Source: Segatella maculosa DSM 19339 = JCM 15638
GTDB taxonomy: Bacteria > Bacteroidota > Bacteroidia > Bacteroidales > Bacteroidaceae
Assembly: GCF_000382385.1 (NCBI RefSeq)
Contig: NZ_KB908326.1
Span: 1 to 64,000 of the forward strand
Length of the DNA stretch: 64,000 nt
Direction: 5' to 3'
The position numbers and the translations under genes were made by a program. The notes under the pieces were generated by a model. It saw only the letters and a list, made by a program, of their open reading frames with translations. It did not search any database and was not told the origin of the DNA. This document shows, piece by piece, positions 1 to 64,000 of this stretch; the first letter of the stretch is position 1; every line of letters begins with the position of its first letter.

Positions 1-169
1 GAAAGAGAATCATGATGAGCATGATTTCAGCCTTTGACATCGTGGAATCACGGTGATATGGGCTCTTATTGGTTGGTTTTAGCGTGTATTTTGCCATCAT
101 TGCGTCATAAAACTTGCAGAAGTCGTCTGCCATACAAAATATTTCCGTAACTTTGTCCTCGGTGATCAT
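1..169 (-). CDS. IS982-family transposase, N-terminal 56 residues (cut by window edge)
   Basis: Reading leftward from the ATG at 167-169, the frame is open to the window edge. The peptide begins MITEDKVTEIFCMADDFCKF and continues with SPYHRDSTMSKAEIMLIMILF-like sequence. This is the characteristic N-terminus of Bacteroidetes IS982 transposases (DDE type, cut-and-paste). The catalytic residues lie beyond the window, so whether the copy is intact cannot be told. It sits about 310 bp downstream of the end of the hybrid sensor gene, separated from it by a dispersed repeat. The family call rests on my recognition of the N-terminal sequence. Confidence 0.75.
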   Translation of the reverse strand, partial: MITEDKVTEIFCMADDFCKFYDAMMAKYTLKPTNKSPYHRDSTMSKAEIMLIMILF

Positions 170-275
170 AGCGATTTTTGTTTGTATTTCTTTGTAAATC
201 AGTACTATAAAGTTACAACAAATTTCGCTAATCACCAAATTTACAGACACTTATAATTCATCGAACTCACGTTAT
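1..275 (-). mobile_element. IS982-family insertion sequence, 5' end only
   Basis: Holds the 5' part of an IS982-type transposase gene (1-169, leftward) and about 100 bp of AT-rich leader. The outer end is not certain. The stretch 249-275, read leftward, looks like an IS terminal region, but the partner inverted repeat lies outside the window, so the boundary near 275 is an inference. Confidence 0.6.
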
Positions 276-304
276 GTTAAAAAATGATTTGCATGCTTTG
301 AGGT

Positions 305-399
305 ATGTAGGGACGCACGGCTCGTGCGTCCGCCCAAGGAGAATGAAACACAAATGCACGATTGTTAGAGCGGACGCACAGACCCGTGCGTCCCTACAT
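305..399. repeat. GGACGCAC hairpin repeat (composite family A), copy 1
   Basis: An inverted pair of about 16 bp, ATGTAGGGACGCACGG at 305-320 and its complement at 384-399, encloses a 63-bp spacer. The left arm continues into a second small hairpin (GGACGCACGGCTCGTGCGTCC-type). The same element recurs at 5421-5514, 15791-15884, 46619-46757 and in a tandem group at 58874-59142. To its right, 405-455 carries a module (in reverse orientation) that also precedes copies at 46570 and 58738. Together with the IS leader this explains the non-coding stretch 170-485. Confidence 0.85.
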
Positions 400-485
400 G
401 CCGTGCAACAATCAACTTGTTCGCCTGTTTACGCGCTTACCGTCAACTAAAACGCATGCGAACACCCAAGTGGATTTGAACCTAT

Positions 486-3400
486 CTATGGCGTTTTGTA
501 CGTACCATCCGCCGTCGTCGGCTCCTTTTTGTATTTACTTGGCGGTACACCATAATGTTTTTTGAAAGCCGTACTGAAGTAGTTGGCATCTGAAAGTCCT
601 ATTTTTACGGCCACATCTTGTATCGTCTCGCCCCTTTGCAGCAGTTCGGCGGCCTTTTGCATGCGCAGAATCGTGATGAAGTCTCCGGGTGATTTCCCGG
701 TCAGGGCCTTGAGTTTCTCATACAACACGGTGCGGCTCACGGCGATTTCCCGGCAAAGGGAGGTGATATTGAAGTCGGTTTCGTGCATGTTTTCCATGAT
801 GTATGCCATGCAACGGTCAAGGAATTGGCGGTCGATTTCGTTCAGTTCGGGGTAGCTTTCCACGTTTTCAGTCCGTGAGGCGGTAGCCGTTCCATGCTCC
901 AATCGGTACTGTTGCACGATATGCTCGCGCAGTTGCCGCTGACTGTTCATTCTGTTGCGCACCTTGGCTTTGAGCATTTCCGAGTCAAACGGCTTCGGAA
1001 TGTAGTCATCGGCCCCGCTGTCGAGTCCTTTCATGGCGTCTTCGCGCCCTGCTTTGGCCGTAAGCAGGACGACAGGAATATGCGATGTCGCCACAGAAGT
1101 CTTGATTTTGCGACATAATATGTCGCCTTGTATCCCCGGCATCATCACATCACTGATGATAAAGTCAACCATGTGCTGTTCCAAATAAGCGAGGGCGCTG
1201 TCTCCTTCAGGCATGTCAATGACCTGATAGTCGGCTTCGAAGATACGATGCAGGTAGAAACGCAGCGCATCATTATCCTCAATGATCATCAACCGCTTTC
1301 GGTTCGGGTTGCTTTCATGGTCGCACTCGCCTTCAATTGTGGCCGGTTGATGCACGGAAAAGGCCGTTTCCGAGGCGCTGTCTTCATCTTTTTGAGGGTG
1401 AAGGGTAGCCGTTTCAGCGGTCAGTGGCGGCAACAATCGAAGCGACTCCCGGTGCTTGTTCTTCCTTGGAAAGACGATAAAGAAAGTCGTTCCCTTCCCT
1501 TCTGTACTGCTAAATGTGATGTCTCCCTTGTGCATTCGCATGATTTCGCGGGCAAAGGCCAGTCCTATCCCATTGCCACTTTGACCCGTTTCGGCCACGT
1601 TGTCGGCTCTATAGAACAGCGAAAAGAGCTTTTTCTGCGACCGTTGTGGTATACCTATGCCCGTATCGCGCACGGCAATGACGGCCTGATGCTTGCTTTT
1701 GGAGAGCCTGATGATGATTTTCCCACCGCGACGGTTATATTTTACGGCATTGACCACCACATTATATAATACATGGTTTGTTTTTTCGCGGTTCATCCAT
1801 ACCCAAACTTCCTCTTCAGGAACTATCAGTCGCATGCGTATTTCCTTTTCTTCGAACAGCGAGGCACAGCTTCCTGCAATCTCTTTCAGGCAGGATTTCA
1901 GGTCGCAGAGGGCCACTTTCATCTGCTTTCTTCCCGATGTATGGAGGTCCATCTTCTGAAAATCGAGCAGTTCGGTGGTGAAATGATGAAGGTCCCGTGC
2001 GCTGTTTAGGGCCAAAGACAGCAGCTTTTGGTCTTCAAGGGCAAGGCTTTGGCGTTTGTATAAGTCCCTTAGCGGGTTGATAATCAGCGTCACCGGCGTT
2101 CGTATGTCATGGGCGGTGTTGACAAAGAACTGCAATTTGTTCTTGAAATTCTCCCTTTCGAGCCGTCCCATATAGTTGCGCCAAAGGCTGTAGAAGACCA
2201 ATGACGCGAACAGAAGATAGGCCAGCCATGCCCAAAGCGTGGTCCACCAAGGGCGCGAAATGTGTATCATCAGCCGCGCTTCGCCTATCTGTTTGCCGGT
2301 ATTCCGGCTGATGCTGCGCACGTGGAAGACGTAGTTTCCGGGCGGAAGGTTGGTATATCGCACGTCGGTTGCACGCGAAGGAGGAGACCAGTTGCGGTCG
2401 AAATGCTCCATACGGTAGGTATAAAGCATATCGTTCTGATATTGAAAGGAAACCGAGGTGAACGAGATTGTAAAAATGTTTTCATCGTATGCCAATCGGA
2501 TATCCCTATCCCTGAGGAGCATTCGGTTCACTTCTGCGTCACGTCGGCGGTCGTTCCTGCCCGAAGGATGGGTAACGCTGAACCCGTAAATCCGCAAGGG
2601 TGCGCGGTAATGATAGTTACCGAAGTCGACAGGATTGAAGGCAATAGCCCCGTTGTTGCTTCCGTAGAGGAACCTACCGTCGGCTAATTGCGCAAAAGCA
2701 GCAGGCTTATAGTTGGCCACCTGCTCATTGAGCGTACTCAATGAAGCGAACTTTGTAGCGGCATTTCTGCCGTATGGCATGTAGGCAAGGCCGTGATCGG
2801 TGCTCACCCACACCCTGTTTCGCTTGTCAACGGCCACGGTGTAGACATCGTTCGAGGGCAGTCCGTCGGCCGTCGTATAGACCTTGGCATGCTTCGTCTG
2901 CAGGTTCAGACACACAAGTCCGCCACCATCCGTGGCCAACCACAAGCTTTTGCCCATCGGAAAAATGAAGTTGATGTAGCTATTGCTCCTCACTCCGTAG
3001 CGTTTGGGATAGTCGAAGTGCCTTTGAAGTCCGTTTCCTTGCACGTCAATCGTGTAGAATCCATTGGCAGTGGCAAAGGCCAAGGTGTGCTTATCCGCCT
3101 CCGTGATATGGTGAACGAAGTCTACCGGATAGCTACGCACGGCTTTGTCGCGCGACAATCTGACCAAGGCGCCCTTGTGACCGCCTATCCATAGGTTGCC
3201 CAAACGGTCTCTATAAACAGCGTATATCCTGTTCGTTGTGAGCCGAGAGTTGGCAGTTGTGAGCCTTTTCAGCAGGTTTCCACCGCCATCTATCTGCCAT
3301 AATCCGAAGCCATAGCTGCCGGCCCACACGTCATTTTGGGTTCCCCTGCACAGCGTCAGGAACACTTTCCCGGGATAAAGATGCTGCCATGTGCCTGCAA

Positions 3401-4520
3401 CGGAACGGATACTGATGCCGTCGTCGGTAGCAAACCAAAGGTTACCCCGCCCATCTTCGAGTACGGCATTCACATGATTGTTGACAAGACTCTGCCCGTT
3501 GCCCGACTCATGCTGCACGGTTTGATAGCGTGCCCGCAGGAGATTGCACACCGTTACGCCCTCTGTGTATTTCCCAATCCATATATTTCCGTTGCCATCG
3601 CCCAGCACATCGTAGATATCATTCGACATCAAGCGCGTGTCGGCACTGCCTTCCGTGCTCAACAGCTTCCATGCTGCGGTGCCGTTTCGCCGTGCCGCAT
3701 AGACACCTTCGCCGTCTATGCCGAGCAACAACGTTTGTTTGTCATAGCCCGATATGCTTCTGCAGGTCTTATCGGGCAGGGTTTCGAGACTCAATGCAGC
3801 AACGCGTCGCCCTTTCCGACGGTCATAAAGCAACACACCTTGATGCTTTGTGCCGGCCCAGAGCAGCCCCGTCTGTCGGTCGAGAAAGACCGTTTGCACG
3901 TTGACGCCGCTGAAAATCCACCCTCCGCCACGCTTTCCTGTCTTGGGCAAACGGTACAATCCCTCGTCCGTGGCCATGTAGATGAAGGCAGAATCAAGGG
4001 CAATGTCGGCGGTTTTTGCATGATGTATGCGGCTGATATGCTTCCAACCGGCACCGATTTTATAGACACCTTCCAACGTACAAGCGTAAGCCTGCGTCCC
4101 GTCCACAGTCAAACTGTAGAGATAGATGGGCCGCCGCAGCCGCTTTCCCAAGTCGGCCAGCAGGCGAAAACGGTCGGCATAGGGGTCGAAACGGAAGATT
4201 TTCCCGGCATTGGTATAGGCCGTCACGCCGCTTTCTGCCGGTTTACAGAGCCTGATCTTATGGCCCATGTCGTCTTCAATCACCCCGGTTCCGAACAAGC
4301 GGTAGTTGCGTATGCGCGTTCCATCGTAGCAATCGACACCCGATTTGGTAGCTATCCACATGCGTCCCCAGCTATCACGGCACAGTGAAAACACTCTGTC
4401 GCTGCTCAATCCGCGGTCGGAAGAGAGCTGATAGCAGCGGAACATGTCGCTCCGGAGCGTGGGTCGGGCCCCCGAAACGAGTGAACATGACAAGAGAAAA
4501 CACAGCAAGTATTTTTTCAT
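486..4520 (-). CDS. Hybrid two-component system regulator (HTCS), sensor kinase fused to AraC-type regulator
   Basis: One-protein sensor and transcription factor of 1344 residues that binds a glycan breakdown product in the periplasm and activates the adjacent PUL. Visible in order: signal peptide (MKKYLLCFLLSCSLVSGARP), beta-propeller Reg_prop repeats to about residue 660, a Y_Y_Y domain (about 665-745), a membrane segment (about 755-780), HisKA with TAHDIRTP (His about 807), HATPase (DTGIGIP, GNGIGLA), a receiver domain with IISDVMMPG (phospho-Asp about 1123) and a C-terminal AraC helix-turn-helix. The frame is open 40 codons further to 4640, but 4520 is chosen because it starts a signal peptide and a promoter -7 box lies at 4541-4548, between the two possible starts. 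The gene is divergent from the SusC gene at 5761, so it most likely controls that operon. It is the only such regulator in the window. Confidence 0.93.
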   Translation of the reverse strand: MKKYLLCFLLSCSLVSGARPTLRSDMFRCYQLSSDRGLSSDRVFSLCRDSWGRMWIATKSGVDCYDGTRIRNYRLFGTGVIEDDMGHKIRLCKPAESGVTAYTNAGKIFRFDPYADRFRLLADLGKRLRRPIYLYSLTVDGTQAYACTLEGVYKIGAGWKHISRIHHAKTADIALDSAFIYMATDEGLYRLPKTGKRGGGWIFSGVNVQTVFLDRQTGLLWAGTKHQGVLLYDRRKGRRVAALSLETLPDKTCRSISGYDKQTLLLGIDGEGVYAARRNGTAAWKLLSTEGSADTRLMSNDIYDVLGDGNGNIWIGKYTEGVTVCNLLRARYQTVQHESGNGQSLVNNHVNAVLEDGRGNLWFATDDGISIRSVAGTWQHLYPGKVFLTLCRGTQNDVWAGSYGFGLWQIDGGGNLLKRLTTANSRLTTNRIYAVYRDRLGNLWIGGHKGALVRLSRDKAVRSYPVDFVHHITEADKHTLAFATANGFYTIDVQGNGLQRHFDYPKRYGVRSNSYINFIFPMGKSLWLATDGGGLVCLNLQTKHAKVYTTADGLPSNDVYTVAVDKRNRVWVSTDHGLAYMPYGRNAATKFASLSTLNEQVANYKPAAFAQLADGRFLYGSNNGAIAFNPVDFGNYHYRAPLRIYGFSVTHPSGRNDRRRDAEVNRMLLRDRDIRLAYDENIFTISFTSVSFQYQNDMLYTYRMEHFDRNWSPPSRATDVRYTNLPPGNYVFHVRSISRNTGKQIGEARLMIHISRPWWTTLWAWLAYLLFASLVFYSLWRNYMGRLERENFKNKLQFFVNTAHDIRTPVTLIINPLRDLYKRQSLALEDQKLLSLALNSARDLHHFTTELLDFQKMDLHTSGRKQMKVALCDLKSCLKEIAGSCASLFEEKEIRMRLIVPEEEVWVWMNREKTNHVLYNVVVNAVKYNRRGGKIIIRLSKSKHQAVIAVRDTGIGIPQRSQKKLFSLFYRADNVAETGQSGNGIGLAFAREIMRMHKGDITFSSTEGKGTTFFIVFPRKNKHRESLRLLPPLTAETATLHPQKDEDSASETAFSVHQPATIEGECDHESNPNRKRLMIIEDNDALRFYLHRIFEADYQVIDMPEGDSALAYLEQHMVDFIISDVMMPGIQGDILCRKIKTSVATSHIPVVLLTAKAGREDAMKGLDSGADDYIPKPFDSEMLKAKVRNRMNSQRQLREHIVQQYRLEHGTATASRTENVESYPELNEIDRQFLDRCMAYIMENMHETDFNITSLCREIAVSRTVLYEKLKALTGKSPGDFITILRMQKAAELLQRGETIQDVAVKIGLSDANYFSTAFKKHYGVPPSKYKKEPTTADGTYKTP

Positions 4521-4540
4521 TGTATTGAAACTGGTTGTCA

Positions 4541-4548
4541 CAAAATTA
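4541..4548 (-). promoter_or_regulatory. Promoter -7 box of the HTCS gene
   Basis: CAAAATTA on the plus strand reads TAATTTTG leftward, matching the Bacteroidetes -7 consensus TAnnTTTG, 21 bp upstream of the ATG at 4520. A TTTG-type -33 candidate lies at 4571-4574 with a slightly long 22-bp spacer. Confidence 0.5.
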
Positions 4549-4874
4549 CGCTTTTTTTCGCAACTGCAGGCAAAAAGGAGGACTAAAAGTGGGGTTATGA
4601 TGGAAAAGATGGGGCAGGAAAGGGGCCAAAGGAATGTCAATGAGAGATACTTGCTGTTGGTTTTTGACGAAAGACAAGGGAGGTAAAGACCAACATGCGC
4701 TAATAAGAACTACTTGCCTGTTGTTTTTTTTGACTTACTCGATAAACCATAAGGGCGAACAAGAGCGTTTTGAGGAGCAAACCCCATCGGAATTTCGTTG
4801 TTTATCCTCTCTTTATGTTCTGCATTCCCAATACGTATATAGCAAAACGCATCGCGGTTTCGTTGTTTATAGGG

Positions 4875-4901
4875 CAGGGTTGACGTTGCACGTCAACCCT
4901 G
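4875..4901. repeat. Perfect 12-bp hairpin in the intergenic region
   Basis: CAGGGTTGACGT (4875-4886) and its exact complement (4890-4901) are separated by a 3-base loop. It lies in the 1.2-kb gap between the HTCS gene and the SusC gene, far from either start. No T-run follows on either strand, so it is not a clear terminator. It may be another dispersed hairpin repeat. Confidence 0.6.
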
Positions 4902-4977
4902 TCACCGAGCAACGAGCAAGAAGCTAATGCCAAGGGCGTTGCGTTTTCTTCCAATGAAAGGTTTTCCTAATTCCCAA

Positions 4978-5179
4978 TGAAAGGTTTCTTATCGCCTAAC
5001 CGCAAGCATCTTCCATTTTATTCAAATCAGATGGAATGGAGATGAAAGGTTTTTTATCGCCTAACCGCAAGCGGTATATAAAAAACACCAGAGAATATAT
5101 AAAAGAAAGTGAACCCTATTGATTTATAAAACATTTTTGGTATTCTACGATTTTCATCAATATACCGCTTGCGGTTAGG
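4978..5179. repeat. AACCGCAAGC repeats, including a 120-bp segment with 19-bp inverted ends
   Basis: Direct copies of a ~31-bp sequence (containing GCCTAACCGCAAGC) lie at 4978-5007 and 5042-5072. The second runs into CCTAACCGCAAGCGGTATA (5060-5078), whose perfect 19-bp complement is at 5161-5179. The 82 bp between the inverted arms is very AT-rich and non-coding. The shape resembles a small non-autonomous element, though I see no target duplication. Confidence 0.65.
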
Positions 5180-5204
5180 AGAACAAAATCCAAGGTCTTT
5201 GACA

Positions 5205-5317
5205 TTGGAAATCAACAACTTATATCCTGCGTTCCAATTCCAGCCATTTTACCGCGCAATGTCAGCCATATTACGCGCTAAAAGGGCTGAGATTACCGCG
5301 CAATATGGCTGAGATTG
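5205..5317. repeat. 22-bp-period intergenic repeat (family B), copy 1
   Basis: From 5241 the sequence runs in degenerate 22-bp units of the type CAGCCATTTTACCGCGCAAT, with later units switching to the complementary-looking GGCTGAGATTACCGCGCAAT. The left flank carries AAATCAACAACTTATAT, as other copies do. Copies recur near 17350, 20321, 30723, 46816 and 59187, all between genes. Confidence 0.8.
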
Positions 5318-5339
5318 CAAACCGTTCGAATGCATGCAG

Positions 5340-5420
5340 GGACCTTGACTTTGAATATTGAACTTTGAACTTTGAACTTTATGATTAGCAAAATGATAAG
5401 ATGAACTGTTGACAAGAGGC
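5340..5420. repeat. Heptamer-type TTTGAAC repeat leading into family A
   Basis: Tandem ACTTTGA units (GACCTTGACTTTGAATATTG, then repeated GAACTTT) are followed by TATGATTAGC and a GATAAGATGAA...AAGAGGC stretch that abuts the GGACGCAC element at 5421. The same module precedes the copies at 15791 and 58874. Confidence 0.75.
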
Positions 5421-5514
5421 ATGTAGGGACGCACGGCCCGTGCGTCCGCTCTAACAATCGTGCATTTGTGTTTCATTCTCCTTGAGCGGACGCACAGACC
5501 GTGCGTCCCTACAT
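5421..5514. repeat. GGACGCAC hairpin repeat (family A), copy 2
   Basis: Same inverted-arm element as at 305-399, with the spacer in the opposite orientation. Arms ATGTAGGGACGCACGG and CCGTGCGTCCCTACAT bound the element. Confidence 0.85.
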
Positions 5515-5625
5515 CTTCCAATCAGTTTTATTGTGCAATGAAATACGCTTATTTGTCGGCAAATGGAAAAGCGTTCGCGAATACTTCAAGCATTTTGAGT
5601 CACTTGTTAAATGATTTCTGCATCT

Positions 5626-5662
5626 TTTTCCGATATATTTTAAAGATTTTCCGATAGATTTT
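5626..5662 (+). promoter_or_regulatory. Candidate AraC-type operator: direct repeat spaced two helical turns
   Basis: TTTTCCGATA occurs at 5626-5635 and again at 5647-5656, exactly 21 bp apart, and each copy is followed by a near-identical extension (TATTTT and GATTTT). The pair lies about 100-135 bp upstream of the SusC start at 5761. Direct repeats spaced by two helical turns are the usual layout of AraC-family binding sites, and the divergent HTCS has such a domain. The function is inferred. Confidence 0.5.
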
Positions 5663-5760
5663 CAAGGTCTGTGTCATTGGTTTTTCAGAACTTTGTGGCA
5701 AACATCGGCGTTAAATATACGCGGAATGACAAGACCATACTTAAAAAATAATATCTGCTT

Positions 5761-8700
5761 ATGAAAAAACATTTTTTCCTTTTTCTCATGTTTCTGACTC
5801 TATTCTCGCTATTCGGGAATGGCGTACAGGCCCAGACGCCGACGCAATCCATCAAAGGTCAGGTGACAGATGCTGGCAATGAGCCGATCATCGGGGCCAG
5901 CATCATGGTCAAAGGTGCCAACAACGGGACGATAACCAATGCGGAAGGACGTTTCAGTATCAATGCAGCTCCGGGCGCAGTGCTTGTAGTGAGCTACATC
6001 GGATACGTCACACAGGAAGTGAAAACAGCTGGAAACAAGCCGTTAAAGATTACGTTGACGGAAGATACCAAGCGGTTGGGCGAGGTTGTCGTTACTGCTT
6101 TAGGCATCAAGCGCGACCGTAAAGCGTTGGGATATTCGTTAGGCGAAATCAACGGACGCGAACTTCAGAAGGCAAAAGAGCCGAATGTCATCAACTCGTT
6201 GGCCGGAAAAGTGGCCGGACTCACCGTCAGTCAGACGGCAACCGGGCCATCTGGTTCTACAAGAGTAATCCTTCGAGGCAGCACGGAGCTTACGGGTAAC
6301 AACCAACCACTATATGTCATCGACGGTGTTCCCATGGATAACACCAACTTCGACAGCTCCGATCAGTGGGGAGGTTACGACCTTGGCGACGGAATCTCAA
6401 GTATCAACCCCGACGATATTGAGAACATTTCGGTGCTGAAAGGGCCGGCTGCCTCGGCTTTATACGGCAGTAGGGCTTCTCACGGCGTTATTCTCATCAC
6501 GACAAAGCGGGCAGATACGAAGAAAGACTTCTCGGTTGAACTGAACAGTACGACCACTTTTGAGACGCAACTCACGAAATGGAACGACGTACAATACAAG
6601 TTCGGACAAGGTTCCGACGGCCGCATCACGATGACAGACGACCGTTTCTCGTCTAACAGGAACTGGGGACCGCGCCTTGATCCGGGCCTTTATCTGACCT
6701 ATTTTGACGGTGTGGCGCGTCCGTATGTCGCTGTCAAGAACAACATCGACGGCTTTTTCCGTACGGGAATCAACACGTCCAACTCGCTCATCGTCAACAA
6801 GAAGACGGGCAAAACGGGCTTGCGTGTGACCTATACCGACATGAGAGACCGGGATCTTCTGCCCAAAACGCACATGGCACGCAACACATTGAACCTCAGA
6901 ACCAATACAAATATCACGAAATATGTCGACTTAGACTTCAAAGTTACTTACACTCGAGAGCGTGTAACGAACCGTCCTGCGGTGGCCGATCACCGTGCCA
7001 ATGTGGCAAAGAACCTGATGACGCTCTCCACGACCTTTGACCAAGCGTGGCTCAAACATAACTATGAGGACGCCAAAGGGGAGTATTACAATTGGAACAA
7101 CGGCGATGTTTACAACATCAATCCCTATTGGGTGCTCCATAAGATGACGAACGAGTCGAAGAAAGACAACTATAAAGGGTCGGCAATCCTCAGGTATCGC
7201 CCCCTGAAACAGCTGACCTTGCAGGCCACGCTCGGCACGGATATCAACTATTTCACCTTTGAAGAGTTTGCTTATCCCACGTCTCCAGGGCGTGAACGCG
7301 GCTGGTTCGAGCGCAAGAATTATCAGAACCGGATGCATACGGCAGAGCTTTTGGCCATCTATAAAGACAAATATAAGAAGTGGGATTATGGTGCTACGCT
7401 CGGAGGAAACATCTATAAGGTGGACAATGAGACCCATATCGTGACCGCACAAAACATGATTATGCGTAGCACAAAGGCCCTTCAAAGCTTCACAGAAAAG
7501 GTAAATAAGGAGGATACTTACCGCAAACAAATCAACTCTCTCTATGGAAGTGTCAATCTGGCTTACGATAATTTCGCGTTCTTAGACATGACATTGCGGG
7601 GCGATTGTTCGTCAACGCTTCCGGTAAATAACAATGTTTATTGGTATCCTTCGGCCTCGGGAAGCTTCTTATTCTCGGAGTTTTTCCACATAAACAAGGC
7701 CATATTGCCCTACGGAAAGGTAAGAGCTTCGTGGGCAAAAGTGGGAAATGACACCAATCCTTACATGCTGAAGAACATCTATGAGATGGCTCCTAACAGC
7801 TTCGGAAGCTTTCCTATGGCTTCCATCTCGGGTGATGTGATACCCAATAGAGACCTGAAACCAACCATGACCAACTCTATGGAGCTGGGATTTGAACTGA
7901 AGTTCCTCAACAACCGAATAGGAATTGACTTCACATATTACAACCAACACAGCCGAGATCAAATCCTTCGAATGAACACTTCGTATGGTTCAGGCTACCG
8001 ATACCAGCTGATCAATGCCGGAGATATTGAGAACCGAGGCATCGAACTTGTGCTGAATACGCGGCCAATAGTGCTGAAAGACTTCAGTTGGGACCTGAAT
8101 ATTAACTTCGCAAAGAACGCAAATAAGGTGAAAAGATTGGCCAATGGGATTGATGAATTCGAGCTGGCTTCGGCCCGATGGCTTGGTGTGAAGGTCGTTG
8201 CAAAGGTGGGCGAGAACTACGGTTGCATCATGGGAAAGGACTTCCTACGCAATGAAAACGGCGATATCATCATCGATGGGACGACGGGATTGCCCAAAAT
8301 GACCGACGACCTCAAGGTCTTAGGCAACGCAACGTGGGACTGGACGGGCGGATTGACAACCAACTTCCGTTACAAGAACATCTCTCTTGGGGCCATTTTT
8401 GACGTGAAAGTGGGAGCAGACCTCTATTCCATGTCGGCCCGTTCGGCCTACAGCACAGGTAAACACAAGGAAACACTCGAGGGAAGAGAGGGCTGGTATC
8501 GATCGGAAGAGAAGCGATTGGCTGCCGGAGTGGCCCCCAAGAAGTGGAAACCAACAGGAGGATACATCGCCAAGGGCGTGATCAAGCAGGCCGATGGCAC
8601 CTATAAACCGAATGACATCTACGTCAATCCGCAGGAATATTGGTCGTATGTGACCACGCAAACGGCCCGTCCATTCATCTATGATAACTCATATGTCAAG

Positions 8701-8925
8701 CTGAGGGAGCTGACCTTGTCGTACGCTTTCCCCAAGCAAATGTTGGGAAAGGTGGTCAATTCGCTCTCGATTTCATTCGTTGCGCGTAACCTTTTCAATA
8801 TTTATAAGAACGTTCCCAACATCGATCCCGACTCCAACTACAACAACGGGACCGGCATGGGCCTTGAATTCGGTTCGCTTCCTTCAAGAAGAAGTTTCGG
8901 ATTGAACGTAAATCTCAAATTCTAA
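5761..8925 (+). CDS. SusC/RagA-family TonB-dependent transporter (first PUL)
   Basis: Outer-membrane TonB-dependent porin of 1054 residues that imports oligosaccharides together with the SusD-like protein encoded just downstream. Visible: a signal peptide ending near residue 25 (GNGVQAQ), a carboxypeptidase-regulatory-like domain (about 30-115; GQVTDAGNEPIIGASIMVKG), the plug domain (LYVIDGVPMDNTNF; LKGPAASALYGSRASHGVILITTKR), then the long barrel ending in SFGLNVNLKF with a terminal aromatic residue typical of outer-membrane proteins. Full length for the family. First gene of an operon with SusD (9-bp gap), a small lipoprotein, GH5 and GH3, so the substrate is probably a beta-glucan; this is inferred from the enzymes. 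Confidence 0.95.
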   Translation: MKKHFFLFLMFLTLFSLFGNGVQAQTPTQSIKGQVTDAGNEPIIGASIMVKGANNGTITNAEGRFSINAAPGAVLVVSYIGYVTQEVKTAGNKPLKITLTEDTKRLGEVVVTALGIKRDRKALGYSLGEINGRELQKAKEPNVINSLAGKVAGLTVSQTATGPSGSTRVILRGSTELTGNNQPLYVIDGVPMDNTNFDSSDQWGGYDLGDGISSINPDDIENISVLKGPAASALYGSRASHGVILITTKRADTKKDFSVELNSTTTFETQLTKWNDVQYKFGQGSDGRITMTDDRFSSNRNWGPRLDPGLYLTYFDGVARPYVAVKNNIDGFFRTGINTSNSLIVNKKTGKTGLRVTYTDMRDRDLLPKTHMARNTLNLRTNTNITKYVDLDFKVTYTRERVTNRPAVADHRANVAKNLMTLSTTFDQAWLKHNYEDAKGEYYNWNNGDVYNINPYWVLHKMTNESKKDNYKGSAILRYRPLKQLTLQATLGTDINYFTFEEFAYPTSPGRERGWFERKNYQNRMHTAELLAIYKDKYKKWDYGATLGGNIYKVDNETHIVTAQNMIMRSTKALQSFTEKVNKEDTYRKQINSLYGSVNLAYDNFAFLDMTLRGDCSSTLPVNNNVYWYPSASGSFLFSEFFHINKAILPYGKVRASWAKVGNDTNPYMLKNIYEMAPNSFGSFPMASISGDVIPNRDLKPTMTNSMELGFELKFLNNRIGIDFTYYNQHSRDQILRMNTSYGSGYRYQLINAGDIENRGIELVLNTRPIVLKDFSWDLNINFAKNANKVKRLANGIDEFELASARWLGVKVVAKVGENYGCIMGKDFLRNENGDIIIDGTTGLPKMTDDLKVLGNATWDWTGGLTTNFRYKNISLGAIFDVKVGADLYSMSARSAYSTGKHKETLEGREGWYRSEEKRLAAGVAPKKWKPTGGYIAKGVIKQADGTYKPNDIYVNPQEYWSYVTTQTARPFIYDNSYVKLRELTLSYAFPKQMLGKVVNSLSISFVARNLFNIYKNVPNIDPDSNYNNGTGMGLEFGSLPSRRSFGLNVNLKF

Positions 8926-8934
8926 CCAATTGAA

Positions 8935-10560
8935 ATGATTATGAAAACAATATATCGAATCTCCGTATCTTTGCTTTGTATGCTGGCTATGACGCTGGGA
9001 TCATGCAGCGACAGCGCTTTCGACGAATTGAATACCAACCCTGCGAAGTCGCCGGATACAGACCCTAATTATCAACTCTCGCAATGTGAGGCCCAAGTTT
9101 GGGGCTATTGGATATGGCAGGAGACGGCTTTGAAGTACGCAATGCCCTTTTGTCAGTACCTAATGGGAGACTGGGGAGTGACCAATTATGGTGGTCATTA
9201 CCTGAAAGATGACAAATATATGGGCTATATCTACGAGCAAATGTATCCCATGACGGTGAAGAATCTGGTTGACATCATTGACCATACGCGCGAAAGCGAC
9301 CAACGTAACCTCTATTATATGGCGCGGGTGTTTAAGGTTTTCGTCTCCGGTATCATCACAGACCTATATGGTGACGTGCCTTACACAGAGGCCGGGCGTG
9401 GCTATATCAATGGTATCGTGCAGCCAAAGTTCGACCGTCAGGAAGATATCTACAAGGATTTCATGAACGAATTGCAGGTAGCCAACGACTCTCTTGACGA
9501 AAATCAGCCATTAAAAGTGACGGGCGACCTCATCTATAACGGCGATGTCGGCCTATGGAAGAAGCTGGCCAACGCGCTACATCTGCGTTATGCCATGCGA
9601 ATGGTAAACGTTGCGCCCGACTTGGCCAAGGAAGAAGCGAGCAAAGCCCTGCACAATAGCGGCGGATTGATTGCATCTGACAAGGAAGAAGCACTCGTCA
9701 GGTATGTCTATGACAGCTTTGATTGGACCAATGATGAGTATCGTCGCAACGGTTTATCACAGTTAATGAGAGGTCGTGAGGACCATCCTACGATGTATAT
9801 CTGCTCCACTTTCTTCAATTATTTAGGTAAAACGAAGGACCCCCGGCAGTTCGTTTACTGCCGTAACTACGATCAAAGCTCGCCTAATAAGCCATTTGGG
9901 CGTGCAGACATCACCGATGAGATGATCAATACACCGAAAGCCAAGTTCCAACCTGTTGACCCAGGCTACTTTCATTATGAGAAATGGCCCAGTGGATATT
10001 GGAGTAAACAGGTCAAGAAGTACTTGATGAAAGAGTGTCGGCCGCAAATCAACAACATATTCTTGAAGCTAACGTCGCCCGGAGTCATTATGACTGCCGC
10101 CGAAACCAAGCTGTTGGAGGCCGAAGCCGTGGCGCGTTGGGGAAGCGAAATGAGCAGCGAAACGGTCGAAAAGCTTTATGCTCAAGGTGTGAAAGCAGCG
10201 TTCCATTTCTTGGAAAACTATGGGGCTGATGCCTTTAAAGACAGGGATATAGACCACTATATCAGGCATAATAACGTGTCAACCGACTTGGATGACCAGT
10301 TAGAAAAAATCAATACGCAACTGTGGATCCTGCATTTCAACAATCCATGGGAGGGATATGCCAACTGGCGCAGGAGCGGTTACCCCATATTGAAGCCGTC
10401 GCCAGACTACGGAGCCAAGTGCATTGACTCGCAAACCACCCCATTGCGCCTCTGTTATCCTATCTTTGAGAGTTCCTACAACAAGGTTCATTATAACGAA
10501 GCCATAGACCGAATGGGCGGAACCGACGATTGGAACAAACCTGTATGGTGGGACCAATGA
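8935..10560 (+). CDS. SusD/RagB-family glycan-binding lipoprotein (SusD-like_2 type)
   Basis: Surface lipoprotein of 541 residues forming the lid on the SusC-type porin. The signal peptide ends in the lipobox LGSC (Cys 24), followed by SDSAFDELNTNPAKSPD. The NTNP motif near the N-terminus is typical of the SusD-like_2 branch (PF12771) and not of the branch found in the xylan locus of this window. The second ATG at 8941 (MKTIYRIS) is an equally plausible start. Ends in GTDDWNKPVWWDQ, a W-rich end usual in this branch. Lies 9 bp after the SusC gene. Confidence 0.93.
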   Translation: MIMKTIYRISVSLLCMLAMTLGSCSDSAFDELNTNPAKSPDTDPNYQLSQCEAQVWGYWIWQETALKYAMPFCQYLMGDWGVTNYGGHYLKDDKYMGYIYEQMYPMTVKNLVDIIDHTRESDQRNLYYMARVFKVFVSGIITDLYGDVPYTEAGRGYINGIVQPKFDRQEDIYKDFMNELQVANDSLDENQPLKVTGDLIYNGDVGLWKKLANALHLRYAMRMVNVAPDLAKEEASKALHNSGGLIASDKEEALVRYVYDSFDWTNDEYRRNGLSQLMRGREDHPTMYICSTFFNYLGKTKDPRQFVYCRNYDQSSPNKPFGRADITDEMINTPKAKFQPVDPGYFHYEKWPSGYWSKQVKKYLMKECRPQINNIFLKLTSPGVIMTAAETKLLEAEAVARWGSEMSSETVEKLYAQGVKAAFHFLENYGADAFKDRDIDHYIRHNNVSTDLDDQLEKINTQLWILHFNNPWEGYANWRRSGYPILKPSPDYGAKCIDSQTTPLRLCYPIFESSYNKVHYNEAIDRMGGTDDWNKPVWWDQ

Positions 10561-10620
10561 CCAAAGATAGACCAAATGGCATGATGAAACGAAAGATAGA
10601 ATAACCCTTAAAAACAAATA

Positions 10621-11010
10621 ATGATGAGACATTTTATATATATTGTGTTCAGCCTAATGATGATAGGCGGTTTGTTTGCTGGTTGTAGCAACGATGAAAC
10701 AGACACTCCGGAACTCACGGAAGATGAATATCCACGCATATTCGGCCAATGGCCCGAGAAGAAAGCTGACGGAACGCTCGGCGAATTCAGCACGCCACAA
10801 GACAAACCCTTGGAGATAAGAGTTCAATATACGCCTTCACGTTGTTGTGAAGGGATATGGTATGTCGACGGAGTGGAGGTGCATCGGGGCATAGGTTACA
10901 CGTATGTGCCCACGACACAGGGAAAATTCAATATCAAATTGGTTGTGAAAACACCCAAATATGAAACGGTTCGCGAAGCTATTATCAGTGTTGTGGAACC
11001 GACTTCTTAA
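10621..11010 (+). CDS. Small lipoprotein, possible surface glycan-binding protein
   Basis: Protein of 129 residues with a lipoprotein signal (MMIGGLFAGCSNDETDTPEL; lipobox FAGC). The rest looks like one Ig/PKD-like beta-sandwich domain (IWYVDGVEVHRGIGYTYVPT, then KFNIKLVVKTPKYETVREA). It sits between susD and the GH5 gene, where Bacteroidetes PULs usually encode an extra surface glycan-binding protein, but it is much shorter than most of those. Specific function not recognised; role inferred from position. The 60-bp gap to susD contains no obvious terminator, so it is likely co-transcribed. Confidence 0.75.
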   Translation: MMRHFIYIVFSLMMIGGLFAGCSNDETDTPELTEDEYPRIFGQWPEKKADGTLGEFSTPQDKPLEIRVQYTPSRCCEGIWYVDGVEVHRGIGYTYVPTTQGKFNIKLVVKTPKYETVREAIISVVEPTS

Positions 11011-11028
11011 ACTTTACTTGTTGAAATA

Positions 11029-13260
11029 ATGCGTATGAATCGAAAACATGTATCACATTGCCTGCTGAAATATGCAGTGGGCATGTACTTTTTGGGGCTG
11101 ATGTGCAGTTATTCTTCGAAAGGTTTGGCCCAGAAAGCCGATGTCTTCCGTCTGAAACAAGGTGTGAATATCGGCGATTGGCTGTCACAAAAGGCGAATG
11201 TCTCGTTCAAAGAGAAAGATGTAGAGATGCTGTCTGCCTTGCAATTCGACCATGTTCGGCTTCCCGTTGACGAGTGCCAACTGTTCAAAACGGACGGAAG
11301 TAAGAACGCTGAAAGCTTTGCCCGTCTCCATACAGCTCTCGGTTGGATTGAGAAACACCACATGAAAGCCGTCGTCGACCTTCATATTATTAAGGAACAC
11401 GACTTCGGTGGAGGTGCAGAAAGCTTCATCGACGACTTTGAAGACGGCCTTGTCGGCAAGTGGAAATCTAACAGCAGCAGCGGTATCAAGGTGGAAGTCG
11501 TCGACAACCCCGATGCCACGGGCATCAATAAGAGCCGGAAAGTGCTTCATGTCAGCCTGACGGAGAACAGCAACTGGAAAGGAACAGAGCGGAAAGAAGT
11601 GAATATCAGCGTCGGTTCTTCACAGTTCAAGTATCTCCGTTTCAAGGTTCGCAAGAGCAAGACGGGCTATATCACGTTCAAGTTTGAGGCAGAAGACGGC
11701 ACAACCGCCTATCTCGGCTATGACGTAAAGGTGAAAGACCATTGGATAGAGGCCGATGTTTCGCCCTATCATAAGTTAGAAGGGAAGAAAATCACACGCA
11801 TAACGATACGCCCCGACAATGAAATGGCTGAGCTATGGATTGACGATGTGGCCTTCAGCAGCAGTCATAGCAGCTATCAGACGGCCGTTAAGCAAAACTT
11901 GTGGAGCAGCGTTGAGGCCCAACAGCACTTCATCGGTCTGTGGAAGCAGCTGCAAAGTGAACTGAAACACTATCCCGAAGACCTGTTGGCCTATGAACTT
12001 CTCAACGAACCTACAGCTCCCACGGCTGCAGACTGGAACCGTTTGGCCGCCAAAACGCTGGCCGAAATACGCAAAGAAGAGCCACTTCGCAAGGTTGTTA
12101 TCGGGAGTAACCTATGGAACAACGTCAAGGAATTCTCCCATTTAGAAGTACCTTCGGGCGATAAGAACATCATTCTGACGTTCCATTTCTACAATCCTCA
12201 TTTGATTACCCACTATCAAGCCTCATGGTTGAGCGCATTTGCCCATCTCACGGTGCCCATACAATACCCCGGATTGGCTGTAACTGACGACGATTTCAAT
12301 GCATTAAGCCCTGCCGATCAGGCTGCCGTTGCCAGCGAAGGACGCACATTTGACAAAGCAATATTGAAGACTTTGATGAAGCAAGCCATTGACAAAGCCC
12401 AGGCATTAGGGCTGCAAGTGTGGTGCGGAGAGTTTGGATGCTATAACCGAACGCCCCGACAAAGCAGACTAAAATGGCTGGAAGACGTCGCTCAAATCTG
12501 TCGGGAATACGGCATCGGCCATTGCCTTTGGAACTTTCAAGGCGGCTTTGGCTTTGTTACCCCCGAGGTATCGAAAATCAATGATGCCTATATCGTGAAT
12601 GCACAGACAGACTGGGAACGCCTGAACATCGCTTCTTTGAAGAACAATCCCGCCGTCAAAGCCTACGCAACCGACAACAACAGCGGGACTTATGGGGCGG
12701 ATAAGGCCATCGATGGCACGTATAATACGCGCTGGGGAGCTGGAAAGAATGTCGGAGAATGCGACTGGTGGGTCGATTTAGGACGCATCTATGCCGTCAA
12801 TATGATTTGTCCACTGTGGGAAAACTACGCGAAACAGTATGAAATATACGTGGCAACAGAGGCGAACCCTGACGGAACGCCGCAATGGAGCACGGCACCT
12901 GTCATCTCACAAAAGAAACATCTCGGCGAATACCGGCGCACTTATGTCTCCAACGACATTGCCGCTGGCAGTTATTTCCCCGACCCTCATGTCTTGGACG
13001 CCCCCGTTAAGGCACGGTATATCAAGCTGAAACAACTGAAAAGCGGCTCTTCTTCTTGGGGAGCAAGCCTGTGGGAGATGCACGTTCTCGGCACGCCCGA
13101 CGGTCCGACCACGCATATTGGCCAACGAACTGGCTGCCATCAAACGGCCCGTTCGGCCGATAAAAATGCCATTTATACGCTTCAGGGCATCAGAGTCCCC
13201 CGCAAACAGCTCGCCGGAACCATTTATATCCAAGGCGGAAAGAAATATGTCGTTCGATAA
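11029..13260 (+). CDS. GH5 glycoside hydrolase with inserted carbohydrate-binding-type domain and C-terminal F5/8C domain
   Basis: Secreted endo- or exo-beta-glucanase candidate of 743 residues. The barrel starts at about 40 (KQGVNIGDWLSQ), is interrupted at about 132-280 by a beta-sandwich insert (FIDDFEDGLVGKW ... ELWIDDVAF), and resumes with ELLNEP (acid/base Glu about 327) and WCGEFG (nucleophile Glu about 468). A discoidin-like F5/8C (CBM32-type) domain spans about 540-690. The C-terminal tail (IYTLQGIRV ... TIYIQGGKKYVVR) resembles type IX secretion sorting tails and is shared with the GH5 protein at 38873-40951. The signal peptide has a long N-region; ATG 11035 is an alternative start. 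The substrate is not certain; the GH3 downstream suggests a beta-glucan. Confidence 0.88.
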   Translation: MRMNRKHVSHCLLKYAVGMYFLGLMCSYSSKGLAQKADVFRLKQGVNIGDWLSQKANVSFKEKDVEMLSALQFDHVRLPVDECQLFKTDGSKNAESFARLHTALGWIEKHHMKAVVDLHIIKEHDFGGGAESFIDDFEDGLVGKWKSNSSSGIKVEVVDNPDATGINKSRKVLHVSLTENSNWKGTERKEVNISVGSSQFKYLRFKVRKSKTGYITFKFEAEDGTTAYLGYDVKVKDHWIEADVSPYHKLEGKKITRITIRPDNEMAELWIDDVAFSSSHSSYQTAVKQNLWSSVEAQQHFIGLWKQLQSELKHYPEDLLAYELLNEPTAPTAADWNRLAAKTLAEIRKEEPLRKVVIGSNLWNNVKEFSHLEVPSGDKNIILTFHFYNPHLITHYQASWLSAFAHLTVPIQYPGLAVTDDDFNALSPADQAAVASEGRTFDKAILKTLMKQAIDKAQALGLQVWCGEFGCYNRTPRQSRLKWLEDVAQICREYGIGHCLWNFQGGFGFVTPEVSKINDAYIVNAQTDWERLNIASLKNNPAVKAYATDNNSGTYGADKAIDGTYNTRWGAGKNVGECDWWVDLGRIYAVNMICPLWENYAKQYEIYVATEANPDGTPQWSTAPVISQKKHLGEYRRTYVSNDIAAGSYFPDPHVLDAPVKARYIKLKQLKSGSSSWGASLWEMHVLGTPDGPTTHIGQRTGCHQTARSADKNAIYTLQGIRVPRKQLAGTIYIQGGKKYVVR

Positions 13261-13274
13261 ACAACACCAAATTT

Positions 13275-15608
13275 ATGTATAAACTGATATTGATATTCTT
13301 GTCATTGGGCTTTGCCGGCAATGCTTCAGCAGCGAAAAAGCCCGACTATACCAATGCGAAACTTCCGACAGAACAGCGCGTCAAGGACCTGATGAGCCGC
13401 ATGACGCTCGAAGAAAAGGTTGCACAAATGTGCCAATATGTGGGCATCAGCCACATGATAGGCGCACAACAGGCACTCACTTTGCAGGAATTGGAGACGA
13501 GTGATGCCTCAGGTTTCTATCCCGGTTACACGGTTGAACGTATCCGCGAGATGACAAGAAAGGGCTTGATAGGCTCTTTTCTCCACGTTGTTACAGCCGA
13601 AGAGGCCAATTATCTGCAGCAGTTAGCCCGGCAAAGCAGGCTGAAAATCCCACTGTTCATCGCCATCGACGCCATGCATGGCAATGGATTGTATCGCGGA
13701 GCCACGGTTTATCCCACGCCAATCGGGCAGGCTGCGACCTTTTCTCCAAGTCTGATAGAGCGCATGTCACGCCAAACGGCCGTTGAACTTCGCGCATGTG
13801 GCGTGCAATGGGCCTTTGCTCCGAACGTAGAAATAGCCCGCGACCCGCGTTGGGGACGCGTGGGTGAGACGTTCGGCGAGGACCCTTATCTGTCAGGCTG
13901 CATGGGAAGCGCTACCGTTCGCGGCTTGCAAACCTCCAAATTGCAAGGACAAGACAAGGTATTGGCATGCATGAAGCATTTCGTTGGCGGCAGTTTGACG
14001 ACCAACGGCATCAATGGTTCGCCGGCAGACATGTCGGAACGCATGCTGCGCGAGGTGTTTTTGCCCTCGTTTATCAAGTGTATTGACGCCGGTGTCATGT
14101 CGCTCATGCCTTCACACAACGATTTGAGCGGCATTCCCTGCCATGGCAACCGCTGGCTTTTGAACGATTTGCTTCGAAAAGAGCTGGGGTTCAAGGGCAT
14201 TATCGTCAGCGATTGGCTGGATGTTGAGCGCATGAGCACGCTACATACGGTCGTTCCCACCAAGGAAGAGGCTTATCTCATGGGGCAAGCGGCAGGGATA
14301 GATGTCCACATGCATGGCCCCGGCTTTGGAGAATGCGTCATCAAGGCCGTCGAGGAGGGGAAAATCAATCCGAAGAACATAGACGACAGGGTAGCCGAAA
14401 TCCTGAAATTGAAGTTCGATCTGGGTCTTTTCGAGCAGCCATTCGTAAATATCAAGGCCATTCCGAAGGCCGTATTGACCGCCGAACACCGGCAGACGGC
14501 ACTCGACATGGCCCGCCGAAGCATCGTGTTGTTGAAGAATGAGAACCAGATGTTGCCGCTTCGGCGAGGCCGTTTCAGCAGGATTTTCATCACAGGACAC
14601 AATGCTGACAATCAATCTACGCTGGGAGACTGGAGCTTTGAACAGCCCGAAGAGAACGTCATCACGGTATTGGAAGGCATCAAAGCGCAAGAACCGGATG
14701 CCCAAATCGACTATCTTGATGTCGGACGCAACGTGCGTTCGCTCACAAAACCGCAGATCGAAGAGGCCGTGAAGCGTGCAAAAGCATCAGAATTAGCCAT
14801 ACTTGTGGTGGGAGAAAACTCCATGCGGTACCACTGGAAAGAGAAAACTTGCGGTGAAAACAGCGACAGATATGAATTATCGTTGCCCGGAATGCAGCAG
14901 CAACTCGTTGAGGCTGTCGTGGCAACAGGCGTGCCTACCATCGTGATATTGGTCAACGGGCGTCCGCTTTCCACCGAATGGATAGCCGATAACGTCCCAG
15001 CAATCGTTGAAGCATGGGAACCCGGACTGCTCGGAGGGCAGGCCTTGGCAGAGATTCTCTATGGGAAAGTGTCGCCATCGGCGAAACTTCCCATCACGAT
15101 ACCGCGCAATGCGGGACAGATCGGCTGCTATTACAACCACAAGAAAAGCGCCTATCGCTTCCCATATGCAACCGGAACAACGGCCCCACTCTATGCTTTC
15201 GGATACGGACTGAGCTACACCACTTTCCGCTATTCACGTCCTCGCCTGTCAACCTCGGCCATCTCCGTGGGCGACAGTGCCCGCATCAGCGTCGATGTCA
15301 CCAATACAGGAACGATTGATGCCGAAGAAGTGGTGCAACTTTATATCCGCGACGACTATAGTTCGGCCACGCGACCCGTGAAAGAGCTGAAAGGATTTGA
15401 AAGAATAGCCTTGAAAGCCGGCGAAACCAAGACGGTTACGTTCTTCATCACGCCCGAATCGCTCTCTTATTACGATGCTGCCATGAAATACGGCGTGGAA
15501 CCGGGCACCTTTACCCTTATGGTGGGCAGCTCATCAAGGAAAGAAGACCTGCAATCCCTGCGCTTAACGGTGGGCACGAACGCCACAGTCGTCTCATCGG
15601 CGCAGTAA
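13275..15608 (+). CDS. GH3 beta-glucosidase-type enzyme
   Basis: Exo-acting beta-glycosidase of 777 residues, probably periplasmic (signal peptide LSLGFAGNASAAKK). Contains the GH3 N-domain with DPRWGRVGETFGEDPYL, KHFVGG and GFKGIIVSDWLDVE (nucleophile Asp about 313), the GH3 C-domain (RRSIVLLKNEN ... LGGQALAEILYG) and a C-terminal fibronectin-III-like domain (VSVDVTNTGTIDAEEVVQLY-type). Length and order match BglX-like beta-glucosidases. Last gene of the first PUL, 14 bp after GH5. It would release glucose from oligosaccharides made by the GH5 enzyme. Clearly of a different GH3 branch from the PA14-bearing enzyme at 36174-38750. Confidence 0.92.
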   Translation: MYKLILIFLSLGFAGNASAAKKPDYTNAKLPTEQRVKDLMSRMTLEEKVAQMCQYVGISHMIGAQQALTLQELETSDASGFYPGYTVERIREMTRKGLIGSFLHVVTAEEANYLQQLARQSRLKIPLFIAIDAMHGNGLYRGATVYPTPIGQAATFSPSLIERMSRQTAVELRACGVQWAFAPNVEIARDPRWGRVGETFGEDPYLSGCMGSATVRGLQTSKLQGQDKVLACMKHFVGGSLTTNGINGSPADMSERMLREVFLPSFIKCIDAGVMSLMPSHNDLSGIPCHGNRWLLNDLLRKELGFKGIIVSDWLDVERMSTLHTVVPTKEEAYLMGQAAGIDVHMHGPGFGECVIKAVEEGKINPKNIDDRVAEILKLKFDLGLFEQPFVNIKAIPKAVLTAEHRQTALDMARRSIVLLKNENQMLPLRRGRFSRIFITGHNADNQSTLGDWSFEQPEENVITVLEGIKAQEPDAQIDYLDVGRNVRSLTKPQIEEAVKRAKASELAILVVGENSMRYHWKEKTCGENSDRYELSLPGMQQQLVEAVVATGVPTIVILVNGRPLSTEWIADNVPAIVEAWEPGLLGGQALAEILYGKVSPSAKLPITIPRNAGQIGCYYNHKKSAYRFPYATGTTAPLYAFGYGLSYTTFRYSRPRLSTSAISVGDSARISVDVTNTGTIDAEEVVQLYIRDDYSSATRPVKELKGFERIALKAGETKTVTFFITPESLSYYDAAMKYGVEPGTFTLMVGSSSRKEDLQSLRLTVGTNATVVSSAQ

Positions 15609-15616
15609 GATTGAGA

Positions 15617-15790
15617 TGTAGGGAATTTGACTTTGAAGTTTGACCATTGAACTTTGAACTTTATGATTTGCTGGCTTTGGAGTTTGAACCTTGAACATTG
15701 AACTTTGAGGTTTTTGACTTTGAAGTTTGAACTTTGGACTTTGAACTTTATGATTAGCTGGAACGATAAGATGAATTGCTGATAAGAGGC
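15617..15790. repeat. TTTGAAC heptamer repeat module
   Basis: Starts with ATGTAGGGAATTTGACTTTG and runs through two rounds of degenerate ACTTTGA units, each ending in TTTATGATT(T/A)GCTGG, then GATAAGATGAATTGCTGATA AGAGGC, directly abutting the GGACGCAC element. It fills the space after the GH3 stop codon together with the next feature. Confidence 0.75.
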
Positions 15791-15884
15791 ATGTAGGGAC
15801 GCACGGCTCGTGCGTCCGCTCAAGGAGAATGAAACACAAATACACGATTGTTAGAGTGGACGCACGAACCGTGCGTCCCTACAT
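15791..15884. repeat. GGACGCAC hairpin repeat (family A), copy 3
   Basis: Near-identical to 305-399 in the same orientation, with arms at 15791-15806 and 15869-15884. The remaining 15885-15945 holds a decayed piece of the 22-bp-period repeat (CCATATTACGTCGCAAAATGG) and then the stop end of the radical-SAM gene. Confidence 0.85.
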
Positions 15885-15945
15885 GCGTGCAACCCGTTCG
15901 TAATACGTCCATATTACGTCGCAAAATGGCTGAAAAAAATTCTAT

Positions 15946-17175
15946 TCAGGGCGTGCCACTCTCCGTAAACACTTGGTTCATCACGTTGGCCGGAGAGCGT
16001 TGGTTGTCAAGTTCGTTCTTCATAAAGTCCATATAGGGCGCCACATGCGCGAAAAAGCGGTGATAGCCCGCACAGAGATAGTTGAGACCGGGGTCTCCGA
16101 AGCGGTCGCGCGTGAAGCGATTCTTGGGACATTCGCCATTGCAGGCAAAGAGAAAACGACACTCCTTGCACTGTCTTGGTAGCAAACGACGCTTCATCTG
16201 CGCGAAAGTCTGCTGCTTTTCGCTGTTCATCATCTCGAAGATTGTCTGCTGATTGAGGTTACCCAACCGATGTTCGGGATAGACAAAGTGGTCGCAAGAG
16301 AACACATCTCCGTTGTATTCCATCACACCTGCGTGGCCACATTCCTTGGCTATGGTGCATACTCCGGGTGGAACTCCGACCCAATTTGCCAGCGTTGCGT
16401 CGAAAAGTTGCACGAAATAGTCGCCCACATCATGCCTCACCCACTCGTCAAAGACGGCACATAGGAAGCTGCCCCACTGTTCCGGCGTGACCGAAAAGGG
16501 TGCAATCGTACCACCTTCCTGCATGCCCGGGGCCAGTTTCAGGCCGTCGTTGCGCGCTATAATGCGCTCCACAACGGGCGTAAATTGGATATAATGGCAG
16601 TCAATCTCTTTGAAAAAGCGATAGCAATCGAGCGGATAATCGGCATTGAAATCATTGACAACGGCCAGCGCATTCCATTCAACGCCGTGCTTGTTGAGCA
16701 GGTCTATGCCCCTCATCACCTGTCGGAAGGAAGGCTTTCCCGTGGCCGTTTTCCGGTATTCGTCGTGAAACTCCTGTGGTCCGTCAATGGAAACACCCAC
16801 CAAGAAATTGTTTTCTTTGAAGAAACGGCACCACGCATCGTTGAGTAAAGTGGCGTTGGTTTGAATGCAATTGGCTATTTGTCGACCCCCGGCATAAGCT
16901 TGTTGCAGTTTGATGGCACGCTGATAGAAGGCCAAGGGCCGCATCAATGTTTCGCCGCCGTGCCATGTGAAGAGCACTTGAGGGGTGGTTTGGGCCTCGA
17001 TATATTCCTTGATGAACTTCTCCAAAAGCTCATCTGTGATGACATGATTGCGTCGGTCGGCGTAGAGTTTGCCCTTTTCCAGATAGTAACAATACTTGCA
17101 TCGCAGGTTACAAAGCGAACCTGCGGGCTTGAGCATCATGTACATGGGTCGTCCGAAAGGTGCAATGGTGTTCAT
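15946..17175 (-). CDS. Radical SAM/SPASM enzyme, anaerobic sulfatase-maturating type (anSME)
   Basis: Cytoplasmic enzyme of 409 residues. The family oxidises a Cys or Ser in sulfatases to formylglycine. The radical-SAM cluster motif is at Cys22, Cys26 and Cys29 (SLCNLRCKYCYYLEK), followed by FTWHGGE. The C-terminal half holds the SPASM cysteines (CTIAKECGHAG, FSCDHFVYPE, CKECRFLFACNGECPKNRF). Length is normal for anSME. No sulfatase gene is present anywhere in this window, so the substrate must be encoded elsewhere, or the protein may modify another peptide. Transcribed alone, with its own promoter at 17199-17230. Confidence 0.88.
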   Translation of the reverse strand: MNTIAPFGRPMYMMLKPAGSLCNLRCKYCYYLEKGKLYADRRNHVITDELLEKFIKEYIEAQTTPQVLFTWHGGETLMRPLAFYQRAIKLQQAYAGGRQIANCIQTNATLLNDAWCRFFKENNFLVGVSIDGPQEFHDEYRKTATGKPSFRQVMRGIDLLNKHGVEWNALAVVNDFNADYPLDCYRFFKEIDCHYIQFTPVVERIIARNDGLKLAPGMQEGGTIAPFSVTPEQWGSFLCAVFDEWVRHDVGDYFVQLFDATLANWVGVPPGVCTIAKECGHAGVMEYNGDVFSCDHFVYPEHRLGNLNQQTIFEMMNSEKQQTFAQMKRRLLPRQCKECRFLFACNGECPKNRFTRDRFGDPGLNYLCAGYHRFFAHVAPYMDFMKNELDNQRSPANVMNQVFTESGTP

Positions 17176-17198
17176 GTGTGTCGTGGTTTTCTTGCCCG

Positions 17199-17230
17199 CA
17201 AAGGTATGGATTTATCGTGTAATACGCAAG
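17199..17230 (-). promoter_or_regulatory. Promoter of the anSME-type gene
   Basis: Read leftward: CTTG at -33 (17227-17230, 3 of 4 matches to TTTG), a 20-bp spacer, and TACCTTTG at -7 (17199-17206), a full match to TAnnTTTG. It lies 23 bp before the start codon. Confidence 0.55.
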
Positions 17231-17349
17231 AAAGCAATGCCAAAAAGCGGCAAAAAGCCACCCTGCTCCTTGCAAAAGGGAGAGCGAATGGGCAGGCCAG
17301 TAAATCGAACCCACTTGCGTTGAAAGCCACCTCAGCTATATAGCAATAC

Positions 17350-17475
17350 AACTTCAGCTATATTACGCGCCAATCTCACCCATTTTAGCGTCTAATATGG
17401 CTGACATTGCACAGTAAAATGGCTGAGATTGGAACACAGAATGTAAGTTATTGATTATCAATCGTATTTTTCTTG
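17350..17475. repeat. 22-bp-period repeat (family B), copy 2
   Basis: Units such as CAGCTATATTACGCGCCAAT, CTCACCCATTTTAGCGTCTA and GGCTGACATTGCACAGTAAA run to GGCTGAGATTGGAACACAGAA, followed by TTATTGATTATCAAT, the outer palindrome seen beside other copies. Accounts for most of the gap 17176-17539. Confidence 0.8.
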
Positions 17476-17498
17476 TTTCTCATAACCTTGTCGCAAGC

Positions 17499-17537
17499 TC
17501 GCCCTCCCCTCCTTTGGAGGGGCCGGGGGAGGCTCCC
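17499..17537 (-). terminator. GC-rich post-stop hairpin (family C) after upp
   Basis: Read in the gene's direction: GCCTCCCCCGGCCCCTCC, AAAG, then GGAGGGGAGGGCGAG, starting 2-9 bases after the upp stop codon. The CCCCTCC/GGAGGGG stem is perfect. Equivalent hairpins follow the stops of xyn10C, ispB-like and dtd, in the same orientation. A terminator or mRNA 3'-end role is inferred; it has no strong U-run. Confidence 0.5.
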
Positions 17538-17539
17538 CC

Positions 17540-18199
17540 CTACAGCTTATCCCCGTAACACAGGTCGCCGGCGTCGCCAAATCCGGGCACGATATACTTG
17601 TGTTCGTTCATTCCGGGGTCGATAGCGGCGCACCAAATGGTTGTCTTATCTTCGGGAAATGTCTTTTTTATGTGCGCAATACCCTCAGGAGAGGCGATGA
17701 TACAGCACACATGGATTTGCTTCGGCGTTCCTTTTGTGAGGAAAGCCTTGTAACCCAGCTCCATGCTTCCACCCGTTGCGAGCATCGGATCGGCTATGAT
17801 GAGGTTCTTACCGTCGATGTTCGGCGTGGCAAGATATTCGATGTGGATACCCACTTCGTGGTGTTCGGCATCCTTATATTCGCGATAGGCGCTCACGAAA
17901 GCATTGCCGGCGTGGTCGAAAACGTTGAGGAATCCGTTGTGAAAAGGCAGTCCGGCGCGGAAAATCGTAGCCAAAACAATCTTGTCTGTGGGCACGTTCA
18001 CCTTGGAAATGCCCAAAGGTGTAGTGATATCTTGGGCCTCATAGTCAAGTGTTTTCGATAGTTCAAAAGCCTCGAACTCGCCGATTCGCATGATATTATT
18101 GCGGAAAAGGAGTCGGTTTTTCTGATAATTCACGTCTCTGATTTCAGCCATATACTGGTTGATGATGCTGTTTTTCTCGGAGAAATTTACAATTTTCAT
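17540..18199 (-). CDS. upp: Uracil phosphoribosyltransferase
   Basis: Cytoplasmic pyrimidine-salvage enzyme of 219 residues converting uracil and PRPP to UMP. The PRPP-binding loop is visible as LIIADPMLATGGSMELG near residue 130-145. Other family sequence includes TIFRAGLPFHNGFLNVFDHAGNAF and the C-terminal uracil-binding PGFGDAGDLCYGD. Full length. It is monocistronic: the upstream gene pckA is divergent and a GC-rich hairpin follows the stop. A promoter lies at 18222-18254. Confidence 0.95.
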   Translation of the reverse strand: MKIVNFSEKNSIINQYMAEIRDVNYQKNRLLFRNNIMRIGEFEAFELSKTLDYEAQDITTPLGISKVNVPTDKIVLATIFRAGLPFHNGFLNVFDHAGNAFVSAYREYKDAEHHEVGIHIEYLATPNIDGKNLIIADPMLATGGSMELGYKAFLTKGTPKQIHVCCIIASPEGIAHIKKTFPEDKTTIWCAAIDPGMNEHKYIVPGFGDAGDLCYGDKL

Positions 18200-18221
18200 A
18201 GGTCGTTTTGAATGATTTTTG

Positions 18222-18254
18222 CAAAGTTATGGAATTCTATTTATCTTTTGTAAA
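18222..18254 (-). promoter_or_regulatory. Promoter of upp
   Basis: Read leftward: TTTA at -33 (18251-18254, 3 of 4), a 21-bp spacer, and TAACTTTG at -7 (18222-18229). It lies 22 bp before the upp start codon. Confidence 0.55.
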
Positions 18255-18343
18255 GTGAGTTTTGCAAATCCGTTTCCATGCCGTTGTTTTTTAATATCTT
18301 TAACCTAAAAGGATTGAAGAGCCCATATTTTTACGCACCTAAA

Positions 18344-18375
18344 GTTGGAAGCTATATTTTTTTTCTTTATCTTTG
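18344..18375 (+). promoter_or_regulatory. Promoter of pckA
   Basis: GTTG at -33 (18344-18347, 3 of 4 to TTTG), a 20-bp spacer, and TATCTTTG at -7 (18368-18375, full match). It leaves a leader of about 60 bases before the ATG at 18442. Confidence 0.6.
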
Positions 18376-18441
18376 CCGTCGGAAAAGCTAAAATTGAAGC
18401 GTATACAAACTTATATTTCACAACTTAAATACATTTGAAAA

Positions 18442-20055
18442 ATGGCAAAGTTTGACAAATCCGTACTCGAAAAGTATGGTATTACAGGTACCAAAGAGGT
18501 ACTTTACAATCCTTCTTACGAAGTTTTGTTCAATGAAGAGACGAAAGAAGGTCTCGAAGGTTTTGAGGTTGGCCACGAAACAGAGCTCGGCGCCATCAAT
18601 GTCATGACAGGTATCTACACAGGTCGCTCACCTAAGGACAAGTTTATCGTGGATGACGAGACTTCACACGATACCGTTTGGTGGGATTCTGAGGAATATC
18701 ACAACGATAATCACCGTGCAAGCAAGGAAGCATGGGCTGCTGTGAAAGAGATTGCAAAGAAAGAGCTGTCCAATAAGCGTCTTTTTGTCGTAGATGGTTT
18801 CTGCGGTACCCACAAAGATACACGCATGAAGGTGCGCTTTATCGTTGAGGTGGCATGGCAGGCTCACTTTGTAACCAACATGTTTATCCGTCCTCAGAGC
18901 GAAGCCGACTTCGAACAAGAGCCCGATTTCATTGTTTACAACGCATCAAAGGCCAAGGTTGAGAATTGGAAAGAGCTGGGATTGCACTCCGAGACAGCTG
19001 TTGTTTTCAACGTAACTTCCAAGGAACAGGTGATTATCAACACATGGTACGGTGGCGAAATGAAGAAAGGTATGTTCTCAATGATGAACTATTTCTTGCC
19101 ATTGAAGGGCATGGCGTCGATGCACTGCTCTGCAAACACCGACATGAATGGCGAGAACACCGCTATATTCTTCGGTCTGTCGGGTACAGGAAAGACCACT
19201 TTGTCTACCGATCCCAAGCGTAAACTCATCGGAGACGACGAACATGGCTGGGACGACAAGGGCGTCTTCAACTACGAAGGTGGCTGCTATGCAAAGGTAA
19301 TCAACCTTGATAAGGAGTCAGAACCAGACATCTACGGTGCCATTACCCGCGATGCTCTGCTTGAAAACGTAACGGTTAGCAAGGAAGGAAAGATTGATTT
19401 CACCGACAAGAGCGTGACCGAGAACACCCGTGTTTCTTATCCTATCTACCACATCAAGAACATTCAGCGTCCATTGTCGCAGGGTCCGGCTGCAAAGCAG
19501 GTGATCTTCCTTTCTGCAGACGCTTTCGGTGTGTTGCCTCCTGTATCGATTTTGAGCGCAGAACAGACCAAATACTACTTCCTTTCAGGCTTCACTGCCA
19601 AGTTGGCTGGTACAGAACGCGGCATCACAGAGCCCACACCGACCTTCTCTGCCTGCTTCGGTCAAGCCTTCCTTGAGCTTCATCCGACGAAATATGCAGA
19701 GGAATTGGTGAAGAAGATGAATAAGAGCGGCGCCAAGGCTTACTTGGTCAACACCGGTTGGAACGGCACTGGAAAGCGCATTTCCATTCGCGACACGCGC
19801 GGAATCATTGATGCTATCTTGAATCATTCTATCGATAGCGCTCCAACAAAGACCATTCCATACTTCAATTTCGTTGTTCCTACGAAGCTCGAAGGCGTTG
19901 CAACAAACATTCTTGACCCACGTGACACCTATACTGACGCTGCTCAGTGGGAAGAAAAGGCTAAAGACTTGGCTGCTCGCTTCATTAAGAACTTCAAAAA
20001 GTATGAGAGCAACGCTGCAGGTAAGGCACTCGTAGCCGCAGGTCCGCAGCTCTAA
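18442..20055 (+). CDS. pckA: Phosphoenolpyruvate carboxykinase (ATP)
   Basis: Cytoplasmic enzyme of 537 residues interconverting oxaloacetate plus ATP and phosphoenolpyruvate plus CO2. In succinate-producing Bacteroidetes it usually runs in the carboxylating direction, feeding oxaloacetate toward fumarate. The P-loop [11 protein letters not shown] is near residue 244, preceded by the substrate-site sequence [18 protein letters not shown] and followed by GDDEHGW (metal-binding Asp). [11 protein letters not shown] near residue 55 carries the substrate Arg. Full length. Single gene with its own promoter and a strong terminator (20121-20157). Confidence 0.97.
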
Positions 20056-20120
20056 GCATTCAATTCGAGGTCTCCTCCACCCCTTTTCAATGGAGGGAAG
20101 CACGGAGACCACAGTTATCA

Positions 20121-20157
20121 GACCTTGCAATGGGCAACCGTTGCAAGGTCTTTTTTT
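20121..20157 (+). terminator. Rho-independent terminator of pckA
   Basis: Perfect 10-bp stem GACCTTGCAA (20121-20130) and TTGCAAGGTC (20141-20150), a 10-base loop, then seven T residues. A second, weaker inverted pair (GGTCTCC at 20080 and GGAGACC near 20104) lies between the stop codon and this hairpin. Confidence 0.92.
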
Positions 20158-20320
20158 GCGTTTCGGCCGGCTTTTCGGACGAGTTGGCGGAACAAAATAA
20201 ACAAAGATGGAAATCGTTTCAATTCAATTGAAAATCCATAACGAGTGGGAAAACTTATTGCATAAGCTCATCAAAGAAAAGATGTCGGCTATATTGAAAA
20301 CCAATTACTTACTTCCTACA

Positions 20321-20403
20321 TTCCAATCTCACCCATTTTACCGTGCAATATCACCTATATTACACGCTAAAATAGCTGAGATTAGCGCGCAATATAGCTG
20401 AAA
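20321..20403. repeat. 22-bp-period repeat (family B), copy 3
   Basis: Begins TTCCAATCTCACCCATTTTA and continues in about 22-bp units (CCGTGCAATATCACCTATAT, TACACGCTAAAATAGCTGAG, ATTAGCGCGCAATATAGCTG). Lies between the pckA terminator and the converging alkyltransferase-like gene. 20158-20320 shows nothing else recognisable. Confidence 0.8.
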
Positions 20404-20458
20404 TAAAAAACGAGGAGAAGGCGTGTTGAATTTTAATTTTGCGGCGATCGGTTCCGAA

Positions 20459-20779
20459 TCAGACTTCCTCGGCCTCGTAATCCCATTGCGAACGGCGCAG
20501 GTCGACGTTACCATTGGCCTTGAAGCACACGTTTTCAGCAGCGAGCAGTGTCCGTTGAGCGGGCCAGTTAGGGGCAGTTCGACCCACACTGTCCACCACC
20601 CTGTGGCACGGAATGGCCTTATCGGTCATGCCGTGTAGCGCACGTCCCACCTGACGGGCATGCAAAGGATAGCCCGAGAGACGCGCTATCCGACCGTAGG
20701 TGAGCACATATCCGCGCGGAATTTGGCTGACGATATTCGCCACTTCCTGCCGGAATAGTTCGAAATCAAAATGAGCCAT
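20459..20779 (-). CDS. Short MGMT-family (alkyltransferase-like) DNA-binding protein retaining the PCHR cysteine
   Basis: Protein of 106 residues made up only of the DNA-binding domain of O6-alkylguanine-DNA alkyltransferases (YVLTYGRIARLSGYPLHARQVGRAL, then IPCHRVVDSVGR). It lacks the N-terminal domain of full-length Ogt/MGMT, like the alkyltransferase-like (ATL) proteins that flag alkylated bases for nucleotide excision repair. Unlike classical ATLs, which have Trp or Ala, the acceptor cysteine is present (Cys58 in PCHR). The frame opens 12 codons earlier (20815), but MAHFDFELF at 20779 begins the domain. That start overlaps the end of the barrel-protein gene by 14 bp, suggesting coupled translation. 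Confidence 0.82.
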   Translation of the reverse strand: MAHFDFELFRQEVANIVSQIPRGYVLTYGRIARLSGYPLHARQVGRALHGMTDKAIPCHRVVDSVGRTAPNWPAQRTLLAAENVCFKANGNVDLRRSQWDYEAEEV

Positions 20780-21578
20780 GGGAGAAAGTTGAGCGGTTCT
20801 GCGACTTGGATTCAAGCCATGCGCTTAGAATCATGAATAGGTTGTTGACCGTTTTTCCGGAGACTGGCCTCATCGGGAAGTCAATTTTGAGTCCCAAACT
20901 GACAGTTGTCCGAATGTTGTCTGCCTGATATTGGCATGTTTGCCCCGTGAACGGAAGGTCTAGAAACCGCATGTTGGCACGGTGATGTCCGCCCAATCCG
21001 AAGCCGATGTCGTAGGCGAAGCAGAGCGAAACGGAACTGATGATACGGATATCCACGCCGATTTTAGGTTTCAGGCCAATGGCTGGACACTGCACATCGT
21101 AGTTCATTTGGACGTGACTGCCGGGATATGCCTGTCGCAACACATGGGTTTCACTGCCTTGCATACGCTTCAAATTGAGGAAATTTGTCTGTATTAAGCC
21201 ACCGATATGAGGCTGAACAACCCATTTTTGTGGGCAGAAATACCACTTGATGCCGCCCTCCAGACCGAGCATATTCACCTTTTTTAGCCCGATACCTGCG
21301 GCATATTGCGTGGCAATACCGTCCTGTTCGTAGTAGAGGTTACCTGTCAAAGCGAGGTGAGGATTGAGATAATAGTCGGCCGAAAGGGCGAAATAGTTGC
21401 CTTCTTCGTCGCCCATATAGAAGTCTTGTCCGTCGGATGTGTCGTCAGCGAGGGTCGTTCCACCGAAGCTCGCCTGCAAAGCCCTGTGCTTGGGTGCGCC
21501 ATTTGGGTTGCCTGAAGCCATACCGTTGGAGGCCGAAAGGCAGCAAACGGCGCAAAGAAAAGCTTTTATCGGGTTCAT
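20766..21578 (-). CDS. Outer-membrane beta-barrel protein, function unknown
   Basis: Protein of 270 residues with a signal peptide (AFLCAVCCLSASNGMASG) and alternating strand patterns typical of a small OmpA/OmpW-like barrel (YFALSADYYLNPHLALTGNLYYE; GLEGGIKWYFCPQKWVVQPHIGG; VSLCFAYDIGFGLG; VSLGLKIDF). The final 30 residues (WLESKSQNRSTFSHGSF) do not look like a barrel end and overlap the next gene's start, so the C-terminus may be an unusual extension. Porin-like or structural role; no substrate can be named. I find no clear -7 box upstream of it. Confidence 0.7.
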   Translation of the reverse strand: MNPIKAFLCAVCCLSASNGMASGNPNGAPKHRALQASFGGTTLADDTSDGQDFYMGDEEGNYFALSADYYLNPHLALTGNLYYEQDGIATQYAAGIGLKKVNMLGLEGGIKWYFCPQKWVVQPHIGGLIQTNFLNLKRMQGSETHVLRQAYPGSHVQMNYDVQCPAIGLKPKIGVDIRIISSVSLCFAYDIGFGLGGHHRANMRFLDLPFTGQTCQYQADNIRTTVSLGLKIDFPMRPVSGKTVNNLFMILSAWLESKSQNRSTFSHGSF

Positions 21579-21692
21579 TTTTCCTTACTTTTTATCATTT
21601 ATATTGCCTGTATTTCGTTTCATTATTCTATGCTTGCGACGTTAACTTCAACGTGTCTGCCCGTTGATGCCGCTAAGTTTCGTCCCATTACT

Positions 21693-22289
21693 TTATTCCT
21701 GCGAGGCGTTTTGCAGGGCATCGGCCGACGAATAAGCCACCGTTTTGACCACACGGCAGGGATTTCCCACGGCAACCGAGCCGTCGGGAATGTCCTGAAT
21801 GACCACCGAACCGGCCCCAATCGTGCTGCCATGACCGATGGTTACGCCCGGAAGGACGGTCACACTGCCCCCTATCCATACATCATTCCCAATGGTTATG
21901 GGGCAAGCCCACTCTATTCCGTTACGCCGTTCCACTGGATCTGTGGGGTGACAAGCGGTATATAGGCTCACGTTGGGGCCTATATAGACATGATTTCCGA
22001 TGGAGACTTTCGCCTCATCAAGTATGGTAAGGTAGAAATTGGCAAAGAAATAGTCGCCTATACTGATGTTGCAACCAAAGTCACAACAGAAAGGTGAGTT
22101 GACAACGGGCCTTACTCCGCAGTGCCCGAAAAGGTCTTTAAGGGCCTTTTCACGACCTTTTGAATCGCTGGGAGGCAGCTGATTGTAGTGCAGAATCAAC
22201 TCTTTTGTCTTGAGAAGTCGCTCATAAAAATACGAATCGGTGGCATTATAAGGTGCTCCGCACAACATTTTATTCCATTCGTCGTACAT
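21693..22289 (-). CDS. Sugar O-acetyltransferase, maltose/galactoside acetyltransferase (LacA/NodL) type
   Basis: Acetyl-CoA-dependent transferase of 198 residues with the left-handed hexapeptide-repeat fold. An N-terminal Mac domain (EWNKMLCGAPYNATDSYFYERLLKTKELILHYN) is followed by hexapeptide turns (ISIGDYFFANFYLTILDEAKVSIGNHVYIGPNVSLYT). The catalytic His is in TACHPTDPVERR, and the C-terminus has IGNDVWIGGSVTVLPGVTIG and VAVGNPCRVVK. Full length. The acceptor cannot be told from sequence. It stands alone, with a -7 box (TAATTTTG read leftward) at 22311-22318. Confidence 0.9.
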   Translation of the reverse strand: MYDEWNKMLCGAPYNATDSYFYERLLKTKELILHYNQLPPSDSKGREKALKDLFGHCGVRPVVNSPFCCDFGCNISIGDYFFANFYLTILDEAKVSIGNHVYIGPNVSLYTACHPTDPVERRNGIEWACPITIGNDVWIGGSVTVLPGVTIGHGSTIGAGSVVIQDIPDGSVAVGNPCRVVKTVAYSSADALQNASQE

Positions 22290-22310
22290 AGGTTACGATG
22301 TTTATGACTG

Positions 22311-22318
22311 CAAAATTA
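22311..22318 (-). promoter_or_regulatory. Promoter -7 box of the sugar acetyltransferase gene
   Basis: CAAAATTA on the plus strand, i.e. TAATTTTG leftward, 22 bp before the start codon at 22289. No convincing -33 at standard spacing. The rest of 22290-22510 shows no other feature. Confidence 0.4.
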
Positions 22319-22510
22319 CGACTTTTATTTGAAGAACAACAGGACTCAATCAAAGAAAAAACGGGATTGGAAGCAGGAAACTGACGTCGGTATGCCTTAA
22401 AAAGATTTTGTTGTTATGGGTGACCGAGGCCCTGCGCATTGTGCGTTTGGCAGTCACGGACATCACTTTCCTGCATAGAATGACATAGGTTATGTTGTTT
22501 GGAAGCCTCC

Positions 22511-22553
22511 GCAAGCCCGCACTCCCCTCCCTTGGGAGGGGCTGGGGGTGGGC
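22511..22553 (-). terminator. GC-rich post-stop hairpin (family C) after xyn10C
   Basis: In the gene's direction: GCCCACCCCCAGCCCCTCCC, then AA and GGGAGGGGAGTGCGGGC, beginning 3 bases after the xyn10C stop. Same orientation and position as the element after upp. Terminator role inferred. Confidence 0.5.
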
Positions 22554-22556
22554 TTT

Positions 22557-24743
22557 TCACTCCCCACGCAAGCCGTCTGCGAAGCCGGCATAGGTATGTT
22601 TGCGGAGGAAGTTGGCGTTCCATAGGCCCGTAGGTTCGCCACCTCGCCAGCTTGAACCCTTGGGAGCGTCCGTGATACACCACTGTGTAATGCCGTATTG
22701 TTGGGCTAATGGGACGATTTTGAAGTACTGTCCGACGATGAATTTATAGTAGTCACGCATCTGTTTATGCTGCTCTTCCGTCAGATTTTCAGTCATAATA
22801 GGCTGTCCCGCAGCGTCATTATAGCCCATATCCAGCTCGGAAATCTTGACGAGCTTACCCGATTTGGCCATCAGTTGCAGCATTTTCACCACATGTTCTT
22901 CCTTTTTCTTCTGCGTATTAGGGTCGGCCGAGAACGACACATGCATCTGACTTCCGATGCCATCTATCCTCGTTTTGCCGTCTTTCTCCCATTCTTCAAT
23001 CCAATGAATCAGGCTTTTGAGCTTCTTGTTGTCGTCCCAATCCGACTCAAGGTTATAGTCGTTGATGAAGAGTTTCAGCTTAGCGGCATCACCATTATGG
23101 GCAGCAAAGCACCTACGGGCAGCAGCAACGGCCGTCCGGACATAGTCGATATCGCCCAAATAGTCCTGCCAATAGAAGTTGTTCTTGGCGTCATCAGGCG
23201 ACACAGTGCCGCGCGTAGCCGACTGAAGGTCGTACCATCCGTCGCCATCCTTGTCTTTTCCGGAGATAGGTTCATTGACAACGTCCCATGCCGTCACGTA
23301 ACCGTCGACAGCTTCCATCATTTTGTCAATCCATGTGCCCATGGCTGTCGTCAGAATGACCTTTTTCTCGTTGTCAGTAAGCGGAACAGCGTTGGCTTTC
23401 TTCACCGAACAAACTTTTACTGTCTTTAAGTCAAGCGTGGCATCTGCCGTCTGTGGCTTGAGAATTACATCGTAATTACCACCCACGATGCCCGGAACCG
23501 ACAGCTTCACATCGTGATGTCCCGCCTCAACGGGAACGCTAAGGGTAATCGATTGTGCGCTCGCTCCCCAGCCATTTTGAATGGTCAGCTGCACACCGGA
23601 GGCCGCTTTGGAAGCCGTAAGGTCAAGATGAAGCATGTAATTCCCCTCGGTCAGCGCAATACCCGTAGCCACAAAGAACTGCGACCAAGCCCCCGTTGGG
23701 ACGAAATGAATGCTCCCATTGACGACAGGAGGCGTGCAACCCATATTGTAAAAGGGGAAAGGTCCGTCCGTATATGTCTGCTTATAGACCTCGGTTTCAA
23801 TGTCGACAGATGCGGCGGCCGCCACATTGCCTCTCGCATAAGTGAAATCCTGCCACGAAGCCTTTGTCCAATGCGACAAATCTTCCCCATCAAACGTCGA
23901 ATTTACAATAAGGTTCTTGCTGTCGCCCTGTGCTTTCAACACAACATTGTCGAAATAAATCGTGCCGCCCACCTTTCCGAAACAGAACCTCAGCCGTTCG
24001 ATGTCGGCATTTGGCGTGAAAGAGAGTGTATGGTCAGCCGCATCGTTGGTCAACATGATGGAACCTGCCCCGTATTGTGTGTCGGTTCCGTTCTTCTTTC
24101 CCGGCCAAAAGTCTATCTTTCCTGCGTTCGTTGCTCTTACATTCAATGAGAGTTTGTAGGTTTTCCCGGCTTTCAGCGGTGCATCTAAGTCATAATAGAT
24201 CTCAGCATCCCAGACATTGGCCTTGGGTGCACCTGCCTTGATGACCAATCCCGGGTTGTCTGAAGCCGGAGGAAGCTCTTTGTCGGCAATCAGTTTGTTG
24301 AGATACTTGTTGTTTTGCTGGGCATGCCACGCAAGCGTATGACCATAGACGGTCAGTCCGGCCTCCTTTGCGTTGGAAACGAACTCCTTTACCGTTGAGA
24401 AGTCCATGCTTCCGTCTTCTTTCACGCAAGAAGCGTACTTCATTGCATTGCCAGTGGTCAGCTCCATGAAGTTACTTGCCGCCAAACTATAGCTTAATTC
24501 GCGCTTATTGAAGTCAGTTGCCTCCAATGCCACGCCCAATTTGAAGTCTGGATTACACTTCCCTGCCGCCTTAGCCTGCTCGATATAGTTCTTCAAAGGC
24601 TCATAATCGTTCAGATACTGATAGTCGGCCAAGTCCTGGGGCATGTCGGTTGTGTATGTAGAGAACTTATCTTCGGCGCAAGAAGCCAAGACTGCGAGTG
24701 CGATTATTCCCAAACCGATATTCAATTTCCTTAGTTTCATCAT
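22557..24743 (-). CDS. xyn10C: GH10 endo-1,4-beta-xylanase lipoprotein with inserted CBM domains
   Basis: Surface xylanase of 728 residues that cuts the xylan backbone. Start chosen at MMKLRKLNIG (24743), which gives a lipoprotein signal with lipobox LASC (Cys22); the frame is open to 24791 but that would overlap xusE. The barrel begins at about 35, reaches YGHTLAWHAQQNNKYL, and is interrupted at about 155-455 by two beta-sandwich modules of the CBM4/9/22 type. It resumes with AWDVVNEPI (acid/base Glu about 491), GIGSQMHVS and KISELDMGY (nucleophile Glu about 636). Split GH10 proteins of this design are known from the xus loci of P. bryantii and Bacteroides. Last gene of the xus operon, 28 bp after xusE, followed by a GC-rich hairpin. 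Confidence 0.93.
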   Translation of the reverse strand: MMKLRKLNIGLGIIALAVLASCAEDKFSTYTTDMPQDLADYQYLNDYEPLKNYIEQAKAAGKCNPDFKLGVALEATDFNKRELSYSLAASNFMELTTGNAMKYASCVKEDGSMDFSTVKEFVSNAKEAGLTVYGHTLAWHAQQNNKYLNKLIADKELPPASDNPGLVIKAGAPKANVWDAEIYYDLDAPLKAGKTYKLSLNVRATNAGKIDFWPGKKNGTDTQYGAGSIMLTNDAADHTLSFTPNADIERLRFCFGKVGGTIYFDNVVLKAQGDSKNLIVNSTFDGEDLSHWTKASWQDFTYARGNVAAAASVDIETEVYKQTYTDGPFPFYNMGCTPPVVNGSIHFVPTGAWSQFFVATGIALTEGNYMLHLDLTASKAASGVQLTIQNGWGASAQSITLSVPVEAGHHDVKLSVPGIVGGNYDVILKPQTADATLDLKTVKVCSVKKANAVPLTDNEKKVILTTAMGTWIDKMMEAVDGYVTAWDVVNEPISGKDKDGDGWYDLQSATRGTVSPDDAKNNFYWQDYLGDIDYVRTAVAAARRCFAAHNGDAAKLKLFINDYNLESDWDDNKKLKSLIHWIEEWEKDGKTRIDGIGSQMHVSFSADPNTQKKKEEHVVKMLQLMAKSGKLVKISELDMGYNDAAGQPIMTENLTEEQHKQMRDYYKFIVGQYFKIVPLAQQYGITQWCITDAPKGSSWRGGEPTGLWNANFLRKHTYAGFADGLRGE

Positions 24744-24771
24744 CTTGTTCTTATTATTTCCCGAAAGGAAG

Positions 24772-25839
24772 TTACTTATACTGCGGGGCAAAGGTAATCA
24801 CACCGTTCGTATTACCCCGCGTCTGAGCAACGAAAGTGTCCTTGCTTTCCATCGTGACATTATCGCCGAAGTCGACCTTATAGGCGAGTGTAAGCTGGTC
24901 ACGATCCTTGTTTCCCCAAGCCATCTTCGCACCCTTCACGACGAACTTACCCGTTCCGGTGGCTGTCATGCCCGACGTTGCGGAAGAAACCGTGCAATTT
25001 CCGTTCTCATCGAACGTGAGTTTCAGCCTACATGTCGCAGCTTGAACGACATCATGGCCGTGAATGTCCTTTACAGTCTTGTTGACAGAGACCGGAAACA
25101 GGCACGTTTTCAAAGCCATTGTCGTGAGTTGACACACCTCATCCTTCTCTATTGAGGCGCCTTTCCTTACTTTTGTCGTCGTATTTCCATTGACAGTGAT
25201 TTTATCTTCGCCGCGACGGAGATAGAATCCGGCCCATTTATTCATGTATTTCACGCAATAAAGCACGTAATCCTTGGGCTTAATGTTCCACGAACTCGCC
25301 TTTGTTCTTGGGGGAGTTGCGCCTTTTATCGTTGGCGTTCCGGCAAGAATGCGGTCTGCTCCCACCTGATTCTTGATAAGGATCGGGATAACATAGGTCT
25401 CTTTTACAGCGTCTGGGTCGTTGAAAAACGCGTCCGTCAGCTTCACCTGCAAGCGTCCTTGGAAACTTCCGTTGTAAGATACGGTGGTTGAAGGAATGGT
25501 ATAATAGCTCTCGGGCATGGGTTTAACGGGCGTAACTCCATCTTCGAAATAGAGATGGTCGCAAAGTGAGTTGTCAACTGCTGTCTCCAACGTGATATTC
25601 CGGCCGTGATAGGCCCCTCCCATCGTTGAAACAATATAGAAAACATGGTTATTATCGTCGGTATTATCCCTGGTTTCATCGTTCCCCAGCACGATATTAC
25701 GCACGACATTTTGGCGTGCAAAGTACACAGAAGTGCCGCCTTCGTAGTCTGGGAACTCCGGTTCTCCGTTCTTACAAGCGCCAAGAACCAAGGCGAAAGC
25801 AGCCATCAAGGTGATTGAGATATAGTTGTTTACTTTCAT
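24772..25839 (-). CDS. xusE: XusE-type surface glycan-binding lipoprotein (DUF1735)
   Basis: Protein of 355 residues with lipobox LGAC (Cys22) followed by KNGEPEFPDYEGGTSVYFARQ, the start of a DUF1735/BT_3987-like domain. The N-terminal half has the immunoglobulin-like DUF1735 pattern (NHVFYIVSTMGGAYHGRNITLETAVDN). The C-terminal half (YVLYCVKYMNKWAGFYLRRG onward) looks like a beta-sandwich of the DUF5627 kind. It lies between xusD and xyn10C, exactly where xusE lies in the P. bryantii xylan cluster. Function there is xylan binding at the cell surface; here the role is inferred from synteny and the lipoprotein signal. Confidence 0.88.
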   Translation of the reverse strand: MKVNNYISITLMAAFALVLGACKNGEPEFPDYEGGTSVYFARQNVVRNIVLGNDETRDNTDDNNHVFYIVSTMGGAYHGRNITLETAVDNSLCDHLYFEDGVTPVKPMPESYYTIPSTTVSYNGSFQGRLQVKLTDAFFNDPDAVKETYVIPILIKNQVGADRILAGTPTIKGATPPRTKASSWNIKPKDYVLYCVKYMNKWAGFYLRRGEDKITVNGNTTTKVRKGASIEKDEVCQLTTMALKTCLFPVSVNKTVKDIHGHDVVQAATCRLKLTFDENGNCTVSSATSGMTATGTGKFVVKGAKMAWGNKDRDQLTLAYKVDFGDNVTMESKDTFVAQTRGNTNGVITFAPQYK

Positions 25840-25857
25840 TTTCTTGAAGTTTAAGCG

Positions 25858-27663
25858 TTATTTGTTGTTCAGTTCCCAGCCTTTATTCTGGTGGAGGTTC
25901 GTCCATTTTTGTATTTCTGTCTGCGGAATCGGCCCATAATACATATACTCCTTATAGTTTCTGTCTTCCACTTTGAAGGCTTTATACGTCGTTGTTCCGC
26001 CATCTTTCTTGATTTGCACGCCACCGGCAGCCACGTCGATGGGTGCTTTCCAACGGCGAAGGTCGGCAAATCGCTTGTTTTCAAAGCAGAGTTCGAGGCG
26101 TCGTTCATTGCGAATCAGTTCGCGCATCTTGCCTTTATCGGACGCACACTCATTGAGATAGGCCACATCGGTAATCCCTGCACGGTCGCGAATGGCCTTG
26201 ATGACATCGTAAGCAGAATAACCATGCGACCCCGAACCCTTGGGACCCCACGCCTCATTGGCTGCTTCGGCATAGTTAAGGAACAGCTCTGTGTAGCGAA
26301 TATACACGGGATAGTGATACTTAGCGTTCTTGGAATTCGGGTTAGGGTCGCAATCTTCGCGCAGAAGTTTCTTCATATAGTAACCCGTTCGCGTGGAATT
26401 ACTCACCTTGTTCAAGCCATCATCGTTGCCAGTGGTCGTGATATCGGTTTTGATTTCCTTTCCTTTATACTTGCTGCCATCATGGATAACGTACATATCG
26501 AGGCGTGGATCGCGGTTCTCATAAGGCTTACCGGCATCATAGCCTCCACGACTATCGGCGATGGGATAGCCCGTAACGGTCGGAAAAGCATCGACCAAGT
26601 TCTGCGTCGGATTGATTCTTCCCTTGCCATAAAGGCTTGGTGGAAAGTTATCGGCCTCTTGATTCAGACCAAGGTTCCAGTCTTCATCACCGTTTGTACG
26701 GCTTCCTCGCCAAAGAATCTCCTGTGGAACGGCACCCGATCCAAGGTTATCAATCTCCGAAGTCTGTGCAAACCATTTGTTACCCGTGGGCGATATGCCG
26801 CTCACGCCGCCTATACGGTCGAGCACTTTGGCTGCATCGTCGGCCGCTTTGGCGTAGTTGACGGTCGTACCTGCAGCAAATGCCGGACTGGCAGCAAGCA
26901 AAGAGGCCTGCGAACAAATGGCTTCTGCAATGCGACCACTGATACGTCCGCGCATGATTGCGCCGAAAACGCGATTGTATTCGCCTGCCGTCTGAACGCC
27001 GATGGCCTTATATTTGGCCGGAACATCGGCGTCGTTCGTCAGGTCGTTATAGTCGAGTGGGAGCAATTTCCCGGCTTCTTCCAAGTCGTTATAAATCTGA
27101 TTGAGACACTCTTGGAACGTGTTACGCGCCTTATTGAAGTCATCCGAGGGTTTCTCTGAGGCCGTTAAGTTCGGCACACCGAGCAGTTTCCCATCGGCAT
27201 CCCAGCCACCATGGTTCATTAACAAGAAGTACATGTTGAGCGCTCTCAAGGCATAAGCCTCGCCTTTACGGCTATCACAGTACATCTTTCGGGCTTTTTC
27301 GTCTTTAGCCCAGTTCACTTTGTCTGCCTGTTCCAAGAAAATATTCAGGTATTGTATGCAGGCCCGGCGATTGGTCCATTGAGACATCGGGTCGTTATTG
27401 GCTGCCCAAGCACCCGTGGCCATCTTCAAATAACCGTTAGACAGGTCATTACTCACCGCATCATCAGTGGCAACGTCCGTCACGCTCTTGGTATTGTAGG
27501 GCAACATGGCGTATCCATAGCCCAACAGCCCTTGGGCATAAGTCGGTTCGTTGTAGATTTCGTCCAAACCCCGGTTGTTTTCCTGTGCAGGCTCAAACAA
27601 ATCGGAACACGAAACCAAGCTGAATGCCAATGCCGTCAATAGGAATAGCTTCTTTATTTTCAT
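25858..27663 (-). CDS. xusD: SusD-like glycan-binding lipoprotein XusD
   Basis: Surface lipoprotein of 601 residues paired with the XusC porin. Start taken at MKIKKLFLLTALAFSLVSC (27663; lipobox LVSC, Cys19). An upstream in-frame ATG at 27684 would place seven extra residues before the signal peptide. Contains the SusD helical (TPR-like) scaffold (GEAYALRALNMYFLLMNHGG; YTELFLNYAEAANEAWGP) and the C-terminal family motif IRNERRLELCFENKRFADLRRW. Belongs to the classical SusD/RagB branch. It lies 25 bp after xusC and 18 bp before xusE. Confidence 0.93.
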   Translation of the reverse strand: MKIKKLFLLTALAFSLVSCSDLFEPAQENNRGLDEIYNEPTYAQGLLGYGYAMLPYNTKSVTDVATDDAVSNDLSNGYLKMATGAWAANNDPMSQWTNRRACIQYLNIFLEQADKVNWAKDEKARKMYCDSRKGEAYALRALNMYFLLMNHGGWDADGKLLGVPNLTASEKPSDDFNKARNTFQECLNQIYNDLEEAGKLLPLDYNDLTNDADVPAKYKAIGVQTAGEYNRVFGAIMRGRISGRIAEAICSQASLLAASPAFAAGTTVNYAKAADDAAKVLDRIGGVSGISPTGNKWFAQTSEIDNLGSGAVPQEILWRGSRTNGDEDWNLGLNQEADNFPPSLYGKGRINPTQNLVDAFPTVTGYPIADSRGGYDAGKPYENRDPRLDMYVIHDGSKYKGKEIKTDITTTGNDDGLNKVSNSTRTGYYMKKLLREDCDPNPNSKNAKYHYPVYIRYTELFLNYAEAANEAWGPKGSGSHGYSAYDVIKAIRDRAGITDVAYLNECASDKGKMRELIRNERRLELCFENKRFADLRRWKAPIDVAAGGVQIKKDGGTTTYKAFKVEDRNYKEYMYYGPIPQTEIQKWTNLHQNKGWELNNK

Positions 27664-27688
27664 AGCTTTTGTTTTTAATTTCATTTCA

Positions 27689-30556
27689 TCAGAAAGTCGC
27701 TTTCACCCCGATATTGTAGTAACGTGTCTGTGGTGCGCTGCCAACATTCAGCTCCAGCACCTCACGCTCGCCCGAAATGGTGAGCAGATTGGCCCCACTG
27801 ACGAATGCAGACAAGCCTTTCACCCATGTCGAACCAAACAAACGGCGTGGCAAATCATAGGTGATTTGAACCTTCGCCAAGCGGAATGCATCGGTTTTAT
27901 ACAGCCAAAAGTCGGAAGTTACAAAGTTATTGCTGCCCGAAAGTGTCGATAGTCGGGGGTAAGTTGCCGTAGCTGCGGTGGCAGGAGTCCAACGGTTGCG
28001 AACGACGGCAGAGTACTTGCCGGCCTCACGCACCCAATAATAGGAGGAGTTCTTCACACCATGCGCGCCGAAGTTGCCCACACCGAGCGCAAAGAACGTG
28101 AAACCGCGCCACTTGGCCGTGAAGTTCACGCCCAAAGTGAAAGGAGCACCATACCATCCCCCTTTACCAAGATACACTTGGTCGTAGTTATCGATTTTAC
28201 CATCATGGTTTACGTCTACATACTTCAGGTCGCCGGGCCTGACGGTGCTGCCGAGCTTGCTTTGGTCGGGCGATGTTGCGATCTCAGCTTCGCTTTGGAA
28301 GAAGCCGGCGCACCGATATCCCCAAATACCGTCTATCGGTTTGCCCTGCCGGTTCTGATAGGTTTCAACGTTATTCTCATCAACCTTCGTGGCTTTCGTG
28401 TCATAATAGGTGCCAGTAAGGCCGAGTGAGAGATCCGTTTCGCCGAACTTCCGGTTGAAGTTCAGGGCGAAATCAAAGCCAATGCGGCGGTTGTTGTTGT
28501 AGTTCAGCACGGGCATGAAAGACCCTTTGGGGTAACCTGTGTTCAAATGTGAGGGGAAGAAGGTGGGCGAATCAATGAGATAGCCCTCCATGGAATTGAT
28601 GAAGAAGTTGGCATCAAGCGTAACAAAGTGCCCCCACAACGAGGTTTTAAGACTCAAAGAAAGCTCTTTGCGCTTGATAAAGCCAAGGTCTTCGTTCTCA
28701 CCTCGCTTGGAATAGGTGTACTTGTCTTGCGAACCATCATACCAATTGTAGCCATCGTCCGATGTCCAAATGCCTTTATAGAGATAGTAACGCACGTCTC
28801 CGCGGGCCAAATCAATGTCTTCATTGATGATACTTCCCGAAAAACTCAGCATCATATCATCAATGGCATCGACCGTTTTCAGGAAACTTTCACGCTTAAG
28901 TCGCCAACCTAACGTCAGAGAAGGGGAGAAAGCCTCGCGATGACCGGGTGCTAATTGCGCCGAATGTATGGCCGCCAGGCCCCAATCTGCGTAATACTTC
29001 TGCATGAAGTTATAGGAAGCATCGAACGCCATGTTGGCACTTGAGGTCTTATGATACTGACCTGACTTCGCTTGTTGGTAGCCTGAGGCAATCAACATGG
29101 CTGAAACATTGTGCACGTTGCTGAAGGTATTGGCGTAGTTGAGCTGCGCTGCGAACAACATCGTCTGGTTATCGGTGCTGCCGCTGATGTTCTGATTGCC
29201 CGAACGCTTGTCTTCGCCCTCTTTCTTCAGTCCGACGATGACGTCCTTGCCGTTATGATGCGACCATGTGGGGATATAAACGGCATAACTGTTGTCGAAC
29301 GATGTCGTATAAGCGGTGGCATAGTCCACGGCGAAGCGTGTTTCGAAAGACAATCCCGGCAATACTTTCCCCAAACCGATGTTAAGTCCCGTGTCAAACT
29401 GGAACTGACGACTTGTCCATTTGCGCTTTCCTGCGGCATAAATATCGCCGAACAGCGACGAAGCATTGGCCTGTGAACCCGCAAGGAAATACTTATCGTC
29501 AATCAATTTGGCTACGCCCAGCAAGTCCCATGCGGCCTTTGCATGCGGATCTACCATGTCTTTCGGTATCAAAGGATAGGCGTTCTGTGGGAAGTTGGGC
29601 CGCATCGTCGACGCAACGCCCCAATAATCGCCCTTAGCCGTGCTGGAATCGTAGAAAGTTGCATTGGAATTGACCCAAGCCTTGATGTCGTCGCTGATGT
29701 TTACATCGACATTGCCACGCACACTGAACCGAGAAACATGGTTATTACGGGCTTCTCCGAACTTAAAATAGTCGCCGCTGCGATAGTAATTAATGTTACT
29801 GTAGAAGCGGGCAAGCTTTCCGCCACCGCTAATCTCTGCAATTGCCTCGTGACGGGCGTACATCTTGCGGATATAATCCGAAGAATAATAATCGATATTA
29901 GGGTAACGATAGGGGTTAAGGCCCGAAGCATGATGATAAATGTCGGTCGATGAATAGAGAGGAGCCAGGCCGTCGTTGGCGCGCGCCTCGTTATAGAGCG
30001 TCATATACTCTGCCGAACCGAGGTATTCGGGGAAAGATTTCGCCACGTTCAGGCCCGTGTTGGCCTGCACTTCTACCTTCAGTCCGTCGTTATTCCCGCG
30101 CTTTGTCGTGATAAGCACGGCACCCTTGGCCGCCTTACTGCCATAGAGTACGACCGCCTGTGCGCCTTTCAGGAAGGTGATCTGGCTGATTTCGCTCGGC
30201 ATAACGTTGGTGGCATCGCGGGGAACACCGTCAACCAACACCAGATAACCGGCGTTGTTGCTGTCCATTCCCCAAAGGGAATTACCGTTGAAACCGCCGA
30301 TATAGCCCTGCATGTTGTCAAGACTGTAGGTGATGTAGTTCTTTTTCAACAGTTGGGCCACGTCAACAACGGCCACACCGCCAAGGATATCCCGCCTGCC
30401 TACCTTGCGATAGGTCACCTGCACCATTTCCTTATTGGCATCGGCCGTGTCGTTCGCAGGCGTTGTGGCTGCCTTGGCGTCGATGCTGACAGGAACCAAC
30501 GCAACAAGACCTGCCAGCAGGAACTTCGATTTACATGATTTGATTTTCAGATTCAT
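27689..30556 (-). CDS. xusC: SusC-like TonB-dependent transporter XusC, lacking the usual N-terminal domain
   Basis: Outer-membrane porin of 955 residues, second of two in the xylan locus. After the signal peptide (LLAGLVALVPVSIDAKA) it goes almost directly into the plug domain (VTYRKVGRRDILGGVAVVDV; YLVLVDGVPRDATNVMPSEI; FLKGAQAVVLYGSKAAKGAV). The carboxypeptidase-regulatory-like domain found in XusA and in the SusC at 5761 is missing, which accounts for its shorter length. The barrel ends in YYNIGVKATF. Predicted to import xylo-oligosaccharides with XusD. A 376-bp gap containing a dispersed repeat separates it from xusB, so it may be transcribed by read-through or from its own start. Confidence 0.93.
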   Translation of the reverse strand: MNLKIKSCKSKFLLAGLVALVPVSIDAKAATTPANDTADANKEMVQVTYRKVGRRDILGGVAVVDVAQLLKKNYITYSLDNMQGYIGGFNGNSLWGMDSNNAGYLVLVDGVPRDATNVMPSEISQITFLKGAQAVVLYGSKAAKGAVLITTKRGNNDGLKVEVQANTGLNVAKSFPEYLGSAEYMTLYNEARANDGLAPLYSSTDIYHHASGLNPYRYPNIDYYSSDYIRKMYARHEAIAEISGGGKLARFYSNINYYRSGDYFKFGEARNNHVSRFSVRGNVDVNISDDIKAWVNSNATFYDSSTAKGDYWGVASTMRPNFPQNAYPLIPKDMVDPHAKAAWDLLGVAKLIDDKYFLAGSQANASSLFGDIYAAGKRKWTSRQFQFDTGLNIGLGKVLPGLSFETRFAVDYATAYTTSFDNSYAVYIPTWSHHNGKDVIVGLKKEGEDKRSGNQNISGSTDNQTMLFAAQLNYANTFSNVHNVSAMLIASGYQQAKSGQYHKTSSANMAFDASYNFMQKYYADWGLAAIHSAQLAPGHREAFSPSLTLGWRLKRESFLKTVDAIDDMMLSFSGSIINEDIDLARGDVRYYLYKGIWTSDDGYNWYDGSQDKYTYSKRGENEDLGFIKRKELSLSLKTSLWGHFVTLDANFFINSMEGYLIDSPTFFPSHLNTGYPKGSFMPVLNYNNNRRIGFDFALNFNRKFGETDLSLGLTGTYYDTKATKVDENNVETYQNRQGKPIDGIWGYRCAGFFQSEAEIATSPDQSKLGSTVRPGDLKYVDVNHDGKIDNYDQVYLGKGGWYGAPFTLGVNFTAKWRGFTFFALGVGNFGAHGVKNSSYYWVREAGKYSAVVRNRWTPATAATATYPRLSTLSGSNNFVTSDFWLYKTDAFRLAKVQITYDLPRRLFGSTWVKGLSAFVSGANLLTISGEREVLELNVGSAPQTRYYNIGVKATF

Positions 30557-30722
30557 AGGGTCTTTTCTTCTGTTTTGTGCTACTTAAAATAGATTTCCGG
30601 CAGACGGAGACGGCCTGTTTGGAGAGAAACGTCCCGCGGACGAGCAAGAAACGGAACCAACGCTGCAGCCCTTGTCTTTCGATGTGCAGCAGCTTGATAA
30701 CCAATGCCTTGCACATCGGCTT

Positions 30723-30824
30723 GCAATATGGGTCATTTTACCGTGCAATATGGCCCATTTCACCGTGTAAAATGGCTGATATTGGCGCGCAATATGGCCC
30801 ATTTTGCAACGCAGTGTGGCCCAA
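30723..30824. repeat. 22-bp-period repeat (family B), copy 4, inside the xus operon
   Basis: About four and a half units of the 22-bp type (GGGTCATTTTACCGTGCAAT, GGCCCATTTCACCGTGTAAA, GGCTGATATTGGCGCGCAAT, GGCCCATTTTGCAACGCAGT). It lies in the 376-bp gap between xusB and xusC; 30557-30722 and 30825-30932 show nothing else I can name. Confidence 0.8.
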
Positions 30825-30932
30825 CTTGTTTCGCGGTTCGGGCACAGGTGGCTGCGAAGGGTCTTTTCATTGGTTTTCGGTCTCATTTCTTTTTGTCGGT
30901 CGGTAGATGGAAATAAACGTAAAACGATGGTG

Positions 30933-32873
30933 TCACCAACCCGGATTCTGATAGAGTTCGGGATAATAATAGCCCTCTTTGATGGGCAAAGGGAACCAAT
31001 AATGCTTCGTATCGAAGTCGCGGGTGAGAATCAATTCCTTGCGGTAATTGGCCACACGTGCGTCCTTTGGGTCGTGTGTCTTGTAGAAATCAGAGGCCTC
31101 AACACGGTCGAATTCCTGCGAATACTTCTCATTATAGGGAGCTTCCGTAAGGAGTAACCATCGCTGTAAGTCGTTGAATCGGAAGCCTTCAAAGGAGAGT
31201 TCGACGGCACGTTCACGGCGGACTTCGTCCATAAACCTGTTTTTGTCGGCCAAGTATGCGCTCCCTACATGGCCAGCCCCTACACGATCGCGCAGTGTAT
31301 TGATGGCATCGGCGGCCGTCTTATTGAAATTAGAGGCCTTACCCGTGGCACCTCCCACGGCAGCGCAGGCTTCTGCGTACATCAAATAGATGTCGGCGAG
31401 TCGCATATAAGGCAGATAACAGTGCAGATTTCCGCCCCAATCATAGGTTCTGTCAACCTCATTGCAAGTGTGGGGCACCAATTTCTGAATGAAATATCCT
31501 GTCCGGCTGGCGTTTGCCACAGGGCGCATGCTGCCTCCGGTGAAGAGTTCGCAATACTGTAATCGGGCATATTGGCCGGGCGTTCCATTGAGATACTTGA
31601 AACCATCAAAGACAATGTCGTGGTAAAAGCGTGGATCTCGGTCCTTAAATGGGTGGTTTGGATCGAAACCCGAGGCGGGATCGGTGATCGGAAGGCCGTT
31701 AGCCATGCCGTACATCTCTACAAGATTGGCCGTAGGTTGATGGATTACGTTGTCGTGGGCAACGACTTTATCGACCTTCGGCCCGAATACTTTGGACGTA
31801 TTCCAGTTCGATCCGTTATAATCTGCTGAAGGTCCGCGGAAAATAGCCTCGACTGAGCCGGGCATTTTCCAGTTCTGTTTGGTCGTATAGAAGATGTCTG
31901 AGAAACAACTTGTGGCACCTGAGGCCCTCTCATGGTTGTAAATGTCCTTATATTTGAACTGGGCCAGCGCGTAAGGTGCCTGCCCCGACTCCGTCAGGTT
32001 CAGCAATTCACCGAAGGCTTCGGCCGCTTTCGCGGCATAAGCTTGGTCATAGTCGTAGGTTTTCCCGTTCTTCGAGGCCCCCAATTGCGCCCCGTTCTTC
32101 ATCAAAGGGCTTGCCGCCCACAAGTAAGTCTTACCCAGATAGCCAAGGGCCATGACCTTATTGATGCGCAAATCGTTCTTTCCTTGCGTCGCAGCCCCTG
32201 CACTCGTGTGGTCCCAATTGACGGGAAGCAGGTCGGCAGCTCGGCGGAAATCGGCCGCAGCCTTGTCGGCACAAGCTTGGTAAGAAAGCCTCGGAAGGTT
32301 GAGTTCTGCATTGGCATCCAAGTAAACGTCAACGTAAGGGAGGCCTCCGAAGTACTGCATGAGCTCCGTATGCCACCAAGCACGGAAGAAATAAAGCTGA
32401 CCTGCGATCATATCTTTCTCTTCTTTGGAAGCCGCAACCAGCTTGTCGAGCTTCTTCAGGCCAAGGTTTGCCTTTCTAATACAGTACCATGCGTGTGGCC
32501 AAAGCGAGTGTTCAAACTTGTTGGTTGAGGTGGGATTGCTCCCTGTCTTATAGAGCCAGTTACCCGTAGTCTCCCATGCACGGAAGTTACCAAGGTCAAC
32601 TTGATGCGTCATTCGGTTGTCGGCCTCGGGATTAAAGACCTCATCATCGCCCCAATTCCACGACGGACACCAGTTACATTTCTCTTTATCGGGGATACAA
32701 TTGTAGATTTCTTCCACGAAACCCTGGAAATTGCGGAAGTTGACAAAGGCATCGTCGGGCGAAACGGTTGAGTCGGGCTCCTTATCCAAGTAGTCTTCGC
32801 AAGAAACCAACGCCGTGTTGAGTGCAAACAAGGCGCATATCAACATCAAAATGGTTTTTATGTTCGTTTTCAT
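30933..32873 (-). CDS. xusB: SusD-like glycan-binding lipoprotein XusB
   Basis: Surface lipoprotein of 646 residues paired with the XusA porin. Start taken at MKTNIKTILMLICALFALNTALVSC (32873; lipobox LVSC, Cys25); the frame is open to 32918 but that would overlap xusA. Shows the SusD fold pattern (YFFRAWWHTELMQYFGGLPYVD; LADIYLMYAEACAAVGG) and the C-terminal FMDEVRRERAVELSFEGFRFNDLQRW. It lies 19 bp after xusA. In the homologous P. bryantii and Bacteroides loci this protein binds xylan; the role here follows from synteny. Confidence 0.93.
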   Translation of the reverse strand: MKTNIKTILMLICALFALNTALVSCEDYLDKEPDSTVSPDDAFVNFRNFQGFVEEIYNCIPDKEKCNWCPSWNWGDDEVFNPEADNRMTHQVDLGNFRAWETTGNWLYKTGSNPTSTNKFEHSLWPHAWYCIRKANLGLKKLDKLVAASKEEKDMIAGQLYFFRAWWHTELMQYFGGLPYVDVYLDANAELNLPRLSYQACADKAAADFRRAADLLPVNWDHTSAGAATQGKNDLRINKVMALGYLGKTYLWAASPLMKNGAQLGASKNGKTYDYDQAYAAKAAEAFGELLNLTESGQAPYALAQFKYKDIYNHERASGATSCFSDIFYTTKQNWKMPGSVEAIFRGPSADYNGSNWNTSKVFGPKVDKVVAHDNVIHQPTANLVEMYGMANGLPITDPASGFDPNHPFKDRDPRFYHDIVFDGFKYLNGTPGQYARLQYCELFTGGSMRPVANASRTGYFIQKLVPHTCNEVDRTYDWGGNLHCYLPYMRLADIYLMYAEACAAVGGATGKASNFNKTAADAINTLRDRVGAGHVGSAYLADKNRFMDEVRRERAVELSFEGFRFNDLQRWLLLTEAPYNEKYSQEFDRVEASDFYKTHDPKDARVANYRKELILTRDFDTKHYWFPLPIKEGYYYPELYQNPGW

Positions 32874-32892
32874 TTGTCTGTTTTGTTTAATA

Positions 32893-35800
32893 CTACAATG
32901 AGAATTTAACGCCGACATTGAAGCGTCTGACGGTAGGATAGGCGCCGAGATTGCCTCCGCCCCCGAGGTTTGCCTCGCGATCGTCAGGCATTCGCGTCCA
33001 AAGCCAAAGGTTATTACCGTTCAAATAGAGCTTGAGATAGTTGATACCCAAGTGCTTTATCCAGCCATTGGTCCATGTATAAGCCACTTCAACGTTCTTC
33101 AAACGAACATAAGAGCCGTCATAAAGGAACTGTGTTCCATTGCTATAGCTCGACTCATTGGCTCCCCATCGCGGCACAATGACGTCGGCATCGGGCGAAT
33201 CCTTGCTCCACCAAGTGCCAGTGTCATAGACATTGTTCAGCTTATTGCCGAAACTGGTCAGCGTAACGTCGCGGGTGACGTCGGTAACACCATAGAACTG
33301 TGCCATGGCCGACAGTCCTTTCCACTCAAAACCTATCGTTGCGTTGTAGGTGTTCATTGGAGAAGCACTGTAACCCACAGGCGCCGCGTCCTTATTGTCA
33401 ATGATTCCGTCGCCGTTGAAGTCGGCAATGTAGTAGTCACCCACGAGCCTATGGTTGTCATTCGACTCATGTGCGGGCGAACCGATAAGGTCGTCGATGT
33501 TGTTAATGAAGCCTCTATCGAGGTAAGAGCGGTACTGTCCCATGGCAAACCCGGCGTCTTTCTGATAGGCCGGCCGCAAAATTGGGTCGTCTTTGAGCAG
33601 CACCTTGTTCTTGGCATGGGTCATATTGAAGTTTCCCCACAGGCGCAAGCCGTTTGTCCACTTCTTGTTGAGCCTTATCTCAAGCTCATAACCCGTCGTT
33701 CGCACCTTGCCCTTGTTGATAGTCGGAGCCGTGGTTCCGAAATAATCTGGCACAGAACGGCCGCTACCAAAAATGAGAATGTCGTTACGACGGTCGCAGA
33801 AGAAGTCTATGGAGCCTGCAATCAGACCGCCCAAGAAGCCATAATCCAAGCCAAAGTTGGTCTTTCGAACGGTTTCCCACCTCACTTTCTCGTTGCCAAG
33901 TGCGCTCTGTCGATACCAAGTATAGATGCTTTCGGTGTGGTCAAGGTCCATTGTTGTATGCCCACCATAGGCCCATTGGCTCATATAAAGCCACCGTCGC
34001 GAAGAATCGAATGGATCTCCGATGTTATCGTCGCCGATTTCGCCGTACGAAGCACGCAACTTCAGTAAGTCAATGAGGCCTTTTTCGCGGAGCCGTTCCA
34101 TGAACTTCTCTTCCGTAACCGTCCAACCGAGAGCCCCGGAGCTGAAGAATGCGAAGCGATTGTCCTTACCGAACTTCTCAGAACCGTTGTATGCGCCGTT
34201 ATACTCGATGAAATAACGACCCGCATAGTTGTAGGTGGCACGGAAAGCCCAGTCTTCTCGGTAGGTTGGCATCACGCTTCCACGCGCATTCTCCTGACGC
34301 GAGAACAGTCCCATGGCCGAAATGTCGTGCAATCTGAACCTTCTTGCCCAGTTTAATTGCAGCTGATAGTAGAGATTACGCACAGTTGCGTTGTTATCTA
34401 CAGTGCCTCCTTCGGTCGACCAGTTGACTCCTTGCTGCCAATCAAACTTATTATTGCCTTCAAGTTCCTTGCCGATGGTTACCTTTCCGGTCTCCGGATC
34501 GATGTATTTTGTGGGAGACGTGTTGTAAAGATCGTTGATGCCGCGACCTGTCTCCACGAAGATATTGTCCCAAGAAACCGTTCCTCGGGCATTCAGACCC
34601 TTGGTAATGAAGTCCAATTTCTGCTCAAGTGTGAAGTCAGTGTTGATGCGTGTCGTCGTCATTTGGCGTACACCGCCGATGGAAAGGCTTTGCGCGGAGT
34701 TCGAAACGTTAGAGGCATTGGGGTAAAAGCCCCAAGACCCGTCGGCATACTTGGGCAGGAACACGTCTGGCGCAATGTTATAGGCACCCGCCCACTGCTG
34801 TCCTATCTGCCATTCACTGTCCACGGAGTTGCTCCATGGCGACTTCTTTACGCCATTGGAGCCCGAAATGTTGGCCCGAAGCGTTGTGGTATTCGTGATT
34901 TGAAAGTCAAGATTGCTGCGAACATTGATGCGGTTGTAACCGTAACCCGCCTTATAGTTGCGTCCGTTGTCGTATTCTCGGAACAAATCTCCCTCATGTA
35001 CGAAGTCGGCTGACGCAAAATACTTCACAAACTTGGTGCCCCCACTGATGTTCACATTCGTATTGTAAGACATCGTGGACTTTTTGAACAGCGCGTCCTG
35101 CCAATCTACGTTCGCATAACGCTCACGTTGTTCCAAGGTTGATTGATTTCGGTAATTATCGATAAAGGATTGCGGACGAACATACGACCATGACTCGGGA
35201 GAAACACCCAGTTCGTGCTCCACGGCCCGGTTGCGAAGCATCAAAGCATCGTATGAATCGTATTTGTTCGGTAGCTTCGAGGGGGCTTTCAACGTAGCAT
35301 TGAAGCCCACATCTATCTTTGCTTTGCCCTCCGTGCCACGCTTTGTCGTGATAAGAATAACGCCGTTGGCTCCCTTTACACCGTAAACGGCCGTCGCAGA
35401 TGCATCTTTCAACACAGAGATATTGGCCACCGAAGCGATGTCGACACTGCTCATTGGGCGTTCGATACCGTCAACCAGCACCAAAGGGTCGCTACCGTTC
35501 CATGTGCTGGAGCCGCGAATGATGATCTGGGGCTCCTCTTCTCCGGGCATACCGTTGCCTTGTATGGTGACAACGCCGGGAAGATTGCCCGTCAAAGCGG
35601 CTCCGATGTCGCTCACACCTGCCGCACGTTCCAACACAGCCCCCGTTGTTTGAGTGATAGAACCCACGACACTGGCCTTCTTCTGCTGGCCGTAGCCCAC
35701 GATAACGGTCTCTTGAAGGGTGTGATCGTCGTCTTTCAGGACGATTTTTGCCGCATGTCCCTCGACAACGACAACCTCCTTGGTGACCATTCCCACGTAA

Positions 35801-36039
35801 GAAACAACGAGTGTGACCTTTTTAGCCGGCGTCTTCAGTTCGAAATTACCGTCAAAATCGGTGACAGCGGCAACAGAAGGCTTTCCTTTCATGACGACAG
35901 TGGCCCCGATCAACGGCTCACCTCCGGCGTCTAAGATCGTTCCGCGAATGGTGTTTTGCGCCAAAGCCGCCACAATCGACGCGAACAGCATGGCCACGAT
36001 CAGCGAAAAGCGTTGAAAAAGTCTGTGTACTTGTCTCAT
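32893..36039 (-). CDS. xusA: SusC-like TonB-dependent transporter XusA
   Basis: Outer-membrane xylo-oligosaccharide porin of 1048 residues. Signal peptide ends at AALAQ (about 28). A carboxypeptidase-regulatory-like domain follows (GTILDAGGEPLIGATVVMKG, about 32-115), then the plug (DPLVLVDGIERPMSSVDIAS; LKDASATAVYGVKGANGVIL) and the barrel, ending RRFNVGVKFSL. First gene of the xusA-xusB-xusC-xusD-xusE-xyn10C order, which matches the core xylan utilization system described in P. bryantii. A -7 box (36077-36084) and an inverted repeat (36118-36155) precede it, separating it from the GH3 gene. Confidence 0.94.
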   Translation of the reverse strand: MRQVHRLFQRFSLIVAMLFASIVAALAQNTIRGTILDAGGEPLIGATVVMKGKPSVAAVTDFDGNFELKTPAKKVTLVVSYVGMVTKEVVVVEGHAAKIVLKDDDHTLQETVIVGYGQQKKASVVGSITQTTGAVLERAAGVSDIGAALTGNLPGVVTIQGNGMPGEEEPQIIIRGSSTWNGSDPLVLVDGIERPMSSVDIASVANISVLKDASATAVYGVKGANGVILITTKRGTEGKAKIDVGFNATLKAPSKLPNKYDSYDALMLRNRAVEHELGVSPESWSYVRPQSFIDNYRNQSTLEQRERYANVDWQDALFKKSTMSYNTNVNISGGTKFVKYFASADFVHEGDLFREYDNGRNYKAGYGYNRINVRSNLDFQITNTTTLRANISGSNGVKKSPWSNSVDSEWQIGQQWAGAYNIAPDVFLPKYADGSWGFYPNASNVSNSAQSLSIGGVRQMTTTRINTDFTLEQKLDFITKGLNARGTVSWDNIFVETGRGINDLYNTSPTKYIDPETGKVTIGKELEGNNKFDWQQGVNWSTEGGTVDNNATVRNLYYQLQLNWARRFRLHDISAMGLFSRQENARGSVMPTYREDWAFRATYNYAGRYFIEYNGAYNGSEKFGKDNRFAFFSSGALGWTVTEEKFMERLREKGLIDLLKLRASYGEIGDDNIGDPFDSSRRWLYMSQWAYGGHTTMDLDHTESIYTWYRQSALGNEKVRWETVRKTNFGLDYGFLGGLIAGSIDFFCDRRNDILIFGSGRSVPDYFGTTAPTINKGKVRTTGYELEIRLNKKWTNGLRLWGNFNMTHAKNKVLLKDDPILRPAYQKDAGFAMGQYRSYLDRGFINNIDDLIGSPAHESNDNHRLVGDYYIADFNGDGIIDNKDAAPVGYSASPMNTYNATIGFEWKGLSAMAQFYGVTDVTRDVTLTSFGNKLNNVYDTGTWWSKDSPDADVIVPRWGANESSYSNGTQFLYDGSYVRLKNVEVAYTWTNGWIKHLGINYLKLYLNGNNLWLWTRMPDDREANLGGGGNLGAYPTVRRFNVGVKFSL

Positions 36040-36076
36040 TTTTTAATTATTAGGTTAGAATTAGATTTCACATTTG

Positions 36077-36084
36077 CAAAGATA
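36077..36084 (-). promoter_or_regulatory. Promoter -7 box of xusA
   Basis: CAAAGATA on the plus strand, TATCTTTG leftward, a full match to TAnnTTTG, 37 bp before the xusA start. No TTTG is found at the -33 position, as is common for promoters that depend on an activator. Confidence 0.6.
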
Positions 36085-36117
36085 TTCAATACCTTTTTAA
36101 CAGCATACATGGTATTG

Positions 36118-36155
36118 TAACATTCATTTTGCGCCATGTAACAAAGTGAATGTTA
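36118..36155 (-). promoter_or_regulatory. Inverted repeat upstream of xusA, candidate operator
   Basis: TAACATTCATTTTG (36118-36131) and CAAAGTGAATGTTA (36142-36155) form 14-bp arms with one mismatch and a 10-base centre. It lies 34-71 bp upstream of the xusA -7 box, where an activator would bind, and 18 bp downstream of the GH3 stop. No U-run follows leftward, which argues against a terminator. Function inferred. Confidence 0.5.
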
Positions 36156-36173
36156 TGCAAGGGTTTAGGGTCA

Positions 36174-38750
36174 CTACATTCTTATTTCGACGCGTTTGTC
36201 ACCATATAGCAAATCGTAATTTCCTTCCTTGAAATGCACGGTATTTGTGTTTTCGTCAAAGAACTCAAACGACTTACGTGTCAATACAAGCTCTGCTACG
36301 GCCTTATGTCCGGCTTTCACAAAGACACGACTGAAGCCGCGCAGTGATTTTATCGGCCCGTTCGGGTCCTGATGGTTCTTGATATACAGTAAAACGGTCT
36401 CTGTTCCGTCCTTACTGCCAACGTTTTCTACGGGAATACGCACCACGATGGAATCAGCCTTTTTGATGATTTCAGCCGTTCCCATATTGAACGTTGTATA
36501 GCTAAGGCCATGACCAAAAGCAAAGAGCGGGTCGGAGAAATAACGATAAGTGCGCCCTTTCATGCTGTAATTCTCGTAATCGGGCAGCTGATTACTGTTC
36601 TTATAGAAGGTGACGGGCAGTTTTCCCGAAGGATTATAATCGCCGAAGAGCACATCGGCAACGGCCGTTCCGCCCTCTTGCCCAGCATACCATGCCTGTA
36701 CAATGGCGTCGCAGGCTGTGGTTTCCGGCTCCAGAGCAATAGCCGACCCCGAACAGTTCACATAGACAAGCTGCTTGCCTGCAGCGTGAAGGGCCTTGAT
36801 GAAATCCCGCTGAACACGTGGAAGTTCGATGTCTGTTCGGTCTCCTCCCTTGAACCCCGGTATGTCCACAGGCATTTCTTCGCCTTCCAAAGCAGGTGAG
36901 ATACCACCTACAAAGACCACTTTTTCAATGCCCTTCAATGCCCGAATGACTTCCTGGTAGTCAATAGGTCGCTCGGTTCCGATATTGATTCGAATGTTTG
37001 CACCCCATGTATTCACATAGGTAAAGCGCACTTCTATGCGATAGTCTTTGCCGGCCTCAAGCCGAATAGGTGTACGAGTCGGTGTTGTTCGCCATGTGTG
37101 TTGGTGCTGCATCTGCTTGCCATTGACCCATACTTCAAAGTCGCCACACCCTTCTACTTTCAAAACGGCCTCGCCATCACGCTTTGATCGCAGCACGGTT
37201 TCATATTTGGCCGAGAAGCCTTCTACTTTTACACCGGGCGCAAAGCTGTGCATACCGGCTGTCGTTGCAGCCACTTCACCATGATAATATTGTGTCGTAA
37301 CAGGTTTCCCGGTCATCGTTGTATTGTTCCAAAAGGTACCACGTAGCCCGCGTTTGCCGGCTATCATGCATGCTTCAAACAACGGATCGACCACCATTGT
37401 GTCGGTAAGATCGCAGCCTTTGATGTATTTCACGTTCTTATGCTTGGCCCGTATACCGTCAAGGATGGTCACCGTACGGTTGGGGGTACCGTTGTAATTG
37501 CCCCACATCATCGGCACATTATCGGCATTCGGGCCGATCACAGCGATGCGTTCGTTGTTTTTCTTCAGTGGAAGCATGTTTCGCTTGTTCTGCAACAGCA
37601 CGATAGATTGGCGTGCCATATCGAGCGAAAGTTGGCGGTGAGCCTTGCTATCCATTACAGAACAAGGGATTTTCGACCATGGAACAAGCGCCGGGTCGTC
37701 CATTTCGCCAAGGTCGAAACGTCCTTCAAGCAGACGAAGCACATGTTTGTCGACCTCCTTCTCGCTGATCAGGCCGCGCTGCACAGCTTCGGGAATACAC
37801 TTATAGGTGTAGTTGAAACCGCATTCCACGTCGGTTCCGGCCGGCGCGGCCTTGGCTGTGGCATGAACAGCATCACTTGAGGTCTTGTGGTTCTGCCAAA
37901 TGTCACTCACGGCACCGCAATCGCTCACTACCAAGTACTGAAAGCCCCACTCGTCGCGCAGAATTTGCTGCAGCAGTCGGCTGTTTCCGCAACAAGGTTC
38001 GTCATCGAGCGCCTGATAAGCACACATCACCTCGCGCACCTTGGCTTCCTCAACGAGCGTTTTGAATGCGGAAAGATAGGTTTCCCACAGATCACGCGGC
38101 GACACATTGTTCAGATTGGCCGTGTGACGCGTATATTCGGGCCCGCTGTGCACGGCATAATGCTTTGCACAAGCCCACAGTTTGCGATACTTACTGTCTT
38201 CAGGTCCTTGCAAACCACGCACAACCGCCGTTCCCATAACAGCCGTCAGATAGGGATCTTCACCGTAGGTTTCCTGTCCACGTCCCCATCGTGGGTCGCG
38301 AAAAATATTCACATTGGGTGTCCAAACCGACAGACTATGGAACTTTTCATCCTCGCCTCCGTTCCTTATTCGATGATGATACTGAGCCCGCATCTCATCA
38401 CTTGCTGCGCTAAACACCTTATATAACAGTGCATCATTGAACGAAGCCGCCATCGCAATGGGCTCGGGAAACACGGTCACGTTGCCCATGTTGGCCGCAC
38501 CATGCAAGGCTTCGCTCCACCAAAAGAATTTCTTGATGCCCAACCGCGGTATGGCCGGCGACTCATCAAGCATCAACAGGGCTTTTTCTTCAAGGGTTAA
38601 GCGACTCAACAAATCCTGTGCGCGTGTCAAGGCGCTAAGGTTTGGATTCTGATACGGATACGCCATGCCGGTTAGCGACGGCTGCGCCAATGCCGATGAT
38701 GCCGTCATCACGGTCACGAACGACAAAAGAATGGTCTTGATTTTGTTCAT
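36174..38750 (-). CDS. GH3 beta-xylosidase with inserted PA14 domain
   Basis: Exo-acting enzyme of 858 residues predicted to release xylose from xylo-oligosaccharides. Signal peptide ends ASSALAQ (about 23). GH3 N-domain features include WWSEALHGAANMGNVTVFPE, DPRWGRGQETYGEDPYL, KHYAVHSGPE and FQYLVVSDCGAV (nucleophile Asp277). A PA14 module (about 455-590; GLRGTFWNNTTMTG ... GDFEVWVNGKQM) interrupts the GH3 C-domain, and a fibronectin-III-like domain ends the protein. The WWSEALHG-type start and PA14 are typical of Prevotella Xyl3 beta-xylosidases, as opposed to BglX. It lies between the accessory enzymes and xusA, same strand. Confidence 0.92.
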   Translation of the reverse strand: MNKIKTILLSFVTVMTASSALAQPSLTGMAYPYQNPNLSALTRAQDLLSRLTLEEKALLMLDESPAIPRLGIKKFFWWSEALHGAANMGNVTVFPEPIAMAASFNDALLYKVFSAASDEMRAQYHHRIRNGGEDEKFHSLSVWTPNVNIFRDPRWGRGQETYGEDPYLTAVMGTAVVRGLQGPEDSKYRKLWACAKHYAVHSGPEYTRHTANLNNVSPRDLWETYLSAFKTLVEEAKVREVMCAYQALDDEPCCGNSRLLQQILRDEWGFQYLVVSDCGAVSDIWQNHKTSSDAVHATAKAAPAGTDVECGFNYTYKCIPEAVQRGLISEKEVDKHVLRLLEGRFDLGEMDDPALVPWSKIPCSVMDSKAHRQLSLDMARQSIVLLQNKRNMLPLKKNNERIAVIGPNADNVPMMWGNYNGTPNRTVTILDGIRAKHKNVKYIKGCDLTDTMVVDPLFEACMIAGKRGLRGTFWNNTTMTGKPVTTQYYHGEVAATTAGMHSFAPGVKVEGFSAKYETVLRSKRDGEAVLKVEGCGDFEVWVNGKQMQHQHTWRTTPTRTPIRLEAGKDYRIEVRFTYVNTWGANIRINIGTERPIDYQEVIRALKGIEKVVFVGGISPALEGEEMPVDIPGFKGGDRTDIELPRVQRDFIKALHAAGKQLVYVNCSGSAIALEPETTACDAIVQAWYAGQEGGTAVADVLFGDYNPSGKLPVTFYKNSNQLPDYENYSMKGRTYRYFSDPLFAFGHGLSYTTFNMGTAEIIKKADSIVVRIPVENVGSKDGTETVLLYIKNHQDPNGPIKSLRGFSRVFVKAGHKAVAELVLTRKSFEFFDENTNTVHFKEGNYDLLYGDKRVEIRM

Positions 38751-38872
38751 GGTTGCTATGAAAATAATGATTGAATACGAAAAGTTGAATTTTCCTTCGT
38801 GTCGCCATCACCCTTTGTCGCACCTTGTTTGCATAATCGAACGAACGAAAGGGAAGGCAACTGCACCCTGAT

Positions 38873-40951
38873 TTACCTCACCACCACTTTCTTCCCGCCT
38901 GCAATATAGATGCCGGGAGGAAGCCCCGCAGTGGCAATCTCGGTGGAAACGTGCGAACGCACACGTATTCCATAAAGGTTATAAACGTCGGTGAAGTCGG
39001 GATTTGGATTGACAATGGGGGTGATAGCCGTGGGCATATCGTCGGCATTATCGGTCAGATAGAGGTTGTTTACGTCTATTTCTCCTGCTCCGTTGCCCCA
39101 TAAGCTCACGATATAAATAGGTGTGTGGCCAAGCACCTTGCCCTGTTTGGTCTTTTCCTTGGTCAGGTCTACAACGATAGTCGTCTTATTTTCCAACGCA
39201 ATCTCATAGTTGTCTCCCCAAATACTTTGTTGAGGGAACAGCATCAATTTGGCGCCGCAGGTCTGCGGTTTGTCGAGTTTCAACACCAGATAATGCTTCG
39301 AAAGCCCGATGCCGCCATCGAACTGCCACCCCATCTGCCCCCATTTGCCGGGCTGGAAGACTCGTTTGGTCTCGTCATACGTGCCATGATCGAAAATATC
39401 CGTCCTTATGGCCGAGGCTTCAAACGAGAACATCTGCACCCGAACGGTTATCTTTCGCGATAACGTCTCACCGGTTTCGGTCGTATAAACGGCCGTGATT
39501 TGTGCGGTTCCATCGCTTTTTGCATGGATTACCCCATCCGTTATCCCCACGACATCGGGTGCCGAAACGGTATATTGAATGGCTTTCGGCAATACTTCCA
39601 CGCTTCTTCCGCCGGGGAAGAAAAGCGTAAGTGGTGCATGATAGGAATCGCCCGGCATGAGCAAGGTGTCTTTCAATGCCCAGCATATACTGTCGATTCG
39701 GCGTTCGGCAGCACTGAACACATAGTCGTCGGGATAGGGTTTTGCGGTGGTGTTGTAGGCTTTATACCACCCCATGCAAGCCGCACCGCAGGCTTCTTTC
39801 AGTTCGCCAAAGGCTGCAACCACACGTCCTTTGCCAACCAATTCATCAATATCGAGATAGCAACCCGTGCCCGAAAGCGTCATGGATATGTTGCCATAAT
39901 GGTCGATCATGCGCTTATAGGCAACGCCCCATTTGCTTGTTGAGGCCGTAGCCCACGTGCCGTAATTGGCCTTCACCCATTTTCCATGCTCGTCATAATG
40001 GCCTTCTCCCGCCTTTTCGGGGCTCCAATCCACCTCTGTAATCATGACAGGTCGGGGCTCGACAACGGGCACAAGACCTTTAAACCGGCGTATACCTTCT
40101 TCGGCATTTGGCCGTTCGTCGCTCATACCATACCAGCGGGGATAGTCGTGAACGGCATAGCCAAAGTTGTCATCCGTGATGGGATGGCGGGCATAACCCA
40201 CGTAATTGCCCTGCCAACTGCTGCCGGGAATCCAAAGAATACCCTTAAATCCGTTGCCGCGAATCTTGTCAACGATGGGTTGAAAGAAGTCGCGCAGCGC
40301 ATGATCCGACGCATTTCCCGTCGCATCCTTAACGACTACGGGCTCATTGGCCAGCTCTAATGAAATCTGACCGGCATATTGCTGAACGACAGCTTCACGC
40401 GAAACGATGTCCCAAACCGTCGTTAGATATTGCTGATAAGCATCGCCTACACGGATTTCATGAGGGCAGACGCCCGGCGGACGCACCACGACATAGAGCC
40501 CATGCGCCATGGCTTTCTGCATCAAGGGGATATAAAGCGATTGCAAATAGCGCCGGAGTCGGTCGGCACTGAACTGCGAAATGTTCTCTTCGCCCTTTTT
40601 TCCGACAAGCGGTTTGGCCGGATCATTGGTCCAACAAGGGTCGAGATGCAGGCGGAACACATTGCAATAAGCGCCCTGCGAAGCATCGGTCAGGCCCCGA
40701 AAGAGCTTTTCAAAATAGTTCAGACAGGCCGGAACGCTGCTGTCATCAATATTCCAACCCCATCTTCCGCCATTGAAATAGGGATGAGGTGTATCCATCA
40801 CGCCATGAAGCAACACTTTGTTGCCATGTCTGTCGACCATGTTTCGGCCCTCAACATGGAGCGAAGGCAGCGGTCGAGGCATTTGTGCAACCGATGGAAA
40901 AGCGGTGAAACCGATAAAAACCACCGCCATCAGAAATCTACGATGCGTCAT
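38873..40951 (-). CDS. GH5 glycoside hydrolase with Ig-like domain and sorting-type tail, probable xylanase
   Basis: Secreted enzyme of 692 residues from MTHRRFLMAVV, chosen because it gives a standard signal peptide; in-frame ATGs at 40969 and 40981 are alternatives. GH5 barrel: GNKVLLHGVMDTPHPYF, VFRLHLDPCW, ISLELANEP (acid/base Glu about 203), YAVHDYPRWYG, and VMITEVDWSPE (nucleophile Glu about 306). A bacterial Ig-like (Big_2) domain follows (AIQYTVSAPDVVGITDGVIHAK), then another beta-rich module (FDGGIGLSKHYLVLKLDK). The C-terminus, VYNLYGIRV ... GIYIAGGKKVVVR, resembles type IX sorting tails. Context in the xylan locus suggests a xylanase (GH5_21 is one option), but the subfamily is uncertain. 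Confidence 0.82.
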   Translation of the reverse strand: MTHRRFLMAVVFIGFTAFPSVAQMPRPLPSLHVEGRNMVDRHGNKVLLHGVMDTPHPYFNGGRWGWNIDDSSVPACLNYFEKLFRGLTDASQGAYCNVFRLHLDPCWTNDPAKPLVGKKGEENISQFSADRLRRYLQSLYIPLMQKAMAHGLYVVVRPPGVCPHEIRVGDAYQQYLTTVWDIVSREAVVQQYAGQISLELANEPVVVKDATGNASDHALRDFFQPIVDKIRGNGFKGILWIPGSSWQGNYVGYARHPITDDNFGYAVHDYPRWYGMSDERPNAEEGIRRFKGLVPVVEPRPVMITEVDWSPEKAGEGHYDEHGKWVKANYGTWATASTSKWGVAYKRMIDHYGNISMTLSGTGCYLDIDELVGKGRVVAAFGELKEACGAACMGWYKAYNTTAKPYPDDYVFSAAERRIDSICWALKDTLLMPGDSYHAPLTLFFPGGRSVEVLPKAIQYTVSAPDVVGITDGVIHAKSDGTAQITAVYTTETGETLSRKITVRVQMFSFEASAIRTDIFDHGTYDETKRVFQPGKWGQMGWQFDGGIGLSKHYLVLKLDKPQTCGAKLMLFPQQSIWGDNYEIALENKTTIVVDLTKEKTKQGKVLGHTPIYIVSLWGNGAGEIDVNNLYLTDNADDMPTAITPIVNPNPDFTDVYNLYGIRVRSHVSTEIATAGLPPGIYIAGGKKVVVR

Positions 40952-41098
40952 AAACCATTGGTATTTCATCAAAGTTATCATTGAAAAGAAAGCCCGAAAC
41001 GATACAAACCGGCTCCCTGACGGCGCTCATACGACTTGAACCGGATGCTGCGCCCCATGGATTTTGTGCGTTCTCGCATTCTGTTCCGTCAAGCATTT

Positions 41099-43648
41099 TC
41101 AGCGTCTGTGGTCACTTTCTTCCATGAAGAGATAGGAAGTCTGATAGCCTCCGTAGTCTACGATCACCTTTTCAAACACGATGGCTGGATCTGACGGCTC
41201 AAGCGTCAGCGTGTGCCAATCGGCCTTTTTGACGGGAAGTGTCACGACATGTTCGATAACCCGACGGGCAACCGTGGGATAATAGATGCTGTAGATATTC
41301 TCCGGCTTCTCGTTCAGGCGGGCATTGAACCGCACGTTTTCGCCCATTTCATCGTCTAATTTCACGGTATACGTGAGGCTGCCTTTGTTCAGATAGTCCA
41401 AAGTAGACTTCACAACGACGTGTATCTTCACGCTGTCGGTGGTGCAATCAGGCATCGAGAAACGATAAGAAAGCCGTGCACCGGCAACGCTTTCCGTGTA
41501 AGGCGTGAGCGTAATTCCACTGCAAGTGCGCCCCATAAAGGGAATGATTGTCCATTTGGCCCGTGCTGCATCGGTGGCAGTATGATAGTGTTCGGCCTCC
41601 ATCGAAACGACACCTTGCCGGCCGACAAAGCTGAAACCACCGGCCGAAGTGTCGCTGATGCGGTAGAGTTTCGGCTGCATGTCGTGGGCGAAATCATCGT
41701 TCCAACTCGTGTAACCGATATGTTTCTGCGTCATCATTCCGTTCCATTTGCCGCCCGAAATATCCCGATTGTAAGCCCGGCAAAGCATGGAATCACGCTT
41801 GAAAGCAGCCTCGCAACGGTCGGCCCAAAGGTTTGCGTCGGGGTCGTTACGTGCATAAAGCCGATGATTCATGGCTTGTGCATAGTACATGTTATAGAGG
41901 TTTCCCATCGCTTGCAGCGGAAACAAAATCAATTGTTGATAGGCATCTCGCTGCTCGGGAGGCAAAGTGATGAACTGACGCAGGGCTTCCATCTCCAATT
42001 GTTCGTACTGACCGACGACCGTTTTCCACTCACCCGTGGCCAGATTATAAGTGTCTTTATCGAGCATTTCGGCCGTGATGCGCCCGTTATATTTGTTCAA
42101 CAGGTTCAGAATGCGGGCCGCTTCAGGGGCCTGACTGTCGCCGAATTGCTCTGCACAAAAGCGCAAAGTGTGGTCGGTAATGGCCGAAATGGCAAATTCA
42201 TTTGGGTTCCATGCCATGTCCATGAATAGTGAAATGGGATACTCCATAGGCTTCAAGTCGCCCACATTCAATATCCAAATGCGGTCCAATCCGTACTGAT
42301 AAGCGAGCTGAAGTTGCTCAAACATGTGCTGTGTCGGGGTCACATTGAGCCACTTGGTATTGCGGGGTGCACCCACATAATCAACGTGATAATAGAGTCC
42401 CCAGCCTCCTTTGTGCTTGCGTTCCCGTTCATTTGGCACCCTGCGCACGTTGCCCCAATTGTCGTCACACAGCATGATGGTGACGTCATCCGGCACGCGC
42501 ATGCCCTTATCATAATACTCCAATACCTCTTTATATAAGGCCCACACCTGCGGTGTTTCACCGGCCGGACGCCCCGAAACCTCCCTGATGATGCGGCGTT
42601 GATTACTGACGATGCGTTCAAGAAGCCTTGTATCGGCCGCTGCACTCATCGCTTCGTCGCCGTCACCCCGCATGCCTATCGTCACGATATCCTCTTTTCC
42701 CTTGCGCCGGATGCCTTCGCGGAAAAACTGATCCAGCACGTTTTGATTCGTTTGGTAATTCCATGCACCGTATTCTTTGCGTTTTCTAGCCCATTCCTGA
42801 TGGTTGCGTGCCATCGGTTCATGGTGCGATGTACCGATGATAATGCCCATTTCATCGGCCGTTTTGCTGTTTTCCGGGTCGTCGGCATAGAATGCCCAAC
42901 CCCACATGGCAGGCCAAAGCATGTTGCCTTTCAACCGCAGCAGGAGCTCAAACACGCGTGCATAGAAGCGATGATCGCCATAGTCGGTGCCGTAAGTATG
43001 CTTCACCCACGAGGTCAGACAGGGCGCTTCGTCATTTAAAAAGAGGCCGCGATAGCGCACGGCAGGCTCTCCGTCCGTATAAATCCCGGCCGAAATATAT
43101 ATTTTATCATGCCTTTCTATGGGCACATCTGCCCAATCATACCACGGAGAAACACCCATTTGTTGCGACAATTCATAGATACCATAGATCGTTCCACGAC
43201 GGTCGCTACCGGCTATGATCAGTTGTTTTCCGATGCGTTGCAGTATAAATTTCTCCCGTTTTCCACGCAATAAAGCCCCATTCAGTCGCTTTTCTTTGAT
43301 GAGTTTATCGATGGCTTTGGAGTGTCCGATGGAGCCGATGACGATGCGGGCAGCCGCTGCTTCGGTGAAAACAACCTGTGCTCCACACACCTTTTTCAGG
43401 TCTTCTGCGAGGTTATATGCCGCCAAAGAAATGCCTTTTTGATCGGTTTCATCGACAAAAATGCCCACTTTCCCGCCTTCGTTCAACAGGAAGTCACCAT
43501 TTAAAAAGCTGACAAAGCGGTCGGCAGCAGCAAGCGGAAGCGCTGAAAAAAGAAGGCACAGGCAGCCAAGACAAGCCAGAAGTCCGGCCCGATGCTCCCG
43601 AAAAAGAGGGAGAACTGGCCTGAAATATTGTTGTTTAAGTTGCTTCAT
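41099..43648 (-). CDS. GH115 xylan alpha-1,2-glucuronidase
   Basis: Enzyme of 849 residues that removes (4-O-methyl-)glucuronic acid side chains from internal xylose units of glucuronoxylan. Hydrophobic signal segment LLACLGCLCLLFSALPLAAA after an unusually long N-region. Family sequences include GSDRRGTIYGIYELSQQMGVSPWYDWADVP, RYRGLFLNDEAPCL, LRLKGNMLWPAMWGWAFYADDP, GIIIGTSHHEPMARNHQEW, VTIGMRGDGDEAM, LCDDNWGNVRRVP and YYHVDYVGAPRNTKWLNV. Full length including the C-terminal helical and beta-sandwich domains. It sits between the esterase and GH5 genes, all leftward, and complements Xyn10C by exposing the backbone. Confidence 0.94.
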   Translation of the reverse strand: MKQLKQQYFRPVLPLFREHRAGLLACLGCLCLLFSALPLAAADRFVSFLNGDFLLNEGGKVGIFVDETDQKGISLAAYNLAEDLKKVCGAQVVFTEAAAARIVIGSIGHSKAIDKLIKEKRLNGALLRGKREKFILQRIGKQLIIAGSDRRGTIYGIYELSQQMGVSPWYDWADVPIERHDKIYISAGIYTDGEPAVRYRGLFLNDEAPCLTSWVKHTYGTDYGDHRFYARVFELLLRLKGNMLWPAMWGWAFYADDPENSKTADEMGIIIGTSHHEPMARNHQEWARKRKEYGAWNYQTNQNVLDQFFREGIRRKGKEDIVTIGMRGDGDEAMSAAADTRLLERIVSNQRRIIREVSGRPAGETPQVWALYKEVLEYYDKGMRVPDDVTIMLCDDNWGNVRRVPNERERKHKGGWGLYYHVDYVGAPRNTKWLNVTPTQHMFEQLQLAYQYGLDRIWILNVGDLKPMEYPISLFMDMAWNPNEFAISAITDHTLRFCAEQFGDSQAPEAARILNLLNKYNGRITAEMLDKDTYNLATGEWKTVVGQYEQLEMEALRQFITLPPEQRDAYQQLILFPLQAMGNLYNMYYAQAMNHRLYARNDPDANLWADRCEAAFKRDSMLCRAYNRDISGGKWNGMMTQKHIGYTSWNDDFAHDMQPKLYRISDTSAGGFSFVGRQGVVSMEAEHYHTATDAARAKWTIIPFMGRTCSGITLTPYTESVAGARLSYRFSMPDCTTDSVKIHVVVKSTLDYLNKGSLTYTVKLDDEMGENVRFNARLNEKPENIYSIYYPTVARRVIEHVVTLPVKKADWHTLTLEPSDPAIVFEKVIVDYGGYQTSYLFMEESDHRR

Positions 43649-43736
43649 ATGTTTTTATTTAATAGCCATTGCTATTCAAAACGCCTCATGCTGCAGATTT
43701 TTCTGCAAATATTTACGATGAAATCGGTTTTTTTCC

Positions 43737-45701
<1,965 letters not shown>

Positions 45702-45709
45702 TCATTTTG

Positions 45710-45741
45710 CAAAAATAGATTTTATTTTCCAATCTGTCAAG
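45710..45741 (-). promoter_or_regulatory. Promoter of the CE6-CE1 esterase gene
   Basis: Read leftward: CTTG at -33 (45738-45741, 3 of 4), a 20-bp spacer, TATTTTTG at -7 (45710-45717, full match), 29 bp before the start codon. It would drive the accessory-enzyme part of the xylan cluster. Confidence 0.55.
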
Positions 45742-45875
45742 CCCTGATGTAGCACATTCTTTTTTGTTTGTAACATCATCGGGGGAAAGAGAATGAACGA
45801 AAGTTGCGTGCAGGATGCGCCCGATGATGCAAGAAGAAAGCGAGCCTTCTGCCACAAAACAAACCATACGACCGA

Positions 45876-45907
45876 TTTGGATTTGTCAGAAAGAAGACTT
45901 ATCTTTG
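45876..45907 (+). promoter_or_regulatory. Promoter of the hypothetical gene at 45926
   Basis: TTTG at 45876-45879, a 20-bp spacer and TATCTTTG at 45900-45907: both boxes match the Bacteroidetes consensus fully. It places transcription start about a dozen bases before the ATG. Confidence 0.7.
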
Positions 45908-45925
45908 TTACATCACTAAACCGTC

Positions 45926-46537
45926 ATGCCTATGAAACGACAAAAAACTGCCATTTTTGCCCTTTTTATCGGTCTTTTTTCCATTCTATTGTGGGTGACT
46001 TGTAAGGCTGACACGCAAGAAACCCAGCAAAAGAGCTTGTTGGACAGCTTGGAACGCGTGGACACCACGCACATGAAGCCTGCTTTTCTGAAACTCATTC
46101 ATCAAGCTGTAGGTTTCTTTCCCAAGCAAAAGGCATTCATATTGAGTTGTTCTTACTTGTATGAAGACCGGGGAACGCTGACAAACGGCGTGAGCATTAA
46201 CAACGATGTGTTCTATTTTCACCCCGCTTATCGCGAGGCTTTCGAGGGTGGAGAATGGTCGATTGATGACATATATCCTAATCATTACTTCCTGATTGAT
46301 GGCAAAATCGTCTTCGTTTGCTTGCGTATGGACGCCTGCAATCAACAAGAATACTACAAGAAAGTCTATCAACAGCTTGTTCCCAACACTGGTGTTCTCG
46401 AAGAGAAAAACGTGGTTCGCATCATGGTTGAGCACAAACAAGACCAAGCCCACTTTGCTTTCGACCTCTTCAAACTCAATATCAAGCCGTTACGTAAGCT
46501 TATTCGCCCCATAAAATTCGTTGCGCCGGAGCCATAG
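45926..46537 (+). CDS. Hypothetical exported protein
   Basis: Protein of 203 residues that I do not recognise. The N-terminus (MPMKRQKTAIFALFIGLFSI) is a clear signal or anchor segment; the following LLWVTCKAD might be a weak lipobox (VTC). The mature part is hydrophilic with mixed alpha/beta character (LLDSLERVDTTHMKPAFLKLIHQAVGFF; YFHPAYREAFEGGEWSIDD; NHYFLIDGKIVFVCLRMD). ATG 45932 is an alternative start. It is divergent from the xylan cluster and stands alone with a consensus promoter, so it is very likely a real expressed gene. Its role in xylan use is unproven. Confidence 0.75.
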   Translation: MPMKRQKTAIFALFIGLFSILLWVTCKADTQETQQKSLLDSLERVDTTHMKPAFLKLIHQAVGFFPKQKAFILSCSYLYEDRGTLTNGVSINNDVFYFHPAYREAFEGGEWSIDDIYPNHYFLIDGKIVFVCLRMDACNQQEYYKKVYQQLVPNTGVLEEKNVVRIMVEHKQDQAHFAFDLFKLNIKPLRKLIRPIKFVAPEP

Positions 46538-46569
46538 ACAGCCAAGGAACACGTGAAACCCATTGTTTC

Positions 46570-46757
46570 AGTTGACAGTTGATGCGTAAACGGGTGAATA
46601 ATTTGATTGTTATTCGGCATGTAGGGACGCACGGTTCGTGCGTCCGCTCAAACGAAGTGAGTGAACAAATGGACGAATAAACGGGTTAACAAGTGGACAG
46701 TAATCGGGCTATAAACAGGCCGTGTTGAACGAACACACGAACCGTGCGTCCCTACAT
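46570..46757. repeat. Composite family A repeat, copy 4 (longer spacer)
   Basis: Left module CAGTTGACAGTTGATGCGTA, AACGGGTGAATAATTTGATTG, then ATGTAGGGACGCACGG at 46619. The complementary arm ends at 46757. The spacer (about 110 bp) differs from copies 1-3 and itself contains GGACGAATAAACGGGTTAAC-like pieces of the left module. Confidence 0.8.
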
Positions 46758-46782
46758 ATGCATAAACAGATTGTGATGCCAG

Positions 46783-46905
46783 CTTCGTTGATAATCAACA
46801 ACTTATGTCTTACGTTTCAATATCAGCCACTTTACCGTACAATATGGGCCATTTTACCGCACAATATGGCTGATATTACACGATGAAATGGCTGATATTG
46901 GAAAG
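46783..46905. repeat. 22-bp-period repeat (family B), copy 5
   Basis: The cleanest copy: TTGATAATCAACAACTTATG flank, then TTTCAATATCAGCCACTTTA and units of exactly 22 bp (CAGCCACTTTACCGTACAAT.., GGGCCATTTTACCGCACAAT.., GGCTGATATTACACGATGAA..), closing with GGCTGATATTGGAAAGCAGAA. The two ends are inverted copies of each other. Confidence 0.85.
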
Positions 46906-46970
46906 CAGAATGGGAGCCCCTGAAATGCAAGATGGAAACACGGGAGCGGAGAAAGCATTCAAACGGTTGG

Positions 46971-47013
46971 AAAAAAGAAAGAGGATGGCCGGAAAAATGG
47001 CACATCCTCTTTT
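46971..47013 (-). terminator. Terminator after frdB
   Basis: Read leftward: AAAGAGGATG (47003-47012 on the opposite strand), a 15-base loop, and CATCCTCTTT (46978-46987), followed by a T-rich run (CTTTTTT equivalent, 46971-46976). A 10-bp perfect stem and T-tract support a factor-independent terminator of the frd operon. It lies about 45 bp past the frdB stop. Confidence 0.75.
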
Positions 47014-47057
47014 ATCATAAGCCCGCAGACGCTTCGGAAAGCGAGGCGAAACGAGGC

Positions 47058-47816
47058 CTAATCGTTGAACTTTGCCTTGATGAACTCGCGGTTCAAGCGA
47101 GCGATGTTGGCTATCCTTTCGTTCTTAGGACAAACAGCTTCGCAGGCACGCGTATTGGTACAGTTGCCGAACCCCAGCTCGTCCATTCTGGCTACCATTG
47201 ACTTTGCACGCCTTGCAGCCTCGGGTTTGCCTTGAGGAAGGAGGGCCAACTGGCTTACTTTGGAGCTTACAAAGAGCATAGCTGAGCCGTTTTTGCAGGC
47301 AGCAACACAGGCTGCGCAGCCGATACACGTGGCGCAATCCATGGCTTCGTCAGCATTTTCCTTGGCAATAAGAATGGCATTGGCATCTTGAGCCTGCCCC
47401 GTTCGAATGGAAGTGTAGCCTCCGGCCTGAATGATCTTGTCGAAAGCAGACCGGTCAACCATGCAGTCTTTGATGACAGGGAAGCCTGCCGAGCGCCAAG
47501 GTTCTACGGTAATGACATCGCCATCATTGAAACGACGCATGTAGAGCTGGCAGGTTGTGGCGCCACGCTCAGTCTTTCCGTGCGGAGTTCCGTTGATGTA
47601 AAGCGAGCACATACCGCAAATGCCCTCGCGACAGTCGTGGTCGAAGACGAAAGGTTCTTGTCCTTCGGCGATAAGTTCTTCGTTCAAGATGTCGAGCATC
47701 TCAAGGAATGAGGTGTCATCCGGGATATTCTTCATCTCGCGTGTATCGAAATGTCCCTGTTCCTTAGGACCGTTCTGTTTCCAATACTTGATTGTGAATG
47801 ATATGTTCTTTGCCAT
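47058..47816 (-). CDS. frdB: Fumarate reductase/succinate dehydrogenase iron-sulfur subunit
   Basis: Subunit of 252 residues carrying electrons between the flavoprotein and the membrane quinone site. The [2Fe-2S] ligands are in [18 protein letters not shown] with the last Cys in GATTC. The [4Fe-4S]/[3Fe-4S] region is [20 protein letters not shown] and [15 protein letters not shown]. The sequence resembles the Bacteroidetes/epsilon-type enzyme with a single cytochrome b subunit. It lies 6 bp after frdA and is the last gene of the leftward frdC-frdA-frdB operon. In anaerobic Prevotella the complex mainly reduces fumarate to succinate; direction is inferred from physiology of the group. Confidence 0.95.
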
Positions 47817-47822
47817 AATCGT

Positions 47823-49805
47823 TTAATTCTTATAGTTACGTGTTTGTACCTTAATTGCCTCATACTCGAGAGGCTCCTTGATGAGCTCCGGAGCCTTGGT
47901 GTCATCACCTTGATATTCCCAACAACCGACATAGAAGAAGTGTTCGTCGTCGCGCTTAGCCTCTCCTTCTTCGGTCTGATGCTCCTCACGGAAGTGTCCG
48001 CCGCAGCTTTCTTCACGATGCAGTGCATCGTAGGCAACAAGCTCACCCATAAGAATAAAGTCGCGAAGATGGATAGCCTTGTCAAGCTCGATATTGAGTC
48101 CTTCTTTCTTACCGGGTATAAAAAGGTTGGTATTGAACTCTTCACGAAGTGCTTTCAATAGCTTTAATCCTTCTTCAAGTCCCTCCTTAGTGCGTCCCAT
48201 GCCTACGTGTTCCCACATGATATGCCCAAGTTCTTTGTGAATAGAATCAACAGAACGCTTGCCTTGAATGCTCATCAAACGTTCGATTTCAGCACGAACG
48301 GCTTTCTCTGCCTCATCAAACTCGGGACGATCCGTTGGAATTTTGCCCCAAAGTGCCTGATCGGCGAGATAGTTCTGAATGGTGTAAGGCAGAACGAAGT
48401 AGCCGTCGGCCAATCCTTGCATCAAAGCTGATGCACCTAAACGGTTGGCTCCGTGGTCAGAGAAGTTGCACTCGCCGATGGAGAACAGGCCCGGAACGGT
48501 GGTCATCAACTCATAATCGACCCAAATACCACCCATCGTATAGTGAATGGCAGGGAAGATCATCATTGGGTTATAGTATTTCACGCCATTGATTTCGTTG
48601 GCAAGTTCGCCCGGATTAACGTCGGTGATTTCCTCATACATATCGAAGAGGTTGCCATAACGCTGGAGAATAACATCAATACCAAGCCGGTTGATAGACT
48701 CAGAGAAATCGAGGAACACGGCCAAACCGGTGTTATTGACACCGAAACCATGGTCGCAACGCTCCTTAGCTGCACGAGAAGCCACATCACGGGGAACGAG
48801 ATTACCAAATGCAGGATAGCGACGTTCCAAGTAATAGTCGCGATCTTCCTCAGGTATATCCGAGCCTTTCTTCGTGCCGGCCTGCAAAGCTTTCGCATCT
48901 TCAAGTTTCTTTGGAACCCAAATACGCCCATCATTACGCAGCGACTCTGACATCAAGGTCAGCTTGGACTGCTTATCGCCATGCACAGGAATGCAGGTCG
49001 GGTGGATTTGGACATAAGATGGATTGGCCATATAGGCTCCCTTGCGATAGCATTGGATAGCCGCCGTACAGTTACAGCCCATGGCATTGGTCGAAAGGAA
49101 ATAGGCATTACCGTAACCGCCTGTAGCAATGACCACAGCATTGGCCGTAAAGCGTTCGAGTTCGCCCGTAACAAGGTTCTTAGCTATGATACCACGCGCG
49201 TGACCATCAACGATAACGACATCTTCCATTTCGTAACGGGCGAAGAGTTTCACCTTTCCTGCTTGAATCTGTGCACTCAATGAAGAGTAAGCACCCAGCA
49301 GCAATTGTTGGCCTGTCTGCCCTTTGGCATAGAAAGTACGGCTTACTTGTGCTCCACCGAACGAACGGTTGGCCAGCATACCACCGTATTCACGCGCGAA
49401 AGGTACGCCTTGTGCAACGCATTGGTCGATGATGTCGTTTGAAACCTCGGCCAAACGATATACGTTAGCCTCGCGTGCACGATAGTCTCCGCCTTTAACT
49501 GTATCATAGAATAGGCGATAAATCGAGTCGCCGTCATTCTGATAGTTCTTGGCGGCATTGATACCGCCCTGCGCAGCGATAGAGTGTGCGCGACGAGGAG
49601 AGTCTTGTATGCAGAAGTTCAACACGTTGAAGCCCATCTCACCAAGAGAAGCTGCAGCACTTGCACCGGCAAGTCCCGTTCCAACAACGATAACATCCAA
49701 CTTCAATTTATTCTTTGGATTAACCAACCGCTGATGAGCTTTATAGTTAGTCCATTTCTCTGCTACCGGTCCTTCGGGTATTCTGGAATTTAATGTCTTA
49801 GTCAT
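47823..49805 (-). CDS. frdA: Fumarate reductase/succinate dehydrogenase flavoprotein subunit
   Basis: Catalytic subunit of 660 residues. The FAD-binding motif is [21 protein letters not shown] near residue 35-55, and the FAD-linking His is in [18 protein letters not shown]. Active-site sequence includes [25 protein letters not shown] and [17 protein letters not shown]. Near the middle, [21 protein letters not shown] is a standard FAD/substrate motif. Full length for the Bacteroidetes enzyme. It is 38 bp downstream of frdC and 6 bp upstream of frdB. Confidence 0.96.
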
Positions 49806-49843
49806 GATTGTTCCGAATTAATTTTTTCATAATTAGATTGCTA

Positions 49844-50530
49844 TTATGCAGCACAACATAAGCTTGGTGCACGACCAAAAGCAAATGCAAGAACTACAAC
49901 AAGAAAAGCGAGCATCAACAATGTTACATAAACAATTCCGATGATCTTCCAACGCTCAAACCACACCTTACCATTGATACCAATGGTCTGCATGGCACTC
50001 CAAAAACCGTGAGAGAGATGGAACCACAGTGCTACAATCCAAATAATGTAAAGAACGACATAGAGTTTGTTCTTGAAAGTTTCCACTATCAGACCAAAAC
50101 CATCGGTAGGTTCAAGTGCAGTGTGCATACCAACAAGCTCTGCAAACATCATGTTGTACCAAAAATTGAAAAGATGAAGTGCAAGCCCTAATAAAACAAT
50201 GATGCCAAGAACAAGCATGTTCTGACTGGCCCACTCTACTTTATCCGGTCTTTCAGTGACAGCATAACGCTCTGCGCCACGAGCACGCCGGTTCTGTGCC
50301 GTTAACAAGAATGCATAAACAATGTGACAAACCGCCAGTGCACCCAAGCCAGCCGTAGCCACAACAGCATACCAATTGGCGCCCAGTAATTTGCAGATCA
50401 TGTTGTAAGCCTCTCCGGAGAAAAGCGCAACAATGTTCATGCAACAGTGGAATGTCATGAATAGAATCAGTGCTATTCCGGTCACGGACATCACTACTTT
50501 TCTACCAATAGATGAATTGATTAACCACAT
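49844..50530 (-). CDS. frdC: Fumarate reductase/succinate dehydrogenase cytochrome b subunit
   Basis: Membrane anchor of 228 residues with five predicted membrane helices, beginning MWLINSSIGRKVVMSVTGIALILFMTFHCCMN. Conserved His residues for heme b lie in the helices (for example FMTFHCCMN, LAVCHIVYA and LWFHLSHGFWSA). The single large anchor matches the diheme type B succinate:quinone oxidoreductases. First gene of the operon, with a promoter at 50683-50713 and a leader of about 145 bases. Confidence 0.94.
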   Translation of the reverse strand: MWLINSSIGRKVVMSVTGIALILFMTFHCCMNIVALFSGEAYNMICKLLGANWYAVVATAGLGALAVCHIVYAFLLTAQNRRARGAERYAVTERPDKVEWASQNMLVLGIIVLLGLALHLFNFWYNMMFAELVGMHTALEPTDGFGLIVETFKNKLYVVLYIIWIVALWFHLSHGFWSAMQTIGINGKVWFERWKIIGIVYVTLLMLAFLVVVLAFAFGRAPSLCCAA

Positions 50531-50682
50531 AAATGATTGATTTTTAATTATTTAACTACTTAAAATATAATCGGATTATTTTATAATCTTGAGCGCACAA
50601 ATAGAAAAATCATCTTCCTTAATACCTTATATTAGGTAGGACATACCTTTATGAAGGGTAAATTATCCCCTAAAATACAGTG

Positions 50683-50713
50683 CAAAAATACTATATTTTA
50701 GTGATAATTCAAA
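50683..50713 (-). promoter_or_regulatory. Promoter of the frdCAB operon
   Basis: Read leftward: TTTG at -33 (50710-50713), a 19-bp spacer and TATTTTTG at -7 (50683-50690); both boxes fully match consensus. The start of transcription would be about 145 bases before frdC. The boxes overlap an 8-bp inverted pair (CTAAAATA 50670-50677, TATTTTAG 50694-50701). Confidence 0.65.
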
Positions 50714-50744
50714 GCGATTTCATAAAAAATCCAATTTAATTTCT

Positions 50745-50752
50745 TACTTTTG
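50745..50752 (+). promoter_or_regulatory. Promoter -7 box of mnmG
   Basis: TACTTTTG fully matches TAnnTTTG, 25 bp before the mnmG ATG. The -33 region has only TTTC (50718-50721) at a long spacing. It is divergent from the frd promoter, about 30 bp apart. Confidence 0.5.
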
Positions 50753-50777
50753 CGAAAAATATACATACAGAATTCAC

Positions 50778-52652
50778 ATGCTTTTTAATTATGATGTAAT
50801 TGTTATCGGGGGCGGTCATGCCGGATGTGAAGCTGCGACAGCTTCTGCGAAAATGGGAGCTCATACATGTTTGATAACAATGGACATGAATAAGATAGGT
50901 CAAATGAGCTGTAATCCGGCAATAGGTGGGATTGCAAAGGGCCAAATCGTTAGAGAGATAGATGCTTTAGGCGGTCAAATGGGAATAATAACAGACAGAA
51001 CAGCAATTCAATTCCGAATGCTGAACATCGGAAAAGGCCCTGCCGTATGGAGTCCACGAGCACAATGTGATAGAGAAAAGTATATTTGGGAATGGCGTTC
51101 CACACTTGATTGTACCGAAAATCTCGACATTTGGCAAGACCAAGCTAACGAACTTATTGTTAAAAACAACGAAGCTATAGGCATAAAAACCATCTGGGGT
51201 GCCGAATTCCACGCAAAAAGCATCGTTATTACCGCAGGAACGTTTCTTAACGGACTGATGCATATAGGAAAGAAAATGATTGAAGGCGGGCGCTGTGCAG
51301 AACCTGCGGTCCATCACTTCACAGAAAGCATTACACGTTGGGGCATTCGGGCCGCCCGAATGAAGACAGGGACCCCGGTAAGAATTGATAAACGAAGTGT
51401 ACATTTTGAAGATATGGAAGAACAACAAGGGGATTCCGACTTCCATCAGTTCAGCTATATGACGAGTGAACAGAGAAAACTCCGCCAATTACCCTGTTGG
51501 ACAACCTATACTAATAGTAATGTACACGATGTTTTACAGAAAGGACTCCTATATTCTCCCCTTTTCAACGGACAAATTCAAAGCACGGGTCCACGTTATT
51601 GTCCATCAATCGAAACAAAACTGATAACATTCCCTGAGAAAGAACAACATCCTTTGTTCCTTGAACCGGAAGGAGAAAACACCAATGAAATGTATTTGAA
51701 CGGCTTTTCATCGAGTATGCCGATGGAAATTCAATTAAATGCTATTCATCAGATACCAGCATTGCGCGAAGCCAAAATATATCGTCCCGGCTATGCCATT
51801 GAATATGATTACTTCGACCCCACACAATTAAAACATTCGTTGGAATCTAAGGTTCTAAACGGATTGTTTTTTGCTGGCCAAGTAAATGGAACCACTGGAT
51901 ATGAAGAGGCTGGCGGCCAAGGAATCGCTGCCGGTATCAATGCAGCTATACATTGTAGCGGTGGGAAACCCTTCATTATGCAAAGAGATCAAAGCTATAT
52001 TGGGGTTCTTATTGACGATTTAACCACCAAAGGTGTAGACGAGCCCTATCGAATGTTTACCTCTCGGGCGGAATACCGTATTCTTTTGCGTCAGGACGAT
52101 GCAGATACACGTCTCACAGAAATGGCATATAACATAGGAATAGCCAAACGTGACCGTTATGATTGGTGGCTACAAAAGGAAGAGACCATTAAGCGTTTGA
52201 TTTGTTTTTGTATGGAATATCCTATCAAACCAAAAGAAATCAATCCCAGATTAGAAGCATTAGGAACAACACCTCTCCGTGCCGGGTGTAAACTTTCGGA
52301 CCTAATCGCACGTCCTCAGCTATCACTTCAAAATCTATCTGACAGTATTCCTGCACTTAAAAGAGCTATGAATCTACCAGAAAACAGAAAAGAAGAAATT
52401 GCAGAAGCAGCAGAGATTCGGATAAAATACAAAGGATATATCGAACGAGAAAAAGCTATCGCCGACAAGATGCACAGATTAGAGAACATCAAAATCAAGG
52501 GACGTTTCAGATACAAAGAGCTACATGAGATTTCAACAGAGGGAAGACAGAAACTTGAAAAGATTAATCCAGAGACATTAGCACAAGCAAGCAGAATTCC
52601 CGGAGTATCTCCAAGTGACATTAATGTACTCTTAATACTATTAGGACGCTAA
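50778..52652 (+). CDS. mnmG: tRNA uridine-5-carboxymethylaminomethyl modification enzyme MnmG (GidA)
   Basis: FAD-dependent enzyme of 624 residues that, with MnmE, modifies the wobble uridine of certain tRNAs. The N-terminal FAD motif YDVIVIGGGHAGCEAATASAKMG starts at residue 5. Other signature sequences are MSCNPAIGGIAKGQIVREIDALGG, GGRCAEPAVHHFTES and GTFLNGLMHIG. The NAD-binding and C-terminal helical domains are complete (LNALPQIL-like end: RIPGVSPSDINVLLILLGR). Full length. mnmG is often close to the replication origin in bacteria, consistent with the two parS-like sites just downstream. Confidence 0.97.
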   Translation: MLFNYDVIVIGGGHAGCEAATASAKMGAHTCLITMDMNKIGQMSCNPAIGGIAKGQIVREIDALGGQMGIITDRTAIQFRMLNIGKGPAVWSPRAQCDREKYIWEWRSTLDCTENLDIWQDQANELIVKNNEAIGIKTIWGAEFHAKSIVITAGTFLNGLMHIGKKMIEGGRCAEPAVHHFTESITRWGIRAARMKTGTPVRIDKRSVHFEDMEEQQGDSDFHQFSYMTSEQRKLRQLPCWTTYTNSNVHDVLQKGLLYSPLFNGQIQSTGPRYCPSIETKLITFPEKEQHPLFLEPEGENTNEMYLNGFSSSMPMEIQLNAIHQIPALREAKIYRPGYAIEYDYFDPTQLKHSLESKVLNGLFFAGQVNGTTGYEEAGGQGIAAGINAAIHCSGGKPFIMQRDQSYIGVLIDDLTTKGVDEPYRMFTSRAEYRILLRQDDADTRLTEMAYNIGIAKRDRYDWWLQKEETIKRLICFCMEYPIKPKEINPRLEALGTTPLRAGCKLSDLIARPQLSLQNLSDSIPALKRAMNLPENRKEEIAEAAEIRIKYKGYIEREKAIADKMHRLENIKIKGRFRYKELHEISTEGRQKLEKINPETLAQASRIPGVSPSDINVLLILLGR

Positions 52653-52696
52653 ACATTTTCAACAAGAATAAAAGTAAGATTGATATGCAATAATTG

Positions 52697-52712
52697 CGTT
52701 TCACGTGAAACC
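52697..52712. promoter_or_regulatory. parS-like ParB-binding site 1
   Basis: The 14-bp palindrome GTTTCACGTGAAAC (52698-52711) is perfect; the 16-mer matches the parS consensus TGTTTCACGTGAAACA at 14 of 16 positions, differing only at the outermost bases. It lies between mnmG and apt. parS sites bind ParB and nucleate chromosome-origin segregation complexes. Chance occurrence of a perfect 14-mer in 64 kb is very unlikely, and there are two. Confidence 0.85.
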
Positions 52713-52817
52713 GAACAACAAATAAAACTCTGATATAATGAAAATTAGACATTCACAAAATGCTTAAAGCAGCAGAACTAACAGAAGACAAAACAAAAAA
52801 AATAATAAAAATAGAAC

Positions 52818-53348
52818 ATGAACAATCAATTATTATTAGACCATCTGCGTTGCATTCCGGATTGGCCAATTAAAGGTGTCAACTTTAGAGACGTTACCAC
52901 CTTATTTAAAAGCCCGGAAGCCTTAAACGAAATCACTAACGAGATGTTTGAACTTTATAAAGACAAAAAGATAACAAAAATCGTTGGGATAGAAAGCCGA
53001 GGCTTTGTCATGTCCTCAGCTGTTGCAGTTAAATTAGGTGCAGGCATTGTATTGTGTAGAAAACCCGGTAAGTTACCTTGTGAAACCGTTCAAGAAAGTT
53101 ATGCTAAAGAGTACGGAATAGACACTATCGAAATTCATAAAGATGCCATAAGTGAGAAAGACACCATTCTTCTCCACGACGATTTACTTGCAACAGGAGG
53201 CACGATGAAGGCCGCATGTAACCTTGTTAAGAAGTTCCACCCAAAGAAAATCTATTGCAATTTCATTATAGAACTTTCTTCAGAATTCCCGAATAGCCGA
53301 GAGCTCTTTGACAAAGATGTAGAAATAACATCATTGTTGAAGTTCTAG
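52818..53348 (+). CDS. apt: Adenine phosphoribosyltransferase
   Basis: Purine-salvage enzyme of 176 residues forming AMP from adenine and PRPP. Begins MNNQLLLDHLRCIPDWPIKGVNFRDVTTLF. The PRPP loop is TILLHDDLLATGGTMKAA (near residue 120-135), and KIVGIESRGFVMSSAVAVKLGAG is the family substrate-binding segment. Full length. It is flanked on both sides by parS-like sites and lies in a rightward run mnmG, apt, uvrC, dtd, mazG-like, deoC, an order I know as common in Bacteroidetes. Confidence 0.95.
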   Translation: MNNQLLLDHLRCIPDWPIKGVNFRDVTTLFKSPEALNEITNEMFELYKDKKITKIVGIESRGFVMSSAVAVKLGAGIVLCRKPGKLPCETVQESYAKEYGIDTIEIHKDAISEKDTILLHDDLLATGGTMKAACNLVKKFHPKKIYCNFIIELSSEFPNSRELFDKDVEITSLLKF

Positions 53349-53365
53349 GAAGCACAAATCACTCC

Positions 53366-53381
53366 CGTTTCACGTGAAACA
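53366..53381. promoter_or_regulatory. parS-like ParB-binding site 2
   Basis: Perfect 14-bp core GTTTCACGTGAAAC at 53367-53380; the 16-mer matches TGTTTCACGTGAAACA at 15 of 16 positions. It lies between apt and uvrC, 669 bp from site 1. Confidence 0.87.
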
Positions 53382-53422
53382 AGATTTTAATCTTCCCTTT
53401 TATATAAAGGAAATGCACAGGT

Positions 53423-55270
53423 ATGACATACGAAGAAAACGAAAAAAGGCTGGCCTATTTGAAGAACATCGTACTCAATATGCCTGACAAACCGGGCAGT
53501 TATCAGTTTTATGATGAGGAACACATTATTATATATGTGGGCAAGGCCAAGCGACTTAAACAGCGAGTCTCTTCTTACTTCCATAAAGAAGTGGACCGAT
53601 TTAAGACAAAAGTGCTGGTATCTAAAATCCGAGACATCAGCTATACGGTCGTCAATACAGAGGAAGATGCACTCCTACTTGAGAACAGTTTGATCAAAAA
53701 ATACAATCCACGGTACAACGTTTTACTTAAGGATGGAAAGACATATCCAAGTATTTGCATCACCAACGAATACTTTCCGCGGATATTTAAGACCCGAACT
53801 ATCAACAAAAATTATGGAACTTACTATGGCCCCTTCCCACATATCGGAAGCATGAATGCCATTCTTGACATCATCAAACAGCTTTACAAGCCACGTACCT
53901 GCCACCAACCTATTACAAAAGAAGGCATACAACAAGGTAAATACAAGCCGTGTTTAGAATACCATATCCACAATTGTGATGCTCCATGTATCAGCAAACA
54001 GAGTTATGAAGACTATCAGGAGAACATGAATCAAGCTCGCGAAATCCTCAAAGGAAACACACGTGAGGTCGGAAAACGACTTTATGAGCTAATGATAAAG
54101 AATGCCGAATGCCTGAAATTTGAGGTTGCACAAGATCTAAAAAGAAAGATATCACTACTCAATGACTTTGTTTCTAAGAGCGAAGTCGTCAGTCACACGA
54201 TTGACGATGTGGACGTATTCACCATCGTAGATGACGACAATAGGCGGAATGCCTACATTAATTATATACACGTTCGCAAGGGAACCATCAACCAAAGCTT
54301 CACATTCGAGTATAAAAGAAAGCTGGAAGAGAGTGACGAAGAACTCTTGATTACGGCCATACCCGATATAAGAGAGCGCTTCAACAGCCGTGCCAAAGAA
54401 ATCATTGTACCGTTTGATATGGAGTGGAGAATGAAAGATGCAGACTTCATTATCCCTAAGAAAGGTGACAAAAAACACCTTCTTGAACTCTCAGAAATGA
54501 ACGGGAAGCAATACAAGTTCGACCGTTTGAAACAGGCAGAGAAGCTCAATCCCGAGCAAAGACAGACCCGATTGATGAAGGAACTGCAAAACAAACTTAA
54601 ACTTCCCAAGCTACCTTATCACATAGAATGCTTCGACAACAGCAACATTTCGGGCACAGATGCCGTGGCAGGCTGCATTGTTTACAAGAAAATGAAGCCC
54701 TCTCGCAAGGACTATCGCAAGTATAATATCAAGACAGTTACGGGACCTGATGACTATGCCTCCATGCAAGAAGTCGTCCGTCGCCGCTATAGTCGCATGT
54801 TAAAAGAGCAGCAACCCCTGCCCGACCTCATCATTACCGACGGAGGAAAAGGACAAATGGACGTCGTCAGAGCTGTTATTGAAGGCGAACTCCACCTTGA
54901 TATCCCCATTGCCGGACTCGCTAAAGACAATCGCCACCGCACGAACGAACTGCTTTACGGCCAACCTCCGCAGACCATCGGACTCGATATAAAGAGCGAA
55001 CTCTTTAAGGTGCTCACCCAAATACAAGACGAAGTGCACCGCTACGCCATCACTTTCCATCGCAACAAACGCTCAAAACACGCACTACATAGCGAACTTG
55101 ACGACATCAAAGGACTCGGTCCGAAAGGCAAAGAGGCTTTGTTAAAGCAACTAAAGAGCGTAAAACAGATACAAGCAGCTGATAATCAAAGCATTATATC
55201 TATATTAGGAAAGGTCAAAGGCAGCCTCGTTTATCAACATTTTCACCCGGAAACAGCCGAAACAAAATAA
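53423..55270 (+). CDS. uvrC: Excinuclease ABC subunit C
   Basis: Nucleotide-excision-repair nuclease of 615 residues that cuts on both sides of a lesion bound by UvrAB. GIY-YIG domain at the N-terminus (KPGSYQFYDEEHIIIYVGKAKRLKQRVSSYF), a UvrB-interacting UVR segment (about 205-240), the RNase-H-like nuclease domain (HIECFDNSNISGTDAVAG, near residue 400; LIITDGGKGQMD) and tandem helix-hairpin-helix motifs at the end (LDDIKGLGPKGKEALLKQLKSVKQI). Full length. Starts 75 bp after apt and is followed by dtd after 19 bp. Confidence 0.97.
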   Translation: MTYEENEKRLAYLKNIVLNMPDKPGSYQFYDEEHIIIYVGKAKRLKQRVSSYFHKEVDRFKTKVLVSKIRDISYTVVNTEEDALLLENSLIKKYNPRYNVLLKDGKTYPSICITNEYFPRIFKTRTINKNYGTYYGPFPHIGSMNAILDIIKQLYKPRTCHQPITKEGIQQGKYKPCLEYHIHNCDAPCISKQSYEDYQENMNQAREILKGNTREVGKRLYELMIKNAECLKFEVAQDLKRKISLLNDFVSKSEVVSHTIDDVDVFTIVDDDNRRNAYINYIHVRKGTINQSFTFEYKRKLEESDEELLITAIPDIRERFNSRAKEIIVPFDMEWRMKDADFIIPKKGDKKHLLELSEMNGKQYKFDRLKQAEKLNPEQRQTRLMKELQNKLKLPKLPYHIECFDNSNISGTDAVAGCIVYKKMKPSRKDYRKYNIKTVTGPDDYASMQEVVRRRYSRMLKEQQPLPDLIITDGGKGQMDVVRAVIEGELHLDIPIAGLAKDNRHRTNELLYGQPPQTIGLDIKSELFKVLTQIQDEVHRYAITFHRNKRSKHALHSELDDIKGLGPKGKEALLKQLKSVKQIQAADNQSIISILGKVKGSLVYQHFHPETAETK

Positions 55271-55289
55271 TTTTTAGTATATTTGCCCT

Positions 55290-55742
55290 ATGAGAATCGT
55301 CATTCAACGTACCACCAACGCCTCCGTAACCATCGACAATCAGGTCACGGCAGCTATCGGTAAGGGCTACGTTATCTTGGTCGGTATCGAGCAAAACGAC
55401 ACAAAAGACGACGCCAACTGGCTGATTCACAAAATAATAGGCCTTAGGATCTTCGACGATGAACAAGGTGTTATGAACCTATCCATCATGGATATACAAG
55501 GCGAAATCCTTGTCGTTTCGCAGTTCACCCTGCTTGCAAGCTACAAAAAAGGCAACAGACCGTCATGGATTCGGGCCGCAACACACGACATATCCGTGCC
55601 ACTCTACAACTTTTTCTGTACCGAACTGTCTGCCCAACTCGGCCGAAACGTCGCCACAGGAAGCTTTGGAGCCGACATGAAAGTGACACTCATCAACGAC
55701 GGTCCCGTCACGATTTGCATGGACAGTAAGGCGAGAGAGTAG
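55290..55742 (+). CDS. dtd: D-aminoacyl-tRNA deacylase
   Basis: Enzyme of 150 residues that hydrolyses D-amino acids mis-attached to tRNA. Begins MRIVIQRTTNASVTIDN and contains the family motifs SQFTLLASYKKGNRPSW and, near the C-terminus, NDGPVTICMDSK (the Gly-Pro motif of the active site). The GANM-like FGADMKVTLINDGPVT segment is intact. Full length. It lies 19 bp after uvrC and is followed at once by a GC-rich hairpin (55744-55786). Confidence 0.95.
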   Translation: MRIVIQRTTNASVTIDNQVTAAIGKGYVILVGIEQNDTKDDANWLIHKIIGLRIFDDEQGVMNLSIMDIQGEILVVSQFTLLASYKKGNRPSWIRAATHDISVPLYNFFCTELSAQLGRNVATGSFGADMKVTLINDGPVTICMDSKARE

Positions 55743-55743
55743 G

Positions 55744-55786
55744 CTTCTCCCCCTATCTCGCCCCGAAAAGGGAGGAGAATAATATG
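55744..55786 (+). terminator. Post-stop hairpin (family C) after dtd
   Basis: GCTTCTCCCCCTATCTCGCC, then CCGAAAAGGGAGGAGAATAA, directly after the dtd stop. A weaker version of the hairpins after upp, xyn10C and the polyprenyl synthase gene, in the same gene-relative orientation. Termination is inferred. Confidence 0.4.
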
Positions 55787-55929
55787 ATTTTTCCAATGGA
55801 AATGAAAGATAAATAATAAAAGAAGCGAACGGATATCCCATTTATTTGGAAACGATATCAAACTTATAAAAGTCACAATAAACGAGTATAAAACCATAAA
55901 ATAACCTCAAGTTAGCAAGCATATCACTC

Positions 55930-55975
55930 CCTTTTCTCTCCAGAAAGGGGCTGAGAGTGAAGCTATTTAAGGCGA
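55930..55975 (-). repeat. Family C hairpin, isolated copy upstream of mazG-like gene
   Basis: Read leftward it resembles the other members (CACTCTCAGCCCCTTTCTGG, then AGAGAAAAGGGAGTG), but no leftward gene ends here. The rest of the 254-bp gap 55743-55996 is AT-rich with no other feature visible. Confidence 0.45.
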
Positions 55976-55996
55976 GGTATTTTATATTACACCACT

Positions 55997-56320
55997 ATGA
56001 CCCTTAAAGAAGCACAGCAATCCGTCGACGAATGGATTAAAACTTATGGCGTACGCTACTTCAATGAGCTCACAAACATGGCGTGCCTCACCGAAGAAGT
56101 GGGCGAACTGGCACGCGTCATCGCCCGAAAATACGGCGAACAAAGCTTCAAAACGGGTGAGAAAGCCAACCTTGGTGAAGAAATGGCCGACGTACTTTGG
56201 GTGCTCATCTGCCTTGCCAACCAAACCGGAGTGGACCTCACGACCGAACTACAAAAGAGTTTTGACAAGAAAACCTTGCGCGATCACGACCGCCATCTGA
56301 ACAACAATAAGCTGAAATAA
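55997..56320 (+). CDS. MazG-like nucleotide pyrophosphohydrolase
   Basis: Small protein of 107 residues of the all-alpha NTP pyrophosphatase superfamily, which hydrolyses NTPs to NMP and pyrophosphate. The metal-binding acidic motifs are visible: CLTEEVGELARVIARKYGE and, about 25 residues later, LGEEMADVLWVLICLANQTGVDL. A single MazG domain, so closer to the short RS21-C6/YpjD type than to full-length MazG. It sits 19 bp before deoC in the uvrC-dtd-deoC cluster. Substrate preference cannot be read from the sequence. Confidence 0.9.
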   Translation: MTLKEAQQSVDEWIKTYGVRYFNELTNMACLTEEVGELARVIARKYGEQSFKTGEKANLGEEMADVLWVLICLANQTGVDLTTELQKSFDKKTLRDHDRHLNNNKLK

Positions 56321-56339
56321 CAATCAATCAACACACAAT

Positions 56340-57281
56340 ATGACATACACAAAGACCATTTTGCCGCAAAACGAAGGCGAAAACACGCAAAACAACGACA
56401 AGAGCAAATATGAAAAAGCCCTTGAACTGTACGAAACCAACCTCAATGATGCCGAAGTTCAGGCTGCCGTAAAGCAGATTATTGAGGAGAAAGTGCCGCA
56501 GAACGACACCCTCGATGTAAAGAAGTTCCTCTTCGGAAGCATTGAACTCACCACGCTCAACACCACAGACACCGAGGAGAAAGTACTTCGCATGGTGGAA
56601 AAGGTCAACCGTTTCGACCGTGAATATCCCGACATTCCCCACGTTGCAGCCGTTTGCGTCTATCCCGTTTTCACCGAATTGGTGTCCAAAAGCCTTGAGG
56701 TCGACGGCGTAGAAATCACCAACGTTTGCGGCAACTTCCCCTCCTCACAGGCCCGAATGGAGGTGAAAGTGGCCGAAACCCAGCTGGCTGTGGCCGACGG
56801 GGCCACCGAAATAGACATCGTTCTGCCCGTAGGCAAGTTCCTAAGTGGCGACTATGAGGGCGTTTGCGACGACATTTCGGAGATGAAACAAGCCTGCGGA
56901 GCCGCCCCGATGAAGGTGATTCTCGAAACCGGCGACCTCGAAACGGCCAGCAATATCAAGAAGGCGGCCTTGCTATCCATGTATGCCGGGGCCGATTACA
57001 TCAAGACTTCAACTGGCAAGGAGAAGGTAAGTGCGACGCCCGAAGCCGCATATGTGATGTGTCAGGCCATCAAAGCATATCACGAAAAGACCGGCATTCA
57101 AATCGGATTCAAGCCTGCCGGCGGCATCAACACGGTCATGGATGCCGTCATCTACTACACCATCGTGCAGCAAGTCCTTGGCAAACAATGGCTCACCAAC
57201 AAGTGGTTCCGCATGGGAACCAGCCGCTTGACCAACCTCCTGCTCAGCGAAATCCTCGGGAAAGAGACCAAATTCTTCTGA
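56340..57281 (+). CDS. deoC: Deoxyribose-phosphate aldolase
   Basis: Aldolase of 313 residues splitting 2-deoxyribose 5-phosphate into glyceraldehyde 3-phosphate and acetaldehyde. TIM-barrel sequences include AAVCVYPVF, EIDIVLPVGKFLSGDY, MKVILETGDL and ADYIKTSTGKEKVSATPEA, where the Lys of IKTSTGK forms the Schiff base; IGFKPAGGINT carries the second Lys. It has a roughly 60-residue N-terminal extension compared with the short bacterial form, as seen in Bacteroidetes. Ends in a strong terminator (57293-57329). With apt and the MazG-like protein it fits nucleotide salvage and housekeeping. Confidence 0.95.
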   Translation: MTYTKTILPQNEGENTQNNDKSKYEKALELYETNLNDAEVQAAVKQIIEEKVPQNDTLDVKKFLFGSIELTTLNTTDTEEKVLRMVEKVNRFDREYPDIPHVAAVCVYPVFTELVSKSLEVDGVEITNVCGNFPSSQARMEVKVAETQLAVADGATEIDIVLPVGKFLSGDYEGVCDDISEMKQACGAAPMKVILETGDLETASNIKKAALLSMYAGADYIKTSTGKEKVSATPEAAYVMCQAIKAYHEKTGIQIGFKPAGGINTVMDAVIYYTIVQQVLGKQWLTNKWFRMGTSRLTNLLLSEILGKETKFF

Positions 57282-57292
57282 AAAACGGCTCG

Positions 57293-57329
57293 AAACGCCT
57301 TCCTTTCTGCAGTAGAAAGGAAGGCGTTT
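57293..57329 (+). terminator. Terminator after deoC
   Basis: Perfect 16-bp stem AAACGCCTTCCTTTCT (57293-57308) and its complement (57314-57329) around a 5-base loop, 12 bp after the deoC stop. The right arm ends in TTT with TTCTTC further on; the long stem makes an end of transcription likely. Confidence 0.85.
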
Positions 57330-57377
57330 CTGCCTTCTTCAAACGCAACCTCCCTACCCTGACCTCGCAATATCCCG

Positions 57378-58733
57378 ATGATGAAAAAGAAAGTCGCCCT
57401 CACTCTTACCCTTGCAGCCCTCTTGTCAACACTGTCACAAGCCCGGATAGTCATTAAGAAATATAAAGAAGACGCTGTAATCGTACGCCAATCCAACGGT
57501 AAATACAAACTGATCGGCACCCATAATAAACCAATCATCACCAATGCCGATACGATTATGAGACGCAATTTAGACTATTTCATCGTTAAAAAAGACGGGA
57601 AAAAGGGAACATGTGACAACACCAAACAACTACTTCCACTTGAATTCAGCAACATTTCCCTTGTTGATTACGGCTTTTGCCTCGTCACCAAGGACAACAA
57701 ACTGGGCCTGTACACCGACGAGGGCAAGCAAATCTTGGCACCAATCTACCAAAGAATCAAACCGACAGACAAGTATTCTGAGGACGAAAAGCGCTACTTT
57801 ATCGTGAAAAACAACAAGTATGGCATCTGCAACAGCGATGGAGATTTCATCATAGAACCCCGATATGACGACATCACATACAATTCCAATGACTACTTCG
57901 TCATGATGAAAGACAACGCACCTGAATATCTTTTCAACACCGAAAACATCATTAAAGGCGTCACTATCGATGACCGTGAACCCATAGAAATCCAAGAAGG
58001 TCTTGCAACAATCCTATACTACAACTACAGAAGGGGTGATTTGTGGGGACTACTCAATAGAAACGGACGTTCTATCATCATGCCTCAATACGATAATCCA
58101 CTGGAAAAATTGGCGTTTATTCTCCCGGATAGCATCACATATCTCATTGCCTGCAAAGACAATCGCTATGGCATCATCGACCTGAACAACAAAACGATCA
58201 TCCCATTTCGATACGAAAACATCAAGCCTACCTATCTTTTCAACATCATAGAACTGTCATCCGAGGGTGGAAAACAGCTCTACGACATGGACAAAAAGTG
58301 CCTTGCACTCAACCTATCCTATGACGAAAGCGAGCTCACCGACCATTATCTCTACCTCTATAAAGACGTTTTTGAAACGGTTGTCGACTTCAATTCCATG
58401 CAAATCCTCCTGCCTTTCAAATATAATTCTGTGGTAGGACTCAACGACGATGAACACTTCATCGTCTTCAAAGACCTACAAACGGCCCTCATCAACCGTG
58501 AGGATAAACAGGTTATCCCCTATGGTTACGACAAAATCACTACTACAGAAAGCCCCAATCTCTTCATCGTCAAGAAACAAGATCAATACGGCATCGTCGA
58601 CCTCCAGAACAAATTGCGCTATGGAATGACCTCCAACCGCATCGAAGCCCTCGAAGATTACATTGATATATCCGATCCAACGACGGGTGAAACCATTAAG
58701 AAACTCGATTATCAGCTGCGAGAAATCAAATAA
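57378..58733 (+). CDS. Exported WG (KWG) repeat protein
   Basis: Protein of 451 residues with a signal peptide (KKKVALTLTLAALLSTLSQA) and repeated WG-type units along its length: KKGTCDNTKQLLPLEF, KLGLYTDEGKQILAPIY, KYGICNSDGDFIIEPRY, LWGLLNRNGRSIIMPQY, RYGIIDLNNKTIIPFRY and QYGIVDLQNKL. These repeats form beta-rich arrays of unknown binding function. ATG 57381 is an equally good start. It stands alone between the deoC terminator and a repeat-rich gap. No specific role can be assigned. Confidence 0.85.
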   Translation: MMKKKVALTLTLAALLSTLSQARIVIKKYKEDAVIVRQSNGKYKLIGTHNKPIITNADTIMRRNLDYFIVKKDGKKGTCDNTKQLLPLEFSNISLVDYGFCLVTKDNKLGLYTDEGKQILAPIYQRIKPTDKYSEDEKRYFIVKNNKYGICNSDGDFIIEPRYDDITYNSNDYFVMMKDNAPEYLFNTENIIKGVTIDDREPIEIQEGLATILYYNYRRGDLWGLLNRNGRSIIMPQYDNPLEKLAFILPDSITYLIACKDNRYGIIDLNNKTIIPFRYENIKPTYLFNIIELSSEGGKQLYDMDKKCLALNLSYDESELTDHYLYLYKDVFETVVDFNSMQILLPFKYNSVVGLNDDEHFIVFKDLQTALINREDKQVIPYGYDKITTTESPNLFIVKKQDQYGIVDLQNKLRYGMTSNRIEALEDYIDISDPTTGETIKKLDYQLREIK

Positions 58734-58737
58734 TTCA

Positions 58738-58873
58738 GTTGACAGTTAACGCATAAATAAGTGGACAAATTGATTGTCCATGCGCATGTAGGGACCTTGA
58801 CTTTGAACTTTGACCATTGAACTTTGACCTTTAAGATTAGCCCTATTATGAAGATGATTTGCAGGCAAGAGGC
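58738..58873. repeat. Left modules of composite family A (two kinds in series)
   Basis: 58738-58787 is the CAGTTGACAGTTAACGCATA ... AATTGATTGTCC module seen at 46570. It is followed by ATGTAGGGACCTTGACTTTG and the TTTGAAC heptamer module to 58873 (ending AAGAGGC), which runs into the first GGACGCAC unit. This is the one place where both alternative left modules occur in series. Confidence 0.7.
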
Positions 58874-59142
58874 ATGTAGGGACGCACGGCCCGTGCGTCC
58901 ACCCTCATTTCAGTTGACTTTTGACGAGTAAACGGGTGAACAAATTGATTGTTACATCGTATGTAGGGACGCACGGCCCGTGCGTCCACCCTCATTTCAG
59001 TTAACTTTTGACGAGTAAACGGGTGAACAAATTGATTGCTACACCGCATGTAGGGACGCACGGCTCGTGCGTCCGTCCAAACAAACATATCATTCACTTT
59101 CATTTCTAATGGAGCGGACGCACGAGCCGTGCGTCCCTACAT
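58874..59142. repeat. 87-bp tandem repeat of GGACGCAC units (family A), copy 5
   Basis: Units at 58874-58960 and 58961-59047 are both 87 bp and differ at only a few positions. Each starts ATGTAGGGACGCACGG, continues through a CGTGCGTCC arm and ends with the TAAACGGGTGAACAAATTG module. A third partial unit begins at 59048, and an inverted arm closes the group at 59115-59142. An apparent open frame across it (DARAVRPYM... repeated) is a by-product of the repeats. Confidence 0.9.
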
Positions 59143-59186
59143 GCAAATTACATGCACGTCATACTTCAATATGAATGTTTCTGCTT

Positions 59187-59297
59187 TCCAATATCAGCCA
59201 CTTCACCGCACAATCTCACCCACTTTGCACGCCAATCTCACCCATTTTACACGCTAAAATGGCTGAGATTGGAATGGAAATATAAATCGTTGATTAT
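59187..59297. repeat. 22-bp-period repeat (family B), copy 6
   Basis: Begins TTCCAATATCAGCCACTTCA and ends AAATGGCTGAGATTGGAATG, the two ends being inverted copies. The TTGATTATCAAT flank follows at 59282-59293. Inner units: CCGCACAATCTCACCCACTT, TGCACGCCAATCTCACCCAT. Confidence 0.82.
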
Positions 59298-59371
59298 CAA
59301 TCTAATTCAAACTACCAAGAAGCAACACTAACCTTACCACGCAAAACCCACTCCATCGGTAAGGCATTCTA

Positions 59372-59409
59372 CTTCTCTCCCGCTTCGGGGAGGGGTCGGG
59401 AGAGAGGCT
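59372..59409 (-). terminator. GC-rich post-stop hairpin (family C) after the polyprenyl synthase gene
   Basis: Read leftward: GCCTCTCTCCCGACCCCTCC, then CCGAAGCGGGAGAGAAG, beginning 3 bases after the stop at 59413. Stems CTCTCCCG/CGGGAGAG pair across the middle. Same orientation relative to its gene as after upp and xyn10C. Termination role inferred. Confidence 0.5.
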
Positions 59410-59412
59410 TCC

Positions 59413-60390
59413 TCAGCTCTTCCGCTCAATTACAAAGTCAAGATAGGCTTTTAAAGCCATTTTTATGGCGCTATCCTCCACCCTTTCGTCAATGAATCTC
59501 ATGCAATCGGCATGGAAACTCCACATCTGTTGGTCGGCATATTCAATACCCCCGTTGGCCTTGGTGAACGCAACAAGGCGGCCAATCTCAGCCTGCGACA
59601 CCTCGCGCACCTTTACTTTGCGCGCAATAGCCAGCATCTCGGCATCGCAAGTTGCGTTTAATGCGTGGATAACGGGCAGGGTCAACTTCCCTTCGAGCAT
59701 GTCGTTTCCCGTCGGTTTTCCTATCTCCTTCGAGTCGTAATAGTCGAAAATGTCATCTCTTATCTGGAAGATAATACCGAGATTTTGCCCGAATTGCTTT
59801 GCAGCCTCCACGTCTTCGCGACACGCTCCGGCACTCTCTGCACCAATGGCTGCGCAGGCTTCGAACAAAGCGGCAGTCTTTCTGCGAATGATTTCGTAGT
59901 AAGCCTCTTCGGTAATCTCCTTGCTTTGAATGTTCGTTAATTGCAAGATTTCACCGTCAGACAGCGTACGTCCGAGTTCGGAAAGGCGTCTGACGATAGC
60001 CTCGGAATGTGTTTTTGAGACGTAAAGTAGGGCGGTTGAAAGAATAAAATCACCCACTAAGACACTCACTTTGTTATCATATAACGCGTTAACACTGGCT
60101 TGACCGCGTCGCTCACTACTCTCATCAACGACGTCATCATGCACAAGACTCGCCGTATGGAGCAGCTCTAAGCCCACCGCTGCATGCAAGGTTGTGCCGG
60201 AAACTCGACCAAAATTCTTGGCCATCAACAGGATAAGCATAGGCCGCATACGCTTCCCGCCCCGCTGTCGAATGTGAGTCAACACCTGAGCCAACATGCC
60301 ATCGTCGTGCGAAAGCGACTGATTGAAGAGCGAAACAAAATCATCGAGCTCTCCAAAAATAGGCTGTTTGATAAGAGATAAATGGTCCAT
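59413..60390 (-). CDS. Polyprenyl (long-chain) diphosphate synthase
   Basis: Prenyltransferase of 325 residues that extends farnesyl or geranylgeranyl diphosphate with isopentenyl units, probably for the quinone side chain. Contains GGKRMRPMLILLMA, the first aspartate-rich motif LVHDDVVDESSERRG and the second QIRDDIFDYY, as well as GDFILSTAL and GKLTLPVIHAL. The length and the residues before the first motif fit an IspB-like octaprenyl-type enzyme, but chain length cannot be fixed by eye. Divergent from polA with about 100 bp between. A -7 box lies at 60409-60416. Confidence 0.92.
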   Translation of the reverse strand: MDHLSLIKQPIFGELDDFVSLFNQSLSHDDGMLAQVLTHIRQRGGKRMRPMLILLMAKNFGRVSGTTLHAAVGLELLHTASLVHDDVVDESSERRGQASVNALYDNKVSVLVGDFILSTALLYVSKTHSEAIVRRLSELGRTLSDGEILQLTNIQSKEITEEAYYEIIRRKTAALFEACAAIGAESAGACREDVEAAKQFGQNLGIIFQIRDDIFDYYDSKEIGKPTGNDMLEGKLTLPVIHALNATCDAEMLAIARKVKVREVSQAEIGRLVAFTKANGGIEYADQQMWSFHADCMRFIDERVEDSAIKMALKAYLDFVIERKS

Positions 60391-60408
60391 GCTTCCTTAA
60401 ATTTGATA

Positions 60409-60416
60409 CAAAAATA
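60409..60416 (-). promoter_or_regulatory. Promoter -7 box of the polyprenyl synthase gene
   Basis: CAAAAATA on the plus strand, TATTTTTG leftward, a full match to TAnnTTTG, 18 bp before the start. A TTTG candidate for -33 lies at 60440-60443 with a rather long 23-bp spacer. Confidence 0.45.
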
Positions 60417-60494
60417 CTCATTTTTTACGGGATTGATGCCAAAACCAAGGATTAATGCCAATTTTTTTGTAATTTTACACCAAACAAAACACCT

Positions 60495-63257
60495 ATGAGC
60501 AAACTATTCTTATTGGACGCTTATGCGTTGATATTCAGGTCTTATTATGCTTTAATCCGTGCGCCGCGCATCAATTCCAAGGGACTCAACACCTCGGCCA
60601 TACTCGGTTTCGTCAACACGCTGCATGAAATCATCACGAAAGAACGGCCGGATTACCTCGGTGTAGCATTCGACCACGGAAAGACCTTCCGCCATGAAGC
60701 CTTCCCTGCTTATAAGGCCCAGCGACAGGAAACGCCTGAAGATATCACACAAAGTGTGCCGATTATCAAGGAAATCCTGCGGGCGTTCCATATCCCTATC
60801 CTGCAAGCTGACGGCTTCGAAGCCGATGATGTAATCGGAACCTTAGCCATCAAGGCCGCCGAAAAGAATGTGGAAACCTACATGCTCACGCCGGATAAGG
60901 ACTACGGACAACTTATCCGGAAGAACGTTTTCATGTATCGTCCGCGTCATGGTGGCGGATATGACGTGATTGGTGAACATGAGATTGCAGAGAAATATGG
61001 CATCTCTACGCCTGCACAAGTCATTGATTTGCTGGCCTTAATGGGTGATTCTGCCGACAATTTCCCTGGTTGTCCGGGGGTCGGAGAGAAGACAGCTGTG
61101 AAGCTGATCAATGAGTTTGGCTCGACAGAATCACTCATTTTGCATGTCGATCAACTGAAGGGTAAGATGCGTGAAAAGGTGGAAAATGCAGTCGAAGACA
61201 TTAAGATGTCGAAGTTCCTTGCCACAATTCGGACCGATGTTCCTATGGAACTCCATCTCGATGAACTGAAACTTCAATCGCCCGATGAGGAGAAACTGGG
61301 TGAAATCTTTGCTGAATTGGAATTCAAAACGCTTGCGAACAAAATCTTAAACAAAGCTGAACAAAAGCCAAAATCTATTAATACACAACTCGATTTGTTT
61401 GCCGTAAATCCGACCGATGGGCAAGTTAGCTCTGAAAATGCAAGTTTTGAGAGCATTAAAACCGTAAAGCACGATTATAAACTCATTGATAATCAAGATG
61501 AAGCACGCAAACTTTGTGACTTTTTCAGGACAAAACAGATCCTTAGTTTAGACACGGAAACGACTTCACTCAGCCCAATCGATGCCGAATTGGTAGGCTT
61601 ATGCTTCGCCGTAGAAGCGCATCAAGCGTTTTATGTTGCCATTCCTAACGACCGTGAAGAGGCGTTGCAATATGTTAATATCTTCAAACCAATCTACGAA
61701 GACCCATCGATTTTGAAGATAGGACAGAACATTAAGTACGACTATATGGTGTTGATGAACTACGGGGTCACGCTGCAAGGCAAGATGTTCGACACGATGT
61801 TGGCTCACTATGTCGTGCAACCCGAGTTGCATCACAACATGGATTACCTTGCCGAGACGCTGCTTCACTACAAGACCATCCATATTGATGAACTCATAGG
61901 TCCGCACGGAAAGCATCAAAAGTCAATGCGCGAACTCGACCCGAAAGACGTTTATGCCTACGGAGCTGAGGACGCCGACATCACACTTCAGCTGAAAAAC
62001 GTACTCGAACCCAAGCTGAAAGAGACCGGAACCGAGGACTTGTTCTGGAATATAGAGATGCCCCTTGTTCCCGTTTTGGCCGATATGGAAAGCCAAGGTG
62101 TGCGCATCGACACTGCAGCCTTGCGCGAAACGTCGATCATTTTCACTGAAAGAATGAACCTTCTTGAGCAACATATCTATGCCAAAGCGGGTGAGACTTT
62201 CAACATATCCAGCCCAAAACAGGTGGGAGAAGTCCTCTTCGGGAAGCTCAATATCATGGAGAAACCGAAGCGAACAAAGACGGGACAGTATGTCACAAAC
62301 GAGGAAGTTCTGCAGTCACTTCGCACAAAACACCCCATTGTTGCAGACATATTGGACTACAGGGGCCTGAAAAAACTGCTCGGAACTTACGTCGATGCGC
62401 TCCCAAAACTCATCAATAAGCGCACCGGACACATTCATACTTCATTCAATCAAGCCCTCACTGCCACGGGAAGATTGTCGTCCAGCGACCCCAATTTACA
62501 GAATATTCCGGTGCGAAGTGAGGACGGAAAGGAAATCAGGAAGTGCTTTATTGCAGAGCAAGATTGCCTATTTTTCTCCGCAGACTACTCACAAATAGAA
62601 CTCAGAATCATGGCACATCTTAGCGAAGATGCCAACATGATAGAAGCCTTCCGCGAGGGTTTTGACATCCATGCTGCCACAGCTGCGAAGATAAAACACA
62701 AGAAAATGGAAGACGTTTCGGCTGCGGAAAGGAAGCAAGCCAAGCAAGCTAACTTCGGTATTATCTATGGAATTACCACCTATGGGCTGGCACAACGCAT
62801 GGGAATTGACAACAAAGAAGCCCGCAAACTCATAGAGGATTACTTCGCGACCTTCCCCAAAGTGCGTGCTTTTATGGAGCAAGCTAAGGAGCAAGCTCGC
62901 CGAAAAGGCTACGCAGAAACGCTGTTCGGACGTCGCCGTTACCTGCCCGATATCCTGTCAAAGAACGGCACCGTGCGCGGATTTGCAGAGCGGAATGCCA
63001 TCAATGCACCTATCCAAGGCTCCGAAGCCGACATCATCAAGCTTGCCATGATACGCATTTGGCGTCGCTTCAAGGCTGAAAATATTCGGTCAAAGATGAT
63101 TCTTCAGGTGCACGACGAACTCAACTTCTCTGTCTATCCCGATGAAAAGGAACGCGTAGAGCAGATTGTTTTGGAAGAAATGCAAGGTGCCTACACACTC
63201 AAAGTACCCCTGACCGTCGATGCAGGTTGGGGAAAGAACTGGCTCGAAGCCCACTGA
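60495..63257 (+). CDS. polA: DNA polymerase I
   Basis: Repair and Okazaki-fragment polymerase of 920 residues with all three domains. The 5'-3' exonuclease (1-about 300) shows FDHGKTFRHEAFPAYKAQR, DGFEADDVIGTLA and GDSADNFPGCPGVGEKTA. The 3'-5' exonuclease keeps its catalytic acids (SLDTETTSL, NIKYDYMVL, YGAEDADITLQL), so proofreading looks active. The polymerase domain has the ATGRLSSSDPNLQNIPVR segment, motif A (FSADYSQIELRIMAHLS), the O-helix (RKQAKQANFGIIYGITTYGL) and motif C (QVHDELNFSV). Full length. Upstream only a weak -7-like TAATTTTA at 60470-60477 is seen. Confidence 0.97.
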   Translation: MSKLFLLDAYALIFRSYYALIRAPRINSKGLNTSAILGFVNTLHEIITKERPDYLGVAFDHGKTFRHEAFPAYKAQRQETPEDITQSVPIIKEILRAFHIPILQADGFEADDVIGTLAIKAAEKNVETYMLTPDKDYGQLIRKNVFMYRPRHGGGYDVIGEHEIAEKYGISTPAQVIDLLALMGDSADNFPGCPGVGEKTAVKLINEFGSTESLILHVDQLKGKMREKVENAVEDIKMSKFLATIRTDVPMELHLDELKLQSPDEEKLGEIFAELEFKTLANKILNKAEQKPKSINTQLDLFAVNPTDGQVSSENASFESIKTVKHDYKLIDNQDEARKLCDFFRTKQILSLDTETTSLSPIDAELVGLCFAVEAHQAFYVAIPNDREEALQYVNIFKPIYEDPSILKIGQNIKYDYMVLMNYGVTLQGKMFDTMLAHYVVQPELHHNMDYLAETLLHYKTIHIDELIGPHGKHQKSMRELDPKDVYAYGAEDADITLQLKNVLEPKLKETGTEDLFWNIEMPLVPVLADMESQGVRIDTAALRETSIIFTERMNLLEQHIYAKAGETFNISSPKQVGEVLFGKLNIMEKPKRTKTGQYVTNEEVLQSLRTKHPIVADILDYRGLKKLLGTYVDALPKLINKRTGHIHTSFNQALTATGRLSSSDPNLQNIPVRSEDGKEIRKCFIAEQDCLFFSADYSQIELRIMAHLSEDANMIEAFREGFDIHAATAAKIKHKKMEDVSAAERKQAKQANFGIIYGITTYGLAQRMGIDNKEARKLIEDYFATFPKVRAFMEQAKEQARRKGYAETLFGRRRYLPDILSKNGTVRGFAERNAINAPIQGSEADIIKLAMIRIWRRFKAENIRSKMILQVHDELNFSVYPDEKERVEQIVLEEMQGAYTLKVPLTVDAGWGKNWLEAH

Positions 63258-63262
63258 TGAAT

Positions 63263-63312
63263 GTGTAATGTAAAGTGAGTCATGTAGAAAGAGACTGAAC
63301 GATACATTACAC
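63263..63312. terminator. Candidate bidirectional terminator between polA and the nitroreductase gene
   Basis: GTGTAATGTA (63263-63272) and its exact complement (63303-63312) flank a 30-base loop between the converging genes. The stem is AT-rich and overlaps the last codons of the nitroreductase gene; no T-run is obvious, so the call is weak. Confidence 0.35.
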
Positions 63313-64000
63313 TTTGTGGTAGGTTTCTTCCAAAGGCAGGCGGAAACGTTCGCCCCAAACGCCGCTCGGAACGCGTATTCCGCAGGTAATCACCATGTTT
63401 ATCTCCGTGTTATAGGGCAGTTTTAAAGCCTTTTTCACACGCCAACTGTCGAATCCTTCGAGCGGACATGTGTCATATCCGGCTTCACTCATGGCCAACA
63501 TAAACGTCTGGGCCACCAAGGCACAACTCTTATGCACACTGACCCGCACGTCGCCTTCGCTCATTTGGCGCGTCATCGGTCGGAAAAGTCCGATGCATTG
63601 TGCCAGCCCTTTGCGCACAAGTCCCCACAAACCGAGGCACCGGGAATAGGTAAACGGTATCAATTTCCCATAATACATGGCCTTATCCTTGATGCGTTTG
63701 TCCTGTCTTTCGGCCGGACTATTGCGCCTGACATTGCCTTCTTCAAAGGCAAGCACAGCTTTTGCGTGCTGCTTATACCGGTCTTGACGAGTCACAAACA
63801 CTACGATTTGCTGTGCCGAATGGGCCGTTTTCTGGTCCAAACAAGCTGGTACCAATTGCTCTAACACCTGCTTATCGGTCACATGATAGGCTTCCCAAAG
63901 CTGCAGATTGGAGCTTGTCGGAGCCAAACTTGCCAATTCTATACACTTTTTCACCGTCGTTTCATCGATCGGTTTGGCCGGGTCGAAATGCCGAACGGCC
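63307..64000 (-). CDS. Nitroreductase-family protein, 5' end beyond the window
   Basis: FMN-dependent oxidoreductase-like protein. The frame is open from the window edge: AVRHFDPAKPIDETTVKKCI precedes the GTG at 63954 in phase, and RHFDP...I..ETV is the usual N-terminal motif of nitroreductases. The start therefore lies outside, and the internal GTG is not the start. Visible family features: ASLAPTSSNLQLWEAYHV (FMN-binding), a middle helical stretch, LVAQTFMLAMSEAGYDTCPLEGFD and a C-terminal MVITCGIRVPSGVWGERFRLP. At least 230 residues. The natural substrate cannot be named. Confidence 0.88.
   Translation of the reverse strand, partial: AVRHFDPAKPIDETTVKKCIELASLAPTSSNLQLWEAYHVTDKQVLEQLVPACLDQKTAHSAQQIVVFVTRQDRYKQHAKAVLAFEEGNVRRNSPAERQDKRIKDKAMYYGKLIPFTYSRCLGLWGLVRKGLAQCIGLFRPMTRQMSEGDVRVSVHKSCALVAQTFMLAMSEAGYDTCPLEGFDSWRVKKALKLPYNTEINMVITCGIRVPSGVWGERFRLPLEETYHKV

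Follow-up and report, generated by a model that had tools for sequence, protein, structure and literature searches.

Predicted chromosomal parS sites tied to mnmG, and located apart from parAB, in Segatella maculosa and relatives across Bacteroidota

Two copies of the palindrome GTTTCACGTGAAAC in Segatella maculosa DSM 19339 very probably form a canonical chromosomal centromere (parS) that is tied to mnmG and lies apart from parAB, where ParB is predicted to load and from which ParA would drive segregation. In ParABS systems, parS is where ParB is loaded as a CTP clamp; ParB then spreads, and ParA pulls it along the nucleoid. In the window, i.e. the whole stretch of 64,000 nucleotides that was analysed, the perfect 14-bp palindrome is present in two exact copies 669 bp apart, neither of them assigned to a strand: site 1 at 52698-52711 and site 2 at 53367-53380. 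Site 1 begins 45 bp past the stop codon of mnmG, in the gap between mnmG and apt (52652 to 52818), and site 2, located in the gap between apt and uvrC (53348 to 53423), lies 42 bp ahead of the uvrC start codon. All three genes are on the + strand. The ORF at 50778-52652 (624 aa), which is the conserved neighbour of the sites, is presumably mnmG (gidA); the 176-aa ORF between the two sites (52818-53348) is taken to be apt, encoding adenine phosphoribosyltransferase, and the 615-aa ORF that follows site 2 (53423-55270) to be uvrC, these names coming from the first-pass annotation and from general knowledge of the genes. Between site 2 and uvrC, the window also carries a short inverted repeat, CCTTT-TATAT-AAAGG (53396-53410), and CCTTTAAACAAAGG-like repeats were seen by eye at the equivalent place, between site 2 and uvrC, in many relatives.

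With one flanking base on each side, the sites read CGTTTCACGTGAAACC (site 1, 52697-52712) and CGTTTCACGTGAAACA (site 2, 53366-53381). They agree with the parS consensus TGTTTCACGTGAAACA at 14 and 15 of 16 positions, respectively, the 14-bp core being perfect in both. The first-pass annotation had reported the two intergenic palindromes, their spacing and the same two counts, all of which were reproduced, and had proposed a scan of the whole genome, hits scattered at random being what would speak against parS. When the genome (3,314,235 bases in 60 contigs) was scanned for the 14-mer with at most one mismatch, sites 1 and 2 were the sole matches; the matches are not scattered, and both fall at mnmG-apt-uvrC. 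A small number of clustered copies is what is expected of parS, and here there are two, 669 bp apart. In the window, three matches with at most two mismatches were found versus 0.28 expected, a number that is reached by none of 100 shuffles. In the whole genome, the same threshold gives 7 matches in all versus 17 for the reversed control pattern, and no weaker cluster of sites was found elsewhere. The two-mismatch sites, including those at 40392-40405 of the window and at C8:100470 on the same contig, were set aside since they are rarer than the matches of the reversed control.

The location of the sites beside mnmG is shared by most of the relatives examined. Homologues of mnmG were found in 192/201, 110/119 and 197/198 genomes of three sets of relatives. 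Within the family, the exact 14-mer is present in 82 of 201 genomes and the reversed control in none of the 201. The sites considered covered 67 of these 82 genomes, 59 of which have a listed mnmG on the contig of the site. The site lies 0-99 bp past the mnmG stop codon in 55 of these 59 genomes, within 2 kb in 58 and within 10 kb in all of them. Two exceptions are G015, where the site is 7 kb from mnmG, and G021, where the site and the listed mnmG are on separate contigs; for the remaining eight genomes (nine sites), the contig of the site has no mnmG among the matches listed. In 31 sites from 30 loci (30 of the 82 family genomes), the conserved block stops at the edge of the 16-mer. Its outer bases are T or C on the left in 29/31 sites and A on the right in 23/31, and the information drops to 0.07-0.32 bits beyond it.

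At the level of the order, sampled with about one genome per family (n = 119), the exact 14-mer is carried by 34 genomes and the reversed control by a single one. The site is found at most 200 bp from an end of mnmG in 28 of the 34 genomes and at most 15 kb from it in 32, while G217 and G289 have their sites on a contig other than that of the listed mnmG. Among the 28, it is located 3' of mnmG in 20 and 5' in 13, including five genomes with sites on both sides. The genomes devoid of the exact form mostly carry GTTYCACGTGRAAC variants at the equivalent position relative to mnmG. At the 30 mnmG loci that were kept (of 110 genomes with mnmG), a site with at most two mismatches occurs within 1.5 kb in 27, versus 0/30 for the control.

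Eighty further mnmG regions were taken from the matches listed, 20 for each of four shells (family, order, class and phylum), the family and order shells being picked from genomes without the exact 14-mer and the class and phylum shells so as to sample different families. In 17/20, 18/20, 14/20 and 13/20 of them, respectively (62/80 in total), a perfect GTTYCACGTGRAAC is no more than 200 bp away from an end of mnmG. If one mismatch is allowed, a site is present within 200 bp of mnmG in 68/80 and absent in 12/80, and the reversed control occurs nowhere in any of the 80 regions. One class-level region (L173, from G487) carries seven perfect GTTYCACGTGRAAC sites in about 580 bp 5' of mnmG and one more 3' of it. 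Named GTDB loci were also considered (the best 80 of 371), including Segatella copri, S. baroniae, Prevotella, Hallella, Hoylesella, Paraprevotella, Phocaeicola and Bacteroides. In these best 80 of 371, a perfect site is located within 200 bp of mnmG in 68 and a site with at most one mismatch in 75 (control 1/80), five loci having none at this threshold and distance. Sites flank apt on both sides, as they do in the window, in 42 of the same 80 named relatives, and the named loci of Bacteroides, Phocaeicola and Paraprevotella have the mnmG-side site alone in the stretch examined. That the palindromes are near mnmG by mere chance is practically inconceivable: base composition predicts 0.013 exact matches in the S. 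maculosa genome (48% G+C assumed) and two are seen, and their place is kept in most relatives examined, against reversed controls of 0/80 and 1/80.

Two features of these loci concern the sites themselves. The predicted parS overlaps the stop codon of mnmG by one base in L141, L155 and L162 and in the named loci L216, L233, L245, L250 and L254, the G of TAG being apparently the first base of parS. In L212, L213, L240 and L248, both apt-flanking sites have a one-base change in their centre, which reads CATGTG or CACATG, the latter being the CATGTG site as seen on the opposite strand. Both centres are intact, by eye, in the other 38 genomes that have the flanking pair (Fisher p = 9e-6, kinship ignored). 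This suggests that the two parS copies change in concert, perhaps together with ParB.

The gene to which the sites are attached can be told from more distant relatives. A tblastn search with the apt of S. maculosa (E 1e-8), covering mnmG and up to 3 kb on either side, found no apt in the 40 regions of class and phylum level, although a perfect site is located at most 200 bp from mnmG in 27 of them. Since the site persists at mnmG where apt is not found nearby, mnmG, and not apt, is the anchor, and the position of parS follows mnmG rather than parAB, dnaA or apt. The view of the first-pass annotation, that the mnmG-apt-uvrC region is the segregation centre or part of it, is supported at the level of sequence, with two refinements: the candidate centre is anchored at mnmG instead of apt, and the arrangement occurs widely in the phylum.

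Site 2 has a regular position of its own relative to uvrC. Among the 73 named loci (of the best 80 of 371) in which the uvrC start was located, 49 carry a site in the 150 bp ahead of it, and the spacing is 36-43 bp in 37 of these 49, as compared with 42 bp in the window. Site 2 tracks uvrC even when extra DNA separates mnmG, apt and uvrC (L209 and L215). Such a spacing would suit operators through which ParB or another factor controls the transcription of apt and uvrC (or mnmG), segregation being secondary or absent, and so would the location of sites just 5' of mnmG in some genomes and the reported repression, at raised ParB level, of the promoters adjoining parS3 and parS4 of Pseudomonas aeruginosa (PMC5521831). 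This role is nevertheless improbable, as the site remains at mnmG in 27 of the 40 class- and phylum-level genomes where apt was not found nearby, as it is found 5', 3' or on both sides of mnmG, which is not expected of an operator serving a single promoter, and as its sequence is the general parS consensus. An operator linked specifically to apt or uvrC was rejected on the same regions, apt being found in none of the 40 and a perfect site at mnmG in 27.

The location of both sites directly 3' of stop codons also raises the possibility that the palindrome acts in RNA, each copy giving a hairpin that terminates transcription behind mnmG or apt. Site 2 allows a 5-bp stem, and one terminator-like site lies across it on the - strand (53384-53363). 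On the + strand, which is the strand of the genes, neither place has a terminator-like site (the region has 5, versus 5.2 expected), and the folding stability is not above that of shuffles (z of +0.65 and +0.62). The loop would fall within the central CACGTG, which is conserved, and the site is 5' of mnmG in many relatives. With folding and terminator scan of the coding strand at shuffle level and with these 5' sites, a terminator or other RNA hairpin was rejected, and it is extremely unlikely.

For a centromere, a cognate ParB is needed, and one is encoded in the genome. The ParB family model TIGR00180 has one match over its cut-off in S. maculosa (C1:168197-168730), adjoined on the same contig by an ORF that looks ParA-like by eye. 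dnaA (C1:161605-162963) is about 5 kb from parB and on a contig other than that of the parS sites. Among solved structures, the best alignments of this ParB are with Spo0J (1vz0) and with the Caulobacter ParB (6t1f). At the equivalents of R173 and G201 of the latter, which are residues of parS-type specificity (PMC7383237), the protein has R (GKSR) and G (GHAR), whereas the aligned Noc has Q (GKGQ) and R. The equivalents of positions 179 and 184 read as Y and K in the alignment, and some K-containing ParB variants are promiscuous (PMC7383237). The residues favour a parS-type specificity of the chromosomal ParB, as support short of proof. Noc, a close relative of ParB that aligns well with it, makes it conceivable that the sites serve a Noc-like protein (nucleoid occlusion), or another member of the ParB family, in place of the chromosomal ParB. 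This is very unlikely, since the single family match of the genome carries R and G at the two positions by which ParB is told from Noc and since the sites fit the ParB consensus. A Noc binding site (NBS) would go with a Q173/R201 reader, and the only ParB-family match has R/G; Noc-type sites were rejected on account of these ParB-type recognition residues. In a four-contig relative (G191), a second ParB-family match over the cut-off is located inside a 687-codon open frame (G191:C3:2953763-2954278) and is perhaps a mobile-element ParB-like protein.

The genes that would act on the sites are remote from them. In seven one-contig relatives, parB is 403-1062 kb away from the mnmG-linked parS, i.e. 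11-30% of the chromosome, and dnaA is 390-918 kb away. These are seven of ten genomes, G027 (mnmG absent among the matches listed), G092 and G191 (more than one contig) being omitted, and the distances for G005 and G009 were taken from the end of mnmG. This departs from the usual layout, in which parAB is close to the origin and to parS. The parB of S. maculosa is on another contig than its sites.

The mnmG locus itself is close to the replication origin in those relatives where the origin could be approached by strand skew. In three one-contig genomes (G150, G163 and G005), the skew switches about 20-37 kb 3' of mnmG. The congener G150 has its sites at 1,542,496 and 1,543,234; codon-3 skews flip sign between the stretches at 1,490,001 and 1,533,001, and at finer resolution the T-A change falls near 1,521 kb, which is about 22 kb from mnmG on its 3' side. 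The best breakpoint of G163 (757-761 kb) lies 3' of the site at 726,423, at a distance of about 31-35 kb. In G005, which carries a variant site 59 bp past mnmG, the best breakpoint (2,666-2,667 kb) falls on an AT-rich gap (2,665,618-2,666,115; 81% AT) containing six DnaA-box-like 9-mers, 36 kb 3' of mnmG. A cluster of DnaA boxes was found neither in the 60 kb of G150 that was examined nor at the switch of G163.

In S. maculosa, oriC is predicted to be an AT-rich non-coding gap between divergent genes that lies about 25 kb 3' of site 2 and about 14 kb beyond the end of the window (L075:13944-14614, equivalent to C8:77944-78614). It carries six DnaA boxes with at most one mismatch in 331 bp (C8:78213-78543), the only such cluster in the 124 kb of this contig that was examined, and a location of oriC between mnmG and uvrC was rejected, a DnaA-box cluster being absent from that stretch. 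By eye, one flank presumably consists of a toxin-antitoxin-like ORF pair and a mutS-like ORF, and the other of ORFs that we take to be DUF4254-like, waaF-like and fabF-like. Leading- and lagging-strand genes differ at the predicted oriC (p of 0.0074 and 0.0027). The skew signal of the contig is weak, with a best breakpoint at C8:104-108 kb and not at the 78 kb DnaA-box cluster, and codon-3 G-C has no minimum at 78 kb; the raw GC skew of the window was uninformative. The first-pass annotation had suggested that the window is origin-proximal, had proposed to compare the sites with the skew and had placed parAB and oriC themselves outside the window. All of this agrees with the distances in G150, G163 and G005, with parB and dnaA on C1 and with the predicted oriC. 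The origin-proximal location that is expected of parS is seen in these three relatives, and in S. maculosa there is a predicted oriC about 25 kb away.

Taken as a whole, the activity of the locus could be pictured as follows: ParB would load on the two palindromes as a CTP-dependent clamp, and ParA would pull the ParB-loaded sister sites apart. A ParABS function is expected at the sites because both of them and one canonical ParB are present. The usual second job of ParB-parS is the loading of SMC. SMC was sought with the SMC_prok_B model (TIGR02168, cut-off of 567 bits), at most 13 candidates being scored per genome, a search that a divergent SMC could escape. It gave no match over the cut-off in the 40 genomes considered (S. 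maculosa and 39 sampled relatives), versus 10 of 14 control genomes; weak partial matches are present in all 40, with 38 bits at best. As an SMC homologue over the family cut-off is found in none of the 40 genomes, a loading of SMC-ScpAB by ParB-parS is not expected in this lineage and is an unlikely function of its parS. In Bacteroides caecimuris and Muribaculum intestinale, too, no known condensin was found, although the contact maps of B. caecimuris showed a secondary diagonal (PMC10197239).

Compared with the canonical parS of chromosomal ParABS systems, the sites are alike in their agreement with the consensus (14-15 of 16 positions), their perfect 14-bp core, their few clustered copies and their origin-proximal location in the three one-contig relatives. 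They differ in lying 11-30% of the chromosome from parAB (seven one-contig relatives), in being attached to the edges of mnmG and in the lack of an SMC homologue over the cut-off. In many bacteria, the arrangement is oriC-gidA-gidB-parA-parB. The loci described here share with it the presence of gidA (mnmG) and parS near the origin; here, in contrast, parAB and dnaA are far off and parS adjoins gidA. The form GTTTCACGTGAAAC is also that of the parS of Mycobacterium smegmatis (PMC7022226). A study of 12 gut bacteria, B. caecimuris and M. intestinale among them, located ori by means of parS clusters and considered dnaA an unreliable marker of ori (PMC10197239). Shared with the present data are that parS marks ori, that dnaA is unreliable and that no condensin homologue was found, there in those two Bacteroidetes; the available excerpts of that study present parS without mention of mnmG, apt, uvrC or a fixed position, whereas here parS is in most cases no more than about 100 bp from mnmG. 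The literature search found no report of an mnmG-linked parS in Bacteroidota, the survey of Livny et al. 2007 being outside its scope and priority not being established. The site class parS is already known; its anchoring at mnmG across the phylum is the part for which no report was found.

The linkage of mnmG and parS may simply have been inherited from an ancestor in which mnmG had sites on either side, some being lost later, or may result from selection. A broader proposal, possible but still somewhat doubtful, is that the edge of mnmG is the centromere of Bacteroidota: selection would keep the sites for ParB loading no farther than about 100 bp from this gene and have them re-made on either side, while parAB, dnaA and even neighbours drift by hundreds of kb, and this without SMC in Bacteroidales. 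If so, mnmG would be an ori-centromere landmark for the phylum, and a coupling of mnmG expression, or of its DNA, with the loading of the ParB clamp would be indicated. The question is raised of why the centromere kept its place at mnmG when the genes acting on it are far off and no known condensin partner of ParB is found. A simple and testable rule is offered for Bacteroidota: the ends of mnmG are the place to look for the segregation centre and thereby for the region of the origin. In this phylum, dnaA is a poor landmark of the origin (see PMC10197239 on dnaA), and the rule would aid the placement of origins in draft genomes and the estimation of growth rates from metagenomes.
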